Assembly (NCBI RefSeq): GCF_015209745.1
Contig: NZ_CP063657.1
Coordinates: 1,922,001-1,986,000 of the forward strand
DNA: 64,000 nt
Direction of reading: 5' to 3'
Source of the DNA: Lysobacter avium
Lineage (GTDB): Bacteria; Pseudomonadota; Gammaproteobacteria; Xanthomonadales; Xanthomonadaceae
In this document: one piece after another, positions 1 to 64,000 of the stretch
Numbering within the stretch: position 1 is the stretch's first letter
Layout of the letters: every line of letters begins with the position of its first letter
Program-made: the position numbers and the translations under genes
The notes under the pieces: generated by a model
Seen by the model: the letters and a program-made list of their open reading frames with translations, nothing else
The model's database searches: none
Told to the model about the DNA's origin: nothing

Positions 1-712
1 CGAAGTGATCGCCGCGCTGGCGGAACTGGTCGAGGAGCGCCCGGCCCGCGGTTTCTGGAAGTGCCGCAAGCTGCTGCACCGTCGCCGGCCGGAGTGGAAC
101 CACAAGCGAATCTATCGGGTGTACAAGGCCATGAAACTCAACCTGCGACGGCCCGTGAAGCGCCGCCTGCCCAAACGCCAGCGGGTGCCGCTGTACGTGC
201 CACGGCTGCCAGATATGGTCTGGTCGGCGGACTTCATGTCTGACGCACTGGCGTGCGGTCGGCGATTCCGCACCTTCAACGTGGTCGACGACTTCAACCG
301 CGAGGCGCTGCACATTGAAGTCGACACATCGATCAACTCCGCCCGCCTGGTGCGCATCTTCGAGCAGCTCAAGCGCGACCACGGCCTGCCGCAGGTGCTG
401 CGCACCGACAACGGCCCCGAGTTCCTGGGCGAGACGTTCATCCAGTGGGCAAAGGCCAACGGCATGGCCATCCGGTATATCCAGCCCGGCAAGCCCAACC
501 AGAATGCCTACATCGAACGCTTCAACCGGACCCTCCGCGAAGAGGTTCTGGACCAGCACCTCTTCGCCCGCCTCGACGATGTTCGCGAGGCGGCGTACTG
601 GTGGATGCTCGAGTACAACGAAGAACGCCCCCACGATTCCCTCGGCGATTTGACGCCGGCGGAGTACCGCCAACGCCACGCTGGAAACTCTACTTTTGAA
701 GTGTCTACTTGA
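1..712 (+). mobile_element. IS3-family transposase OrfB, 3' part
   Basis: This is the C-terminal part of a DDE integrase-type transposase that catalyses cut-and-join of an IS3-family element. The reading frame is open to the left window edge, so the true start and OrfA lie outside. Counting from the GTG at 5, the protein has a basic HTH_21-like stretch (about 6-45) and then the rve core: D76 in WSADFMSD, D135 in RTDNGPEF and E171 in YIERFNRTLREE. Exactly 35 residues separate the last two, the DD(35)E spacing of IS3. The C-terminal YNEERPHDSLG and TPAEYR are typical of intact IS3 OrfB, so the visible part looks undamaged. The element's right end lies about 10-15 bp past the stop codon, inside the gene on the opposite strand. 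The subgroup cannot be assigned from this part alone. Confidence 0.93.
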
Positions 713-723
713 CGGGGAAGCTT

Positions 724-960
724 ACGCATCGCCTCGGGCAGGCCGATCGCGTCGGGCACGATGTCGGGGTTCTGCTCCAGCACCATCAGGGTCTGGCGCA
801 CGAAGGCCTCGGACTTGTCGCCCATCTTGGTCAACTCCCGACGCGCCTGGTTGTCCAGCGCGACCAGCCCGGCCAAACGGGATTCGATATCGCCCAGCGC
901 CGCGTTGATGGCGGTCAGGTCCTCGGCGGACAGGGCGATGGAAAGCAGGTTCTGGCTCAT
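724..960 (-). pseudogene. Small conserved protein truncated by the IS
   Basis: The minus-strand frame starts at ATG 960 (MSQNLLSIALSAEDL) and runs about 78 codons through an acidic helical protein containing LTKMGDKSEAFVRQTL and NPDIVPDAIGLPEAM. It then enters the insertion sequence, where the frame continues only by chance. Similar small proteins of unknown function (about 170 residues) occur in Xanthomonadaceae, from memory; a phasin-like helical fold is possible but unproven. The native 3' half is missing from this window, so the copy is presumably inactive. The exact IS junction is uncertain by a few bases; the bases here read like an IS terminus (rc TGCGTAAGCTTCCCC). Confidence 0.7.
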
Positions 961-1081
961 TTCGACTTTCTCCATGTCATGAGTGCAACCGGCGTGATGC
1001 CGGTGCAGGAATGCTCCGCCGCTTCCGTGTGGCGTGAGGTTGGCCGATGGGGCGGCCGGAGCGAGGGGGATTGTGGCAGAA

Positions 1082-1100
1082 CTGCGCGACAGTCGCGCAG
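1082..1100. promoter_or_regulatory. 19-bp perfect palindrome upstream of truncated gene
   Basis: CTGCGCGAC-A-GTCGCGCAG is a perfect 9-bp inverted repeat around one base. It lies about 120 bp upstream of the truncated gene's start (960) and just beyond the 3' end of the RelA/SpoT gene. There is no T-run, so it is not an intrinsic terminator. A dimeric repressor site is possible, but nothing in the sequence names the protein. Confidence 0.4.
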
Positions 1101-1204
1101 GATTATTGAAACGTGACAGCGCTGGCGGCGAGACACTTACCATGTATGACGATCGAGCTAAGTGACGCCACCTACCGGCGCTCGATAAAAAGGAGCGGCT
1201 ACCC

Positions 1205-2278
1205 CTATTTCTTCTTTGGGCCGAACTGCATGAGCTTCTCGATCCGCGCCATTTCAGACTGCGCGTCAAACCGCTTTAAAGCCTCAGTGGCGGAACTTAA
1301 CTGGGCCAAATCTTTGAAGCTCATAGCGTCTCGCTCCAAGAGCTTTTTCAGCTGATTTGCTTGAACTGTACTTGAGAATATCTGATCGACAGAGTTCTCT
1401 TTTCTCATCTTTGTGACTTGCGCCTGAAGCTTGTCGATGGTCGCCCTCGAAGCTCTATCTTGCTGCTTCAGCTCAGTCAACTCTTGAATGATTGCTTCCA
1501 TAGACTCCAAGCTTTCGTCTCGCTCTCGTGAGGCTTGAGCTATTTGAAGCTGGTAGTCTTGAATCGAAGCGGCAAGGCCAGTAACAAAACTTCCCATTTC
1601 ATCTGCGCTTCCCGCCATTCTATTGAAGATTGTTAAAAAATAGCCAACTAATTCATTATTCGAAAAGTTTGGATAGCGGATCTTATGGTCGATCTCGCTC
1701 CACCCTTCTTCAAAGATAGTTCGAATCTGGACCTCCACATATAACTTTCTATTGGTTGGCTGCGATGATATTACATGATGAACGGATCGGTATCCCGCGG
1801 GGTGCACCTTGACCTCTAGGCCATGGTTACGATACCTCTGAACGAGATCCTCGGGGTCGCCGTTACGTATATATGCAATTGGCTTCTCAACCGGAGACCA
1901 AGTAGAAGCAATTGCTTCGTTTATTTCAAAGCAGTCATCTTTGAAAAGATGTAGTGCACGAATCCCTATAAGATCCGTCACAATCTCGTAGTAGTTGTCA
2001 GCACGCACATCCCCGTATTTTTCTTCTCCTGCTGCCTTTTTCCGAATTATCTTCTCGAGTAGATGCTCGGGCTGCTTGACGCGCCACCTGACCGAATGAA
2101 CACCTGGTATATTCTGAATTATATTTACATACAGCGCAGCGCTTTCTGAGAACACCTTAGATTGCGCCGCGTGATCAGCTCGAATGGCCAATAGCTCATC
2201 CCAATCGCACCCACTTTTTTGCCATGTCTCCTCATCAATTCGGTTGCGGGCAAGAAAGGGCGCTAGTTCTTCGGTCAT
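1205..2278 (-). CDS. RelA/SpoT-domain nucleotide pyrophosphokinase, accessory
   Basis: This protein of 357 residues carries a RelA/SpoT synthetase fold like the small alarmone synthetases, which transfer pyrophosphate from ATP to a nucleotide or, in some toxic members, to tRNA. Visible motifs are RVKQPEHLLEKIIRK (66-80, the ATP-side R-x-K loop), TDLIGIRALHLF (101-112, with D102 and R107), GYRSVHHVI (162-170) and EVQIRTIFEEGWSEIDHKIRY (182-202, E182 being the expected catalytic acid). All key residues are present, so activity is plausible. No HD hydrolase, TGS or ACT domain is seen. Residues 240-300 are a coiled coil, followed by a charged tail ending FGPKKK. The ATG has AGGA eight bases upstream. 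Base composition is clearly AT-richer than the flanking genes, which suggests recent transfer. It lies 58 bp downstream of the restriction-modification gene. Alarmone or toxin function is inferred. Confidence 0.85.
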   Translation of the reverse strand: MTEELAPFLARNRIDEETWQKSGCDWDELLAIRADHAAQSKVFSESAALYVNIIQNIPGVHSVRWRVKQPEHLLEKIIRKKAAGEEKYGDVRADNYYEIVTDLIGIRALHLFKDDCFEINEAIASTWSPVEKPIAYIRNGDPEDLVQRYRNHGLEVKVHPAGYRSVHHVISSQPTNRKLYVEVQIRTIFEEGWSEIDHKIRYPNFSNNELVGYFLTIFNRMAGSADEMGSFVTGLAASIQDYQLQIAQASRERDESLESMEAIIQELTELKQQDRASRATIDKLQAQVTKMRKENSVDQIFSSTVQANQLKKLLERDAMSFKDLAQLSSATEALKRFDAQSEMARIEKLMQFGPKKK

Positions 2279-2336
2279 AATGAATTCCTGTGAGCTTTAG
2301 CGAGAATAAGTGATGCGTTTCGCCCAATACAACAAT

Positions 2337-5300
2337 TTAGGCCGGCCCGATCTTTCCATCTTGCTCTTGCGCCCGACCGAGTGCTACTAACATCTCTACT
2401 AGCTTCGGAAGACGCCTTTTCCAAGGCCCACGGGCAGTAAACCTCGCGGCGATCTCGTCAATTGAGAGTGGGATCGGACTGGTCGCAAGAACGTCGGCGA
2501 CGGCGCGGACCTGGTCGACAGTGTCTTTTGGCCACGGCTGAGGTTTCACCGAGGGCGGTAGTGCAATGGCCGCTTCGTCGCCCTCCGCTCGGTCGCGTTG
2601 CGCCGTGTCAGTGGCGAGGCGGGTTTGTTCGGGTTCGTGCTCGCGAACGACGTCGGGGTTCTGGAACTCGGGGCGGAGCCAGCGGATGTTGCCCCGGGCT
2701 TCCTCGGCTGCGCGTTCGGCGTTGAGGGCGACGAGGCGTTCGAGGATGGCTTCGTCGAAGGCGCGTTTGGCATCGTCGCGGGTCTGGCCTTCGGTCGGGG
2801 CGTCGTTGCCGTGGGCGATGCGCAGCAGGGGCAGTAGGTCGCCCCAGCCGTAGGCGTACAGGACGGCTTCGTCGAGTTCGTCGTGCAGTTGGCGCAGGAC
2901 GGATACCAAGCCCTGTTCGTGGATGGTGCGTTCCTTGGTGGTCAGGACGTCGCCGCTGCGCAGTTTTTCGAGGACGTTGTACATGCCGGTCAGGGTCAGA
3001 CCGGGATGTTGCTCCTGCTGACGCTTGCGGTGGGCGTCGAGTTGTTCGGCGAGGTTGCGGATGCGGTCGGAGGGGTATTCGCCGTAGGTCTGCGTCTCCC
3101 CTGCCCGGCCGGTTTCATCGACAAGGGCGACGCCGATGGGGCCGCCGAATTTGTCGGCGGCGTGGAGGTCGGGGAATGGAAAGCTCTCGAAGCAGATCGA
3201 TTTGTTGTAGCGGGGGCGATCTTCCAAGGTCCCGCCAGCACTCAGGGCCCATGTCACATGCACGACGGAAGACAGCACGCCGAAATACACAGGATCTGGC
3301 AGCGCAAACATGACAGTGGTGCTGTCGCAGATTGTGTCGGCCGGTACACGCACAAACGTGCGGTATTTTGAGGTCAGGGATGTTGCGAAAGCGGCCTTGG
3401 TTCCCGCCAGTGCCGGTCGAAAAGTGCTTCGCGCCTCCCCGAATATCCACCAGCGGACTCTCAAGGATTCGCGATTGTTCTGGTCTCGCTCCGGCTTGAC
3501 TCGATCCAATACCCATTGGAACAAAGCGGGATGGCTCGATCTAACGTCGGCATCTGTCAGGCCGAAGAGGTCGATTGCAAACAAGTTGCGATTGCTCTGG
3601 GTGATATCCCGGCCGCTGACCAACGAACGGATGATCTGGCTTGGGTAGTCACCTTGGGGATAGAGGGAACGCAGCTGATCCTCCGTCAGCGTGAAGCCTT
3701 TTCCGGTCAACTGGTATCCAACCGCCGCCAATCCAGCGTTCGCGGCCAGTGGCATCGCGGCGGCGGGGTCAAAGCTGACGGTGAGATTTGGAGTGATCGG
3801 TCCTTCGGTCTTAAGCAGCGTCACTTCGGTCTCGCCGTCGTCGCCCGCGGACTCGTCCGTCACTTCCAATAGTTGACCTTTGCGTCCAGCGGTATCGACC
3901 ACGGTCATTGCCACGCGGACGGCTGCACCGTCGGCTGTATCGACCCACGGATGATCGGGAACCACAAAACGAAGGGCGAGTTGCGGATAGTCCACGAAAG
4001 CCGCTTCGATCACCTTGCGCGAAAAAGATTGACGAATGCTGTTGCTAGTAATGAATCCGAACCGATCAATTGCCGCTTTCCCGACGAGTTCGGCCGCGCG
4101 CTGCCACCAATACATGACGAAGTCAGCGTGATCAGGGATGTTGGGATAGGCACCCCGCAAAGCATCGAGATAGCCGTCCCCAAGTGCGAGGCGAATTCTT
4201 CGTGCGCCTATATAAGGCGGATTCCCCACCACAAAATCCGCCTCCGGCCACGCCGCCTTTCTCGGGTTGACGTAGCGCTCCACCGGCTTGCGGGCGGTGT
4301 CGTCGGGCACCTTCTCGCCGGTCACGGGGGAGACCTTCATCGTCTCGCCGTCCCAGCGGGTCACGGGGATGCCGCGCTCGTCCAGCTCGAACTCGACGCG
4401 GTCATAGGCCAGCACGGCGTCGCGGTTCTCGATGTTGCGGAAGTCGCGGATCACCGGCTGCGGGGGGAACACGTCGCCGCGGGTGCGGAAGTGCCATTGC
4501 AGGTAGCCGATCCACAGCACGACTTCGGCGATGGCGGCGGCGCGCGGGTTGAGTTCGATGCCCAGCAGGTTGTGCGGGTCGACGGTCTCGCCGGCCGTGG
4601 CGTCGGCGCGTTCGCCGTCGAGCGCCAGGCCGGTCTGGCGGTAGCCCAGTTCGTCCAGGGCCAGCAGCACTTCGCCTTCCAGCCGCTTGAGGTGTTCCAG
4701 GGTGACGTAGAGGAAGTTGCCGGAGCCGCAGGCGGGGTCGAGCACGCGCACGGTGCACAGGCGGTGGTGGAAGCGGCGCAGTTCCTTGACGGCGTCGTTG
4801 GGTTTGTCCTCGGCGGCCAGCGTCATCGCGGCGGCCTGGGCCTCGCCCCACTCCTTGCGCAGGGGTTCGATCACGGTCGGCAGCACAAGGCGCTCGACGT
4901 AGGCGCGCGGGGTGTAGTGGGCGCCGAGCTTGTGGCGCTCGCCGGGGCTGAGGGCGCGCTCCAGCAGGGTGCCGAAGATCGCCGGTTCGACGTGCTTCCA
5001 GTCGGCGCGGGCGGCCTCGATCAGCAGGGTCAGTTGTGCGGTGTCCAGCGGCAGGGTGTCGGGTTGCTTGAACAACTTGCCGTTGAAGCGCAAAACGTTG
5101 CCGGCGATCACCGCTGAGAAGCCGCCGCTGTCCATGTCGCGCCAGAGCTGGGCGAGCATGCGCATGGCGATGTCGGGCTGCTCGGCGTGTTTGGTCAGCA
5201 GCTCGCGGAAGCTGTCCTGCGGCAGCAGCTTCACGTCCTCGGCAAACATGGTGAACAGGCAGCGCATCAGGAACTGGGCGACGGCCTCGGGGGCGTGGCG

Positions 5301-5963
5301 CGCCTGCTCCAGGCTGCGGGCGAGCTTGGCCAGGCGGGTGGCGATCTCGCGGGTGACGCGGGCGGACTCGCGGCTGGGGTCCAGGCCGAGCGGGTCCAGC
5401 CATACGCGGCGCAGGCGGTCGCGGACCTCGGCCTGGCGCAGGTCGGCCAGCGCGATGCGGTGGCTGCGCGGGTCCGGGAACGGGGTGTAGGTGGCGCCGG
5501 AGCGGCTGAACTCGGAGTACAGCTCGATGCGGTGGCCGACATCGACCACGATCAGGAACGGCGGGCGGCCCTCGGCGGCGGGCAAGGCGCGGGCATAGTT
5601 CTCGGCCTGGCTGCGGGCGCGCAGCATGGCGTCGTCGAAGCCCTTGGTGTGCGCGCCCTGGCGCAGCTTCTTGGACTCCAGCACGAACGCGCCGCGGCGG
5701 TACAGGTCGATGCGGCCGGCACTGGTGCTGCCATCGCCGTGGGCGAAGGTGATCGGCCGCTCGAACATGTAGTCCTGCTCGGCCGTGGCGTGCGGGGCAT
5801 CGACGCCGAGCAGTTGGCTCAGCTCGATCAGGAACGATTGGGAGGTCGACAGCTCGGAGGCGGTGACGCCCTGCCACTTGCTGACGAAGGCGTCGGCATT
5901 GGCGTCGGCTTCGGCGTCGGTGTTGCCGGAAACGGAACTGCGCTGCTGTGCGTCATCGGCCAC
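2337..5963 (-). CDS. Fused restriction enzyme-adenine methyltransferase (type IIG/IIL-like)
   Basis: A single polypeptide of 1208 residues combines both activities of a restriction system. The N-terminus has a PD-(D/E)xK-like nuclease core: GRIDLY (D86) and FVLESKK (E96, K98). A helical spacer (about 200-350) contains RCLFTMFAED and KLGAHYTPRAYVERLVLP, the linker style of MmeI/Eco57I enzymes. The methyltransferase follows with DPACGSGNF (409-417, SAM motif I), GIELNPRAAAIAEVVLW (468-484) and NPPY (581-584), which marks it as an N6-adenine methyltransferase. The target recognition region is about 600-905, and the tail ends with a small winged-helix-like segment. The start is GTG with GGGGA upstream. 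The recognition-region DNA (about 3240-4200) is less GC-rich than either end, consistent with domain exchange. No separate specificity subunit, helicase or other R-M gene is adjacent. A methyltransferase-only role cannot be excluded. Confidence 0.85.
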   Translation of the reverse strand: MADDAQQRSSVSGNTDAEADANADAFVSKWQGVTASELSTSQSFLIELSQLLGVDAPHATAEQDYMFERPITFAHGDGSTSAGRIDLYRRGAFVLESKKLRQGAHTKGFDDAMLRARSQAENYARALPAAEGRPPFLIVVDVGHRIELYSEFSRSGATYTPFPDPRSHRIALADLRQAEVRDRLRRVWLDPLGLDPSRESARVTREIATRLAKLARSLEQARHAPEAVAQFLMRCLFTMFAEDVKLLPQDSFRELLTKHAEQPDIAMRMLAQLWRDMDSGGFSAVIAGNVLRFNGKLFKQPDTLPLDTAQLTLLIEAARADWKHVEPAIFGTLLERALSPGERHKLGAHYTPRAYVERLVLPTVIEPLRKEWGEAQAAAMTLAAEDKPNDAVKELRRFHHRLCTVRVLDPACGSGNFLYVTLEHLKRLEGEVLLALDELGYRQTGLALDGERADATAGETVDPHNLLGIELNPRAAAIAEVVLWIGYLQWHFRTRGDVFPPQPVIRDFRNIENRDAVLAYDRVEFELDERGIPVTRWDGETMKVSPVTGEKVPDDTARKPVERYVNPRKAAWPEADFVVGNPPYIGARRIRLALGDGYLDALRGAYPNIPDHADFVMYWWQRAAELVGKAAIDRFGFITSNSIRQSFSRKVIEAAFVDYPQLALRFVVPDHPWVDTADGAAVRVAMTVVDTAGRKGQLLEVTDESAGDDGETEVTLLKTEGPITPNLTVSFDPAAAMPLAANAGLAAVGYQLTGKGFTLTEDQLRSLYPQGDYPSQIIRSLVSGRDITQSNRNLFAIDLFGLTDADVRSSHPALFQWVLDRVKPERDQNNRESLRVRWWIFGEARSTFRPALAGTKAAFATSLTSKYRTFVRVPADTICDSTTVMFALPDPVYFGVLSSVVHVTWALSAGGTLEDRPRYNKSICFESFPFPDLHAADKFGGPIGVALVDETGRAGETQTYGEYPSDRIRNLAEQLDAHRKRQQEQHPGLTLTGMYNVLEKLRSGDVLTTKERTIHEQGLVSVLRQLHDELDEAVLYAYGWGDLLPLLRIAHGNDAPTEGQTRDDAKRAFDEAILERLVALNAERAAEEARGNIRWLRPEFQNPDVVREHEPEQTRLATDTAQRDRAEGDEAAIALPPSVKPQPWPKDTVDQVRAVADVLATSPIPLSIDEIAARFTARGPWKRRLPKLVEMLVALGRAQEQDGKIGPA

Positions 5964-5974
5964 GTGTCGAGTCC

Positions 5975-6005
5975 CCTGCCTGCGGTGTGTGGTGCCGCAG
6001 GCAGG
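5975..6005. terminator. 11-bp perfect hairpin between rnr and R-M gene
   Basis: CCTGCCTGCGG and CCGCAGGCAGG form a perfect 11-bp stem around a 9-base loop in the 71-bp gap. No U-tract follows on either strand, so it is at best an atypical terminator for rnr, or a structure in the leader of the restriction gene, whose GTG lies 12 bases beyond it. Confidence 0.4.
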
Positions 6006-6034
6006 ATACGCGATGGCGGGGTCCGCTCAGGCGG

Positions 6035-8503
6035 TCAGCTTTTCTTCCTGCGGCCCTTGGCGGCGGGCTTCTTGGCGGGTGCGTCGGCCTGCGCATCGCC
6101 CCGGGCTTCCGCCTCTTCGCCGGGCTTGCGCGGCTTGCCGTCGCCGGCCAGGCGGAAGTCGATCTTGCGCTCCTCCAGGCTGGCCTTCATCACGATGATG
6201 CTGACGCGGTCGCCCAGGCGGTATTCGCGGCCGGTCTTGTCGCCGGTGAGCGTCTTGCGGATGGGGTCGAAGCGGTAGTAGTCGTTGGGCAGCTGGGTCA
6301 CGTGGACCAGGCCGTTGACCTTGGACTGGTCCAGCTCGACGAACAGGCCGAAGCTGGTGACGCCGCTGATCACGCCGTCGAACTCGCTGCCCACGTGCTG
6401 CTCCATCCACGCGGCGCGGTAGCGGTCATCGACCTCACGCGAAGCCTCGTCGGCGCGGCGGCCGCGCTCGGAGCTCTGCAGGGACAGCTGGGCCATGTCG
6501 CTGGGCGAGTAGCGGTATTTCTCCGGCGCGGCGCCACTCAGTGCGTGCTTGATCGCGCGGTGCACCAGCAGGTCGGGGTAGCGGCGGATCGGCGAGGTGA
6601 AGTGGGCGTAGGCCTCCAGCGCCAGGCCGAAGTGACCGATGTTTTCCGGCTGGTACACGGCCAGGCTCTGGCTGCGCAGCAGGACGGATTCGATCAGCGG
6701 CGCCTCGGCGCGCTCGCGGGTGTTGCGCAGCAGCTGGGTGTAGTCGCGCGGCTGCACCTTCGACCACGGCGGCATGCGCAGCTGGAACTCCTTGAGGAAC
6801 TCCAGCAGGTCTTCGTACTTCTGCTCCGGCGGGCGGTCGTGGGTACGGTAGGGGGCGACCACTTCGGCCTCGATCAGGAACTTCGCGGCCTCCACGTTGG
6901 CCGCGATCATGCATTCCTCGATCAGCTTGTGGGCGTCGTTGCGCACCAGCATGCCGGCCTGGATGACTTCACCGCGCTCGCCGAGGACGAAGCGCACTTC
7001 GCTTGATTCAAACTCGATCGCGCCACGCTTGGAGCGCGCCTTGGCCAGCACCTGGTAGAGCTGGTGCAGGCGCTGCAGGTTGGGCAGCAATTCGCCGACC
7101 TGCTGCTGCGCTTCCTCGCGCGCCTCATCCTCGATGCCATCACCGATCGCGTTCCAGACCTGGTTGTAGGTCAGGCGGGCGTGCGAGCGCATCACCGCTT
7201 CGTAGAATCTCGACTCGGTCACCTGGCCCATGCGGTCCACCTGCATGTCGCAGACGAAGCACAGGCGGTCGACCTTGGGCTTGAGCGAGCAGATGCCGTT
7301 GGACAGCACCTCGGGCAGCATCGGCACCACGAAACCGGGGAAGTAGACCGAGGTGGCGCGGTTCTGCGCCTCCTCGTCCAGCGGGCGGCCGGGGCGCACG
7401 TAATGGGACACGTCGGCGATGGCGACGATCAACCGGAAACCGTCGCGGTTGGGTTCGCACCACACCGCGTCATCGAAATCCTTGGCGTCCTCGCCGTCGA
7501 TGGTGACCAGCGGGAACGCACGCAGGTCCACGCGGTTCGCGGTTTCCTCAGCCTGCACCTCGACCGGGATCGCGCCCGCCTCGTCCAGCACCTCGGGGGC
7601 GAATTCGTGCGGGATGTTGTGGCCGTGGATCGCGGCCTGCACCGCCAGCGAGGCGGTCAGCTTCTCGCCCAGCACGGTCAGGATGCGGCCCATCGGCGGG
7701 CGGCGCGCGTCGGGCGCGCGGGTCAGCTCGCACACCACCAGATTGCCCGGCTGCGCGTCGCCGCGACCCTCGGGCGGAATCAGGATGTTGCGCTGGACGC
7801 GGCGGTCGTCGGGCTCCACGTAGCAGATGCCGTCATCGACGATGAAGCGGCCGATCATCCGGCTCATGCGGCGCTCGAGCACCTCCAGGATCGTGCCTTC
7901 CTGGCGGCCGCGGTTGTCCATGCCGGTGAGGCCGGCGAGGACGCGGTCGCCGTGCATGACCTTCCGCATCTCGTAGGGCGGCAGGAACATGTCATCGCCG
8001 CCGGCATCCGGGCGCAGGAAGCCGTAGCCGTCCGGGTTGGCGATTACGGTGCCGGGGACGAGGTCGAGCTGCTGGGCGGGGACGAAGCCGCCGCGCCGGT
8101 TCTGCAGCACTTGGCCGTCGCGCACCATCGCGCGCAGGCGGGCGGTCATCGCATCGAAGCGGTCGGGCTCGGTCAGGGCGAGCTTGGTCGCCAGCGCCTC
8201 GGCGTCCATCGGACCGTCGGCGGCGGCCAGCAGCTGCAGGATCATCTCGCGGCTGGCGATGGGCTGGTCGTAGCGCGCGGCCTCGCGGGCGGCAAACGGA
8301 TCGGCCAGCTTGCCGTCCTTGCCCGTGTCAGGGTGCAGCGGCGCCAGCGGCGGCTTGGGACCGCCGCGCGGTGCGTCGGGCAGCCAGCCGGGCTTCTTGC
8401 CCTTGGGCTTGCCGCCTGCGGCGCCTGCCGCGGATTTCGGGGTTCCGGCCTTGCCGGTCGATTTGGACGGCTTGCGGCCGCGCTTGCTGGGGGGCTTGTT
8501 CAT
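6035..8503 (-). CDS. rnr: Ribonuclease R, 3'-5' exoribonuclease
   Basis: RNase R degrades structured RNA processively from the 3' end and takes part in rRNA and tmRNA-linked mRNA decay. The 822-residue protein has a basic low-complexity N-terminus (1-60), a winged-helix RNase B/R N-terminal domain (about 75-140), two OB cold-shock domains, and the RNB catalytic domain. DGEDAKDFDDAV (about 336-347) supplies the Mg-binding aspartates. Later come FALSPIRRYPD-like HFTSPIRRYPDLLVHR, an S1 domain (EFDGVISGVTSFGLFVEL) and a Lys/Ala-rich tail ending GRRKKS. I chose ATG 8503 (MNKPPSKRGRK) because the 10 codons before it, reaching a TTG at 8533, are not basic like the family's N-termini. No strong Shine-Dalgarno sequence is visible at either start. 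Confidence 0.95.
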   Translation of the reverse strand: MNKPPSKRGRKPSKSTGKAGTPKSAAGAAGGKPKGKKPGWLPDAPRGGPKPPLAPLHPDTGKDGKLADPFAAREAARYDQPIASREMILQLLAAADGPMDAEALATKLALTEPDRFDAMTARLRAMVRDGQVLQNRRGGFVPAQQLDLVPGTVIANPDGYGFLRPDAGGDDMFLPPYEMRKVMHGDRVLAGLTGMDNRGRQEGTILEVLERRMSRMIGRFIVDDGICYVEPDDRRVQRNILIPPEGRGDAQPGNLVVCELTRAPDARRPPMGRILTVLGEKLTASLAVQAAIHGHNIPHEFAPEVLDEAGAIPVEVQAEETANRVDLRAFPLVTIDGEDAKDFDDAVWCEPNRDGFRLIVAIADVSHYVRPGRPLDEEAQNRATSVYFPGFVVPMLPEVLSNGICSLKPKVDRLCFVCDMQVDRMGQVTESRFYEAVMRSHARLTYNQVWNAIGDGIEDEAREEAQQQVGELLPNLQRLHQLYQVLAKARSKRGAIEFESSEVRFVLGERGEVIQAGMLVRNDAHKLIEECMIAANVEAAKFLIEAEVVAPYRTHDRPPEQKYEDLLEFLKEFQLRMPPWSKVQPRDYTQLLRNTRERAEAPLIESVLLRSQSLAVYQPENIGHFGLALEAYAHFTSPIRRYPDLLVHRAIKHALSGAAPEKYRYSPSDMAQLSLQSSERGRRADEASREVDDRYRAAWMEQHVGSEFDGVISGVTSFGLFVELDQSKVNGLVHVTQLPNDYYRFDPIRKTLTGDKTGREYRLGDRVSIIVMKASLEERKIDFRLAGDGKPRKPGEEAEARGDAQADAPAKKPAAKGRRKKS

Positions 8504-8569
8504 GGAGGGGATGTTACAGCCCGACCACGTCAACGGCAGGTGGCTGGCGGGCGCTTCGCAGCCGCGAGG

Positions 8570-8854
8570 TCAGGCGTCGCCCGTGTCCGCGCTCAACTTG
8601 CCGCGCCGGATCAGGTGCAGGTTGCGCAGGTAGATGAACAGCCCGGTGGACTGGCCGACGATGAACACCGGGTCGGCGCGGTGAATCGCGTACGCCAACA
8701 GGACCGTGCTGCCGCCCAGGCTGAGATACCAGAACGCGGTCGGCACCACGCTGCGCTGCGCGCGCTCGGAGGCCAGCCACTGGACGATGAAGCGCGACGC
8801 GAACAGCGCCTGACCGACGAATCCCACGACCAGCCAGGTGGTGAGGGTGTTCAT
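8570..8854 (-). CDS. Lipid A biosynthesis N-terminal-domain (LAB_N) membrane protein
   Basis: This small membrane protein of 94 residues belongs to the LAB_N family (PF07578). The family is often found beside ArnC/ArnT-type glycosyltransferases and is thought to help move or modify lipid-linked sugars. Three hydrophobic helices are visible, with the family hallmarks SRFIVQWLASER (about 21-32), PTAFWYLSLGGS (about 37-48), and DPVFIVGQSTGLFIYLRNL (about 60-78). Its ATG overlaps the stop of the upstream glycosyltransferase at ATGA and has AGGAGC upstream, so the two are translationally coupled. The longer frame to 8983 lies inside that glycosyltransferase and is rejected. The specific lipid substrate is unknown. 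Confidence 0.88.
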   Translation of the reverse strand: MNTLTTWLVVGFVGQALFASRFIVQWLASERAQRSVVPTAFWYLSLGGSTVLLAYAIHRADPVFIVGQSTGLFIYLRNLHLIRRGKLSADTGDA

Positions 8855-9708
8855 GCGCTGCTCCTGTCCATCTGGATGGCGCGCTCGCCAGGGGTCTGGT
8901 CCGAGTCGAGCGCGGCCGACTCGAGCGCGGACGGAAGCACCTTCGCCACGCGGTTGCGCCGGACCAGCCAGGCCACGCCCCACAGGTCCGACAGGCCGAC
9001 CAAGGCGCGGCCGAGGTTGGTGTAATGCGACGTGCCGGCGCCGCGCGGGCGGTGGTTCACCGGCACGCTGATCGTGCGCCAGCCGGCGCGTTGCATCAGC
9101 GCGGGCAGGTAACGATGCATGTGGTCGAAGTACGGCAGGTCGAGGAAGGCCTCGCGCTCGAACAGCTTGATGCCACAGCCGGTGTCGGGGGTCGCATCGT
9201 GCAGCAGCGACTGGCGCACCGCGTTGGCGATCCGCGAGGCCAGGCGCTTGTCCCAGCGATCGCGGCGTTTGGTCCGCCAGCCGGCGACCAGGCGGATGTC
9301 GTCACAAGCGGCGTCGCGCGCCGCCAGCAGTCCTGGGAGGTCGGCCGGATCGTTCTGGCCGTCGCCGTCCAGGGTAGCGATCCAGCGGCCGCGCGCGGCT
9401 TTCACCCCGACCCGGATCGCGGTGCTCTGGCCGGACTGTTCGGCAAGCGGCAGCACGCGCAACTCGGGCATGTCGGCGGCCGAGCGGCGCAGTTCCTCAA
9501 GGGTATTGTCGGGGCTGGCGTCGTCGACGCACAGCACTTCGAAGCGGACCACGCCACGCAGTGCGTTGCAGACTTCGCCCAGCAGCGCGCCGATATTGCC
9601 CGCCTCGTTATGCAGCGGAATCACCACCGACAGCTCTGGGACGTCCTCGCTTGCGGCCAAGCGAAAAGGACGTTCGATACGCACGGGCTGGACGCGATCA
9701 ACGCGCAT
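8851..9708 (-). CDS. Family 2 glycosyltransferase (polyprenyl-phosphate type)
   Basis: This GT-A-fold enzyme of 285 residues most likely transfers a sugar from a nucleotide donor to a polyprenyl phosphate. The N-terminal core shows LSVVIPLHNEAGNI (26-39), CVDDASPDNT (60-69) and LDGDGQNDPADL (113-124), the last holding the metal-binding acidic residues. TGCGIKLFERE and HRYLPALMQRAGW match dolichol-phosphate mannose synthase and ArnC relatives. The C-terminal transmembrane pair of ArnC is absent; instead there is one amphipathic segment and a short polar tail. The LAB_N gene follows with a four-base overlap, and the GT39 gene diverges 114 bp away, so the three probably act on one lipid-linked sugar pathway. 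The sugar and final acceptor cannot be told. Confidence 0.9.
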   Translation of the reverse strand: MRVDRVQPVRIERPFRLAASEDVPELSVVIPLHNEAGNIGALLGEVCNALRGVVRFEVLCVDDASPDNTLEELRRSAADMPELRVLPLAEQSGQSTAIRVGVKAARGRWIATLDGDGQNDPADLPGLLAARDAACDDIRLVAGWRTKRRDRWDKRLASRIANAVRQSLLHDATPDTGCGIKLFEREAFLDLPYFDHMHRYLPALMQRAGWRTISVPVNHRPRGAGTSHYTNLGRALVGLSDLWGVAWLVRRNRVAKVLPSALESAALDSDQTPGERAIQMDRSSA

Positions 9709-9730
9709 TGGTGGAATCTCCGAACCGGGT

Positions 9731-9749
9731 GAGAATGATAAACACCGAC
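9731..9749. promoter_or_regulatory. Possible Fur-like operator between divergent glycosyltransferases
   Basis: GAGAATGATAAACACCGAC matches the 19-bp Fur consensus at 13 of 19 positions. It lies in the 114-bp divergent region, 23 bp upstream of the GT2 start. The right half of the palindrome is poorly conserved, so this may be chance. Confidence 0.25.
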
Positions 9750-9822
9750 CCGTGGACGCGTTGTTAGATTTACCTCAACAGCAACGCGCTTCGCCGGTCG
9801 CCCTGCTGATCGAGACCTGCGA

Positions 9823-11538
9823 ATGCACCTTCCGCGCCTTAGCCCCCCGCACTCCGTCTGGTGGATCTTGTTGTTGGGCGCGCTGGCGCTCGGGGCGGGG
9901 CTCGGCCTTCGCGACCCCTCGCCACCCGACGAGCCGCGCTTCGTGCTCGCCGCGCAGACCATGGTCGAAAGCGGGCAATGGGCGATCCCGCACCGCGGCA
10001 TCGAGCCCTACGCGCACAAGCCGGCGCCCTTCATGTGGCTGCAGGCGCTCGCCTACACCGTGGTCGGCAACTGGCGCATCGCCTTCCTGCTGCCCTCGCT
10101 GCTCGCCGCGCTCGGCACGCTGTGGCTGACAACCGACCTGGCGACGCGCCTGTGGGATCGTCGCGCGGGCCTGCTTGCGGGCTGGGCGCTGCTCGCCTGC
10201 CTGCAATTCGGGCTGCAGGCGAAACGCGGCCAGATCGACATGGTGCTGGTGTTCTGGACGACGCTGTCGCTGTGGGCGTTGTCGCGGCACCTGCTGCGCG
10301 GACCGGATTGGCGCGCGCTGGCGCTGGGCGGACTGGCTGCCGGCATCGGCACCGTTACCAAAGGCGTCGGTTTCCTGCCGCTGCTGATACTGCTGCCATG
10401 GTGGCTGGCGCGCCGGCACGGGATGCAGTTGCCAATGGACGGCTACCGCGATCGGCGCTGGTGGTGGCTTCCGGTGGGATTCCTGGCCGGCGTCGGCGTC
10501 TGGCTGGTGCCGATGCTGTGGACGGTGGCCCGCGGCACCGACCCGGCGCTGCACGCCTACGCCGCCGAGATCCTGCTGAAGCAGACCGGCACCCGTTACG
10601 CCAATGCCTGGCACCACGTAAAGCCGGCCTGGTACTACCTGCAGGTGATCGCGACCCTGTGGCTGCCGGGCGCCCTGCTGCTGCCCTGGCTGGTGCCGCA
10701 ATGGTGGCGCCGGATCCGCGCCGGCGACGCGCGCGTGCTCCTGCTGGTCGGCTGGGCGGTGCTGGTGCTGCTGTTCTTCACCGCCAGCCCGGGCAAGCGC
10801 GAGGTGTACCTGTTCCCCGCCCTGCCCGCGCTGTGCGTTGCCGCGGCATCGCTGCTGCCCGCGCTGCTGGAACGGACGTGGGTGCGCCGGGTGCTGCTGG
10901 GCTACGTGGTCGTGCTGGCGTCCGCGGCGCTGGTGCTGGCGGCCGGCGGACTGTCCGGAACAGGTTGGCTGGATGGCGTGGCCAGCGAACGTGCACTGGA
11001 TGCCGCCACGGTCCGCTCGCTGCTGCTCTGGGCCGGCGTACTGGGGCTGGGAGGGCTCGTGCTCGCGGCCTGGGGACGCACCGCGCGCGCCGGCGTGGTC
11101 TCAGTCGCCTTCAACCTGCTGTTGTGGACGGTGTACGGCCTGGGACTTGCGCCGGCGCTGGACGCCAGCAGTTCGGCCCGGGAAATGATGCAGCAGGTGC
11201 GTACGCGAATCGGCCCGGAGGCGACGCTGGGCCTGGTCGGCTGGCGCGAACAGCACCTGCTCCAAGCCGCCGGTCCGGTTACCGAGTTCGGCTTCTCGCG
11301 CGACGAACGCCTGCAGTGGCGCGATGGCGTGGCGTGGCTGGCGACCGACCCGGCCCACCACTGGCTGTTCGCGCTGAAGGAGGCGGCGGACAGCTGCGTC
11401 GATCCCGCGCAGTTGATCCAGCTGGGGCGTTCCAGCCGCCGCGACTGGGTGCTGGTGCCCGGCAGTGCCTATCTGCCGGGCTGCGTGCCGCCGCTGCCGG
11501 CGGACCTGCACGTTTCAGCGGCCGCCGCTCCGGACTGA
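9823..11538 (+). CDS. ArnT-like glycosyltransferase, GT39/PMT family
   Basis: This multispanning inner-membrane enzyme of 571 residues would transfer a sugar from an undecaprenyl-phosphate donor on the periplasmic side. The first periplasmic loop carries PPDEPRFV (34-41), the acidic DE pair that matches the DE-x-R motif of ArnT and is essential in that family. KPAPFMWLQALAY (about 66-78) follows. About ten to eleven hydrophobic segments cover residues 10-440, and a soluble C-terminal domain follows (about 445-571, containing GLVGWREQHLLQA). The ATG at 9823 has no strong ribosome site, only GAGACC upstream. ArnT adds aminoarabinose to lipid A, but the rest of the arn operon is not present, so the substrate is open. 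Confidence 0.88.
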   Translation: MHLPRLSPPHSVWWILLLGALALGAGLGLRDPSPPDEPRFVLAAQTMVESGQWAIPHRGIEPYAHKPAPFMWLQALAYTVVGNWRIAFLLPSLLAALGTLWLTTDLATRLWDRRAGLLAGWALLACLQFGLQAKRGQIDMVLVFWTTLSLWALSRHLLRGPDWRALALGGLAAGIGTVTKGVGFLPLLILLPWWLARRHGMQLPMDGYRDRRWWWLPVGFLAGVGVWLVPMLWTVARGTDPALHAYAAEILLKQTGTRYANAWHHVKPAWYYLQVIATLWLPGALLLPWLVPQWWRRIRAGDARVLLLVGWAVLVLLFFTASPGKREVYLFPALPALCVAAASLLPALLERTWVRRVLLGYVVVLASAALVLAAGGLSGTGWLDGVASERALDAATVRSLLLWAGVLGLGGLVLAAWGRTARAGVVSVAFNLLLWTVYGLGLAPALDASSSAREMMQQVRTRIGPEATLGLVGWREQHLLQAAGPVTEFGFSRDERLQWRDGVAWLATDPAHHWLFALKEAADSCVDPAQLIQLGRSSRRDWVLVPGSAYLPGCVPPLPADLHVSAAAAPD

Positions 11539-11602
11539 GAGACGTGTGCCCGGGTGCGCGGCCTGCGTGACCCGGGGGCCTTTCCGGTGGACGGGGGGCG
11601 CC

Positions 11603-11692
11603 GGGTGCGGATGCCCTTGGGTGTGAATGTCCCCCGGCACCGGTGAAGCCGGTGCCTCCTCCTTTATTTCACACCCAAGGGCATCCGCACCC
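11603..11692. repeat. 25-bp perfect inverted repeat with inner hairpin
   Basis: The arms at 11603-11627 and 11668-11692 are perfect reverse complements over 25 bases (GGGTGCGGATGCCCTTGGGT at the start of the left arm). Between them lies a second hairpin, GGCACCGG (11636-11643) pairing with CCGGTGCC (11649-11656). A 17-base part of the right side, 11654-11670, recurs inverted at 11761-11777. The whole could fold into one long stem or a cruciform, resembling a non-coding mobile repeat (REP/MITE-like) more than a terminator. Confidence 0.75.
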
Positions 11693-11791
11693 GTCCAGCA
11701 AGCCTCGTGGCGGGTGTTGAAGCGCCAACCCGGCTGACGGGACCTGCAGGCCTTCGGGGCGAAATAAAGGAGGAGGCATCCGCCGCAGGCG

Positions 11792-11968
11792 GGTGCCGGG
11801 GGACATTCGCCCGGAAGGCGTGCAGGTCCCGTCCCCTCCTGCCGCTGACCGGTGCAGGGGGACATTCGCCCGGAACGCGTGCAGGTCCCGTCCCCTGCTG
11901 CCGCTGACGGGTGCAGGGGGACATTCGCCCGGAAGGTCTGCAGGTCGCGCTGTGCGCGCCCGAGACTC
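11792..11968. repeat. Three tandem 59-bp repeats
   Basis: Units begin at 11792, 11851 and 11910 with an exact 59-bp period. The common core is GGGGGACATTCGCCCGGAA followed by a TGCAGGTCCCGTCCCCT-type segment. Units 1 and 2 differ at only a few positions; unit 3 diverges after about 40 bases. A degenerate inverted copy lies at about 11739-11765 (GACCTGCAGGCCTTCGGGGC). The minus-strand frames across this area merely translate the repeat several times and are not genes. There are no unique spacers, so this is not CRISPR. Confidence 0.8.
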
Positions 11969-11987
11969 CGGAGTCAGGATGCAAGGC

Positions 11988-12013
11988 AACAAAAAACCCC
12001 GCCGGGGCGGGGT
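11988..12013 (-). terminator. Intrinsic terminator of tRNA-Leu
   Basis: On the minus strand ACCCCGCC and GGCGGGGT form a perfect 8-bp stem with a 2-base centre, followed by a run of six T (five beyond the stem). It lies about 40 bp downstream of the tRNA 3' end. Confidence 0.85.
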
Positions 12014-12051
12014 CTTCTGTGGTGTCCGACCTGGTAGTGATCGAACGATGT

Positions 12052-12138
12052 TGGTGCCCGGGAGAGGACTCGAACCTCCACGGAGTTGCCCCCGCTAGCA
12101 CCTGAAGCTAGTGCGTCTACCAATTCCGCCACCCGGGC
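12052..12138 (-). tRNA. tRNA-Leu (anticodon CAG)
   Basis: The minus strand reads GCCCGGGTGGCGGAATTGGT at the 5' end and CCCGGGCACCA at the 3' end, giving a perfect 7-bp acceptor stem with A discriminator and encoded CCA. The anticodon arm is CTAGC-TTCAGGT-GCTAG, so the anticodon is CAG, reading CUG. The T arm contains GGTTCGAGTCC. A long variable arm is present, as expected for a class II leucine tRNA. The length is 87 bases including CCA. CUG is the dominant leucine codon in this GC-rich genome. Confidence 0.97.
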
Positions 12139-12173
12139 AAACCGCAGAGCGTTTGTTGCTGTGCGGGCCGCGT

Positions 12174-12202
12174 ATGTTGCGTTGGCGTGAACCGCTTGTC
12201 AA
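12174..12202 (-). promoter_or_regulatory. Probable promoter of tRNA-Leu
   Basis: On the minus strand a perfect TTGACA (-35, at 12197-12202) is followed 17-18 bases later by CAACAT/AACATA, a weak -10. It lies about 36-60 bp upstream of the mature tRNA 5' end. The exact -10 is uncertain. Confidence 0.5.
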
Positions 12203-12399
12203 CGGCAAAAGACGTTCCCGGCAGAAAAGGTGGGACAATACGGCCACTTCCGGGGGTCCTGCCTGACATGGCGCGACCCCCTTTCTACAGCTGTGATTGC
12301 TACACCCGTGATCCGGGTCTACTTTGGACCCACTGCAAAGACCCGCGGGCGACGCGCACTTCAGACGCATCGCCCGCTTCGCTATTGGAGATTTGAAGC

Positions 12400-12816
12400 A
12401 TGCACGCTACCTCCGTCCCGCCGCTGTTGGTCTCCCGCCTTGATTGCGAGCGACTGGAGTCGCTGCTTGAGCAGCCGCTCGCCAAGGGCCTCAACACCGA
12501 GCCGTTGCGCCGCGAGCTCGATCGCGCCGAGTTGCTCGAGCCCAAGGAAATGCCGGACGACGTCATCACGATGAATTCCACCGCGCGCTTCCGCGACGTC
12601 AACAGCGGCGCCGAGCGCGAGCTGACCCTCGTCTACCCCAAGGATGCCGACGGCAGCCCGGAGAAGGTGTCGATCCTGGCCCCGGTTGGCAGTGCCCTCC
12701 TCGGCCTGCACGTGGGCGCGGTCATCGACTGGCCGGTACCCAGCGGCCGCACCATCACCCTGGAAGTGCTGTCGATCCGCTACCAGCCCGAGTCGTCGGG
12801 CGAACTGCACCGCTGA
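12400..12816 (+). CDS. rnk: Regulator of nucleoside diphosphate kinase, GreA/B C-terminal-domain protein
   Basis: Rnk is an RNA polymerase secondary-channel-type protein of the Gre family; in E. coli and Pseudomonas it influences nucleoside diphosphate kinase levels. The 138-residue protein has a short helical N-terminus (PPLLVSRLDCERLESLL) rather than the long Gre coiled coil. A GreA/GreB C-terminal FKBP-like domain follows, seen in ITMNSTARFRD, RELTLVYPKDAD, VSILAPVGSALLGLHVG and TLEVLSIRYQPES. The length matches the family (about 136). GGAG lies 10 bases before ATG 12400. Just upstream, 12345-12352 and 12370-12377 form an 8-bp hairpin (GCGGGCGA/TCGCCCGC) in the leader. The gene stands alone between tRNA-Leu and parC. 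Confidence 0.88.
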   Translation: MHATSVPPLLVSRLDCERLESLLEQPLAKGLNTEPLRRELDRAELLEPKEMPDDVITMNSTARFRDVNSGAERELTLVYPKDADGSPEKVSILAPVGSALLGLHVGAVIDWPVPSGRTITLEVLSIRYQPESSGELHR

Positions 12817-13006
12817 ATCCGCACCATCGCCAGGCCGCTGCGCCCCATTGCAGCGGCGAAGTGCCAAACCGGCCGGACCCGCCAGCAGCGCTTCCGGCCT
12901 TTTTCTTTGGTCTCCGTCGGAGTCACCAACGCGTCCAGCGTGGCACTTGATCGGCGGTTAGAATCGATACCCTCCACCGCCCAGCTGCACGAGTCCACGG
13001 CACCCC

Positions 13007-15250
13007 ATGACCGATTCCGTACGCGCCGCCTTCCACGGTTACGAACAGCTCCCCCTGCGTGAATATGCCGAACGCGCGTACCTCGACTACTCGATGTACG
13101 TGGTGCTCGACCGTGCGCTGCCGTTCCTGGGCGACGGGCTGAAGCCGGTCCAGCGGCGGATCATCTTCTCGATGAGCGAGCTGGGACTGAACGCCGGCTC
13201 CAAGCCGAAGAAGTCCGCGCGCACCATCGGTGACGTGATCGGCAAATACCATCCGCACGGCGACAGCGCCTGCTACGAGGCGATGGTGCTGATGGCGCAG
13301 CCGTTCTCGTACCGCTATCCGCTGGTGGAAGGCCAGGGAAATTTCGGCTCCAGCGACGACCCCAAATCGTTCGCCGCGATGCGCTATACCGAGTCCAAGC
13401 TGACCCCGCTCGCGGAGGTCCTGCTGGGCGAACTGGCGCACGGCACGGTGGACTGGAACCCCAACTTCGACGGCACGCTGGAAGAGCCGACCTGGATGCC
13501 GGCGCGGCTGCCGCACCTGCTGCTCAACGGCACCACTGGCATTGCAGTGGGCATGGCCACCGACGTCCCGCCGCACAACCTGGGCGAAGTGGTCAGCGCC
13601 TGCATCCGCCTTCTCGATGATCCCGACGCGACCACCGCCGACCTGTGCGAGCACGTGCGCGGCCCGGACTATCCGACCAGCGCCGAGATCATCACCGCGC
13701 GCAGCGACCTGCTGCAGATGTACGAGACCGGTTTAGGCAGCGTGCGCGCCCGCGCCGTGTTCGAGCGCGAAGGCAACTCGATCGTCATCACCGGCCTGCC
13801 GCACCAGGTCTCGCCGGGCAAGGTGATCGAACAGATCGCCACCCAGATGCGGGCCAAGAAGCTGCCCTGGCTGGAGGACATCCGGGACGAGTCCGACCAC
13901 GCCAACCCGACCCGGATCGTGCTGTTTCCGCGCAGCAACCGGGTCGATGTCGAGCAGCTGATGGGGCACCTGTTTGCCACCACCGACCTGGAAAAAAGCT
14001 TCCGGGTCAACATGAACGTGATCGGCCTGGACGGCCGCCCGCAGGTCAAGGGCCTGCGTGCCTTCCTCACCGAGTGGCTGACCTTCCGCACCGACACCGT
14101 GACCCGGCGCCTCAAGCACCGGCTGGAGAAGGTCGAGCAGCGCCTGCACCTGCTGGAAGGCCTGCTGGTCGCGTTCCTCAACCTGGATGAAGTGATCCGC
14201 ATCATCCGCAGCGAGGACGAACCGCGCCCGGTGCTGATGGAGCGCTTCGACCTCAGCGAGGCGCAGACCGACTACATCCTGGAAACCCGCCTGCGCCAGC
14301 TGGCCCGCCTGGAAGAGATGAAGATCCGCGGCGAGCAGGACGCGCTGGCCAAGGAACGCGACCAGCTGGTGGCTCTGCTGGGCAGCAAGGCCAAGCTGAA
14401 GAAGCTGGTCAAGGACGAGCTGCTGGCGGATGCGAAGAAGTTCGGCGACGCCCGCCGCTCGCCGCTGGTGGCACGCGGCGCGGCGCAGGCGCTGTCGGAA
14501 ACCGACCTGGCGCCCAGCGAGCCGATGACCGTGGTGCTCAGTGAAAAGGGCTGGGTGCGCGCGGCGAAGGGCCACGACGTGGATGCGGCCGCGATGAACT
14601 ACCGCGAGGGCGACAGCCTGCTGGCCTTCACCCGCACGCGCAGCAACCATCAGGTCGCCTTCCTCGACTCGGCCGGCCGCAGTTACTCCACCGTGGTCCA
14701 CGGCCTGCCATCAGCGCGCGGCAACGGCGACCCGCTCACGGCCCGCTTCTCGCCGGCCGGGAAGTCCTCGTTCCAGGCCCTGGCCAGCGGCGACAACGAC
14801 CAGCGTTTCGTTCTCGCCAGCAACCACGGCTACGGCTTCGTGACCCGCTTCGAGAACCTGACCAGTCGCAACAAGGCGGGCAAGGCGATGCTCTCGCTGA
14901 CCCCGAATGCCAGCGTGCTGCAGCCTGCGGCGGTGGGTAATCCATCGCAGGACCGCGTGGTCGTGGCCACCAGTGGGGGCCACCTGCTCGCGTTCCCGGT
15001 CGCGGACTTGCCGGAGCTCGACAAGGGCAAGGGCAACAAGCTGATCGACATTCCGCGCGCGAAACTGGGCACCGAGCGGGTGATCGCCGTCGCCGTGGTC
15101 GCCGAAGGCGGCTCGCTGCTGGTCAACTCCGGCGCGCGCACGATGACCCTCACCTGGAAAGATCTTGACGCCTACACCGGCGCCCGTGCCGCCCGTGGCG
15201 GCCTGCTGCCGCGAGGTTGGCAGAAGGTCGACGGCCTGCAGGCCGAATAG
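13007..15250 (+). CDS. parC: DNA topoisomerase IV subunit A
   Basis: ParC is the DNA-breaking subunit of topoisomerase IV, which decatenates daughter chromosomes with ParE. The 747-residue protein begins with the breakage-reunion domain ([21 protein letters not shown]). The active tyrosine is Y127 in MRYTES. The quinolone-resistance region reads [12 protein letters not shown] with S87 and E91, the wild-type residues corresponding to E. coli S80 and E84, so no target-site fluoroquinolone resistance is visible. A C-terminal beta-pinwheel domain covers about 490-740. Length is normal. GyrA is excluded because the C-terminus lacks a clear GyrA box. parE is not in the window. The gene is followed at 13 bp by tpm. 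Confidence 0.97.
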
Positions 15251-15262
15251 GAACCCGCACCG

Positions 15263-15919
15263 ATGGAACCCGACTTCTGGCAACAGCGCTGGCAGGAAGG
15301 CCGCATCGGCTTCCACCAGGACCGCGAGACCCCGCTGATGCTCAAGCATTGGCCGTCCCTGCAGGTGCCGGCCGGCAGCCGGGTGTTCGTGCCATTGGCG
15401 GGCAAGAGCCTGGACATGCTGTGGTTTGCCAACCAGGGCTATCGGGTGTTCGGCGTGGAGCTGGCCCTGACCGCGATCGAGCAGTTCCTCGCCGAGCACG
15501 CCCTGCACGCTGAAACCCGCGACTCAGCCGCAGGCCGGCATTACCGCGCCGGCGATCTGGAGCTGGTGCAGGGCGACGTGTTCGCCCAGGGTCCCGCCGA
15601 TCTGGCGGGATGCGACGCCGTCTACGACCGTGCCGCGCTGATCGCGCTGCCGCCCGCCCTGCGCGAGCGCTATGCAAGCGAGGTGTACGGCCGCTTGCCC
15701 AGCGGTTGCCGAGGCCTGCTGATCACCCTGGAATACCCGCAGATCGAGAAGGCCGGTCCGCCCTTCAGCGTCGAGGAAGCCGAGGTGCGGGCGTTGTTCA
15801 GTCCGCAGTGGGAGGTCGGCGTGCTCGAGCGACGCGAGATCCTGTCGCAGCAGCCGAACTTCATTGCCGATGGCGTCAGCGCACTGCAGACCGTGGTGTA
15901 CGAGCTGCGCCGACGCTAG
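15263..15919 (+). CDS. tpm: Thiopurine S-methyltransferase family enzyme
   Basis: This SAM-dependent methyltransferase of 218 residues methylates thiopurines in vitro. In Pseudomonas relatives it also methylates selenium and tellurium oxyanion products, so detoxification is the likely role. The family N-terminus EPDFWQQRWQEGRIGFHQ is intact (FW...R...W..G). The SAM site is VFVPLAGKSLDMLWFANQGY with GVELALTAIEQF after it. CDAVYDRAALIALP carries the conserved YDR, and LLITLEYPQ follows. Length matches the family (about 218). AGGAACC precedes ATG 15263. It follows parC closely and may be cotranscribed, although the functions are unrelated. Confidence 0.93.
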   Translation: MEPDFWQQRWQEGRIGFHQDRETPLMLKHWPSLQVPAGSRVFVPLAGKSLDMLWFANQGYRVFGVELALTAIEQFLAEHALHAETRDSAAGRHYRAGDLELVQGDVFAQGPADLAGCDAVYDRAALIALPPALRERYASEVYGRLPSGCRGLLITLEYPQIEKAGPPFSVEEAEVRALFSPQWEVGVLERREILSQQPNFIADGVSALQTVVYELRRR

Positions 15920-15925
15920 CCGCCC

Positions 15926-15952
15926 GCCCGGCCCAAAGAACGGGCGCCGGGC
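15926..15952. terminator. Possible hairpin between convergent tpm and asnB
   Basis: GCCCGGC (15926-15932) pairs with GCCGGGC (15946-15952) in the 44-bp convergent gap. There is no U-tract, so it is a weak candidate for a shared terminator. Confidence 0.3.
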
Positions 15953-15963
15953 AGGAAGCCGGT

Positions 15964-17658
15964 TCACGCATTGGCCGCCTGGTGCACGCCGCGCATCGCC
16001 CGCCCCGACGGGTCGGCCGCGTTGGAGAACGACGCATCCCAGGCCAGCGCCGTCTCGGTGGAGCAGGCGATCGACTTGCCGCCCGGCACCGTGCGCGCGC
16101 ATGCATCGCCGGGAAACTGCTGCTCGAACAGCTCGCGATACCAGTAGCCCTCCTTGGTGACCGGGGTGTTGATCGGGAACCGCGCGGCGGCCTCGGCCAG
16201 CTGGGCGTCGCTCACCGTGGCCTCAGCGTGGTCCTTGAGCCCATCGATCCAGCCGTAGCCGACGCCGTCGCTGAACTGCTCCTTCTGCCGCCACAGGATC
16301 GAGTCGGGCAGGTAGCCCTCGAACGCCTCCCGCAGCACCGCCTTCTCGATGCGCACCGTGCCGTCCGCGCGCATCCCGACCATCTTGGCGCTGGCGTCCA
16401 TCTTCATCGCGACCTCCATGAAGGCCACGTCCAGGAACGGCACCCGCGGCTCCACGCCCCAGGCCATCATCGACTTGTTGGCGCGCAGGCAATCGTAGTT
16501 GTGCAGGGCGTCGATCTTGCGCACCAGCTCCTCGTGGAATTCGCGCGCGTTGGGCGCCTTGTGGAAGTACAGGTAGCCGCCGAAGATCTCGTCGCTGCCC
16601 TCGCCCGACAGGACCATTTTCACGCCCATCGCCTTGATCCGGCGCGCGAGCAGGAACATCGGGGTGGACGCGCGGATGGTGGTGACGTCGTAGGTCTCGA
16701 TGTGCCGGATCACCTCGGGAATGGCGTCCATGCCCTCCTCCTGGGTGTAGGTGAAACCGTGGTGCACGGTGCCCAGCGCCTCGGCGGCGACCTCCGCGGC
16801 GGCCAGGTCGGGCGAACCGTCCAGGCCGATGGCGAAGGAATGCAGTCGCGGCCACCATGCCTCTGCCTGGTCGTCCTCCTCGATGCGCTTGCGCGCGAAC
16901 CGCGCGGCGCAGGCGGCGACCAGCGAGGAATCCAGCCCGCCTGACAACAACACGCCGTACGGCACGTCGCACATCAGCTGCCGGTGCACGGCCGCCTCGA
17001 AAGCTTCGCGCAGTTCGGCCGGATCGACCCGCACATCGACGGTCGCGGCGTGTTCGCGCCACGGCCGCTGGTAGTAAGCGACCAGCTGGCCGTCCGCGCT
17101 GTCGTAAAAGTGCCCCGGCGGAAACTGGGCGACGTCGTCGCAGGTGTCGGCCAACGCCTTCATCTCGGAGGCCACGCACAGCCGCCCGGCAGCGTCGTGG
17201 CCCCAATACAGCGGCACCACGCCGATCGGGTCACGCGCGATGAGCACACGCTGCGCCCGGCGATCCCACAGGGCGAAGGCGAAGATGCCATTGACGCGGT
17301 TCAACCAGCCGCCGATGTCGGCGTCCTCGCGGAACAGCGCGCTGATGACCTCGCAGTCCGATTCGGTCTGGAAGTCGTAGGCCTGCCGCAGCGCCGCCTT
17401 CAGCTCGCGGTGGTTGTAGATCTCGCCGTTGACCGCCAGCACCAGGTCGCCGTCGGCCGAGCGCATCGGCTGGGCGCCACCGGCCGGATCGACGATGGCG
17501 AGGCGCTCATGGACCAGGATCGCCGCCTCGTCGACGTACACGCCGCTCCAGTCCGGCCCGCGGTGGCGCTGGCGCCGCGACAGTTCGAGCGCGAGCGGGC
17601 GCAGCGGTTGCAGGTCGTCACCGGGTTGCTGGCGGAAGATGCCGAGGATCGAGCACAT
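15964..17658 (-). CDS. asnB: Asparagine synthase B, glutamine-hydrolysing
   Basis: AsnB makes asparagine from aspartate, ATP and glutamine. The 564-residue protein starts MCSILGIF, where Cys2 becomes the N-terminal nucleophile of the glutaminase domain (about 1-190, with RHRGPD and NGEIYNH). The synthetase domain has the PP-loop LLSGGLDSS (237-245), SGEGSDEIFGGYLYFH and RVPFLD. Sequence and length resemble E. coli AsnB closely. ATG 17658 has AGGAG nine bases upstream. The gene is monocistronic. Its 5' region carries an Asn-rich leader peptide and an intrinsic terminator that together look like an amino-acid attenuator (separate entries), which fits feedback by charged tRNA-Asn. Confidence 0.97.
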   Translation of the reverse strand: MCSILGIFRQQPGDDLQPLRPLALELSRRQRHRGPDWSGVYVDEAAILVHERLAIVDPAGGAQPMRSADGDLVLAVNGEIYNHRELKAALRQAYDFQTESDCEVISALFREDADIGGWLNRVNGIFAFALWDRRAQRVLIARDPIGVVPLYWGHDAAGRLCVASEMKALADTCDDVAQFPPGHFYDSADGQLVAYYQRPWREHAATVDVRVDPAELREAFEAAVHRQLMCDVPYGVLLSGGLDSSLVAACAARFARKRIEEDDQAEAWWPRLHSFAIGLDGSPDLAAAEVAAEALGTVHHGFTYTQEEGMDAIPEVIRHIETYDVTTIRASTPMFLLARRIKAMGVKMVLSGEGSDEIFGGYLYFHKAPNAREFHEELVRKIDALHNYDCLRANKSMMAWGVEPRVPFLDVAFMEVAMKMDASAKMVGMRADGTVRIEKAVLREAFEGYLPDSILWRQKEQFSDGVGYGWIDGLKDHAEATVSDAQLAEAAARFPINTPVTKEGYWYRELFEQQFPGDACARTVPGGKSIACSTETALAWDASFSNAADPSGRAMRGVHQAANA

Positions 17659-17697
17659 GGGGCGAACTCCTGGTGGATGGGACGTGGAAAGAAGGCG

Positions 17698-17731
17698 AAA
17701 AAAAAGGCCCGCACTTCGCAGTGCAGGCCTT
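17698..17731 (-). terminator. Attenuator terminator in the asnB leader
   Basis: On the minus strand AAGGCCUGCACU-GCGA-AGUGCGGGCCUU forms a 12-bp stem. One U·G wobble is the only non-Watson-Crick pair, and the loop is a GNRA tetraloop. An uninterrupted run of U, eight including the last two stem bases, follows. It points towards asnB and ends 39 bp before the asnB ATG, with no minus-strand gene upstream whose transcript it could end. GGCCUGC of its 5' arm is complementary to GCAGGCC at 17771-17777 in the leader, so an alternative fold can break it. Confidence 0.85.
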
Positions 17732-17761
17732 GGATTCGATTAGTGCGTTTTGTCGTGCGCG

Positions 17762-17884
17762 CTAGTCGTCGGCCTGCGGGAGGCGGACGTTGTTATTCGA
17801 GTTGAGCTGCGCAGCAACGCGCGTCGCACAAGGCGTGGAGCCGATGACGAAAGACGCGTGGAGCCGGGCGGGAGCGTGATGCAT
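17762..17884 (-). CDS. Putative asnB leader peptide, Asn-rich
   Basis: This 40-codon frame begins at ATG 17884 with a GGTGGAAG-like ribosome site about ten bases upstream. It ends with TAG 31 bp before the terminator hairpin. The critical part is residues 26-32, QLNSNNN, encoded CAG CTC AAC TCG AAT AAC AAC: four of five consecutive codons read by tRNA-Asn, directly upstream of an asparagine synthetase. Eleven bases after the last Asn codon comes GCAGGCC, the predicted antiterminator strand. It spans the CCG CAG GCC codons and lies just before the stop. A ribosome finishing at the stop would cover it and allow termination. A ribosome starved for Asn-tRNA would stall before it, freeing it to pair with the terminator's 5' arm. 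Translation itself is inferred. Confidence 0.65.
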   Translation of the reverse strand: MHHAPARLHASFVIGSTPCATRVAAQLNSNNNVRLPQADD

Positions 17885-17953
17885 TGGCCGAGCTTCCACC
17901 ATCGGGATGCGAGGCGCAAGCTCCCTGCTCCGCAAGCAAGCGCGGCATTGTCC

Positions 17954-17959
17954 TTTATA
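17954..17959 (-). promoter_or_regulatory. Possible -10 element for the asnB leader transcript
   Basis: TATAAA on the minus strand would place the transcript start near 17946, about 60 bp upstream of the leader peptide ATG. No convincing -35 is seen at 16-18 bp, so this is a weak assignment. Confidence 0.3.
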
Positions 17960-18063
17960 TGGAACGATGCGAGTGATGATTGCCGACTGCCACCACAAAC
18001 GTCAGCAAGTAAAATGGCGCTCATAGGTCTGGACCCCACCGGACCCGCGATCAAGAGAACCCC

Positions 18064-18930
18064 ATGAAGAAAGTCCTCGGCATCTACAGCGCGCCCAAGC
18101 CGCATTGGGTCGGCGACGGCTTCCCGGTCCGTTCGCTGTTTTCCTACCACGGCCTGGGCCAGCACCTGAGCCCGTTCCTGTTGCTGGACTATGCCGGTCC
18201 GATGCGGTTCGAGCCGGCCGCCCGGCCGCGCGGCGTCGGACAGCACCCGCACCGCGGCTTCGAGACGGTCACCATCGTCTATGAGGGCGAGGTGGAGCAT
18301 CGCGATTCCACCGGCGCCGGCGGCACCATCGGCCCGGGCGATGTGCAGTGGATGACCGCCGCCTCGGGCATCCTGCACGAGGAGTTCCACTCGCACGCGT
18401 TCACCCGCACTGGCGGCACGCTGGAGATGGTGCAGCTGTGGGTCAACCTGCCGACGAAGGACAAGATGGCCGCGCCCGGGTACCAGACGCTGCTCGATGC
18501 CGACATTCCTTCCGTGCCGCTGCCCGGAAATGCGGGCAGGGTCCGGGTGATTGCCGGTGAGTACGCCGGCCATGCGGGTCCAGCGCGCACCTTCACCGCG
18601 ATGAACGTCTGGGACGTGCGCCTCGGCAAGGACCGTTCCAGCCAATTCGAACTGCCCGAGGGTCACACGGCGGCGCTGGTCGTCCTGCATGGCACCGTGC
18701 AGGTCAACGAAACGCAGATCGCCCGCGAAGGGCAGCTGGTGATGCTCGACCGCGCCGGCAGCGACTTGCTGCTGGAAGCCAACACCGACGCCACCGTACT
18801 GCTGCTCAGCGGGGAGCCGATTGACGAGCCCATCGTCGGCCACGGCCCGTTCGTGATGAACAGCCAGGCCGAGATCCACCAGGCCATCGCGGACTTCGAC
18901 GGTGGTCGCTTCGGCCGCATGCCGCATTGA
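18064..18930 (+). CDS. Pirin family protein
   Basis: Pirins are bicupin metalloproteins; some bacterial members have quercetinase activity and others modulate metabolic enzymes. The 288-residue protein shows the complete N-terminal cupin metal site: H61 and H63 in GQHPHRGFETVT, and H105 and E107 in SGILHEEFHS. PGDVQWMTA and VQLWVNLP are family signatures. The C-terminal cupin is present (about 165-285). ATG 18064 immediately follows AGAACCCC. An FMN reductase starts 31 bp downstream on the same strand and is probably cotranscribed; both fit a redox or electrophile response. The true substrate is unknown. Confidence 0.93.
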   Translation: MKKVLGIYSAPKPHWVGDGFPVRSLFSYHGLGQHLSPFLLLDYAGPMRFEPAARPRGVGQHPHRGFETVTIVYEGEVEHRDSTGAGGTIGPGDVQWMTAASGILHEEFHSHAFTRTGGTLEMVQLWVNLPTKDKMAAPGYQTLLDADIPSVPLPGNAGRVRVIAGEYAGHAGPARTFTAMNVWDVRLGKDRSSQFELPEGHTAALVVLHGTVQVNETQIAREGQLVMLDRAGSDLLLEANTDATVLLLSGEPIDEPIVGHGPFVMNSQAEIHQAIADFDGGRFGRMPH

Positions 18931-18961
18931 TTTCCCTCCCAAACATCCAAAGGAGCTCCAC

Positions 18962-19585
18962 TTGAAACCCCAACTCCACGTCGTCATCGCCAGCACCCGC
19001 CCCGGTCGCGTCGGTCCCGCCGTCGCCCGCTGGTTCAGTGACTTTGCCGCCCGCCACAGCGCCTTCGAGGTCAAACTGGTCGATCTGGCGGACTTCAAGC
19101 TGCCGATCTACGACGAGCCCCGTCACCCGGCGATGCAGCAGTACGAGCACGCCCACACCAAGGCCTGGTCGGCCAGCGTGGCGGCCGCCGACGCGTTCGT
19201 GTTCGTGACCCCCGAGTACAACTTCAACCCGCCGCCGGCGCTGGTGAACGCATTGAACTACGTCTACCGCGAGTGGAACTACAAGGCCTGCGGCTTCGTC
19301 AGCTACGGCGGCGTGTCGGGCGGGATGCGCGCGGTGCAGATGGCCAAGCAGCTGGTGACGACGCTGAAGATGATGCCGATGGTCGAAGGCGTTGCCGTGC
19401 CGATGGTCGGTCAATCCCTGGACGGGGAAGGCGCGTTTGTCTCCAACGAGCTGATCAATCATTCCGCGCAGCAGATGCTCGACGAGCTGTCCAAATGGAC
19501 CGGAGCACTGGCGAGTTTGCGTCCGCAGGAGGCCAAGACGGCCGAATCCGGAACGGTCGCGCCACGCCTCGCAACGCCTGCCTGA
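18962..19585 (+). CDS. NADPH-dependent FMN reductase/quinone reductase
   Basis: This flavodoxin-like oxidoreductase of 207 residues reduces FMN or quinones with NAD(P)H in the cytoplasm. The FMN phosphate loop is VIASTRPGRVGPAVARWF (about 7-24). TPEYNFNPPPALVNALNYV and VSYGGVSGGMRAVQ are the flavin-binding loops of the family. I place the start at TTG 18962 because AAGGAG lies six to seven bases before it and the protein then begins KPQLHVV, as in relatives. The upstream frame extension to 18902 lies inside the pirin gene. The gene probably shares a transcript with the pirin. Confidence 0.9.
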   Translation: MKPQLHVVIASTRPGRVGPAVARWFSDFAARHSAFEVKLVDLADFKLPIYDEPRHPAMQQYEHAHTKAWSASVAAADAFVFVTPEYNFNPPPALVNALNYVYREWNYKACGFVSYGGVSGGMRAVQMAKQLVTTLKMMPMVEGVAVPMVGQSLDGEGAFVSNELINHSAQQMLDELSKWTGALASLRPQEAKTAESGTVAPRLATPA

Positions 19586-19690
19586 CGGTTCATGCTGCCG
19601 CTGGGCATTGATCGAATCCACTGAACCGCATTCCCTGTCGGCGCCGTTATGATCGGCAGGCCGCCGTCGCGGCTTGGCCTGGGGAAGACG

Positions 19691-22012
19691 ATGCCGCACA
19701 AGAGACGATCCGCTGCTGCGGTTCCGCATGCAGCCGCCGTGCAGCAGGGAACCGCGCGCTGGGTCCCGCTGGCCATGATCGTGTTGTTCGTGCTTTCCGC
19801 TGCGGTGTCGATGCGCGGCGACCGGACACCCGCGGCCATCGGGGTGGACGCGCCGGCCACCGTGTTTTCGGCGACGCGAGCGGCCACGGTGCTGGCACGG
19901 GTGCTCGGCGACGAGCAACCCCACCCCACCGGCAGCGCTGCCAACGCGCAGGTGCGTGCTCGCATCGTCGCCGAGTTGGCGCGCATCGGGGTGCAGGCCC
20001 AGGTCCAGCGGCGGTTTGCCTGCGGCGGCAGCACCTGCGCGACGGTGGAGAATATCGTCGCCCGGATCCCGGGCGAGAGCGCGGAACAGGCTGTCCTGCT
20101 CGCCGCCCACTACGACTCGGTCGGTGCGGGGCCGGGAGCGTCCGACGACGGCGCCGGCGTTGCCACGCTGATCGAATCGGCACGGGCCCTGCTCGCTGGC
20201 CCGCCGCTGGCCCGCGACGTGTGGCTGCTGGCCAGCGACGGCGAGGAACTCGGCCTGATCGGTGCGGAAGCCTTCGTGCGCGAGCCCGAGTTCGCCCGCA
20301 TCGCGACGGTGATCAACCTGGAGGCCCGCGGCACGCGCGGGGCGAGCCTGTTGATCGAAACCCAGCCCGGCAACGCGCAGATCATCGCGGCCATGCGTCG
20401 GGCGCTGCCTCGCGCCAGCGGCTCATCGCTGGACTACGAGATCTACCGCAGCCTGCCCAACGACACCGACTTCAGCGTGTTCCGCCGTGAGGGGCGCGAA
20501 GGCCTGAACTTCGCGTGGGCGGAGGGCGCGGCGCGTTACCACACGCCGCTGGACAACCTCGCCCATCTGGACCGTGGCTCGTTGCAACACCACGGTGACA
20601 ACGCATTGTCGATGACGCGCGAACTGGCGGGACGTGCACCCGGCGCTGCGGCGGATGCCGACGACGGCGCTGCGCAGGACGCGGTGTTCTTCAGCGTGTT
20701 TGGCGCGACCTTCGCCGCGTGGCCGGTGGCGCTGAATCCGTTCCTGCTCGCCCTTGGGCTGGTGCTGTGGCTCGCGCTCGGCGTGCGCCTGGTCCGGCGC
20801 GGTTCGCGCCCGGCTGCGCTCGCCTCCGCGTCGATTGCGCTGCTGGCGCTGCTGGCGGTGCTGGCCGGGCTGGGCTGGGGAGTCCACGCGCTGTTGCAGA
20901 CGCTGGGCGCAATGCCGGCGATGTGGACCGCGCAGAGCGCGCTGCTGGTCACCACGTTCGTGGCCCTGGCGTTGCCGGCGATGCTGCTGGGCGGCTACGC
21001 GGTGCAGCGCTGGTGCGGCTTGCCGGCGCTCGCCCTGGCGAGCTTGTTGCCGTTTGCGATCGTCGCGGTGGCGGCGGTGGCGGCGATGCCTGGAGCCAGC
21101 TACCTCGGCCTGCTGCCGCTGTTGGCGGCGGGCATCTGCGCGCACTTTGTTCCGGGGAGAGCGGTGCTGTGGTCAGGCATCGCCGCGGTCGTGGCGGCCG
21201 GCCTCTGGTTTCCCTACGCTGTGGATTCCTACGCGGCCATCGGGCATCCGGGCTTGACTGCCACCACGCTGTTGAGCGGTGTCATCGTGCTGCCGTTGTT
21301 GCCCGCGCTGCTGAGCCTCCGTCGCACGGCGGGCCCACTGGCACTCGCTGGACTGGCGGTGGCATTCGCCTGCGCGATGCTCGCCCTCGCCCGGCCCGCG
21401 TTCGATGCAGACGTGCCGCGCCCGGCGAACCTGTTGTACGCCGGCGGCAGCGACTCGGCGCGCCTGTACCTGCAACCGCGCGCGACCATGCCGGCGGGCT
21501 TCATGCGCCAGGCGGGTTTTGCCGACGTCTCCCGGCCGGTCACCGCGTGGCTGGGGTGGGGTTATCCCGGAGCGGAGGGACCTGCACTTTCGGCGCCCAC
21601 GTTGCAGGTGGAGTCCGACATCATTCGCGATGGCCGACGCGAGATCGCCATTCGTGTGTCGTCCAGCCGAGCCGCCAGCGAAGGCGGGTTGATGGTGCCG
21701 GGCGACATCGAGGTGTCCGCCATCCGGGTACAGGGGCAGCCGTTGGCGCCCTCACGCTGGCACGCCGAGTCGACGCGCTGGCGCCGCATCGCGGTCGTCG
21801 GGCTGCCGCCGGAGGGCGCGGTGTTCGAGTTTGAAAGCGCGCCCGGACGGGAGATCGAGCTGTACGGCTATGACCGATCGGCCGGCATCCCGCCGGCGAT
21901 GGCGGCCGAGCTGCTTGAGCGCGACGCGGTGGCGATGCCGATCCACGGCGGCGATTCGACGGTTGCGTGGCAACGCATCGCCGTGGCCGAGGTGCCGCAG
22001 GCGCAAAAATGA
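19691..22012 (+). CDS. M28-family zinc aminopeptidase with multi-pass membrane domain
   Basis: This predicted integral-membrane metallopeptidase of 773 residues resembles the Fxna/ERMP1 type. After one N-terminal membrane helix (about 25-45) comes an extracytoplasmic M28 domain (about 60-330). AAHYDSVGAGPGASDDGAG holds a histidine and the bridging aspartate, SDGEELGLIGAEAF the glutamate pair, and INLEARG and EGAARYHTPLDN the remaining ligands. The peptidase site therefore looks complete. About eight hydrophobic segments follow (about 345-575), and a soluble C-terminal domain ends the protein. ATG 19691 follows GGGGAAG at a good distance; the earlier in-frame start at 19649 lacks a ribosome site. 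The gene converges with dapE, four bases apart at the stops. The substrate is unknown. Confidence 0.88.
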   Translation: MPHKRRSAAAVPHAAAVQQGTARWVPLAMIVLFVLSAAVSMRGDRTPAAIGVDAPATVFSATRAATVLARVLGDEQPHPTGSAANAQVRARIVAELARIGVQAQVQRRFACGGSTCATVENIVARIPGESAEQAVLLAAHYDSVGAGPGASDDGAGVATLIESARALLAGPPLARDVWLLASDGEELGLIGAEAFVREPEFARIATVINLEARGTRGASLLIETQPGNAQIIAAMRRALPRASGSSLDYEIYRSLPNDTDFSVFRREGREGLNFAWAEGAARYHTPLDNLAHLDRGSLQHHGDNALSMTRELAGRAPGAAADADDGAAQDAVFFSVFGATFAAWPVALNPFLLALGLVLWLALGVRLVRRGSRPAALASASIALLALLAVLAGLGWGVHALLQTLGAMPAMWTAQSALLVTTFVALALPAMLLGGYAVQRWCGLPALALASLLPFAIVAVAAVAAMPGASYLGLLPLLAAGICAHFVPGRAVLWSGIAAVVAAGLWFPYAVDSYAAIGHPGLTATTLLSGVIVLPLLPALLSLRRTAGPLALAGLAVAFACAMLALARPAFDADVPRPANLLYAGGSDSARLYLQPRATMPAGFMRQAGFADVSRPVTAWLGWGYPGAEGPALSAPTLQVESDIIRDGRREIAIRVSSSRAASEGGLMVPGDIEVSAIRVQGQPLAPSRWHAESTRWRRIAVVGLPPEGAVFEFESAPGREIELYGYDRSAGIPPAMAAELLERDAVAMPIHGGDSTVAWQRIAVAEVPQAQK

Positions 22013-22016
22013 AGAC

Positions 22017-23162
22017 TCACGGCACCGTTGGCAGCAGCAGCTTCTCGACCAGCGCCTGATACAGGTCGGGCAGCGCTTCCAGATCGGCGACGGCCACGCT
22101 CTCGTCCACCTGGTGGATGCTGGCATTCACCGGGCCGACCTCAATGCACTGGGTTCCCAGGGTCGCGATGAAGCGTGCATCCGACGTGCCACCGCCGGTG
22201 CTCTCCTCCGGCGGTTCACCGTTGATATCGGTCAACACTTCGCGCGCGGCCTGCCGCAGCGGACCCTTGGGGGTGAAGAACGGCTCGCCGCTGCGATGCC
22301 AGTGGATCGCGTAATCAAGCCCGTGCTCGCGCAGTACCTGCTCGCATTCCTGCTCGAGCCTGGCAGCGTCCCAGCTGGGGTTGTAGCGCAGATTGAACAC
22401 CACCTGCAGCGCGCCCGGAATCACGTTGCTGGCGCCGGTACCGGCACTGATATTGCTGATCTGCAGGCTGGTCGGCGGGAAGGTTTCGAAGCCCTCATCC
22501 CAGCGTCGCGCGGCCAGCGCCGCCAGCGCCGGCAGCGCCTGGTGGACCGGATTGCGCGCCTTGTCCGGGTAGGCGACATGGCCCTGGATACCGTGCACAT
22601 CCAGCGTTGCGGTCAGGCTTCCGCGCCGGCCCACGCGCAGCAGATCGCCCAGCCTGGCGGTTGATGACGGCTCGCCGGTGATGCACCAGTCGACGCGCTC
22701 GCCGCGCTCGCGAAACAGCTCGGTAACCCGCCGCACGCCGTCGATTGCATCGCCCTCCTCGTCGGAGGTCAGCAGCAGGGCCAGCCGGCCGGGATGGTCG
22801 GGATGCGCGGCGACGAAACGCTCGGCGGCAATCACGAATGCGGCGACGCTGCCCTTCATGTCCGCCGCGCCGCGCCCGTACAGCACGCCGTCACGGATCT
22901 CCGGCACAAACGGATCGCTGGTCCAGTCCGCGGCCGGTCCGGGGGGCACCACATCGGTATGCCCCAAGAGCACCAGCGTTGGCCCCTCGCCCTCTCCGTG
23001 CGTCGCCCAGAGATTGTCGACCGCGCCGAAGCGCAGGTGCTCGCAGGCAAAACCGGCGCGCTGCAGGCGCCCCGCCAGCAGCGTCTGGCAACCGGCGTCG
23101 TCGGGGGTTACCGAGCGACGACCGATCAGCTCACACGTAAGCGCCAGGACCTCGCTGCTCAT
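22017..23162 (-). CDS. dapE: Succinyl-diaminopimelate desuccinylase
   Basis: DapE hydrolyses N-succinyl-LL-diaminopimelate in the lysine and meso-DAP pathway, which feeds peptidoglycan. The 381-residue M20 metallohydrolase shows [12 protein letters not shown] (H68 as zinc ligand, D70), [10 protein letters not shown] (bridging Asp), [14 protein letters not shown] (catalytic Glu pair) and [15 protein letters not shown]. The dimerisation domain lies in the middle. Length matches E. coli (375). The ATG overlaps the stop of the ArsC-like gene at ATGA. It is the last gene of the map-glnD-dapD-arsC-dapE operon. Confidence 0.96.
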
Positions 23163-23515
23163 TGGCCGAAACGCTGCTTGAAACTGTTGTCACTGAAGCG
23201 CTGGGAGACCTGGCCGTCGTCGGTGACCACCACCGGGCGCCGGATCAGCTGCGGGTACTCCTTCAGCAGCAGCTTCCACTCCGCGTCCGAGCCGGGGCTT
23301 TTGCGCGATTCCGGCAGTTGACGCCAGGTCGTGGACGACTTGTTGATCATCGCCTCCCATCCGCCAAGTTTTTCCTGCCACTCCATCAGCGTCTCCGGCG
23401 TCTGCCGCTGCTCGCGGTAGTCGATGAATTCGTACGGAATTCCGAAGCGGTCCAGCCACTTGCGCGCCTTGCGGCAAGTGTCGCAGTTGGCCAGTCCGTA
23501 AACGGTGGTGGTCAT
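23159..23515 (-). CDS. ArsC/Spx-like protein (YffB type)
   Basis: This thioredoxin-fold protein of 118 residues belongs to the arsenate reductase/Spx family. The N-terminal strand and motif read [18 protein letters not shown], with C11 and C14 forming a Cxx[12 protein letters not shown] and [12 protein letters not shown] are family blocks. Members of the YffB subgroup sit beside dapE in many gammaproteobacteria and are probably not true arsenate reductases; their function is undefined. It starts 10 bp after dapD ends and overlaps dapE by four bases, so it is firmly part of this operon. Confidence 0.9.
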
Positions 23516-23525
23516 GCCTGCCTCC

Positions 23526-24392
23526 TCAGTCGGCGAGTCCGCGAAGCAGCTCGTTGATGCTGGTCTTGGAGCGGGTCCGCTCGTCGACCTGCTTGACGAT
23601 CACCGCGCAGTACAGCGAGTGCGAACCGTCCGCCGCCGGCAGCTGGCCGGAGACCACGACGCTGTAGGGCGGCACGCTGCCGTAGCTGACCTCGCCGGTG
23701 GCGCGGTTGTAGACGCGGGTGCTCTGGCCCAGAAACACGCCCATGCCAATCACGCTGTGATGGCCGACCACGAAACCCTCGACCACCTCCGAGCGCGCGC
23801 CGATGAAGCAGTGGTCCTCGATGATGGTCGGCGTCGCCTGCAGCGGCTCCAGCACGCCGCCGATACCGGCGCCGCCGGACAGGTGGCAGTGCTTTCCGAT
23901 CTGCGCGCAGGAACCCACCGTCGCCCAGGTGTCCACCATCGTGCCCTCGCCCACATGGGCGCCGATGTTGACGAAGCTGGGCATCAGCACCACGTCGCGG
24001 CCGATATGGGCGCCGCGGCGGACGATCGCGCCGGGCACGACGCGCGCACCGACATCACGGAAGGCGGCCTCGTCAAAATCGCCGAAACGTGCCGGGATCT
24101 TGTCCCAGAACGGTGCCGGACTGGCATCGATGACGGCCATTTCCTGGGTGCGGAAGTACAGCAGCACCGCCTTCTTGAGCCATGCGTTGACCTTCCAGCC
24201 ATCGCTGCCGTCGGGCTCCGCCACGCGCAGTTCGCCCGACTCGATGCCGGCAATGGCGCGCTCGACCATCGGCGTGACGGTGCCGGCGAGTTCGTCGGCG
24301 GCAAGGGTTTCGCGACGCTCGAAGGCGTCTTCGATCACGGCCCGAAGCTCGTCGGTGCTGGCGGGGTTACGGGCGGTGTTGCTGGGGGTCAC
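23526..24392 (-). CDS. dapD: Tetrahydrodipicolinate N-succinyltransferase
   Basis: DapD transfers succinyl from succinyl-CoA to tetrahydrodipicolinate, the step before DapC and DapE. The 288-residue protein has a helical N-terminus ([14 protein letters not shown]), the substrate block [18 protein letters not shown], then a left-handed beta-helix of hexapeptide repeats (about 115-245; [35 protein letters not shown]). The family's C-terminal lobe [20 protein letters not shown] is intact. The start is GTG 24392, overlapping the glnD stop as GTGA, so translation is coupled. Confidence 0.97.
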
Positions 24393-27049
24393 AAGGGTTC
24401 TCCTTCAAGACAGGCAAGCAGCGCGGTGCTCAATCCCTGTTGGCGGTCCGCGTCCAATGGCTGGCTGTGGCCGTGGGCATCGGTAGCGGTGATCTGGAAG
24501 ACGTCCTCGGCGCGCGCGCCGAAGGTGGCAATGCGCGCATCGTGGACGCGCATGTGCTGCTGGCGCAGGATCTGCGCGACATCGGCGAGCAGTCCGGGCC
24601 GGTCGGTGCACACCAGGCTCAGCGTGGTTCGCCCGTCGCCGACGTCGTCGAAGCCGATCTTCGGCGCGATGCGGAAGTGTCGCAGGTGCCGCGGCTGGGT
24701 GCGCCTGGCCGGGCGGATGTCATCCAGCGGGCCGTCCAGCGCGAGTGCAAGGCGCTCGGCGACATCGGCGGCGACCGGTGCCCGACGCGAGTCGCCGGGG
24801 ATGACTTCAAAGGTGTCGAAAATGGTGCCATTGGGGCCGTCCAGCACCCGCGCCTGCTGGATTTCCAGCCCGCAGCGGTCGAGCACGGCAACGATCGCGG
24901 CAAACAGGCCGTCGCGGTCCATCGAGTGCACGAATACTTCCAGTGCGCCGGTATCGGCAGCCACGGGACGCACCCGCACCTTCGTCCGACCCGGTTCCAG
25001 CCGGTGCAGCGCGGCGGCCTGCCAGGCCAGCTGATACGGCCGACCGCGCTGGAAGCCGGCCTCCGGCATGCGCGCGAACAGCTCGGCAATCGTCGCCTCG
25101 TCCATGCCTTGGGCGGCCAGCAGACCTTCCACCGCCTGACGCGTCTCGGCGATGTGCTCGGTGACTGCAACCGGATTTTCCAGCCCGCGCCGCAGGGCCA
25201 GTCGCGTCGCGGTGTAGAGGTCGGCCATCAGCCGGTTCTTCCACGCATTCCACAGCTTGGGCGAGGTGCCGGCGATGTCCGCGCAGGTCAGCAGGTAGAG
25301 ATGGTCGAGCCGCTCGCGATCCCCGACCACGGTGGCGAAGCGGTGGATCACGTCCGGATCTGCAATGTCCTGCTTCTGCGCGGTGATCGACATCAGCAGG
25401 TGCTTGCGCACCAGCCATTCCACCAGCGCGGTGTCCGCCTCACCCAGTCCAACGGTGCTGCAGAAGACGCGCGCATCGTCAGCGCCCAGCTCGGAGTGGT
25501 TGCCGCCGCGACCCTTGGCGATGTCGTGGAACAGCCCGGCGAGCAAGAGCAGCTCGGGCTTGCGCAGGCGCGGCCAGACCTCGTGCGCCAGTGCAAAGCG
25601 CTCGCTGGACTCCGGATTGGCGAAGGACGCGATGTTTTTCAGCACCGCCAGCGTGTGCTGATCGACGGTATAGACGTGAAAGAGGTCGAACTGCATCCGT
25701 CCGGAGACCTTCAGGAACGCCGGGATCCAGCGCCCCAGGACGCCCAGGCGGGCCATGCGGGTCAGCGTGCGGACCGGCTGCTCGCCGCGCAGCAGCCGCA
25801 GGAATCGCTGGTGCAACTCCGGACCGGCGCTGTCGAAGTCAGGAAAGCTGGGCAGCGCTTCGGCCAGCACCCGCGCGGTGTGCGAGTGCAATCCGCTCAG
25901 CTCGCCGCGCGCCGCCCAGGTCGCGAACAGCGCGAAGACTTCGCCAGGATCACGCGGCCAGTCCGGATCGCGCGCGGCAAGGTAACCGCGGCGCAACTCG
26001 AAAAGCTCATCCAGCGGTTCCGGCTCGGCCTCGCCTTCCAGTTGTTCTTCAAACCGCTGCAGCAACCGCTCACCGATGCGCAGCACCAGCGAGGCGTTGC
26101 GGTAGAAGCCCTGCATCATCTGCTCGACGGCCAGCGTTCCGCCGACGTCCTCGAAGCCCAGCCGGGTGGCGAGCAGCTTCTGAAAATCGAAGCGCAGGCG
26201 CTCTTCGCGCTTGCCGGCGACCAGGTGCAGCCCGTACCGGAGACGGGCCAGCCCCCGGCGCTCACGCTCCAGCGTCGCCACCTCGTCGGCGCCCATCTGG
26301 CCGAACGCCACCAGCGACTCCATGTCCGCGGTGCCAATGATGCGCAATGCCATCCAGTTGAGGGTCTGCACGTCGCGCAAACCGCCGGGGCCTTCCTTCA
26401 GGTTGGGCTCGAGGTTGTCGGCGGTATCGTCAAAGCGCGCGTGGCGCTCGCGCAGTTCCAGCCGCTTGGCCTCGAAGAACTGCTGCGGCGGCCAGACCAA
26501 CCGCGGCGACACCGCCGCCTGCAACTCGCGCCGCTCGTGCTCGTTGGCCATCAGCGGCCGCGCTTCCAGCAAGGCGGTCAGGACGGTGATGTCCTCGATG
26601 GAGGCCTGGGTGCATTGTTCCAGCGAGCGCACCGCGTGGCCGACCGGCAGGCCGCAGTCCCACAACAGCGCGAACAGGCGCGCCAGGTCCTCGGCGCGGG
26701 TCTGCGACTCGTCAGCTTCCGCCAGCACCAGCAGGTCGATGTCGGACTGTGGATACAGCTCGCCGCGACCGTAGCCACCAACCGCGAACAGGGCCAGCTC
26801 CGCGCCCGGCGGGATGCAGCGCTGCCAGGCGGCCTGGACCACGGCGTCGACCTCGGCGGCGCGCTCGGCCAGCAGGCGGTCGATCTCGGCATCCGCGTCA
26901 AAACGGCTGGCGAATCCGGCATCGGCGCGCGCCAGATGTCCGCGCGCCTGCGCCGCCCAGTCGGCATCCTGGCGGACGTCGGCGCGGTCCGGATCCTCAG
27001 TCACTCCCGGGAGCGAAGCCCGGTCGCCGCCGGGGCCAGCCGGTTTCAT
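24389..27049 (-). CDS. glnD: [Protein-PII] uridylyltransferase/uridylyl-removing enzyme
   Basis: GlnD senses glutamine and adds or removes UMP on PII proteins, setting nitrogen assimilation. The 886-residue protein has the nucleotidyltransferase core [19 protein letters not shown] (91-109), the GlnD linker region, an HD domain ([17 protein letters not shown]) for uridylyl removal, and two C-terminal ACT domains ([20 protein letters not shown] and [18 protein letters not shown]) for glutamine binding. Every module is present. The ATG overlaps the map stop at ATGA, and the dapD GTG overlaps its own stop. Its place between map and the dap genes is usual in this family of bacteria. Confidence 0.97.
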
Positions 27050-27822
27050 AGGTCGTTGTCGTCACCCGGCAAGCGGGTGAGGATCTCGACCCCGTCGTCG
27101 GTGACCACCACGGTGTGTTCCCACTGGGCGGACAGCGAACGGTCCTTGGTCACCACCGTCCAGCCATCGGGCAGCACGCGGGTGTGGCGCTTGCCGGCAT
27201 TGATCATCGGCTCGATGGTGAACGTCATCCCCGGCTTCAGCACCAGTCCTTCGCCGGCATTGCCGTAGTGCAGCACCTGCGGCTCGTCGTGGTAGACCTT
27301 GCCGATGCCGTGGCCGCAGTACTCGCGCACCACGCTGAAACGCTCGCCCTCGGCGTACTGCTGGATCGCGTGGCCCACGTCCCCCAGCGTCGCGCCGGGC
27401 CGAACCGCACGGATCCCGCGGAACATCGCCTCGCGGGTCACCTCCACCAGCCGCTTGGCCAGCACCGACGGCGTGCCGGCGTAGTACATGCGGCTGGTGT
27501 CGCCATGCCAGCCATCCTTGATCACGGTGACGTCGATATTGACGATGTCGCCGTCCTTGAGGACCTTCGATTCGGCCGGGATGCCGTGGCAGATGACGTT
27601 GTTGACCGAGGTGCACACGGTCTTGGGAAAGCCCTTGTAGCCAACGTTGGCAGGGATTGCACCCTGCACGTTGACGATGTGCTCGTGGCAGATGCGGTCC
27701 AGCTCTTCCGTCGTCACGCCGGGCCTCACATGCGGGGCGACGACCTGGAGCACTTCGGCGGCCAGACGGCCGGCGATGCGCATCTTCTCGATTTCTGCGG
27801 GGGTTTTGAGGTTGACAGTCAT
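27046..27822 (-). CDS. map: Methionine aminopeptidase, type I
   Basis: Map removes the initiator methionine from nascent proteins. The 258-residue enzyme has all metal ligands of the pita-bread fold: [24 protein letters not shown] (two Asp), [13 protein letters not shown] (His), TIEPMIN (Glu) and [12 protein letters not shown] (Glu). [14 protein letters not shown] is the N-terminal signature. I chose ATG 27822 ([11 protein letters not shown]), which follows GGACGG; the frame extends upstream to 28014 but those residues are not family-like. It heads the map-glnD-dapD-arsC-dapE operon and diverges from rpsB, as in many proteobacteria. Confidence 0.96.
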
Positions 27823-27915
27823 CCGTCCATTATCGCCGATTTGCCGCTGCCCTGAAGGCCGGGGCCCCTTTTGGCAAGTCGCAGGCTGGCGGCTGCCGCG
27901 AGGGGATGCATCGGA

Positions 27916-27944
27916 TTGCGGACCTGAACGCAGTCGCGTACAAT
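27916..27944 (+). promoter_or_regulatory. rpsB-tsf promoter
   Basis: TTGCGG (27916-27921) and TACAAT (27939-27944) are separated by exactly 17 bp and would start transcription near 27951. The -10 lies in CGTACAATTGCCC, which is repeated word for word at the pyrH promoter region (33497-33509). It is placed in the 343-bp gap between divergent map and rpsB. Confidence 0.75.
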
Positions 27945-27950
27945 TGCCCG

Positions 27951-28165
27951 GCTGGGTGGGCCAACCACCTGCGTCCACGCCGGACGACACCGGCGAATAC
28001 ACACCCGCTGCCAAAGCCCGTGCCGGGGTGCTTCAAGGCCACAAGCCGCGAAGTTCGGTCACGGAAGCAGTGGGGAAGAACAACCCCGGAATCCCCGCAT
28101 CGGCCAAGCCGGTGCAGCCGCCCAACCTTATTGGCGGCCGGGTTCCCCTATCGGAGTTTTATCCC
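27951..28165 (+). promoter_or_regulatory. Long rpsB leader, possible S2 autoregulatory site
   Basis: If the promoter above is right, rpsB has a leader of about 215 bases with no credible ORF. In E. coli and relatives the rpsB leader (t44/rpsB RNA) binds S2 and represses translation; the length and position here fit such an element. I did not establish a conserved fold by eye. GGAG lies close to the rpsB ATG. Confidence 0.35.
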
Positions 28166-29092
28166 ATGCCACAGATCACCATGCGCCAGATGCTGGAAGC
28201 CGGCGTCCACTTCGGCCACCAGACCCGCTACTGGAACCCCAAGATGGGTCCCTACATCTTCGGTGCGCGCGGCAAGATCCACATCATCAACCTGGAGAAG
28301 ACCGTCCCGTTGTTCAACGACGCGATGAACTTCATCTCCAGCATTGCGCAGAAGCGCGGCATCGTGCTGTTCCTGGGCACCAAGCGCAGCGCGCGCGAGT
28401 CGATCAAGGAAGAAGCCGAGCGTTGCGGCATGCCTTACATGAACCAGCGTTGGCTGGGCGGCACCCTGACCAACTTCGCCACCGTGAAGAAGTCGGTCGG
28501 TCGCCTCAAGGAGCTGGAGTCCTTCGAGACCGACGGCACGTTCGAGAAGCTGGTCAAGCACGAAGTGCTGAACCTGCAGCGCGAGCGCGAAAAGAAAATG
28601 GCCTCGCTGGGCGGCATCAAGGAAATGAACCGCCTGCCCGACGCGATCTTCGTGATCGACATCGGCCATGAGGACATCGCGATCAAGGAAGCCAAGAAGC
28701 TCGGCATTCCGGTCATCGCCGTGGTCGACACCAACTACGATCCGACCCTGGTCGATTACGCGATCCCGGGCAACGACGACGCGATCCGCGCCGTGCAGCT
28801 GTACGCCCGTGCCGCCGCCGACGCGGTGCTGGAAGGCAAGGCCGCTGCGCCTTCGGCCGCCAGCGTTCGCGAAGAGGACTTCGCCGAGGGCGATACCGGC
28901 AAGGCTCCGCGCCGCGCGCCGGCCAAGAAGGCGGCCAAGGCCGATGAGCCCGTCGTCGCCGACCAGTCCAACCCGGTGGTAGCGCCGGTCAAGGGCACCG
29001 CTGACGAGACCGTCACCGCCGCCGATGACGTTACCGCAGAGCAGGTAGACCGGGCCGCGGACGCGGCAGCTGCGGCGGTCAAGGCCGAGTAA
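28166..29092 (+). CDS. rpsB: 30S ribosomal protein S2
   Basis: S2 binds the back of the 30S subunit and is needed to recruit S1. The protein begins [19 protein letters not shown] and shows [51 protein letters not shown] and [20 protein letters not shown]. At 308 residues it is much longer than E. coli S2 (241). The excess is a C-terminal Ala/Lys/Val/Asp-rich tail (about 235-308) of low complexity. The long upstream reading frame to 27647 overlaps map antisense and the leader, so ATG 28166, with GGAG upstream, is the start. tsf follows on the same strand. Confidence 0.98.
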
Positions 29093-29099
29093 ATCCCTG

Positions 29100-29131
29100 G
29101 TCGCGCCGCCGGCTCACATCGGCGGCGCGAC
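29100..29131. promoter_or_regulatory. 11-bp perfect hairpin between rpsB and tsf
   Basis: GTCGCGCCGCC and GGCGGCGCGAC pair perfectly around a 10-base loop just after the rpsB stop. No U-tract follows (CTATCTCC), so it is more likely a transcript-stability or partial-termination structure than a full terminator. In E. coli a similar rpsB-tsf intergenic structure lowers tsf relative to rpsB; that role here is inference. Confidence 0.45.
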
Positions 29132-29233
29132 TATCTCCTGCACGAACGGCCGGGACGTACCTTCCCGGTCCCGTTGCCGCTTACAGCGACGGCGTTGCCG
29201 CTCGTGCACCCGCGAACTTCCGAGGTATTCCCC

Positions 29234-30103
29234 ATGGCAGAAATCACCGCATCCCAGGTCAAGGAGCTGCGCGAGCGCACCGGCGCCGGCATGATGGAGT
29301 GCAAGAAAGCACTCGTGGCCAACGACGGCGACGTGCAGACGGCAGCCGAGTGGCTGCGCAAGCAGGGCCTGGCCAAGGCTGACAAGAAGGCCGACCGCGT
29401 TGCCGCCGAAGGCCGCGTTGTCGCCGCCCAGGCAGACGGCAAGGCCGTGCTGGTCGAGATCAACTCCGAGACCGACTTTGTCGCCAAAGACGACAACTTC
29501 CTCAACTTCACCGACGCCGTCGCCCAGGCTGCCCTCGATGCCGCCGACATTGACGCGCTGAAGAGCACCAAGCTGGCCTCCGGCGATACCGTCGAAGAAG
29601 CCCGTGCCGCGATCGTCGCCAAGGTCGGCGAGAACCTGCAGGTTCGCCGCATGGCCCGCATCGACAGCGCCAACACCGTGGCCGCGTACGTCCACGGTGG
29701 CCGGATCGGCGTCCTGGTCGAGATCAAGGGTGGCGACGCCGACCTCGCCCGCGGGCTGGCGATGCACGTTGCCGCCATGAACCCGCCGCACATCTCGCCG
29801 GCGCATGTGCCTGCCGAGTTCATCGCCAAGGAGAAGGAAATCGCCCTGGCCCAGGTCAAGGACACCGGCAAGCCGGCCGAGATCCTGGAGAAGATGATCG
29901 CCGGCAAGCTGGCCAAAACCGTCAACGAACTGTGCCTGACGGGCCAGCCGTACGTGCTCGACACCAACCAGAGCGTCGAGCAGGTGCTCAAGGCCGCCGG
30001 CGCTGAAGTCGTCAGCTTCGCCCGCCTCGCGGTCGGTGAAGGCATCGAGAAGCAGGCCGATGATTTCGCGTCCGAAGTGATGAAGCAGGCTGGTCTGGCG
30101 TAA
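29234..30103 (+). CDS. tsf: Elongation factor Ts
   Basis: EF-Ts exchanges GDP for GTP on EF-Tu. The 289-residue protein starts [20 protein letters not shown], continues [16 protein letters not shown] and has [15 protein letters not shown], the EF-Tu-contacting signature. A helical hairpin and C-terminal module ([21 protein letters not shown]) complete the protein, and the length is normal (E. coli 283). The chosen ATG 29234 gives the family N-terminus; the upstream extension to 29174 is not family-like. A strong terminator follows 16 bp later. Confidence 0.98.
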
Positions 30104-30118
30104 CGCCTGAACTGATAC

Positions 30119-30150
30119 AAAAAAAGCCGCGGAGCGATCCGCGGCTTTTT
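30119..30150 (+). terminator. Intrinsic terminator of rpsB-tsf
   Basis: AAAAAGCCGCGG and CCGCGGCTTTTT form a perfect 12-bp stem around AGCGAT. The A-run and T-run make it functional on both strands. Confidence 0.92.
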
Positions 30151-30177
30151 CTATGGGTGGACGTATCTACAACACCA

Positions 30178-30212
30178 TTAAAAAGCCGCCGGAATTACTG
30201 CCGGCGGCTTTG
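30178..30212 (-). terminator. Intrinsic terminator of the TonB-dependent receptor gene
   Basis: On the minus strand AAGCCGCCGG and CCGGCGGCTT form a 10-bp stem around an 8-base loop, followed by TTT and AATGG. It starts about 40 bp past the receptor stop. Confidence 0.85.
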
Positions 30213-30252
30213 GTTTCACACAAGCGAAGCGCCCAATGGCGCGTTTATCGGA

Positions 30253-33200
30253 TCAGAAGCTGTAACGCACCGCAAAGCGTACGGTCCGGGGGTTGGAGTA
30301 GCTGATCACCCGACCGGCGTGGGTGTAGGGACCACCCGGTCCGCCGAGTTCGCCGTACTCGATACGGTTCTGCGGAACCTGTTCGTCGAACACGTTGAAG
30401 ACATCCACGGAGAACTCAAGCGCATTTCCCGCAAAGTTCGGCGCATACGTCACGCCGAGATCCACTTTGTTGGTCCACGGCAAGCGTCCCTGGCTGCCAC
30501 GCGGCGTCGGCTCCCCGTTGCAATAGAAGTAGTAGGGACCCGCGTACGCGTAGTTCTCGTTGAAGTCGTCATTTTCAGGCGTCTGCGGGTAGTACCCCAT
30601 GCAGTTTTTCGGCCGACCGGAAGCAAACGTTGCAGTGGCCGATACGCGCCACTCTGGCGAGAACTGATAGAAGCCGTAGCCCTTGACGTAATGACGCCGA
30701 TCGTTGGGCAGGTAGCCGTTGGAATAGTCCATCAGCTCGGGATGATCCCAATCCTGTGTCTGGGATACGTCACCCTGACCGATATCGGATTTCAGCTGCC
30801 CCTCCGCATTGCCGTAGTTGCGTGAAAGGGTGTAATCCAATCGGCCGTACCACTTGCCGTCGAAAGGACGCTCCACGAACATGTCAATGCCCTGATACAT
30901 GCGCTTCAGCTTCGGGAAGCCCAGCTGATCGGCTGACAGTGCCACCTCGACCAGCTTTCCGGTCCCATCGTCCAGCATGAACGTATTGCTCTGCCCCGGA
31001 TTGAACAAGCGGCAATTCGCGAGCTCGTTCCCCAGCTGATCCGCCATGTCTTCGCTCATTCCCTGCCCGATCGCCCAGTTGTAGGCGGGACGGTAGTCAC
31101 ACATGTCGTCGATAGCCGCCTTCAGATCACGGTGAACATACCGGGCACCAATGTTGAGCGTGTCGGTCAAGCGCTTTTCAAATCCGAGCACGAACTCGTC
31201 CTGATAGTGGGACTTCAGGTCCTTGGCAGTCACCGACTGCGGATCCGGTGCCTGCCCGTACTCACGGTTCGCCGAGAACGGACCATCGCCCAGCGCGGTA
31301 AGCCCCAGTGGTTCCCCAGTCGTCGGATCGATCCCGGTAAACGAGAAATACTCCTGGGTGTAAAGGGAGCCTGCTGCGCCTCGAAGTGCCACGTTGTTCG
31401 GCATGGCAAGGTGGTACCTACCCGCATTCGCGAACACCTTCAGGCTTGAGTCGCCGAAGACGTCCCACGTTGCGCCGAGACGCGGAGCCCACTGGTTCTT
31501 CTGCTCGGCGTAAACCACCCCATCTGCGTTGAAGTTCTGAAACCCTTCGTTTCGAAGACCCAGACTCAGCAACCACTGATCGTTGATCTGCCAGCGGTCC
31601 TCGAGGTAGTACGCGCTCTGTTCTACGGAGAAGGTGCCACCGTTGGCGTACTTGTATTGCGAGACGTAGTCTCCGTTGCCGCCTGGGCACACGGCTCCGC
31701 CGCCGCCCGGGATCGCTCCTACACCCGGAGCACAACGATCATAGATCCAGCGGTAACCGGGGCCGGAAGTAACCTCACCGGCGCGCGAGGTGGAATCCTG
31801 GCGGTCGTAGCCCACACGCAACGCATGATCACCAACCCGCCACTCCAGATCCAGGCGCCCACCTTTTGTTTCGTCAAACGCATCAGGGAAGTCCAACTGC
31901 GCGTAGGTACCGCGCTGGACCGGGTTTCCTACCGGACGACTGTCAGTGACATACACGATGCTCGGGTCATATCCGAACGGGTCTGCGATGTGATCCTGGT
32001 TCTGTTCTCCATACACCGCCGTCAATGTCAGGTTGTCGGTCAGGTAACCGGTGTATTTTCCGATGTACAGCTCGCCGCCATCGCGATACGTATATCCGCC
32101 CGTCTTTTCGAACCCACGACTCGTGTCGTTGCTACCGGCGGCATACGAGTACGGAAAATAGTCGACGGTATTTTTTGTCACGTCCGAGATAGCCGTGAGC
32201 TCGACAATGTGATCGTCGGTGATATTCCAGTCCAGCTTCGCCATCCAGCGCGGAATGTCGTAGTAGTACTGGCGGAATCCGTTGGTCGAACCGCCCGGAC
32301 GCGCCGCTACGGTTGTCTGATCCTGCTGCTCGACCTCCGCAGATGCGTAGAGAAACAGGCGATCCTTGATCAGCGGACCGCTGACTGAAGCGCCGTAGCT
32401 ATACGAATCGACCTCGTGCACGCTTCGCTTCTGCTGGATGAGGCCATCGTTGGGTGTGCCGTTGAAGGGGTAGTAGATATCCCGAGAATCGGCACGCAGT
32501 GAATTTGGCCGATAGGTCAACTGACCACCGAATTCCCACTCATTGCCACCGCGCTTGGTCACGATGTTCACAACACCACCGGTCGCCCGGCCGAATTCCG
32601 CACCGTAGCCTCCCGTTATGACCTGCATCTGGCTGATGCCGTCAAATGGGAGCGTGCTGGATCCCAGGTTGGTCAACGGATTGGTCACCGCATAGCCGTT
32701 GATGTAGAACGCGTTCTCGGAAGCCGATGAGCCGCCGAAAGAAGCCGCGTTCGGGTAGCGCGAGTCGGCCTGCACGACCCCCGGGGCCAGCAGTGCGACA
32801 GATTCGATACTGCGGCCGACCGGCAGTTTTTCCAACTGTTGCGACGTGAAAGTGGTGCGGGTATCAGTCGAGGACACGTCGATCAGGGTCATGGCTGTGC
32901 CTGTGACCTGCACGCGGTCCAGCTCTACGGCGCCCCCAGCGCTGCTCCCGCCGTCACTGGAAAATGATACGTCGCGACCACCGCCGAGGGTTACTTCCAC
33001 GTCGGGTTGGGTGGCGAGGACACGCCCTTCGCGCTGGATGCTTACATCGTATCTACCCGTCGGCAGCGCGGAGGCGTTGTATCGGCCGGCGGAGTCAGTT
33101 GGGATGCGACGGGTAAGGCCGGTATCGACGTTCCGGATTTCCACCGTTGCTCCCGGCTCGCCGGTCGTTCCGAAAATGGAACCGGCAGCGTTTGATTGCG

Positions 33201-33288
33201 CGCTTGCCATGCCGGACGCAAAACACAGGCCAAGGGCGACAGTGAGCGCGCTGCGGCGCACAGTTCGGTTGAGGGTTGCTTTCGACAC
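30253..33288 (-). CDS. TonB-dependent receptor, Oar-like, with carboxypeptidase-regulatory domain
   Basis: This outer-membrane beta-barrel of 1011 residues imports a large or scarce substrate using TonB energy. A signal peptide ends at ASGMASAQ (about 31). Next comes a CarboxypepD_reg-like domain (about 40-110; GATVEIRNVDTG, SALPTGRYDVSI) and the plug (about 125-270; LDRVQVTGTA, ENAFYINGYAVTN, GGYGAEFGRATGGVVNIVTKRGG). The barrel ends RTVRFAVRYSF with the usual terminal Phe. The start is GTG 33288 with AGGAG seven bases upstream. It has its own terminator and is inserted in reverse between tsf and pyrH. The substrate is unknown; no partner SusD, peptidase or regulator gene adjoins it. Confidence 0.92.
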   Translation of the reverse strand: MSKATLNRTVRRSALTVALGLCFASGMASAQSNAAGSIFGTTGEPGATVEIRNVDTGLTRRIPTDSAGRYNASALPTGRYDVSIQREGRVLATQPDVEVTLGGGRDVSFSSDGGSSAGGAVELDRVQVTGTAMTLIDVSSTDTRTTFTSQQLEKLPVGRSIESVALLAPGVVQADSRYPNAASFGGSSASENAFYINGYAVTNPLTNLGSSTLPFDGISQMQVITGGYGAEFGRATGGVVNIVTKRGGNEWEFGGQLTYRPNSLRADSRDIYYPFNGTPNDGLIQQKRSVHEVDSYSYGASVSGPLIKDRLFLYASAEVEQQDQTTVAARPGGSTNGFRQYYYDIPRWMAKLDWNITDDHIVELTAISDVTKNTVDYFPYSYAAGSNDTSRGFEKTGGYTYRDGGELYIGKYTGYLTDNLTLTAVYGEQNQDHIADPFGYDPSIVYVTDSRPVGNPVQRGTYAQLDFPDAFDETKGGRLDLEWRVGDHALRVGYDRQDSTSRAGEVTSGPGYRWIYDRCAPGVGAIPGGGGAVCPGGNGDYVSQYKYANGGTFSVEQSAYYLEDRWQINDQWLLSLGLRNEGFQNFNADGVVYAEQKNQWAPRLGATWDVFGDSSLKVFANAGRYHLAMPNNVALRGAAGSLYTQEYFSFTGIDPTTGEPLGLTALGDGPFSANREYGQAPDPQSVTAKDLKSHYQDEFVLGFEKRLTDTLNIGARYVHRDLKAAIDDMCDYRPAYNWAIGQGMSEDMADQLGNELANCRLFNPGQSNTFMLDDGTGKLVEVALSADQLGFPKLKRMYQGIDMFVERPFDGKWYGRLDYTLSRNYGNAEGQLKSDIGQGDVSQTQDWDHPELMDYSNGYLPNDRRHYVKGYGFYQFSPEWRVSATATFASGRPKNCMGYYPQTPENDDFNENYAYAGPYYFYCNGEPTPRGSQGRLPWTNKVDLGVTYAPNFAGNALEFSVDVFNVFDEQVPQNRIEYGELGGPGGPYTHAGRVISYSNPRTVRFAVRYSF

Positions 33289-33396
33289 GTAGCTACTCCT
33301 TCAGGACGGTCATTAGATTTGCCAAGACGGGCGTCCCGAATATCCACGCTGAACAGATGCGGAACAACCCGCTAAGGAATCGTTAAGCATCAAAAC

Positions 33397-33410
33397 GTGA
33401 CGGTCGTCAC
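33397..33410. promoter_or_regulatory. 14-bp palindrome upstream of the TonB receptor
   Basis: GTGACGGTCGTCAC is a perfect 6-2-6 inverted repeat about 110 bp upstream of the receptor GTG and about 125 bp upstream of pyrH. It is flanked by an A/T-rich stretch (CACTATTTTTCC). It may be an operator for the receptor gene; the binding protein cannot be named. Confidence 0.4.
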
Positions 33411-33498
33411 TATTTTTCCTTACGGAGTTGATCTGCCTGTCGGTCAGCGTGTGCAGGTTGAACCGCCCCCAGAGAGCGAGCGCCCTGCCTCGTTCCCG

Positions 33499-33504
33499 TA
33501 CAAT
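33499..33504 (+). promoter_or_regulatory. -10 element of pyrH promoter
   Basis: TACAAT lies in CGTACAATTGCCC, identical over 13 bases to the rpsB promoter region. It is 32 bp before the pyrH ATG. No good -35 lies at 17 bp (GCGAGC is there), so the shared block may do more than bind sigma-70. Confidence 0.5.
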
Positions 33505-33536
33505 TGCCCCGCTTGCCTATTCATACGAGGTCCTCC

Positions 33537-34262
33537 ATGTCCCAGCTCGCCTACCGCCGCATCCTGTTGAAGTTGTCCGGCGAGGCGTTGATGGGCAACG
33601 AGGACTACGGCATCGACCCGCTGGTGATCCATCGGCTCGCGCGCGAGGTGATGGAAGCCCAGGAAGCCGGCGCGGAAGTGGCGCTGGTGATCGGTGGCGG
33701 CAACATCTTCCGCGGCGCCGGGCTTGCTGCCGGCGGCATGGACCGGGTGACCGGCGATCAGATGGGCATGCTGGCCACGGTGATCAACGCGCTTGCAATG
33801 CAGGACGCACTGGAGAAGCTCGGCGCGAAGGCGCGGGTGATGAGCGCGATCAAGATCAACGACGTCTGCGAGGACTACATCCGCCGGCGCGCGATCCGGC
33901 ACCTGGAAAAGGGCCGGCTGGTGATCTTCGCCGCGGGCGTGGGTGCGCCGTTCTTCACCACCGACTCCGGCGCTGCCCTGCGGGCGATCGAGATCGGCGC
34001 GGACCTGCTGCTGAAAGCGACCAAGGTCGACGGTGTGTACGACAGGGACCCCAACAAGCATTCCGACGCGGTGCGCTACGACCGGCTGACCTACGACGAC
34101 GTGATCAGCCGCAACCTGCAGGTGATGGACACCGCGGCGTTCGCGCTGGCCCGCGACAGCGACCTGCCGCTGCGCATCTTCGACATGACCCAGCCGGGCG
34201 AACTGCTGAAAATCCTCCGCGGCGAGGACATCGGCACGCTGGTGCAGGGCCGGAGCGAATAG
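33537..34262 (+). CDS. pyrH: UMP kinase
   Basis: PyrH phosphorylates UMP to UDP, the committed step to pyrimidine nucleoside triphosphates; it is hexameric and regulated by GTP and UTP. The 241-residue protein starts [18 protein letters not shown], with the kinase loop [10 protein letters not shown], the family block [32 protein letters not shown] and [13 protein letters not shown]. Length equals E. coli PyrH. ATG 33537 follows GAGGTCCTCC; the in-frame codons back to 33504 overlap the promoter. It belongs to the translation cluster, though a CDF gene separates it from frr. Confidence 0.98.
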
Positions 34263-34294
34263 TGTCCGCTTGGGCGGCGTGGCACGATTGAGCC

Positions 34295-35206
34295 ATGCAT
34301 TCCGAACCGCACCAGCACGCCCCGCCGCACGCCACTCGCGCCTTCGCGGTGGTCACGCTGGCCAACCTGGCCTACACGATCATCGAGGCCGGGTACGGGT
34401 TCCACACCAACTCGCTGGCCCTGCTGTCGGACGCGCTGCACAACCTCGGTGACGTATTCGGGCTGGCGCTCGCGTGGGGCGCGGCCGTACTGGCGCGGCG
34501 CCCACCGACGGAGCGCCACACGTTCGGCTGGCGGCGCGCGACCCTGCTCTCGCCGCTGGCCAACGCTGTGCTGCTGGTCGGCTTTTCCGGCGCATTGGCA
34601 TGGGAGGCGATCCGCCGCTTCGGCGCGCCACCCTCGATTCCCGGCCTGTCGATCATGGCGGTTGCCGCGGTCGGCATCGTGGTGAACCTGGGCGGCGCAT
34701 GGATGATGCGCGAAGGGCACGACCACGATCTGAACCGCCGCGGCGCCTTCCTCCATCTCCTGGCGGATGCGGCAATCTCGGTCGCTGCGGTGGCCGCCGG
34801 CGCAGGCATCTGGTGGCTCGGCTGGAACTGGCTGGACCCGGTGATCTCGCTGCTCGTGAGCGTGGTGGTCGCCCTGACCGCGTTCGGGCTCCTGCGCGAA
34901 AGTTTCAACGCGGCGATGGATGCGGTGCCACGCACCGTCGACCAGGCGGCGGTGGCGGCGTTCATCACCAGCGAGCCGGGCGTCGTGGAAGTGCACCACC
35001 TGCATATCTGGTCGCTGGGGACGGGAGAGATTGCAATGACCGCCCACGTGGTCCGTCCGGTGGACAGCGAGGACCACGACGAGTTCCTCGACCGCCTGCA
35101 TCGCAAGCTGGACGAGCGCTTCGGCATCAACCATCCGACACTGCAGATCGAGCACGGAATTTCCTGCCAGCACGACGAGCACGACCGCGCGCCGCATTCC
35201 CATTGA
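34295..35206 (+). CDS. Cation diffusion facilitator metal exporter
   Basis: This inner-membrane metal/proton antiporter of 303 residues is probably for zinc and perhaps also cadmium or cobalt. A histidine-bearing N-terminus (SEPHQHAPPHAT) precedes six hydrophobic helices. The transport site is present: D46 with H49 and D53 in SDALHNLGD (helix II), and H154 with D158 in HLLADAAIS (helix V). The acid-histidine combination suits Zn2+. A cytoplasmic loop GHDHDLN (about 141-147) is His-rich, and the C-terminal ferredoxin-like domain (VVEVHHLHIWSLG) is complete with a His-rich tail. It sits 32 bp after pyrH and 84 bp before frr, an unusual insertion in this conserved operon. Confidence 0.93.
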   Translation: MHSEPHQHAPPHATRAFAVVTLANLAYTIIEAGYGFHTNSLALLSDALHNLGDVFGLALAWGAAVLARRPPTERHTFGWRRATLLSPLANAVLLVGFSGALAWEAIRRFGAPPSIPGLSIMAVAAVGIVVNLGGAWMMREGHDHDLNRRGAFLHLLADAAISVAAVAAGAGIWWLGWNWLDPVISLLVSVVVALTAFGLLRESFNAAMDAVPRTVDQAAVAAFITSEPGVVEVHHLHIWSLGTGEIAMTAHVVRPVDSEDHDEFLDRLHRKLDERFGINHPTLQIEHGISCQHDEHDRAPHSH

Positions 35207-35290
35207 CGTCCGCTCATGCAGACGCCACGGGGCCGGCCGTGTCCGGGGTTCGCTATACTTCGCCGATTACCGCAATGACCGGAACCGGCG

Positions 35291-35848
35291 ATGTTGAATG
35301 AGATCACGAAAGACGCGCAGGCCCGCATGGGCAAAAGCATCGAGTCGCTGCGCCAGGCGATGACAAAGGTACGCACGGGCCGTGCCTCGGCATCCCTGGT
35401 CGACCACCTGAAGGTGAACTACTACGGCTCCGAGATGCCGCTGTCGCAGGTGGCCAGCATCGCCGTCAACGACGCGCGCTCGCTGACCATCACCCCGTGG
35501 GAGAAGCCGATGGTGGCCGCGGTCGAGAAGGCGATCATCAACTCCGACCTCGGCCTGACCCCCAACACCGCGGGCACCGTGATCCGGATCAACCTGCCGG
35601 CCCTCACCGAGGAGCGCCGCCGCGACCTGGCCAAGATGGTCAACGCCGAAGGCGAGGACTCCAAGGTGGCGATCCGCAACATCCGTCGCGACGCCAACCA
35701 GCAGGTCAAGGAGTTGCTGAAGGAAAAGGAAGCCAGCGAGGACGATGCGCGCCGGGTCGAGGACGAGATCCAGAAGATCACCGATGCCGCGATCAAGGAC
35801 GTCGATGAGGTGGTGAAGGCCAAGGAGCAGGAGCTGATGTCGGTCTGA
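35291..35848 (+). CDS. frr: Ribosome recycling factor
   Basis: RRF works with EF-G to split post-termination ribosomes. The 185-residue protein has the family's three-helix and hinge pattern: [73 protein letters not shown] and [14 protein letters not shown]. Length equals that of E. coli (185). TATACT (35254-35259) upstream may be a -10 for separate transcription after the inserted CDF gene. uppS follows 20 bp downstream. Confidence 0.98.
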
Positions 35849-35868
35849 CGGCCCGCTCCGTCGACACC

Positions 35869-36627
35869 ATGACCTCGCCTGCAGCACCCAACGCCGCCAT
35901 CCCGCGCCACCTGGCCATCATCATGGATGGCAACGGGCGCTGGGCCGAGCGCCGCCACCGGCCACGCATCATCGGCCATCGTGCCGGCGCGCGCGCGGTC
36001 AACCTGTGCATCGATTTCTGCATCCTCAAGGGGATCCAGGCGCTGACCCTGTTCGCGTTCTCCAGCGAAAACTGGGGACGACCGGAGGGTGAGGTCGGCG
36101 CGCTGATGAAGCTGTTCATGAACGCGCTGGAACGCGAGGTCGATGAACTCGACCGGCGTGACGTGCGGATCCGCTTCATCGGCGAGCGCGAGCGCTTCAG
36201 TCCGGCAATCGTTGCGCGGATGGAATCGGCTGAGCTGCAGACCGCCGGCAATGCCGGCTTGCAGTTGTCGATCGCCGCCAGCTACGGCGGCCGCTGGGAC
36301 ATCACGCAGGCGGCGCGATCGCTGGCCGCCGATGTTGCGGCCGGGCGCCTGCGCATCGAGGACATCGACGAGGCCGCCGTCGGGTCCCGCCTGACCCTGG
36401 CCGACGTACCCGCGCCGGATCTGTTCATCCGCACCGGTGGCGAGATGCGCATCAGCAACTTCGTGCTGTGGCAACTGGCCTACACCGAGCTGTGGTTCAC
36501 CGAAGCGTTGTGGCCGGAGCTGGATGCGGCAACACTGCAGGGTGCGCTCGACCACTATGCTTCCCGTGAGCGTCGCTTCGGGCTTACCGGGGCGCAGGTC
36601 GCCCCCCTCCAAGAGAGCACCGAATGA
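35869..36627 (+). CDS. uppS: Undecaprenyl diphosphate synthase
   Basis: UppS adds eight isoprene units in cis to farnesyl diphosphate and so supplies the carrier lipid for peptidoglycan and O-antigen. The 252-residue protein shows HLAIIMDGNGRWAERR (D20 binds Mg2+), HRAGARAV, FAFSSENWGRP, AASYGGRWDITQA and DLFIRTGGEMRISNF, ending with the active-site block YTELWFTEALWPE. All catalytic residues are present. cdsA overlaps its stop by four bases. ispA, in the same window at 55567, makes the primer substrate. Confidence 0.97.
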   Translation: MTSPAAPNAAIPRHLAIIMDGNGRWAERRHRPRIIGHRAGARAVNLCIDFCILKGIQALTLFAFSSENWGRPEGEVGALMKLFMNALEREVDELDRRDVRIRFIGERERFSPAIVARMESAELQTAGNAGLQLSIAASYGGRWDITQAARSLAADVAAGRLRIEDIDEAAVGSRLTLADVPAPDLFIRTGGEMRISNFVLWQLAYTELWFTEALWPELDAATLQGALDHYASRERRFGLTGAQVAPLQESTE

Positions 36628-37487
36628 CCCGCATCCGCCTGATCGCCGCGTTGGTGATGGCTCCAACCGCCATTGCCGCGATCCTGTTGCTCCCCACTGC
36701 GTGGCTGGTGACCCTGGCCGCCGTCGTGTTCCTGATGGGCCTGTGGGAGTGGTATGACCTGTCCGACATCGACGAGACGCTGGCCAAGACCGTCCTGCTG
36801 CTGGCCCATCTGGCCCTGATGGTGGCGCTGGTGTGGGCGTCGCGATCCGGCTCGGGCTTCAGCTTTGCGCTGTTCGAACTGGCCACCCTGGTCGGGGTGA
36901 TCTGGTGGCTGTTGGCACTCGTTTGGCTGGGCCGCTACCAGTTCGCCAGCGACCACACCACGCATGCTCGCGTGTTCAAGCTCGCTGCCGGCGCCCTGGC
37001 GATCATTCCCGCCTGGTGCGCCCTGGGCTGGCTGCACGCCAGCGACCCGACTGTCAGCCTGGTGGGATCGATCCCCAAGGGGCACTTCTGGCTGCTGACC
37101 GCTTTGATGATGGTCTGGGCGGCCGACAGTGGCGCCTATTTCGTCGGTCGCCAGTTCGGCCGGCACAAGCTGTCGCCGCGCATCAGCCCCAATAAGACCG
37201 TCGAAGGCCTGATCGGCGGGTTGGTGGCGGGTGTGGCGATGGCGCTGGCAATCTCGCTGTTGGCCGGCGCCGAGCGCAGCCAGCTGCCCGCGATCGCATT
37301 GGTGGCGATGGTGGCGACGCTGTTCTCCGTCGCCGGCGACCTGTTTGAAAGCCTGCTCAAGCGCCACGCCGGGGTGAAAGACTCCGGCACCCTGATCCCG
37401 GGCCATGGTGGTGTTCTGGACCGACTCGACGGGGTGCTCGCCGCCCTGCCCGCTTTTGCCCTTGGCAAGGGTCTGATGGGTTTCTGA
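36624..37487 (+). CDS. cdsA: Phosphatidate cytidylyltransferase
   Basis: CdsA makes CDP-diacylglycerol from phosphatidic acid and CTP, the branch point to all phospholipids. The 287-residue protein is polytopic (about eight hydrophobic segments). It ends with the complete CDP-diglyceride synthase signature [20 protein letters not shown] followed by VLDRLDGV (about 250-278), which holds the Mg2+-binding aspartates. [19 protein letters not shown] is a further family block. ATG overlaps uppS at ATGA, and dxr begins at TGATG on its stop. Confidence 0.96.
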
Positions 37488-38716
37488 TGAACGCGGTTGC
37501 TTCTCCTTCGGACACCATCCGCCACGACATCGCGGTACTGGGCGCCACCGGCTCCATCGGCGGCTCGGCGCTGGACGTCATCGCGCGGCACCCTGAACGC
37601 CTGCGCGCGACCGTGCTCGGCGCCGGCCGGAACGTCGCTGCGCTGATCGAGCTGTGTCGCATCCACCGGCCGCTGCACGCCGTGATCGCCGACTCCGACA
37701 GTTTCGCCGAGCTGCGCGACGGCCTGGCATCGGCCGGACTCGCAACGCGGGCCCACGCGGGCGCCGATGCGGTCAGCGAACTGGCCGCCGGGGACGACTG
37801 CGACACCGTGGTTGCCGCCATCGTCGGCGCGGCGGGCCTGCCTTCGACGCTGGCAGCAGCGCGTGCCGGCAAACGCCTGCTGCTGGCCAACAAGGAGTCG
37901 CTGGTGCTTGCCGGCGAGTTGCTGATGGCAGCCGCCCGCGACGGCGGCGCGACGATCGTGCCGATCGACAGCGAGCACAACGCTATTTTTCAATGCCTGC
38001 CATCTGCGACCCGACTGGCCGCAGGGGAGCGGGGTGCGGGCCTTGCGCGGATCATCCTCACCGCCTCGGGCGGCCCGTTCCGCGGTCGCTCGCGCGCGTC
38101 GCTGGCCGATGTCTCTGTGGAGGAAGCGGTCAAGCATCCCAAATGGTCGATGGGTCCGAAGATTTCGGTCGACTCGGCGACGCTGATGAACAAGGGCCTG
38201 GAGGTGATCGAGGCGCACCACCTCTTCAGCCTGCCCGGCGAGCGGATCAACGTGCTCGTCCATCCGCAGAGTCTGGTCCATTCGATGGTGGAGTTCATCG
38301 ATGGCTCCACCTTGGCCCAGCTCGGACTCCCGGACATGCGTACGGCGCTGGCGGTCGGACTGGGCTGGCCCGACCGGCTCGAATCGGGCGTATCGGGATT
38401 GGACCTTTTGGCGCAGGGCGGACGGCTGGATTTCGAGCAGCCGGACCTGGAAGCGTTTCCCTGCCTGCAACTGGCCTACGACGCGCTGGCGGCCGGCGGC
38501 ACCGCGCCTGCGGTATTGAACGCGGCCAACGAGGTCGCGGTTGCGGCGTTCCTGGAGCGCCGCATCGGCTTCCTCTCCATCCCGGCGCTGGTGGAGGACA
38601 CGCTTGCCGCCCTGCCCGCAATCCCGGCCGATTCTTTGAAAGCGCTCCAGGAGATAGATCAACACGCCCGCCGGCACGCCGTTCAGGGGCTGGCCGCCCA
38701 CCGGATGCCAGCATGA
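37487..38716 (+). CDS. dxr: 1-deoxy-D-xylulose 5-phosphate reductoisomerase
   Basis: Dxr (IspC) converts DXP to methylerythritol phosphate, the first committed step of non-mevalonate isoprenoid synthesis, and is the target of fosmidomycin. The 409-residue protein has the NADPH fold [17 protein letters not shown] (about 16-32), [14 protein letters not shown], the metal and substrate site [13 protein letters not shown], and [20 protein letters not shown] with [11 protein letters not shown]-terminal helical domain completes it. It starts at TGATG on the cdsA stop, so it is translationally coupled, and rseP follows 45 bp later. Confidence 0.97.
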
Positions 38717-38761
38717 GCGTCCTGATCCTGGTGGCGGATGCAAACGTGGCAGATTCCGTCC

Positions 38762-40180
38762 ATGTCTGAGCTGATCGGTTCCGTCTGGTGGCTGCTGGTC
38801 AGCCTTGGTCTGCTGGTGACCTTCCACGAGTTCGGCCATTACTGGGTCGCCCGTCGCTGCGGGGTCAAGGTGCTGCGTTTCTCGGTGGGCTTCGGCAAAC
38901 CGTTGTTCATGCGCCGCGGCAAGGACGGCACCGAGTACGTGGTCGCAGCCATCCCGCTGGGTGGCTACGTCAAGATGCTCGACGAGCGTGCGCTGACCGA
39001 GGACACGCCATCAGCGGACGGCGCTGGCGGAGCCGGCGGCGACCTGGGCGCGACATTGACCGAGGCCGAGCGCGCCGGCGCCTTCAACCGACAATCCGTG
39101 TGGAAGCGGATTGCGATCGTCATTGCCGGCCCCGTCGCCAACCTGCTGCTGTGCGTGCTGCTGCTGTGGGCGATGTTCGTCATCGGCCGCCCCGACTACG
39201 CACCCGTGCTCGGCCAGGCCACCGGTATTGCCGCAGATGCCGGACTGCAACGGGGCGACACCATCACCGCCGTAGGGGATCGGCAGACGCCCACCTGGAG
39301 CGAGGTCCAGATGGCGCTGATTCCATCGGCACTGGATCGCAGCGACGTCCAGCTGCAGGTGCTGGACGCGAATGGCAACGCAGGCACCCGGCGCCTGCCG
39401 CTGTCGCACCTGCCGGCCGATTTTGACGAGCGCCGCGCGGTGGATGCGATCGGCATGGTGCCGCGCCATCACTCCCTGCCGGCGGTCGTGGGCCAGGTGG
39501 CTCCGGATACCGCAGCGTGGGGCGTGCTGGCCGAGGGGGACCGGATCAGCGCCATCGATGGCCGGCCGGTGCAGCAGTGGTCCGATCTCGGGCCACTGGT
39601 GCAGGAGCTGGGCGAGCGCGGCGGACGCGGCATGGTCGAAGTCATCCGCGATGACGAGCGCCTTGCGCTGGAGCTTGAGCCCACCCGCGTCACGCCCGAA
39701 GGTGGCGAGACCTATTGGGCCATCGGGATCTCGCCGGCGCGCCCCGAGCTGCCCGGCATGGACGCCGAATTGCGCTACGGCCCGATCGCCGCGGTGCCCG
39801 CCGCACTGCAGGAAACCGCGCATCAGGCCGGCCAGCTGTTCTCGATGATCGGCCGCGCTTTCAGTGGCCGGGTCGAGGTGCGCAACACCGTTGCGGGCCC
39901 GATCACGATCGCCCGTGCCGCCAACGCCTATGCCGGCCAGGGCGCCGCGTGGTTCCTGTCCTTGCTGGCGCTGCTGTCGCTGAGCCTTGGCATACTGAAC
40001 CTCCTGCCAATCCCGCTCTTGGACGGGGGACACCTGCTGTATTACCTTATCGAGTTGGTCAAAGGCAGCCCGGTGAGCGAGCGCACGATGGCCTATGGCC
40101 AATACATCGGCCTGATGCTCATCGCCGCGCTCATGGGCCTGGCGTTCTACAACGACATCGTGAACAACCTGCTGCACTGA
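38762..40180 (+). CDS. rseP: RIP zinc metalloprotease RseP
   Basis: RseP is the site-2 protease that cuts anti-sigma factors within the membrane after DegS, releasing sigma-E, and also clears signal peptides. The 472-residue protein has the zinc motif HEFGH (22-26) in the first membrane helix and the third ligand in LNLLPIPLLDGGHLLYY near the C-terminus. Two PDZ domains lie between (about 115-200 and 215-305), and the MRE-like loop VLRFSVGFGKPLF follows helix I. I chose ATG 38762 (MSELIGSVWW); the eight codons before it overlap the intergenic region. It lies directly upstream of bamA, its usual partner. Confidence 0.96.
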   Translation: MSELIGSVWWLLVSLGLLVTFHEFGHYWVARRCGVKVLRFSVGFGKPLFMRRGKDGTEYVVAAIPLGGYVKMLDERALTEDTPSADGAGGAGGDLGATLTEAERAGAFNRQSVWKRIAIVIAGPVANLLLCVLLLWAMFVIGRPDYAPVLGQATGIAADAGLQRGDTITAVGDRQTPTWSEVQMALIPSALDRSDVQLQVLDANGNAGTRRLPLSHLPADFDERRAVDAIGMVPRHHSLPAVVGQVAPDTAAWGVLAEGDRISAIDGRPVQQWSDLGPLVQELGERGGRGMVEVIRDDERLALELEPTRVTPEGGETYWAIGISPARPELPGMDAELRYGPIAAVPAALQETAHQAGQLFSMIGRAFSGRVEVRNTVAGPITIARAANAYAGQGAAWFLSLLALLSLSLGILNLLPIPLLDGGHLLYYLIELVKGSPVSERTMAYGQYIGLMLIAALMGLAFYNDIVNNLLH

Positions 40181-40286
40181 TGCCGCCTGTCCTGACTGCC
40201 ACTGCCGCTACCCGTTCACCCTATTTCGCTGCCTCCCCGGGCACCTGCCCCGGCGAGTGCCGCAAGTTCCCCAACCGGACGTGACA

Positions 40287-42740
40287 ATGACGCGACCCAT
40301 CCCCCGCCGCCTGCTGGTCCTGGCCCTTGCTTCGGCGCTTTCCACGGTTCCCGCGTTGAGCGCGATTGCGCAGCAGCAGCCGGCAATCGCCGCCCCGGTC
40401 GGCCCGTTCACCGTCAGTGACATCCGCGTGGACGGCCTGCAGCGGATTTCCGCCGGCACCGTGTTCACCTACCTGCCGGTCGAGCGTGGCGACACGATGG
40501 ACCAGGCCGCGGCCGGCGATGCGATCCGCGCGCTGTACAAGACCGGGTTCTTCGAGGACGTCCGCATCGGTCACCAGGGCGACATCCTGGTGGTCACCGT
40601 CGTCGAGCGTCCGGCGATCAACAAGCTGACCCTGACCGGCAACAAAGACATCAAGACCGAGGACCTGATGAAGGGCCTCAATGACATCGGCCTGACCGAA
40701 GGCAACACCTTCGACCGGCTGAGCCTGGACCGCGTGACCCAGGAACTGACCCGCCAGTACAACAACCGCGGCAAGTACAACGTCAAGGTGACCCCGTCAG
40801 TGGCCGCGTTGCCGCGCAACCGCGTCGACGTGACCATCGCGGTGGAGGAAGGCAAGGCCGCCCGGATCCAGCACATCAACCTGATCGGCAACGAGCTGTT
40901 TGACGACAAGGAAATCACCGGCGGCTGGGAGTCGGGCGTCCACAACTGGCTGAGCTGGTACCGCCGCGATGACCAGTACTCGCGCGAGAAGCTTTCCGGC
41001 GACCTGGAAAAGCTCAACAACTTCTACCTGGACCGTGGCTACGTCGACTTCAACATCGACTCCACCCAGGTCGCCATCAGCCCCGACCTGCAGGACATGT
41101 TCATCACCGCAGGCGTGACCGAGGGCGAGCAGTACAGGATCTCCAGCGTCGAGATCACCGGCGACACCGTGCTGCCCAAGGAAGACATCGAGAAGATGGT
41201 GCTGGTCAAGCCCGACCAGGTGTTCTCGCGCAGCCTGCTGGAAATCAGCTCCGATGCAATCACGGCCACACTGGGCAACATCGGTTACGCCTTCGCCCAG
41301 GTCAACCCGATTCCCGACGTGAACCGCGAGGACAAGACGGTCGCCATCGCGATGCAGGTCGTCCCCGGACCGCGCGTCAACGTCCGCCGGATCAGCTTCA
41401 AGGGCAATACGCGTACCGCCGACGAAGTGCTGCGCCGGCAGATGCGCCAGTTCGAAGGTTCCTGGTACTCGCAGGCCGCGATCGACCGCTCCAAGATCCG
41501 CATCCAGGGCCTGGGCTATTTCGACAAGGTCGACGTGGAAACCGTGCCGGTCCCGGGCACCAGCGACCAGGTCGATGTCGTCTACAACGTCAACGAGGTC
41601 GCGGCAGGCAGCTTTGTGTTCGGCCTGGGCTATTCGCAGCTGACCGGTCTGAGCACCCAGGTGCAGGTGTCGCAGAACAACTTCCTGGGCAGCGGCAACC
41701 GGATTGCCGTGCAGGCGCAGCGCAACGACTACCTGCAGCGCTACGACTTCTCCTTCACCGATCCCTACTTCACCGACAACGGCGTGTCGCTGGGCTACAA
41801 CCTGCGCTGGAGCGAGTTCAACAACTCCAACTTCAACACCGCGCGCTACTCCTCCACCAGCGGCTTGGCGCAGATGGTGCTCGGGGTGCCCATCACCGAG
41901 ACCGACAGCTTCACCACGCTGCTGGGCGTCGACAGCAACCAGATCTTCGCCTACCGCGGCTCCACGCCGGAATCCATCGTCGACTACATCGACGCCGTCG
42001 GCCAGCGCACCTTCCACGCCTGGCGCGGTGAGATCGGCTGGGCCCGCAACACGCTCAACAGCGCGCTGACGCCGACCCGCGGCATGTCGCAGCGCCTGTG
42101 GCTGGAGGCGACCCTGCCCGGCTCGACGGTCGAGTACTACAAGCTCAACTACAGCCTGTCGCATTTCTGGCCGCTGTCGCGCCACCTGGTGCTCAACACC
42201 CGCGCCGAACTGGGTTATGGCGACAGCTACGGTGATGCGTCGGTACGCAACATCTGCTTCACCGCGCCCACCCAGGACAATCCGGATCCGGTGCAGACCG
42301 AGAATTGCGACCCAAGCTCGCCCGACTACGTAAAGACCGTCACCGCCGACGGCCTGCCGTTCTTCGAGAACTTCTACGCCGGTGGTACGCGCTCGGTCCG
42401 CGGTTTCAAGGACAACACGCTGGGCCCGCGCGAGGCGGCGCTGTACAGCAGCTACCTGCAGCCGATCGGTGGCGCGGTGAAGACCGTCGGCTCGGTGGAG
42501 ATGATCTTCCCGACCCTGATCGACAGCACGGCGGCGCGCGTCTCCGCGTTCCTCGACTTCGGTAACGTGTTCGCCAGCACCGACGATTTCGATGCCGGCG
42601 AGCTGCGCGCGTCCACGGGTCTGGCGCTGATGTGGCGCTCGCCGATGGGTCCGATCACGATCAGCTACGCGTTCCCGGTCAAGAAGGAAGACGGCGACCA
42701 GCTGGAGCGCCTGCAGTTCACCTTCGGCGGCTCGTTCTGA
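40287..42740 (+). CDS. bamA: Outer membrane protein assembly factor BamA
   Basis: BamA is the central, essential subunit that folds beta-barrel proteins into the outer membrane. The 817-residue precursor has a signal peptide (RRLLVLALASALSTVPALSA, cleaved near AIAQQQ), five POTRA domains (about 35-430; FTVSDIRVDGLQRISAGTVF begins POTRA1) and a 16-strand barrel. VRGFKDNTLGPRE carries the VRGF/Y motif of loop 6, and the protein ends QFTFGGSF with a terminal Phe. ATG 40287 is preferred over the GTG ten codons earlier because the signal peptide begins right after it. lpxD follows directly; skp, found at this place in E. coli, is absent. Confidence 0.97.
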   Translation: MTRPIPRRLLVLALASALSTVPALSAIAQQQPAIAAPVGPFTVSDIRVDGLQRISAGTVFTYLPVERGDTMDQAAAGDAIRALYKTGFFEDVRIGHQGDILVVTVVERPAINKLTLTGNKDIKTEDLMKGLNDIGLTEGNTFDRLSLDRVTQELTRQYNNRGKYNVKVTPSVAALPRNRVDVTIAVEEGKAARIQHINLIGNELFDDKEITGGWESGVHNWLSWYRRDDQYSREKLSGDLEKLNNFYLDRGYVDFNIDSTQVAISPDLQDMFITAGVTEGEQYRISSVEITGDTVLPKEDIEKMVLVKPDQVFSRSLLEISSDAITATLGNIGYAFAQVNPIPDVNREDKTVAIAMQVVPGPRVNVRRISFKGNTRTADEVLRRQMRQFEGSWYSQAAIDRSKIRIQGLGYFDKVDVETVPVPGTSDQVDVVYNVNEVAAGSFVFGLGYSQLTGLSTQVQVSQNNFLGSGNRIAVQAQRNDYLQRYDFSFTDPYFTDNGVSLGYNLRWSEFNNSNFNTARYSSTSGLAQMVLGVPITETDSFTTLLGVDSNQIFAYRGSTPESIVDYIDAVGQRTFHAWRGEIGWARNTLNSALTPTRGMSQRLWLEATLPGSTVEYYKLNYSLSHFWPLSRHLVLNTRAELGYGDSYGDASVRNICFTAPTQDNPDPVQTENCDPSSPDYVKTVTADGLPFFENFYAGGTRSVRGFKDNTLGPREAALYSSYLQPIGGAVKTVGSVEMIFPTLIDSTAARVSAFLDFGNVFASTDDFDAGELRASTGLALMWRSPMGPITISYAFPVKKEDGDQLERLQFTFGGSF

Positions 42741-42757
42741 CGGCGGACCCGGCCGTC

Positions 42758-43786
42758 ATGCCCTCCCCTGCACCAACCGTGGCCGAGCTGGCCGAGCGGT
42801 TCTCGCTCGGCGTGCGCGGCGACGCGACCGCGCGCATCCGTGGCGTCGGCACGCTCGCCAATGCCGGCAAGGACCAGCTCGCCTTCCTGGCCAACCCCAG
42901 GTACCGCGGCCAGCTGGACGACTCGACGGCCGCCGCCGTGGTCATGCGCGCCGCCGATGCCGAGGGCTTCGGTGGCACGGCGCTGGTCGCCGAGGACCCC
43001 TACACCGCGTTCGCCAAGATCGCCGCCGTGTTTGAAGTGGTGCCCGTGCGCCAGCCCGGCGTCCACCCGATGGCCGACATCCACGCCGACGCGGTGGTCG
43101 ACCCTGCCGCGCACGTCGGCGCTTTCAGCAGCATCGGCGCCGGCAGCCGCGTCGAGGCCGGCGCCTTCGTCGGCCCGGGCTGCATCGTCGGTGAGAACTG
43201 CGTGATCGGAGCCGGCAGCGAGCTGCTGGCGCGCGTCACCCTGGTCACCCGGGTGCGGTTGGGCCAACGCGTGCGCATCCATCCCGGCGCGGTGATCGGT
43301 GCCGACGGCTTCGGCCTGGCGATGGACGCGGGACGCTGGATCAAGGTGCCGCAGCTGGGCGGCGTGGTGATCGGCGATGACTGCGAGATCGGTGCCAATA
43401 CCTGCATCGATCGCGGCGCGATCGAGGACACGGTGCTGGAGGAGGACGTCCGCCTGGACAACCTGATCCAGGTCGGCCACAACGTCCGCATCGGCGCGCA
43501 CACCGCCATGGCAGGTTGCGTCGCCATCGCGGGCAGCGCCCGCATCGGTCGTTACTGCATGATCGCCGGCGGTGCCGGCATCGCCGGGCATCTGGAGATC
43601 TGCGACCGGGTGGTGGTGACGGCAATGAGCCTGGTGAGCAGTTCGATCCGCGAACCCGGAGAATACTCGTCCGGCACCGGGCTGATGGACAATCGCAGCT
43701 GGCGCAGGAACGCCGCGCGATTCCGGCAGCTGGACAGGATGGCGCGCCAGTTGCGCGACCAGGAACCTAAGGACGACACGCAATGA
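42758..43786 (+). CDS. lpxD: UDP-3-O-acyl-glucosamine N-acyltransferase
   Basis: LpxD attaches the second hydroxyacyl chain to UDP-3-O-acylglucosamine in lipid A synthesis, using acyl-ACP. The 342-residue protein has the uridine-binding N-terminal domain (GVGTLANAGKDQLAFLANPRY), a left-handed beta-helix of hexapeptides (about 105-300), and the catalytic histidine region in NLIQVGHNVRIGAHTAM. A short C-terminal helix follows. ATG 42758 gives the family N-terminus; the longer frame starts inside bamA. The fabZ ATG overlaps its stop. Confidence 0.96.
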   Translation: MPSPAPTVAELAERFSLGVRGDATARIRGVGTLANAGKDQLAFLANPRYRGQLDDSTAAAVVMRAADAEGFGGTALVAEDPYTAFAKIAAVFEVVPVRQPGVHPMADIHADAVVDPAAHVGAFSSIGAGSRVEAGAFVGPGCIVGENCVIGAGSELLARVTLVTRVRLGQRVRIHPGAVIGADGFGLAMDAGRWIKVPQLGGVVIGDDCEIGANTCIDRGAIEDTVLEEDVRLDNLIQVGHNVRIGAHTAMAGCVAIAGSARIGRYCMIAGGAGIAGHLEICDRVVVTAMSLVSSSIREPGEYSSGTGLMDNRSWRRNAARFRQLDRMARQLRDQEPKDDTQ

Positions 43787-44244
43787 CCGATGCACTCAAG
43801 CTCCCGATCGATGTTCCGGGTATCCAGGCGATGCTGCCGCACCGCTACCCGTTCCTGCTGGTCGACCGGGTGACGGAGCTGGAGCCGAACAAGCGCATCC
43901 TGGCCTACAAGAACGTCACCAACAACGAGCCGTTCTTCAACGGCCACTTTCCCGGCCAGCCGGTGATGCCCGGCGTGCTGGTGATCGAGGCGCTGGCCCA
44001 GGCCGGCGGTCTGCTCACCCAGCTCTCGCTGGGCGGGACGTTTGAGAACAAGCTGTTCTACCTGGTCAAGATCGACGGTGCCCGGTTCTCGCGCATGGTC
44101 GTCCCCGGCGACCGCCTCGACCTGGAGGTGGTCCTCAAGCGGACGATCCGCAACATGGCGCTGTACCAGGGCATCGCCCGGGTCGACGGCGAGCAGGCCG
44201 CGTGCGCTGACATCCTGTGTGCCGAGGTCGTCAACAAGCCATGA
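43783..44244 (+). CDS. fabZ: 3-hydroxyacyl-ACP dehydratase
   Basis: FabZ dehydrates 3-hydroxyacyl-ACP in fatty acid elongation and competes with LpxA and LpxD for hydroxyacyl-ACP. The 153-residue hot-dog protein has H55 in [14 protein letters not shown] and E69 in VLVIEALAQ, the catalytic pair. [13 protein letters not shown] is the family N-terminal block. It overlaps lpxD by four bases (ATGA) and lpxA overlaps it in turn, so the three are translated in step. Confidence 0.97.
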
Positions 44245-45026
44245 GCCCGGCGGTCATCCACCCCAGCGCGATCGTCGAGGCCGGGGCACGGCTCGCCGAT
44301 GGGGTGACGGTGGGTGCCTTCAGCTACATCGGTGCGGGCGTGGAGATCGGCGCCAATACCCAAATCGGGCCGCACTGCAGCGTGCATGGGCCGACCCGGA
44401 TCGGCCGCGACAACCGCTTCATCGGCCACGCCGCCATTGGTGGCGAGCCGCAGGACAAGAAGTACGCCGGCGAGCGGGTCGAGCTGGTCATCGGCGAGCG
44501 CAATACGGTCCGCGAGTTCGTCACCATCAACCGCGGCACCCGCGGCGGCGGCGGTGCGACCCGGATCGGCGACGACAACTGGCTGCTCGCCTACACCCAC
44601 ATCGCGCACGACTGTGTAATCGGCAACGACTGCGTGTTTTCCAACAACGCGACGCTCGCCGGTCATGTCGTGGTTGGCGACCACGTGATCCTCAGCGGGT
44701 TTGCCGGTGTCCACCAGTTCTGCCGGATCGGCGCGCACGCCTTCATCGGCATGGGCGCTTTCGTCAACGGCGACGTGCCGCCGTTCGTGATGGTCGCGCA
44801 GGAAGGCTACAGCCGCCCGCGCGGGATCAATAACGAAGGCCTGAAGCGGCGCGGCTTCGACGCGGGACGCATCGCGATGATCAAGCGTGCCTACCGCGCC
44901 CTGTACGTGGCCGGCCATTCGCTGGAAGAGGCGCACGCCCGCCTCAGCGAGATGGCAGGCGACAGCGACGACGTGCGCGAGCTGCTGGACTTCATCGACA
45001 GCGGCGATCGGCCCCTGCTGCGGTGA
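44241..45026 (+). CDS. lpxA: UDP-N-acetylglucosamine O-acyltransferase
   Basis: LpxA performs the first step of lipid A synthesis, moving a hydroxyacyl chain from ACP to the 3-OH of UDP-GlcNAc. The 261-residue protein consists of hexapeptide repeats ([20 protein letters not shown] and on), with the catalytic histidine in [16 protein letters not shown] and the acyl-ruler loop [12 protein letters not shown]. The C-terminal helical domain ([19 protein letters not shown]) is intact. The chosen start ATG 44241 overlaps the fabZ stop (ATGA). The eight upstream codons belong to fabZ. Confidence 0.97.
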
Positions 45027-46225
45027 GCGACAACCGCGCCGTGGCGGAGATCTTCAACGAGCTCCCCCCGACCCGACCCAAACGCATCGCCCTGGTGGCC
45101 GGAGAAGCCTCCGGCGACCTGCTGGGCGCCGACCTGATCGAACAGCTCCGCCTGCGCTGGCCCGGCGCGGAATTCGTCGGTGTCGGCGGTGCGGCGATGC
45201 GCGATGCGGGCATGGAGACCTGGTTCGATGCATCCGAGCTCGCGGTGATGGGGCTGTCGGAAGTGCTGCGCCACCTGCCGCGGCTGTTGCGGCTGCGCCG
45301 CGAACTGCGCGAGCGCGTGCTGGGGTGGCAGCCCGACGTGTTCATCGGCATCGACGCGCCGGACTTCAACCTGGGCGTGGAGAAGTGGCTGAAGCAGCGC
45401 GGCGTGCGCACCGTGCACTACGTCAGCCCGTCGGTGTGGGCCTGGCGCGAGAAACGCGCGGCGCGCATCGGCGAGAGCGCGGATCTGGTGCTGTGCCTGT
45501 TCCCGATGGAGCCGCCGATCTACGCCCGCCACGACGTGGACGCGCGATTCGTCGGCCATCCACTGGCCGACACGATGCCCCTGGTGCCCGACCGCGATGC
45601 GGCGCGGGCGACGCTGGGACTGGACCCGCAGCGACCCGTGCTGGCGCTGCTGCCCGGCTCACGGGTGGGCGAAATCCAGCGCCTGGGTGCCGACTTCATC
45701 GGCGCGGCGGCGCGCGTGCTTGCCGCCGAACCGACGCTGCAGGTAATCGCACCGATGGCCGGACCGCAAGCGCGCGACGCATTCCAGGCCATCCTTTCCA
45801 GCCATCCTGACGCGACCGCACTTTCGCGAGCGCTGAGCGTGCTCGACGGCCAGTCGCGCACCGCGATGGTCGCCAGCGACGTCATCCTGCTGGCATCCGG
45901 CACGGCCACGCTGGAGGCGATGCTGGCCAAGCGGCCGATGGTCGTCGCCTACAAGGTGTCCGCGTTGACCTACCTGCTGGTGAAAACCCTGGGCATGCTC
46001 AAGGTTGACCATTACGCGCTGCCCAACGTGCTTGCTGGCGAGGAAGTCGTGCCGGAGCTGATGCAGGACGACTGCGGCCCGGAGGCACTGGCCGATGCGT
46101 GCCTGAAGTGGCTGCGCGGGGGCGACACCCGCGCCCTGCAATCGCGCTTCCTGACGCTGCACGACTCGCTGCGCCGCGGCGCCTCGGCGCAGGCTGCACA
46201 GGCGATCGTCGAGCTCGTATCCTGA
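45023..46225 (+). CDS. lpxB: Lipid-A-disaccharide synthase
   Basis: LpxB (GT19) joins lipid X to UDP-diacylglucosamine to form the lipid A disaccharide. The 400-residue protein shows [18 protein letters not shown] (about 14-31), [39 protein letters not shown] and [14 protein letters not shown], with [20 protein letters not shown] in the second Rossmann domain. The start is GTG 45023, overlapping the lpxA stop as GTGA; lpxA's end dictates this start. rnhB follows 4 bp downstream. Confidence 0.96.
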
Positions 46226-46229
46226 GCCG

Positions 46230-46910
46230 ATGGGCCGCTGCACCGATCAACTCACGCTCCCCCTCGAACCCGTCCGCGTCGCCGGGCCGTTCGCGGGTGT
46301 CGACGAGGCCGGCCGTGGGCCGCTGGCCGGCCCGGTCGTGGTCGCTGCGGTGGTGTTCGCGCCGGGGCGCACTCCGGTCAATGGACTGGACGACTCCAAG
46401 CTGCTGTGCGCGCGACGCCGCGAGGAGCTGTACGCGCGGATCGTGGAACGGGCGCTGGCCTGGCACGTGGTCGCGGTCGAGGTCGAGGAGATCGACCGCA
46501 TCAACATCTACCAGGCGACCATGATCGGGATGCGGCGCGCGGTGGAGGCCGTCAGCCACCTTGCGGTCGCCGCGCGCATTGACGGCAACGTGATCCCGAG
46601 GAATTTGCCCTGCCCCGCGGAGGCCTGGATCGGTGGCGACCGCCGCGATCGCGCGATCATGGCCGCCTCGATCCTCGCCAAGGTCACCCGCGATCGCCTG
46701 ATGTGCGCGCTGGACGAGCAATGGCCGAATTACGGCTTTGCCGCACACAAAGGCTATGGCACCCCGGCGCACCTCGCCGCGCTGGACCGGCACGGCGCCT
46801 GTCCGCACCACCGGCGTACTTTTGCCCCGGTGCGGAAGGTCGTCGAGCGGGATTCGTCCGTTCTCAAGCACCCTTTGGCCGACGACCACCTGGTCTCGCT
46901 TCAAGATTGA
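46230..46910 (+). CDS. rnhB: Ribonuclease HII
   Basis: RNase HII cuts RNA in RNA-DNA hybrids and starts repair of single misincorporated ribonucleotides. The 226-residue protein has [20 protein letters not shown] (D25, E26 and the GRG loop), [15 protein letters not shown] and [12 protein letters not shown], supplying the metal-binding acids and the lysine-rich DNA contact. [18 protein letters not shown] is the conserved C-terminal block. It begins 4 bp after the lpxB stop, so it is in the lipid A operon, as in E. coli, with dnaE further downstream. Confidence 0.96.
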
Positions 46911-47219
46911 TCAGGTGATGAACGGGGACGAGCCCGGGAAGCGGGCGCCGGGCGTTCAGCGGCCGTTTCGCAACCGCAGATAAACCATCGCGCCATCCCT
47001 TATGCACGGGACCGTCGGCGTGGGATGAGTGCGGCGCAGGAATACTTCCGGCACTCGCCAGCGGACCGGCGTGCGCGCAGGCTGGAGTCGTGGAGCAAGC
47101 CGGATCGCAGACCCGTCGCACGGCGATTTGGCGGCTCTGGCCTGTCGCGGATGACGGTCGCTGCCGTTGGATCCGCCAGCCACCCCGTCCAGGCATGGAC
47201 AAGCATTGAGGTCATCCTC
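46911..47219. other. 309-bp gap without a recognisable gene
   Basis: No credible ORF, RNA gene or repeat is visible between rnhB and the DUF1232-like gene. The downstream gene's frame is open back to 47025, but those codons look like ordinary intergenic sequence. A small GCCCG-GGAAG-CGGGC hairpin near 46930 has no U-tract. Confidence 0.4.
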
Positions 47220-47870
47220 ATGAACACGTCCCTGTTCGTCGCGTCCCCGCTGCCGGCAAGCCTGTTCAGCGGCGCCCCGCGAGCTTACTCAAACCGCCAC
47301 TCGATCGGCGACTTCGTACCCGACCCGATCCGTCTGGCGCACTTCAACGCCCTGCTTGTACAGATCAGCACCGAACACCCGCAGGTCGATGCCGACCAAC
47401 TGGCCACCGCAGCCCGCGAGCTGATACTCCAGGCCCGGGACGGACGTATCCCCCAGTCCATCCGCGAGCGGATCCGACGCGCCGGCGCCATGGACCTGAT
47501 GCAGTCCGATCCGGAGTGGGAAACCGGGGCTCAAGCGGCGATTGCCGCGGCAACCGCACTGGACTACCTGCATGGCAAGGACACGCTCATACCCCGCAGC
47601 CTGCCGGTGGTGGGCTGGCTGGACGGCGCGGTCGTCGTCGAGACCGCTTGGCCGACGCTGGCCGACGAGGTGCGCGACTACCTCGACTTCTGCCGCCTGC
47701 GCCGCATCGAGGCGCGGTTGCGCGGTGAGGACCGGCGCTATTTCGGTTTCACCCGTGACCAGCTCGACGATGCGCGACTCGCCGAATTTCTCTGGATCGA
47801 GCATTGCCGCAGGACCGGCCGCAGCAGTTACCTGGCCGCGGACGAGGCCGGGCGGTTCCGGGTGAACTGA
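47220..47870 (+). CDS. DUF1232/YkvA-like protein
   Basis: This is a protein of 216 residues without a firm function. The central part, AALDYLHGKDTLIPRSLPVV followed by GWLDGAVVVETAW, resembles the DUF1232 (YkvA) core, in which a short membrane-associated helix pair carries a P-x-DLIP-like motif; here the motif reads KDTLIPRSLP. The rest is helical and charged (ADEVRDYLDFCRLRRIEARLR). ATG 47220 has GAGG upstream; the earlier in-frame start at 47025 has no support. It lies between rnhB and dnaE, which are usually adjacent, so it is an insertion relative to the common order. Confidence 0.6.
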   Translation: MNTSLFVASPLPASLFSGAPRAYSNRHSIGDFVPDPIRLAHFNALLVQISTEHPQVDADQLATAARELILQARDGRIPQSIRERIRRAGAMDLMQSDPEWETGAQAAIAAATALDYLHGKDTLIPRSLPVVGWLDGAVVVETAWPTLADEVRDYLDFCRLRRIEARLRGEDRRYFGFTRDQLDDARLAEFLWIEHCRRTGRSSYLAADEAGRFRVN

Positions 47871-48006
47871 ACGCAGGCGCGTCGCGGACCGACAACCCGC
47901 GACGCGCAGACGCGCGCCGCTGCCGGTGCTCGCTTGTCAAGGCCTTGCCGGGCCGACGGTGGCTGATACTCTGGGCGTTGCCCCAGCCGGTCGGTCCACG
48001 GCACGA

Positions 48007-51000
48007 ATGCCAGCTCGCTTCACCCACCTGCACCTGCACAGCGAATTCTCGCTTGTCGACTCCACCATCCGGGTCAACGAGCTGGTCAAACGCTGCGTGA
48101 TGCTTGGCCAGCCGGCGGTCGCACTGACCGACGTCAACAACCTGTTTGCCGCGGTCAAGTTCTACCGCGCCGCGGAACAGGCCGGAGTCAAGCCGATCCT
48201 AGGCGCGGACGTCGGCCTGGCCGATGGCAACGAGGCGAGCTCTCGCCTGACCCTGCTGTGCCGCGACCACACCGGTTACCTGACCCTGTCGCGCCTGCTC
48301 AGCCGGATGTGGATGGAGGGCCACCGCACCGATAGCGTCGCGCTGCGCCCGGAATGGCTGCGCGAGGACAACGAGGGCCTGTTCGCGCTGGCCGGACGAC
48401 AGAGCCTCGCCGGGCGCATGGCGACCTCGCAGCGGCCCGAGCTGGCCGAGGCGTGGCTGGCGGACTGGCAGGGCATCTTCGATGACCGCCTGCATCTGGA
48501 GCTGACCCGGACCGGGCGCGCCGACGAGCCGGTGTTCAACGAATTCGCGATTCACGCCTCGGCCAAGCGCGGCCTGCCGCTGATCGCCAGCAACGATGTG
48601 CGCTTCCTTGACCGCGACGGCTTCGATGCCCACGAAGCCCGCGTCTGCATCTCCACCGGCCGCGTGCTCGACGACCCCAAGCGGCCGAAGGAGTACAGCG
48701 CCGAGCAGTACCTGAAGTCGTCTGAAGAGATGGCCGAGCTGTTCGCCGATGTCCCGGATGCGATCGACAACGCGCTCGCGCTGGCGACCCGCTGCAACGT
48801 CGAGATGCAGCTGGGCACCTACTACCTGCCCGCGTTCCCGGTGCCCGACGACCACACCATCGAGTCCTGGCTGCGAAGCCAGGCGCACGACGGGCTGGAC
48901 GCGCGGCTGCAGAAGGTGCTGCAGGTCGAGGGCCGGCTCGCAAACGACATGACTCGGCAGGACTACGAGGACCGCCTCGACACCGAGCTGGGCGTCATCC
49001 TGTCGATGGGTTTCCCCGGCTACTTCCTGATCGTTGCGGACTTCATCAACTGGGGCAAGGAACAGGGCATCCCGGTCGGGCCGGGGCGCGGTTCGGGTGC
49101 CGGTTCGCTGGTGGCCTGGGCGTTGGGCATCACCGACCTGGATCCGTTGCCCTACGACCTGCTGTTCGAGCGCTTCCTGAACCCCGAACGCGTGTCGATG
49201 CCCGACTTCGACATCGACTTCTGCATGGACCGCCGCGACGAGGTGATCGACTACGTCGCGCGCAAGTACGGCCGCGACCGGGTCAGCCAGATCATCACCT
49301 ACGGCACCATGGCCGCCAAGGCGGTGGTGCGCGACTGCGGGCGCGTGCTGGGCCATCCCTATGGTTTCGTCGACGGCATCGCCAAGCTGATCCCGATGAC
49401 CCTGGGCGTGAGCCTGCGCGATGCGCTGGGCGAGTCGGAGGCCGCAAAGAAAAACCCAGAGCTGGCATCGGGCGACCTCATCGCGCGCTACCACTCCGAG
49501 GACGATGTCCGCGACCTGCTCGACCTCGCGCTCAGCCTGGAGAACCTGACCCGCAACGCCGGTCGCCATGCCGGCGGCGTGGTGATCGCGCCCTCGCCAC
49601 TGAGCGACTTCTGCCCGCTGTTCGCCGAGCACGATGGCGAGGGACGCGGCAAGACGCCGGTGACCCAGTTCGACAAGGACGACGTGGAATCGGTCGGCCT
49701 GGTGAAGTTCGACTTCCTCGGCCTGCGCACGCTGACGATCATCGACTGGGCGGTGAAGGCGATCAACGTGCGCCGCGCCAGATCCGGCGAGGAACCGCTG
49801 GACATCACGACCCTGCCGCTGGACGACAAGGCCACCTACGAGCTGTTTGCGCGTGGCGAAGGCGTGGCGGTGTTCCAGTTCGAGTCGCGCGGCATGCGCG
49901 AGCTGCTCAAGCGCGCGCGCCCGGACACCTTCGAGGACATCATCGCGCTGGCCGCGCTGTTCCGCCCCGGCCCTCTGGGCTCGGGGATGGACAAGGACTG
50001 GGTCGACCGCAAACACGGCGTGGCCGAGGTCAGCTACCCGCATCCGTCACTGGAGCCGGTGCTGGGCCCGACCTACGGCGTGATCGTGTACCAGGAACAG
50101 GTGATGCAGATCGCCCAGGTCATGGCGGGCTATTCGCTCGGCGGCGCCGACCTGCTGCGCCGCGCGATGGGCAAGAAGAAGCCCGAGGAAATGGCCAAGG
50201 AGCGGGCCAAGTTCGAGGCCGGCTGCCTGGCCAACGGCATCCCGGCCAAGGTCGCCAGCCCGATCTTCGACCTGATGGAGAAGTTCGCCGAGTACGGCTT
50301 CAACAAGTCGCACTCGGCGGCCTATGCGCTGGTCGCCTACCAGACCGCCTGGCTGAAGGTGCACTACCCGGCCGAGTTCATGGCCGCCGTGCTGTCGTCC
50401 GACATGGACAACACCGAGAAGGTCACCGGCTTCCTGGACGAGTGCCGGGCGATGAACCTGCAGGTGTTGCCGCCGGACGTGGATGCCTCGGCGTACATGT
50501 TCGAGGCGGTGGCGCCGGACACCGATGCTGCACCGGCCGACGCCGATGCCAAGCCGCCGGTCGGCACGATCCGCTACGGCCTGGGCGCGGTGAAGGGCGT
50601 GGGTCACGGCGCGTGCGATGCGATCGTGCAGGCGCGCCGCGCCGGCCCCTTCACCGACCTGCTGGATTTCTGCAAGCGGGTGGAAGGCGGCAAGCTCAAC
50701 CGCCGCGCGCTGGAAGCGCTGACCCGCGCCGGCGCCCTGGACAAGCTGGGAAAGAATCGCGCCAGCCTGATGCTGCAACTGCCCGAGGTGGTCCGCGCGA
50801 CCGACCAGCTGGCCCGCGAGCGCGAGGCCGGACAGGTCAGTCTGTTCGGCGGGGATGGTGGCGGCGGTGATGCCAGTCCGGCGCTGCACATCGAGCTGCG
50901 CGAGACCGATGAATTTCCGCTGGGCCAGCTGCTGGCCGGCGAGCGCGAGACCCTGGGCCACTACCTCAGCGGGCACCCCTTCGATCCCTACCGCGACGAG

Positions 51001-51594
51001 CTGCTGGACCTGATCGGCCACGACCTGGGCGCGCTGGAGCGGATCTGGGAGTCGCGCCCGGAAAGCGCGCGCAGCGGCTGGCGCCCGGAGCTGGACACGG
51101 TCGTCGCCGGCCAGGTGGTCGCGCTGCGCAAAAAGGGCGACAGTCAGATGTTCGTGCAGATCGAGGACGGCAACGGCCGCCTCGAAGTCGCGTTCTTCTC
51201 CGAGACCTACACCGACTTCGCGCCGCTGCTGACCCGCGATCGCCTGCTGGTGATCAAGGGCGGCCTGCGCGAGGACGCCTTCAGCGGCGGTTTTGCGCTC
51301 AAGGCCGAGCGCTGCTGGGACTACAACCAGGTCTGCGCCGATTACGCCAAACGGCTGTCGCTGCGGCTGGACCTGCAGGTGCCCGGCACCTGGCAGCGGG
51401 TGGATGCGCTGCTGGCCCGTCATCGTCCCGGCGGCGCCAGGGTCCGGCTCGACCTCCTGCTGCCCGCTGCCGCTGGCATGGTCGACCTGCCGGCCGCCGG
51501 ATCGGTGCGGGTAGACGCGGAACTTGCCGGCCTGCTCCGCGCGGAACCCGGCGTGCGGGCGGTGAAGCTCGCGCTGGACCGGCCCTGGGGCTGA
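48007..51594 (+). CDS. dnaE: DNA polymerase III alpha subunit
   Basis: DnaE is the replicative polymerase catalytic subunit. The 1195-residue protein has an N-terminal PHP domain (FTHLHLHSEFSLVDST) and the C-family polymerase core. Catalytic aspartates D400 and D402 lie in MPDFDIDF, and GPGRGSGAGSLVAW comes just before. A helix-hairpin-helix region, an OB fold (VVAGQVVALRKKGDSQMFVQ) and a C-terminal tau-contacting domain follow. The internal clamp-binding motif is QVSLF (943-947). Length is normal for DnaE1. ATG 48007 gives the family start MPARFTHLHLH; the longer frame to 47926 is not conserved-looking. Confidence 0.97.
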   Translation: MPARFTHLHLHSEFSLVDSTIRVNELVKRCVMLGQPAVALTDVNNLFAAVKFYRAAEQAGVKPILGADVGLADGNEASSRLTLLCRDHTGYLTLSRLLSRMWMEGHRTDSVALRPEWLREDNEGLFALAGRQSLAGRMATSQRPELAEAWLADWQGIFDDRLHLELTRTGRADEPVFNEFAIHASAKRGLPLIASNDVRFLDRDGFDAHEARVCISTGRVLDDPKRPKEYSAEQYLKSSEEMAELFADVPDAIDNALALATRCNVEMQLGTYYLPAFPVPDDHTIESWLRSQAHDGLDARLQKVLQVEGRLANDMTRQDYEDRLDTELGVILSMGFPGYFLIVADFINWGKEQGIPVGPGRGSGAGSLVAWALGITDLDPLPYDLLFERFLNPERVSMPDFDIDFCMDRRDEVIDYVARKYGRDRVSQIITYGTMAAKAVVRDCGRVLGHPYGFVDGIAKLIPMTLGVSLRDALGESEAAKKNPELASGDLIARYHSEDDVRDLLDLALSLENLTRNAGRHAGGVVIAPSPLSDFCPLFAEHDGEGRGKTPVTQFDKDDVESVGLVKFDFLGLRTLTIIDWAVKAINVRRARSGEEPLDITTLPLDDKATYELFARGEGVAVFQFESRGMRELLKRARPDTFEDIIALAALFRPGPLGSGMDKDWVDRKHGVAEVSYPHPSLEPVLGPTYGVIVYQEQVMQIAQVMAGYSLGGADLLRRAMGKKKPEEMAKERAKFEAGCLANGIPAKVASPIFDLMEKFAEYGFNKSHSAAYALVAYQTAWLKVHYPAEFMAAVLSSDMDNTEKVTGFLDECRAMNLQVLPPDVDASAYMFEAVAPDTDAAPADADAKPPVGTIRYGLGAVKGVGHGACDAIVQARRAGPFTDLLDFCKRVEGGKLNRRALEALTRAGALDKLGKNRASLMLQLPEVVRATDQLAREREAGQVSLFGGDGGGGDASPALHIELRETDEFPLGQLLAGERETLGHYLSGHPFDPYRDELLDLIGHDLGALERIWESRPESARSGWRPELDTVVAGQVVALRKKGDSQMFVQIEDGNGRLEVAFFSETYTDFAPLLTRDRLLVIKGGLREDAFSGGFALKAERCWDYNQVCADYAKRLSLRLDLQVPGTWQRVDALLARHRPGGARVRLDLLLPAAAGMVDLPAAGSVRVDAELAGLLRAEPGVRAVKLALDRPWG

Positions 51595-51702
51595 ACGGGT
51601 AGCGCACACCTCCGCGTGCGCTGTGGCTTGCGGCGTCCGCGCAGAGGGGTCGGTTAGACTGTCGCCTTCACGGCAGTACGGCTGCCCGAGCCCAGGCATC
51701 CC

Positions 51703-52662
51703 ATGAACCCGAACTACCTCGATTTCGAACAACCCATCGCCGACCTGGAAGCCAAGATCCAGGAGCTGCGCCAGGCCAGCCGCGGGTCCGCGGTGGATGC
51801 CGACAGCGAAGTCCATACCCTGCAGGACAAGCTGCGCAAGCGCACCGCGCAGATCTTCCGCGACCTCACGCCGTGGCAGGTATCGCAGCTGGCCCGGCAT
51901 CCCGCGCGCCCGCATACCAACGACTACATCCGGGTGATGTGCGACGAGTTCCAGGAGTTGGCCGGCGACCGCGCCTATCGCGACGACCCGGCCATCGTCG
52001 GCGGCCTGGGTCGGATTGGCGGGCGACCGGTGGTGATCATCGGCCATGAGAAGGGCCGCGATACCAAGAGCAAGGTGCGGCGTAACTTCGGCATGCCACG
52101 GCCCGAGGGCTATCGCAAGGCGCTGCGCCTGATGAAGCTGGCCGAGCGTTTCCAGCTGCCGGTGCTGACCTTTATTGATACGCCAGGCGCGTACCCGGGC
52201 ATCGGCGCCGAAGAGCGCGGCCAGTCGGAAGCCATCGCCCGCAACCTGCTGGAAATGGCCGAGCTGAAAGTCCCGATCATCTGCACGATCATCGGCGAGG
52301 GCGGCTCCGGCGGTGCGCTGGCGATCGGTGTGGGCGACTGCACGGTGATGCTCGAGCACAGCACCTACTCGGTGATTTCACCGGAGGGCTGCGCCTCGAT
52401 CCTGTGGAAGGACCCGGCCAAGGCCAAGGACGCCGCCGAGCAGCTGGGCCTGACCGCCAAGCGCCTGCACGGGCTGGGCCTGATCGACAAGGTCGTGCGC
52501 GAGCCCACGGGCGGTGCGCATCGCAACCCACGCCAGATCGCGACCCGGCTCAAGGCGGTCCTGCTCAACGAGCTGGACACGCTGCAGGCCATGCCGGTGG
52601 ACGAGTTGCTGCAGCAGCGCTATGAGCGGCTACGCGATTACGGCGCGTACGAAGCGGCATAA
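51703..52662 (+). CDS. accA: Acetyl-CoA carboxylase carboxyltransferase subunit alpha
   Basis: AccA, with AccD, transfers the carboxyl group from biotin to acetyl-CoA in the first step of fatty acid synthesis. The 319-residue protein begins [19 protein letters not shown] and shows [71 protein letters not shown] and [16 protein letters not shown]. Length equals E. coli AccA. It follows dnaE by 108 bp, with TTAGACT upstream as a possible own -10. Confidence 0.97.
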
Positions 52663-52731
52663 CCCGGCCCGACGAGCTCCGAATCGCGGCTCAGCGAGTC
52701 GCGGCCGACTCCGGCATACGCTTCTGCCGCG

Positions 52732-53820
<1,089 letters not shown>

Positions 53821-53922
53821 TCAACGTTAACAAGCACGACGGTACGCGCGCGTCACGGGGCGGCGTGACGGCCCGGCGTCGGGGGCCCGGCCGCAAGTAT
53901 TGCGCCGTGGCACCATTTGCCC

Positions 53923-55239
53923 ATGCACACGCCCAGTTCCCGGCCGGCCGCAGCTCTCCCCGGCCAGCCCTTCCACGACCGCCCCGACGCGCCGCTGCTG
54001 GTCGGCTTCAGCGGTGGGCTGGATTCCACCGTGCTGCTGCATGCGCTGGCCAGCAATGCGGCCGTTCGTGCGCGCGGACTGCGCGCCGTGCACATCCACC
54101 ACGGCCTTCAGGCCGATGCCGACCGTTGGAGCGCGCACTGCGAGGCGGCATGTCACTCGCTCGGGATTGCGCTGGACACGATCCGGGTCGCGGTGCGGGC
54201 TGATGGAGCGGGTACGGAGGCCGCGGCGCGTGATGCGCGGCATGCGGCATTCGGCGGTCTGATGGCGCGCGGGGAGGTGCTGGTGCTGGGCCACCACCGC
54301 GACGACCAGGCCGAGACTTTCCTGCTGCGCGCGTTGCGTGGATCGGGCGTGGACGGCCTCGCGTCGATCCGGCGCTGGCGGGAGTTTGGCCCGGGACGGC
54401 TGTGGCGACCGCTGCTGGATACCTCGCGCGAGACGCTGCTGTCCTATGCGACCGCGCACGGCCTCGACTGGATCGAGGACCCCAGCAACACCGATTGCAG
54501 TTTCGATCGCAATTTCCTGCGCCAGCAGGTCCTGCCGCTGCTGCGCTCGCGTTGGCCGCATGCCGAATCGGCGTTCGCGCGTTCCGCCACCCTGTGCGGG
54601 GAAGCACAGCAGCTGCTGGAAGAAGAGGACGCGGCTGCGCTGGTCGCGAGCACGGGCGAAAGCCCGCGAGTGCTCTCACGCGCTGCGCTGCGCACCCTCC
54701 CCGACGCTCGCCGTGCGCGCGTGCTGCGACGCTGGGTCGCCGGACTCGAACTGCCCCCACTGCCGGCACACGGCGTGGCACGCATCGAGGCGGACCTGCT
54801 GCACGCACGCCCCGATGCCTCGGCGCGCCTCCAGTGGAACGACGCGGTGATCCACGCCTGGCGCGATGGGCTGCACGCGGGCAGGGTGCTGGACGAAATG
54901 CCGATTGGCTGGACCGCAGTTTGGGACGGCGGCGAGCCGTTGAAGCTCCCACACGGCGAGTTGACCCTGGACGGCGCACCGCTCCTGCCATGGCCCGGCC
55001 TGGTCACGGCCCGGCGTGGAGGCGAGCGGATCACCCTGCCGGGCCGCACCCACAGCCACTCGCTGAAGCACCTGCTCCAGGTTCTGGATGTTCCGCCGTG
55101 GCAACGAGACGGCCTGCCCTTGTTGAAGAACACTGGCGGCGCGGTGCTGGCCGTGGCCGACCTGGCCTACGCAGCGGAGTTCGCCGCCTGGCTGGACCTG
55201 CACGGCGCCCGCCTGCGGTGGCTGCCGACCGATCATTGA
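53923..55239 (+). CDS. tilS: tRNA(Ile)-lysidine synthetase
   Basis: TilS converts C34 of the tRNA-Ile with CAT anticodon to lysidine so that it reads AUA; it is essential in most bacteria. The 438-residue protein has the PP-loop [16 protein letters not shown] (27-42, SGGLDS), [28 protein letters not shown] and [15 protein letters not shown], followed by TilS C-terminal domains 1 and 2 ([19 protein letters not shown]). Size equals E. coli TilS (432). ATG 53923 is preferred to a TTG two codons upstream. xseB follows with a 62-bp gap. Confidence 0.95.
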
Positions 55240-55301
55240 CCCTCATCAGCCGGGGCACACATTGCATTGACCCTCCGCGCGCGCTGGCCGACACTGCACG
55301 G

Positions 55302-55574
55302 ATGCCCCGCAAACCCGATACCGAAGCTTCGCCCGTTGCCCATTTCGAAACCTCGCTGGATGCACTCGAACAGCTGGTCGACAAAATGGAAAAGGGCGAC
55401 CTGAGCCTGGAAGAATCGCTGGCCGCCTACGAACGTGGCGTCGGCTTGTACCGCAGTTGCCAGACCGCGCTGGAGCAGGCCGAGCTGCGCGTGCGCCTGC
55501 TCAGCGACCCGCAGGATCCCGACAGCGGCGAGGAATTCCATCCCCTGCCCGATCCTTCCGCGCCCGATGCCTGA
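55302..55574 (+). CDS. xseB: Exodeoxyribonuclease VII small subunit
   Basis: XseB combines with XseA to form the single-strand-specific exonuclease VII. The 90-residue protein shows the family helical pair [19 protein letters not shown] and [20 protein letters not shown], followed by [12 protein letters not shown], then an acidic tail. Length is typical (about 80). ATG 55302 is preceded by weak ribosome-site sequence only. The ispA ATG lies inside its last codons, the same arrangement as in E. coli xseB-ispA. xseA is not in the window. Confidence 0.95.
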
Positions 55575-56448
55575 GACGCGTCTGGCGCAGTGGCGGGAGC
55601 GGATCGACCTCGCCCTCGCCGCGGCACTGCCGAGCGCCGACAGCGGCCCCGGCCGCCTGCACGCGGCCATGCAACACGCCGCGCTGCTGGGTGGCAAGCG
55701 CATGCGGCCGCTGCTGGTCTACGCCGCCGGCGACCTGTGCGGCGCGGATCCCGCCGCCCTCGACGCCCCGGCGGTGGCGATCGAACTGATCCACGCCTAC
55801 TCGCTGGTGCATGACGACCTGCCGGCGATGGATGACGACGACCTGCGCCGCAACCAACCGACGGTGCACATCGCCTTTGACGAGGCCACCGCGATCCTCG
55901 CCGGTGATGCCCTGCAGACCCAGGCCTTCAGCGTTCTCGCTGATGCGCCGGTAACGGACGCGATCCGGGTCGCCCTGATGCGCACGCTCGCCCTTGCAGC
56001 CGGAAGCAGGGGCATGTGCGGCGGGCAGGCGCTGGACCTGGCCGCCACCGGCAATGGCGGCGCCATCGGGATCGAGGCACTGGAGCATCTGCATGCACTC
56101 AAGACCGGGGCCTTGATCCGCGCCGCTGTGCGCATGGGAGCGCTGTGCGGCAACGCAGGTACGGATGATCTCGCGCGGCTGGATGCCTACGCTGATGCCC
56201 TCGGCCTGGCGTTCCAGGTCCGCGACGACATCCTCGACGTCGAGGGCGACAGCGACACGCTGGGCAAGACAGCGGGCAAGGACGCCGCCCAGGACAAGGC
56301 CACCTTTCCTGCGCTGCTGGGAATGGAGGCCTCGCAAGCCCGCCTGCAGGCGCTCGCCGCGCGCATGGACGATGCGCTGGAGCCGTTTGGTGAGCGCGCC
56401 GGCATGCTCGCCACCCTCGGGCGCCAGGCAGTGCAGCGCAGCTTCTGA
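55567..56448 (+). CDS. ispA: Farnesyl diphosphate synthase
   Basis: IspA condenses IPP with DMAPP and then GPP to give farnesyl diphosphate, the primer used by UppS and other polyprenyl synthases. The 293-residue protein has [14 protein letters not shown], the first aspartate-rich motif DDLPAMD (83-89, DD-x4-D) and the second [24 protein letters not shown] is the lysine-threonine block, and [16 protein letters not shown] is typical of bacterial short-chain synthases. Residues before the first motif (AYSL) fit a C15 product. The ATG overlaps the xseB stop region by eight bases. Confidence 0.96.
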
Positions 56449-56511
56449 CCGGTTTCGTCCCCAAGCCTCGTAAGTGGAGGGGACAAGGGTTCCGTCAAGG
56501 AAGGTAGCGCG

Positions 56512-58359
56512 ATGGGCAACCGCCCGGGCCATGCGGTACTGGCATGGCTGCATACACGCATGGCAACGCTGGGCGTCCGCGCGATGGACGCCTGGACCGT
56601 CGTCCTGCGTGGCTACCGACGCCCGCTGGCCTGGCTGACGCTGCGGCTGCGCTTTGCCTTCTTCCCGCTGCTGGCGGTCGCCGCGATTGGCTGGTTGGCG
56701 TGGGACTGGACCCACGAACGTTCGCTGGATGCTGCCGAGGACGCGATCTTCGACCAGGTGCTTCAGTGGCGCCCCGTTGAGCCGACACCGTCGGGCCGGG
56801 TGGTGGTGGTCGAGATCGATGACTGCTCCATCGACTACTTCCGCAGCGTCGGTGAAGGCGGCTGGCCATGGAGCCGCGCACGCCACGCCGACCTGATCGA
56901 CGGGCTCGACCGCGCCGGCGTGCGCGGGGTCGGCTTCGACGTGCTCTTCGCCGATCGCTCCGGGCAGGACCCCCAAGGTGACCTTGTGCTGGAAGAAATG
57001 GCGAAAGCCGGTGAAGGCCGGTTCCTGTTCGCCGCCTCGCGCCTGCACCGCGATTTCGACGCGCGGGCACCGCTCACCGCCGACCTCGCCCCCGCGGCGT
57101 ATCCACGCACGCGCAACGCGGCCACCCCCGGGCCGACGGTCGCGCTGATGTTGCCCTATGGCGAGGCCATGGCGCGCCACAGCGCGCTGGTCAATGTCGC
57201 CCGTGCCGAGGACGGCGTGGTGCGCGACGTGCTGCTCTACCTGGAGGCGGGCGACTGGAGCATCCCCGCGCTGCCCTTGCGCCTGGCCGCCCTGGCGGAT
57301 CACCCAATCGCAGCGGTTCGCCATCCGCGCAAGCCCTTGCTGCGCGTCAACTGGCGGACCCGCTCGCAACTGCCCTACGCCAGTGCGGCCGACATCATCG
57401 AACAACGCCCGATCTGCCACTCCGACGCCCACCCCATGCCATCGTTGACCGACACCGTGGCGCTGGTCGGTTACACCGCGGCGGGCATCAACGACGTCAA
57501 GCCCACCCCGGTCAACCGCGCGATGCCGGGGGTGGAAGTGCTCGCCGAGGCGACCGAGGCGCTGGTGGCCGGAAGCGCGATCCGCATGCCGCCGGGATGG
57601 GTGAAATACGTGCTCGCCGCGTTGGCGACCCTGCTGACCACGGTGGTCTTCTGGCGCGGGCAGCCGCACAAGGACGTGGATTCGGTGTTCGTGGCGATCA
57701 ACGCGCTGCTGTTGCTGCTTGCCTTTGCCGGGCTGACGTTGTTCGGGTTTTTCCTCGACATCTTCGCCAGCGTGGGCTTCATCAGCCTGTGTTTCGGCGC
57801 ATGCAGGATGTACTCGGGCGTGCAGCGCGGACGCGCGGACGGCAACAGCGACTACACCGCCGAGCACGATCCGGCCGCCGAGCCATGGACGGCGGTGGTG
57901 CGCCTGCGCCTGCTGCCGGATGCCAGCCTGTCGGCGCGCAGCTACAAGGTCCGGCGGCGCGAGTACCGGCGCGTGCTGCGCCGCTACGTGTATGCCGAAG
58001 AAGGCATAGTCATGATCGACGGCATCGTGGAGCGCAAGCACGTCATGACGGCCATGCTGGACGACATCGTGATGCTGCTGTGGAACGGCCGCAGCGAGAT
58101 GGCGTTGCGCGACCGGGTCCGCAAGGACCTGGATGGCCTGCAGTCGGAGCTTCTGCGCTATCCCAACGCTCCGGCCGCCAGTGCGCAGCTCGCGATCAGT
58201 CTTGCGATGGCGGAAACCGGGGGCGCCAGCCCCGGGGAGCGCCGACTGAAACTGCACAGCCTGCTTGGCCAGGACTTCAACCAACTCCCCGAGCGGCCGC
58301 TGGCAGCCGCCAACACCTTCCTGGATACGGGCCCCGCGCCCGATGGAGAAACCAAATGA
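56512..58359 (+). CDS. CHASE2-domain membrane protein without recognised output domain
   Basis: This predicted sensor-like protein of 615 residues has one N-terminal membrane helix (about 45-65) and then an extracytoplasmic CHASE2 domain (about 70-360). That domain contains VVVVEIDDCSIDYF, GGWPWSRARHADLIDGL, GVRGVGFDVLFADRS and PGVEVLAEATEALVAGSAI. Three membrane helices follow (about 365-440), the usual CHASE2 topology. The remaining 175 residues are cytoplasmic and show no GGDEF, kinase, cyclase or HATPase motif; the segment RLRLLPDASLSARSYKVRRR suggests a small beta-rich domain of unknown type. A GGGGACAAGGGT-rich leader precedes ATG 56512. It overlaps the M48 protease gene at ATGA, so the two are translationally coupled. 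Confidence 0.85.
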   Translation: MGNRPGHAVLAWLHTRMATLGVRAMDAWTVVLRGYRRPLAWLTLRLRFAFFPLLAVAAIGWLAWDWTHERSLDAAEDAIFDQVLQWRPVEPTPSGRVVVVEIDDCSIDYFRSVGEGGWPWSRARHADLIDGLDRAGVRGVGFDVLFADRSGQDPQGDLVLEEMAKAGEGRFLFAASRLHRDFDARAPLTADLAPAAYPRTRNAATPGPTVALMLPYGEAMARHSALVNVARAEDGVVRDVLLYLEAGDWSIPALPLRLAALADHPIAAVRHPRKPLLRVNWRTRSQLPYASAADIIEQRPICHSDAHPMPSLTDTVALVGYTAAGINDVKPTPVNRAMPGVEVLAEATEALVAGSAIRMPPGWVKYVLAALATLLTTVVFWRGQPHKDVDSVFVAINALLLLLAFAGLTLFGFFLDIFASVGFISLCFGACRMYSGVQRGRADGNSDYTAEHDPAAEPWTAVVRLRLLPDASLSARSYKVRRREYRRVLRRYVYAEEGIVMIDGIVERKHVMTAMLDDIVMLLWNGRSEMALRDRVRKDLDGLQSELLRYPNAPAASAQLAISLAMAETGGASPGERRLKLHSLLGQDFNQLPERPLAAANTFLDTGPAPDGETK

Positions 58360-59672
58360 AGCTCATCAGCAAACGCATCGGCGTGGCGATCCTGCCCGCG
58401 CTGCTCCTCACCGCCGGCGCCATTGCCATGGCCGCCGAGATGCCCGCGGTCGTGCACAAACCCTCGGTGGAGGTGCGCAGCGCACCGGACTTCAAGGCCG
58501 GCAAGATCGCCGTCCTGCAGCGCAATGCGGCGGTAAAGATCGTTGACCAGAACGGCCTGTGGTACCGGCTGCAGTTGGCCGATGGCGGCAGTGGTTACGT
58601 GCGCATCAACGAGGTGCGGGTGGCGAGCGCCGGCGCGGAGACCCCTGCCGCCAACAGTCAGGCTTTGTTCGGTGGCAATTCCGGCCAGGGCAGGAGCACG
58701 GAGACGGCGAGCGTGCGCGGCATCAACGAGACCACGTTGCGAACCGCCCGCAATGATGCCGCCGGACTGTCGAAGTTGCAGGCCTACAGCGTCAGCGCAG
58801 AAACCGCGGGGGCGCACGCGCGCAGCAAGGGCTGGCAGCCCGTACGCATTGCGTGGGGACCGGATGCGGCGGCAGCGCGTGGCAGCGGCGGCCAGGCGAC
58901 CCAGGCCGAAAAACGCGCGACGCTGTCCTCGGCGCGCGGACTGCTTTCCCGTCTCGGTGGCGGTGCGATCGCCGACAGCGCGATGCGGGTCGCCGATCGC
59001 GCGGTCGGCAAGTCCGAACAGGAACTGGCGGCCGAGGAGCTCGAGCTCGGGCCGGCCATTGCCGGGCGGGTGCTGGGCGCGGCGCCGCTGTGGGCCAACC
59101 CCGAAGCGCAGAAGCGCATCAACCTGGTGGGGCGCTGGGTCGCCTCGCAGACCTCGCGACCGCAACTGCCGTGGACCTTCGGGGTCATCGACGACGGCGA
59201 GATCAACGCCTACGCCGCTCCGGGCGGCTACATCCTGGTCACCCGCGGCATGTACGACCTGCTTGACGACGACGCCGAACTGGCGGCGGTGATCGCCCAC
59301 GAACTCGGCCACGTGGTCCAGCGCGACCACTATGAGGTGATCCGCAAGCAGGAGATTGCCAAGGTCGGCAAGGACGTCGCGATGGCCCAGGTCCGGCCAC
59401 ACGGTATTGCAGCGGATTTCGCCCGCGACTACGTCAACACCCACGGCGCGGCGGTGATGATGAGCAGCCTGGACCGCGACGCCGAATACCGCGCCGACGA
59501 GGCGGCCGGGGTGTACCTGGCACGCGCGGGGTTCGACCCGCTGTCGTTCTACGCGGTGCTGCAGAAGATGGCCGCCCTGGGCACCCGGCCGGCGCGCATG
59601 TCGCAGCTGTACCGCACGCATCCGCCGCTGGAGGCGCGCATGGACCGGCTCGACCAGCGGGTCCGCCGCTGA
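58356..59672 (+). CDS. M48 metalloprotease with N-terminal SH3 domain
   Basis: This secreted or periplasmic zinc protease of 438 residues has a signal peptide ending near GAIAMAA (about 27). Next is an SH3b domain (about 30-90; VEVRSAPDFKAGKIAVLQRN, WYRLQLADGGSGYVRINEV), then a linker and an M48 Ste24-like peptidase domain (about 230-438). The zinc site is HELGH (315-319), with the third ligand in DRDAEYRADEAAGVYL. FGVIDDGEINAYAAPGGYI and VTRGMYDLL are family blocks. It starts at ATGA on the CHASE2 gene stop and so is probably made with it. Envelope quality control, as for BepA or LoiP relatives, is an inference. Confidence 0.92.
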   Translation: MKLISKRIGVAILPALLLTAGAIAMAAEMPAVVHKPSVEVRSAPDFKAGKIAVLQRNAAVKIVDQNGLWYRLQLADGGSGYVRINEVRVASAGAETPAANSQALFGGNSGQGRSTETASVRGINETTLRTARNDAAGLSKLQAYSVSAETAGAHARSKGWQPVRIAWGPDAAAARGSGGQATQAEKRATLSSARGLLSRLGGGAIADSAMRVADRAVGKSEQELAAEELELGPAIAGRVLGAAPLWANPEAQKRINLVGRWVASQTSRPQLPWTFGVIDDGEINAYAAPGGYILVTRGMYDLLDDDAELAAVIAHELGHVVQRDHYEVIRKQEIAKVGKDVAMAQVRPHGIAADFARDYVNTHGAAVMMSSLDRDAEYRADEAAGVYLARAGFDPLSFYAVLQKMAALGTRPARMSQLYRTHPPLEARMDRLDQRVRR

Positions 59673-59692
59673 TCACCGGACGCCAAACCGGA

Positions 59693-59724
59693 ACGGGCCC
59701 GGGAAATGACTTTTCCGGGCCCGT
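59693..59724. terminator. Bidirectional terminator between convergent genes
   Basis: ACGGGCCCGGGAAA and TTTTCCGGGCCCGT form a 14-bp stem (one G·T pair) around TGAC. It lies between the convergent M48 and DUF4870 genes. The T-rich part is within the stem rather than after it, so termination strength is uncertain. Confidence 0.6.
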
Positions 59725-59762
59725 GGCTGCAGGTCGGCCGTAACGACCGGCCGTTGCAGCAA

Positions 59763-60176
59763 TCAGCTGACCAGACGCAGCGTCATCGGATAGCGGTAGG
59801 CCACGCCTTCGTTGCTCTTGATGGTCGCGATGATGGTCATCACGAGCCAGTAGATGCCGACCGCGAACGCCGCGAAGTAGAACAGGAAGCCGATCAGGAT
59901 CACCAGCAGGACAGTCCCGACCGCCACCAGTGCAAGCGTGACAATGGCGATGGTGATGTTGAAGTTCAGGGCTTCCTTGGCCTGGTCGTCCACGAAGGGC
60001 ATGGATTCCTTCTGGATCAGCCAGATGATCAGCGGCCCCAGGATGCAGCCCAAGCCGCCGGTGAAGATGCCGGTGAGCGCGGACAGGTGGGCAAACATCG
60101 CCCATTGACGCTGCTGGACGGGGATGCCCTCGTCCTGCGGCGGTGTACCAAGTGGATCGTGGTCGTGGACGTTCAT
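59763..60176 (-). CDS. DUF4870 family membrane protein
   Basis: This small integral membrane protein of 137 residues has no known activity. After a polar N-terminus (MNVHDHDPLGTPPQDEG) come the family features RQWAMFAHLSALTG, LGCILGPLIIWLIQKE, FVDDQAKEALNFNITI and a last hydrophobic pair. Three to four membrane helices are likely. DUF4870 proteins are sometimes called Tic20-like. ATG 60176 follows GGGGGAA; the 19 codons upstream to 60233 are not plausible. It is monocistronic, 67 bp downstream of pmbA on the same strand. Confidence 0.88.
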   Translation of the reverse strand: MNVHDHDPLGTPPQDEGIPVQQRQWAMFAHLSALTGIFTGGLGCILGPLIIWLIQKESMPFVDDQAKEALNFNITIAIVTLALVAVGTVLLVILIGFLFYFAAFAVGIYWLVMTIIATIKSNEGVAYRYPMTLRLVS

Positions 60177-60243
60177 GCAAATTCCCCCTGAATAGACTCG
60201 TGAAAGCATGTGCCCTGCCCGCAGGCAGGTCAATCGAGCCGGC

Positions 60244-61614
60244 TCAGCCTTCGCCGGCGACCGTCATCCGCCCGACCAGGATCGAGCCGGTGCGGATGTG
60301 CGAACGGTGGTCGACGTCGCTGCCGACGGCCTCGATGGCGGCGAACATGTCCTTCAGGTTGCCGGCGATGGTGATGCCATCGACCGGGTACTGGATCTGG
60401 CCGTCCTGGATCCAGAAGCCACCCGCGCCGCGCGAGTAATCGCCGGTGATGGTGTTCACGCCCTGCCCCATCAGCTGGGTCACCAGCAGTCCGGTGCCCA
60501 TCCCGGCCAGCATTGCTGGCAGGTCGCCGGCATTGCTGGCCACCTGCAGGTTGTGCACGCCGCCGGCGTTGGCGGTGGTCTGCAGGCCCAGGCGTCGCGC
60601 TGAGTAGCTGCCCAGCACGTAGCGCTGCAACACCCCGCCTTCCACAAGCGCGGACTCGCGGGTCGCCACGCCCTCGGCATCGAATGAGGAGGACCTGAAC
60701 CCACGCTGCAGGAACGGCTGCTCATGCAGAGCAAACCACTCGGGGAACACCTGCGTGCCGACGCTGTCGAGCAGGAAGCTGGCGCGGCGATACAGGGCGC
60801 CGCCGGACACGGCGCCGAGCAAGTGGCCGATGAGCCCGCGCGCGACTTCGGCCGAAAACAGCACCGGATACGCGCCGGTGGGGACCTGCCGCGGTGCCAG
60901 GCGCGAAATCGCACGTTCGGCGGCCTTGCGACCGATCGCGCTGGCCGGTTCCAGGTCTTCCGCGGCCAGCGCAATGTCGTACCAGCCGTCGCGTTGCATC
61001 TGCTCGCCACGGCCGGCGATCAGTGCACAGCCCAGGCTGTGGTGGGTGCCGCGCTCGCGGCCGACGAAGCCGTGCGAGTTGGCGTACACCGACACGGTAC
61101 TGCCGCTGGACGCAGAAGCGCCGTCTGAATTTTCCAGGCGTGGGTCGGCATCGCGGCCCGCCTGCTCGCAGGCCAGCGCCAGGTCGATCGCCTCATCGGC
61201 CTGGATATCCCACGGATGCCAGCTGTCGAACTCGCGCAGGTCGGTCGCCATCAGCTCGGCGTCGGCCAGCCCGGCGGCCGGGTCGCGCTCGGTGTGGCGC
61301 GCGATCGCGCAGGCCTGGTCCACGGTCGTGGCCAGGCTTTCCTCGCGCAGGTCGGCCGTGGACGCGCTGCCCTTGCGGCCGTCGAAGTAGACCGTGACCG
61401 CGATCGAGCGGTCGCGGGTCGACTCGACCGTCTCCACCTCGCCCATGCGCACGCTGACGTTCAGCCCGGAATCCTCCGAGCACGACACCTCCGCCTGGTC
61501 GGCGCCGTTGGCCAGCGCGGCGTCCAGCAGCCGCCGGGACAGGCCGGCCAGCATGTCCAGTTGCTCCTCGCTGTGGGATGGATGGGATGGATGGGTCGGG
61601 CGCAGCTCGTTCAA
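60244..61614 (-). CDS. pmbA: Metalloprotease subunit PmbA/TldE
   Basis: PmbA (TldE) is the non-catalytic partner of TldD; the heterodimer degrades unfolded peptides and matures microcins and other RiPPs. The 456-residue protein shows VSVRMGEVETVESTRDRSI, VYFDGRKGSASTADL, YANSHGFVGRERGTHHSLG, RQVPTGAYPVLFSAEVARGL and MGQGVNTITGDYSRGAGGFW. The HExxxH motif is absent, as expected for TldE. I place the start at TTG 61614, which has AAGGA six bases upstream and gives a family-length N-terminus; the frame to 61719 overlaps darP's promoter area, and ATG 61557 would cut the family region slightly. A 9-bp in-frame repeat (GGGATGGAT on the plus strand) encodes HPSHPSH near the start. It diverges from darP, as in E. 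coli. Confidence 0.93.
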   Translation of the reverse strand: MNELRPTHPSHPSHSEEQLDMLAGLSRRLLDAALANGADQAEVSCSEDSGLNVSVRMGEVETVESTRDRSIAVTVYFDGRKGSASTADLREESLATTVDQACAIARHTERDPAAGLADAELMATDLREFDSWHPWDIQADEAIDLALACEQAGRDADPRLENSDGASASSGSTVSVYANSHGFVGRERGTHHSLGCALIAGRGEQMQRDGWYDIALAAEDLEPASAIGRKAAERAISRLAPRQVPTGAYPVLFSAEVARGLIGHLLGAVSGGALYRRASFLLDSVGTQVFPEWFALHEQPFLQRGFRSSSFDAEGVATRESALVEGGVLQRYVLGSYSARRLGLQTTANAGGVHNLQVASNAGDLPAMLAGMGTGLLVTQLMGQGVNTITGDYSRGAGGFWIQDGQIQYPVDGITIAGNLKDMFAAIEAVGSDVDHRSHIRTGSILVGRMTVAGEG

Positions 61615-61721
61615 TGTCTTATCCTTGCAGGCTGTGGTTCCGGGCAATCGCCCCGGAGTCTGTTCTTGATGCGGTCGCGACGGGCCAGACCCGTGGCGAC
61701 CGGAAAATGTAGGATCCAACG

Positions 61722-62369
61722 ATGCGCGGCATAGACGAGGAAACCGGCGAATTCCGTGGCGAAAGCCGCAGCCAGCAGCGGCGCGAGGCGCTGGAAGTGG
61801 CCGCCATCGCCGAGCAGCTGGTCGCCCTCAGCGAGGCGCAGCTGGCCCGGATGCCGGTGCCGGAAGAGCTGCTGCCGCACATCCGCGAGGCACGCCGGAT
61901 CACCTCGCACATCGCCCACAAGCGCCAGCTGGCGTTCCTGGCCAAGCAGATGCGGCGCGAGGATGACGCGGTGATGGAGGCGATCCGCGACGCGCTCGAC
62001 GAGAAGGGCGATACCGCAAGGCGCGAAACCGCGATCATGCACCGCGTCGAGGCCTGGCGTGACCGCCTGCTGGCCGAGAGCGATGCCGCCCTGACCGAGC
62101 TGCTGGACCTGTATCCGGACGCCGACCGCCAAGGCCTGCGCCAGCTGGTCCGCAACAGCTTGGAGGAGCGCAAGCGCAACAAGCCGCCGCGCGCCGCACG
62201 CGAGCTGTTCCGGCAGCTGCGCGAACTGATTCTGCTGCCGGAGATGCCGGTCGCCGGTGGCGCGGGCTTGGACGCCGACGACGAGGTGCTCGACGACGAA
62301 GCGCTGGGCGACGAAACCATCGACGACCGCGCGCTCGACGACGACGCAGCGGACCAGCGCCAGCCGTAG
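61722..62369 (+). CDS. darP: Ribosome biogenesis factor DarP (YjgA)
   Basis: DarP binds pre-50S particles and helps peptidyl-transferase centre maturation. The 215-residue protein is mostly helical: [50 protein letters not shown], then [20 protein letters not shown] and [10 protein letters not shown]. Length exceeds E. coli YjgA (183) because of an acidic tail from about 188 ([20 protein letters not shown]). ATG 61722 fits the family N-terminus. It lies between tldD and pmbA, divergent from pmbA and convergent with tldD; the tail may have some repulsive or partner-binding role, which is not known. Confidence 0.93.
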
Positions 62370-62382
62370 TCCGCCCGCGGCA

Positions 62383-63825
62383 TCACGCCTGGGTGCCACC
62401 CACGGTGATGCCATCGATCAGCAGCGACGGCTGGCCGACGCCGACCGGCACGCTCTGGCCGTCCTTGCCGCACACGCCGACACCCTCATCCAGCGCCAGG
62501 TCGTGGCCGATCATGCGCACCTTCTGCATGGTCTCCGGGCCGTTGCCGATCAGCGTGGCGCCCTTGACCGGCGCGGTGATCTTGCCGTCTTCGATCATGT
62601 AGGCCTCGGTGGCCGAGAACACGTACTTGCCGCTGGTGATGTCGACCTGGCCGCCGCCGAAATTGACCGCGTACAGCCCGCGCTTGACCGAGCGGATCAT
62701 CTCCTCGGGATCGTGCTTGCCGGCGAGCATGTAGGTGTTGGTCATGCGCGGCATCGGCAGGTGGGCGAAGGATTCGCGGCGACCGTTGCCGGTCGGCGTC
62801 ATGCCCATCAGCCGGGCGTTGAGCGAGTCCTGCATGTAGCCCACCAGCACCCCGTCCTCGATCAGCGTGGTGCATTGGGTCTGCTCGCCCTCATCATCGA
62901 TGTTGAGCGAGCCGCGGCGCCCCGGCAGCGTGCCGTCATCAACGATCGTGACACCGGGCGCGGCGACGCGCTGGCCCATGCGGCCGGCGTAGGTGCTGGT
63001 GCCCTTGCGGTTGAAATCGCCCTCCAGGCCGTGCCCGACCGCCTCGTGCAGCAGCACGCCGGGCCAGCCGTTGCCGAGCACCACCGGCATCACCCCGGCC
63101 GGTGCGTCGACGGCTTCCAGGTTGGCCAGCGCCTGACGCAGGGCCTCGCGCGCCCAGGCTTCCGGCTTGCCGTCGGCAAACAGTTCGGCATAACCGTAAC
63201 GCCCGCCACCGCCGGTGTAGCCCGACTCGCGGCGCCCGTTCTGCTCGACAATCACCTGCACGTTGAAGCGCACCAGCGGACGCACGTCCGCGCCCATGAT
63301 GCCGTCGCTGCGGGCCACCAGGATCGTATCCACGCCGCCGCCCAGGCTGACGATCACCTGCTTGACCCGCGGATCGGCCGCGCGCAGCAGCTTGTCGATG
63401 CGGCGCAGCGCCTCGACCTTGTCCTCGTTGCCCATCGAATCCACCGGGTCCATCGGCGCGTACAGGGCCTGCGCGTTGGCGCGCACCAGCGGCCGGGTGG
63501 TCAGGCTGCCGCCGTCGCGTGCGATCGCCCGCGCCGAGGTGGACGCGGCGATCAGCGCCTGCGCGTTGATCTCATCGGAATAGGCGAAACCGGTCTTCTC
63601 GCCGCTGATCGCGCGCACGCCCACGCCCTGCTCGATGGAGTGCGCGCCGTCCTTGACGATGCCGTCCTCCACGCTCCAGCTCTCGCGACGGGCATGCTGG
63701 AAATACAGGTCGCCAAAGTCGATACCCGGCCCGAGCAGCGTGCCGAAGGTTCGCTCAAGTCCCCCGGCATCAAGCCCTGAGGGCAGCAGGAGGCGGGATT
63801 CGGCAAGTTGCAGGGTTTGGGTCAT
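62383..63825 (-). CDS. tldD: Metalloprotease TldD
   Basis: TldD is the zinc-bearing subunit of the TldD/TldE protease. The 480-residue protein shows the metal and catalytic motif [18 protein letters not shown] (HEAVGH), the downstream zinc-cysteine region around [20 protein letters not shown], and [39 protein letters not shown] and [19 protein letters not shown] are N-terminal family blocks. Length equals E. coli TldD (481). ATG 63825 is at the family start. Its partner pmbA lies on the same strand with darP, on the opposite strand, between them. Confidence 0.96.
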
Positions 63826-63960
63826 GGGATCTTCTGGGGAGGTGATGACGGATTGGGCGGCCTACCGGGCGGGAAGGCGGCGCACGGGAGAAATCGGCGG
63901 GGACGCAGCGGCGCGTATATGCAGGGCCACCCGGACGATATGCGGGCGACTGCGGGTGCT

Positions 63961-64000
63961 TCAACCGGCGGGCGGCCGCGCCGGTGGCGCGGGCGGCGGC
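63961..64000 (-). CDS. Possible 3' end of a further minus-strand gene (uncertain)
   Basis: The last 40 bases read on the minus strand as PPPAPPARPPAG then TGA. In many gammaproteobacteria yhdP lies just upstream of tldD, so this could be the proline-rich tail of a YhdP-like protein, but the fragment is far too short to prove it. The 135 bases between it and tldD hold no feature I recognise. Confidence 0.25.
   Translation of the reverse strand, partial: PPPAPPARPPAG

Follow-up and report, generated by a model that had tools for sequence, protein, structure and literature searches.

What is the role of a short open reading frame (ORF) that carries a run of asparagine codons and stands, followed by a terminator, in front of an asparagine synthetase gene? 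The question is raised by a locus in the window, the whole stretch of 64,000 nucleotides of Lysobacter avium DNA analysed here. There, a leader ORF of 40 codons plus TAG (17762..17884, minus strand; ATG at 17884, predicted as start; TAG at 17764-17762) lies upstream of an ORF for a glutamine-dependent asparagine synthetase of 564 aa (15964..17658, minus strand), the putative regulated gene, which from an earlier note on this DNA and general knowledge we take to be asnB. Translation of the leader ORF (17884-17762, minus strand) yields MHHAPARLHASFVIGSTPCATRVAAQLNSNNNVRLPQADD followed by the stop. Its regulatory stretch, AAC TCG AAT AAC AAC (17789..17803, minus strand, read directly), contains the Asn codons AAC (17803-17801), AAT (17797-17795), AAC (17794-17792) and AAC (17791-17789). 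Letters and coordinates of this ORF, as the earlier note had given them, were confirmed on re-reading. Other in-frame starts exist 5' of 17884 (GTG 17899, ATG 17902, TTG 17935 and TTG 17998); 17884 was taken as the leader start because its upstream sequence fits the family pattern. A Shine-Dalgarno (SD)-like AGGAG read from the sequence (17667..17671, minus strand) precedes asnB. The long ORFs flanking the locus, pirin-like on the 5' side (18064-18930) and methyltransferase-like on the 3' side (15263-15919), both named by eye, are both on the plus strand, so that asnB is probably transcribed from the leader region and alone, as a monocistronic unit.

An intrinsic terminator was located between leader and asnB (17698..17731, minus strand; terminator scan and pair counts). 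It consists of a 12-pair hairpin (17731-17704) with a GCGA loop and a U-tract reaching 17698, at the place and of the form that the earlier note had described. The scan returned 3 overlapping terminator-like sites at the locus against 0.5 in shuffles, and the segment 17680-17900 folds better than its dinucleotide shuffles (z -2.8). Region 3 (GGCCTGC, 17723..17729, minus strand; alignment pair counts) is common to the terminator and to a candidate antiterminator, whose 5' strand, region 2 (GCAGGCC, 17771..17777, minus strand; covariation and swap test), is within the leader ORF. Region 2 begins 11 nt past the last Asn codon (17777-17771), again as the earlier note had it. Region 1 (GTCCGCCT, 17781..17788, minus strand; folds and pair counts) would pair with region 2 if the ribosome is absent. 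When region 1 was masked and region 4 left out, the window RNA folded into a single long hairpin of -22.1 kcal/mol, made of GCAGGCC/GGCCUGC plus the pairings GA/UC, CGA/UCG, UAG/CUA and GCG/CGC. The latter form an inner antiterminator stem (17733..17770, minus strand; folds and swap test) in which GA, CGA, UAG (the stop codon) and GCG face CGC, CUA (17743-17741), UCG and UC. Given the ribosome footprint size, the predicted geometry is that of attenuation: a stalled ribosome covers region 1 and spares region 2, and a ribosome at the stop covers region 2. With region 4 present, the terminator was the minimum free energy (MFE) structure of the window in every state tested, the stalled ribosome included, and antitermination must therefore be kinetic.

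These elements suggest the following course of events. The transcript would begin on the leader ATG or no more than a few bases from it, and its bare 5' AUG would be loaded by a ribosome. When charged tRNA-Asn is scarce, this ribosome would stall on the AAC/AAU run and cover region 1. Newly made region 3 would then be captured by region 2 and the inner segment while region 4 is still missing, and through this 2:3 pairing RNA polymerase would continue into asnB, which would thus be induced. When Asn-tRNA is plentiful, the ribosome would reach the UAG, where it would cover both the inner stem and region 2, and regions 3 and 4 would form the terminator. Without a ribosome, regions 1 and 2 would pair with each other and the terminator would form too.

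Asn leaders were searched for upstream of asnB in other genomes. A leader was counted when it had at least 4 Asn codons in 8, an in-frame start and stop, and a terminator at most 110 nt past the stop; start or orientation was set by hand for 10 loci. In the own family, asnB was detected in 131 of 149 genomes, the window's included, and upstream sequences were taken from 129 of the other 130 (G143 omitted). Removing L097, which lies at a contig edge and has no upstream, and 9 sequences identical to named loci left 119 deduplicated upstreams. The named set was made of the best 80 asnB loci listed from named contigs. At the level of the order, asnB was found in 126 of 200 genomes and the upstream DNA of 60 was taken.

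As a result, an Asn leader with terminator was recovered in 96 of the 119 own-family upstreams. The same criterion applied with 11 other amino acids gave at most 8 of 119 each (the maximum, 8, being for Gln), and 2000 mononucleotide shuffles of the window's 450-nt upstream gave none. The window itself passed (1/1), as did 35 of the 41 loci counted as Lysobacterales among the best 80 named, 18 of 20 in family f12 (Rhodanobacteraceae-like by its leader peptides), 3 of 3 in f2 and 1 of 14 in f7 (L257). No Asn leader was found in the 20 upstreams of f9, another family of the order, nor in the single upstream of each of f4, f5 and f10, and only one (L049) among the 39 other loci of the best 80 named.

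Relaxing the threshold to at least 3 Asn codons raised the own-family count to 103 of 119 and was less specific, 4 of the 39 other loci within the best 80 named also passing. The 16 own-family loci still missed were 13 with a divergent AsnB (62-65% identity), L117, L120 and L168; in L117, an Asn stretch and a terminator are situated further upstream. No Asn leader was detected in L199, L201-L211, L213, L048 and L079, all with a divergent AsnB (61-65% identity), and asparagine control must differ in these loci. Three of the 39 other named loci (L008, L017 and L039) encode a Lysobacterales-like AsnB (74-80% identity to the window's) and have no Asn leader; in L008 another ORF ends directly before asnB. 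The contigs of these three are labelled Holophagales, Rhodococcus and Deltaproteobacteria, which points to transfer or to mislabelled contigs.

The leader peptides typically end in NNNNRNNASLPRAGD, NRNNLRANNRARPMRVCD or NNNNRANNNANRWRARA, directly before the stop, and their N-terminal parts vary between genera. In 35 of the best 80 named loci, the leaders use AAT for 105 of their 224 Asn codons and the asnB ORFs of these loci for 42 of 291, and the use of both AAC and AAT in leaders speaks for selection on the amino acid. The stop is TAG in 123 of 140 leaders, and the distance from the stop codon to the terminator arm has a median of 29 nt (5-95% range 23-35). Two checks proposed by the earlier note, on the Asn enrichment of orthologous leaders and on the conservation of their spacing, thus came out in its favour.

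We then considered whether the alternative pairings are maintained. The 140 leaders (113 distinct) used for this purpose had been chosen by an earlier terminator finder, which misses stems swallowing the U-tract. Over the 113 distinct leaders, regions 2 and 3 paired at -18.81 kcal/mol with their own partners versus -16.33 with swapped ones (0 of 20000 permutations, phylogeny uncorrected). As controls, the sequence before the Asn run showed no difference (own -12.57, swapped -12.64) and the Asn stretch itself no clear one (-6.05 versus -5.86, 1619 of 20000 permutations). Compared with shuffled versions of region 2, the 2:3 energy had a mean z of -1.74, only 55 of 113 leaders lying below -1.64. 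For the inner stem, tested in 86 of the 113 leaders, the rest being without the motif used to place its ends, the values were -12.36 for own and -9.13 for swapped partners (0 of 20000 permutations, phylogeny again uncorrected), and inner segments beat dissimilar partners in 79 of 86. When region 1 was masked and region 4 left out of the fold, the MFE structure contained 5 or more 2:3 pairs in 99 of the 113 distinct leaders and fell short of this in the remaining 14; with the ribosome at the stop, the terminator was part of the MFE structure in all 113, which had been pre-selected for having one.

Pair counts were made on alignment A1, comprising 63 of 70 chosen rows (L007, L049, L117, L128, L141, L152 and L185 omitted). 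The 2:3 helix was paired in 88.6% of its cells versus at most 45.4% when slid. Double changes were counted in 15 of its cells, spread over 3 of the 7 pairs, against a mean of 6.2 in shuffles (0 of 500); one slid version (-1) also had 15, at 43.2% pairing, and the number of double-changed pairs (3) was not above shuffles (244 of 500). The terminator helix was 92.5% paired with 104 double-changed cells. The 1:2 hairpin is seen both in the window and in 34 leaders that make up a Lysobacter-type set; the window's form was paired in 66.1% of the cells of A1, and on average the hairpin was no stronger than shuffles (mean z -0.14). At column 114, which belongs to region 3, 6 of the 63 rows, including that of the window, have U in place of C; the terminator partner stays G there, forming a wobble. 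In the same rows the region-2 partner has changed from G to A, which keeps the antiterminator Watson-Crick. This change is explained by the 2:3 pairing and is unexplained by the terminator alone; the 6 rows may represent one event.

The alignment therefore points to a mutually exclusive antiterminator pairing that is maintained by compensatory change, the covariation of GCAGGCC with GGCCUGC being a further check that the earlier note had put forward. Its worry that an antiterminator of only 7 bp would be weak is largely answered by the covarying inner stem, which includes the UAG; this pairing may explain the constant stop codon. Taken together, the conserved Asn codons, the terminator, the 2:3 and inner pairings and the spacing support the classical attenuation of asnB first proposed there, and as far as sequence comparison can tell we hold it very likely that the element is a ribosome-mediated transcription attenuator of the trp/his type, specific for asparagine, upstream of asnB.

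Where the leader transcript starts was approached through its predicted promoter. A -35-like element, TTGCGC (17914..17919, minus strand), was assigned by weight matrix and by the TTG position in relatives, and a -10-like element, GAAGCT (17891..17896, minus strand), a weak match with A at -11 and T at -7, by weight matrix and counts. The matrix was built over 135 leaders whose ATG was picked using the same matrix and is thus partly circular. Counts were made on the 88 leaders with a single candidate ATG; the window has two in-frame ATGs. TTG occurred at -37..-33 of the ATG in 87 of the 88, and together with A-11 and T-7 in 43. At four other offsets, A-11 with T-7 was found in 0-4 of 88, TTG in 0, 1, 23 and 4 of 88, and the joint pattern in none. 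SD-like tetramers preceded the leader ATG in 11 of 88 versus the asnB start in 80 of 88. The -35/-10 spacing would put the +1 of a sigma-70-type promoter at the ATG, so that the leader mRNA is probably leaderless, starting at or within a few bases of it. In this respect it would resemble the trp leader RNA of Sinorhizobium meliloti (rnTrpL), which starts at the ATG of its leader peptide according to PMC7298713; the 5' end is reported there and predicted here from promoter spacing, and the codons are Trp codons there and Asn codons here. The same paper gives trans roles to rnTrpL and to the peptide peTrpL, a precedent for a leader that would work differently, be it through translational coupling, through control by Rho or as an RNA or peptide acting in trans, with a secondary part for the terminator. 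For the asnB leader we regard this as very unlikely, in that it is mainly the Asn codons and the alternative pairings that are conserved, the N-termini of the peptides differ among genera, and asnB has its own SD-like site in the proportion just given.

A covariance model of leader and terminator (R1) was run over 369 genomes of the class. In four genomes of the own family the asnB leaders reached 71-81 bits, the next-best match scoring 37.8. Sixteen of the lower-scoring loci (L283-L298) were scanned for Asn clusters, and the density used above (4 or more in 8) was reached within 500 nt in L289, L292 and L293. L293 (34 bits) was rejected as an Asn leader: a long protein with RTX-like repeats ends there, followed by a terminator. 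Four further lower-scoring matches were two ilv-type leaders and two plain terminators. Since R1 is dominated by its terminator, the lack of further Asn leaders among the matches read is weak negative evidence; the search also failed to reveal the Asn leaders of Rhodothermota described below. In other genomes the model is often matched in its 3' half alone, and the terminator is of the common GCCCGC/GCGGGC type. This would suit a hairpin that does no more than terminate an upstream transcript or a small RNA, next to an Asn run that is the low-complexity accident of a spurious ORF. What decides against such a coincidence is that most own-family upstreams, as counted above, repeat the Asn codons (AAC alternating with AAT), the stop and the spacing, that other amino acids show no such recurrence, and that region 2 fits its own terminator arm; we rejected it on this recurrence and consider it extremely unlikely.

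Within the family, R1 matched 116 of 149 genomes at E <= 1e-7, under strict filters by which weak matches can be lost. Eight of the matched regions away from known asnB genes were read: 2 asnB leaders, 5 regions with ilv-type leaders and 1 plain terminator. In G101, which had no asnB match in the family search, the leader is intact (L318, G101:C1:2420600-2424600) and asnB reads in two frames, owing either to a frameshift or to an assembly error. In G030, the edge of a contig carries a second asnB leader. Leaders of the ilv type, with LVLVLIT codons and a terminator, were seen in L321, L322, L323, L324 and L320 (12704-12820 of G130:C72), and also in L300 and L302, with IlvC- or IlvD-like genes downstream where seen (by eye); together with Thr-codon leaders, they belong to the second score tier of the model. 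In the five ilv-type leaders checked, TTGACA precedes the ATG by 35-37 nt, as it does in six ilv or Thr leaders in all, with ATGs chosen by eye, and the ilv-type leaders are probably likewise leaderless. L320 also contains a Thr-rich leader (TTTTITT; 6651-6759 of G130:C72) with a terminator and TTGACA 37 nt before its ATG. In the window, a weak R1 match at 26658-26742 on the plus strand (17.5 bits) is probably an ordinary terminator.

L049, the one locus outside those counted as Lysobacterales that passed the stricter threshold among the best 80 named, is on a Rubrivirga contig. Among 80 genomes of its order, a close asnB was found in 14, of which 11 have it at full length. Asn leaders precede asnB in 5 of these 11 Rhodothermota-type loci, the Rubricoccaceae-type ones: L303 (L049's own), L305, L306, L307 and L308, which are the closest (AsnB 78-100% identity). 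About 140-165 nt ahead of their asnB they carry 3-5 Asn codons in 8 (only 3 in two of them), followed by a GC-rich hairpin with a T-run. The other six full-length loci (64-68% identity) showed no Asn leader. Leader starts would be TTG, GTG or ATG and are, by eye, further from promoter-like motifs, so that leaderless initiation is not suggested there. On a tree of 55 AsnB proteins, the leader label is borne by two clades that lie apart and takes at least 3 changes to explain, and the Rhodothermota leaders are apparently a separate gain, which suggests a repeated origin of such attenuators. We lean towards a wider reading, in which Asn specificity would have been gained at least twice (in Lysobacterales and in Rubricoccaceae-type Rhodothermota) and Lysobacterales attenuator leaders generally (Asn, ilv and Thr) would be leaderless, the race between ribosome and polymerase starting at the first nucleotide.

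T-box elements bind tRNA directly, without a leader peptide. As in the Firmicutes genes that they control, tRNA charging would be sensed at asnB to control the supply of the amino acid concerned. A T-box or another riboswitch sensing tRNA-Asn or asparagine could do the same, asparagine-related genes of Firmicutes being partly under T-box control (the T-box survey PMC2494555 mentions asnS). At the asnB locus, unlike in those genes, no T-box was found: no Rfam family matched at gathering score, the sub-threshold matches include no T-box, and the conserved part is an ORF. A T-box or known Rfam element was rejected on the lack of a match at gathering score, and we give a riboswitch next to no chance.

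The classical attenuated operons of proteobacteria are his, ilv, thr, leu, phe and trp (PMC1183508 for part of this list). The asnB element shares with them a leader of cognate codons, competing 2:3 and 3:4 pairings, an intrinsic terminator and a biosynthetic gene downstream. It differs in its Asn codons and in having asnB as target, here probably monocistronic, and in an inner antiterminator stem that contains the UAG. No description of an asparagine attenuator appeared among the matches listed from the open PMC literature; a table elsewhere may hold such a prediction, subscription papers, supplements and gene tables of surveys lying outside this scope. Asparagine is unmentioned in the main texts of PMC2965389, PMC4833913, PMC1262725 and PMC1183508, and the main text of a Xanthomonas transcription start site paper (PMC3744752) mentions neither asnB, asparagine, attenuation nor leader. 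Asn would be a new amino-acid specificity of the classical attenuation mechanism. If the reading is true, asparagine joins the short list of amino acids under leader-peptide attenuation, and the attenuator would account for a possible control of asparagine synthesis in the order to which Xanthomonas, Stenotrophomonas and Lysobacter belong. More than 100 natural variants are available to test stall position, antiterminator strength, and leaderless initiation against attenuator sensitivity.

Finally, the asparagine physiology of the Lysobacter avium genome was surveyed by searches. AsnRS was found above the cut-off; GatA was not (best amidase-like match 203 bits versus 481; GatB and GatC were outside the search), and AsnA was not found. 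This fits an Asn attenuator. Outside the window, the genome encodes two more AsnB-like proteins (L082 and L083; 733 and 649 aa), 44% identical over the first 169-182 residues.
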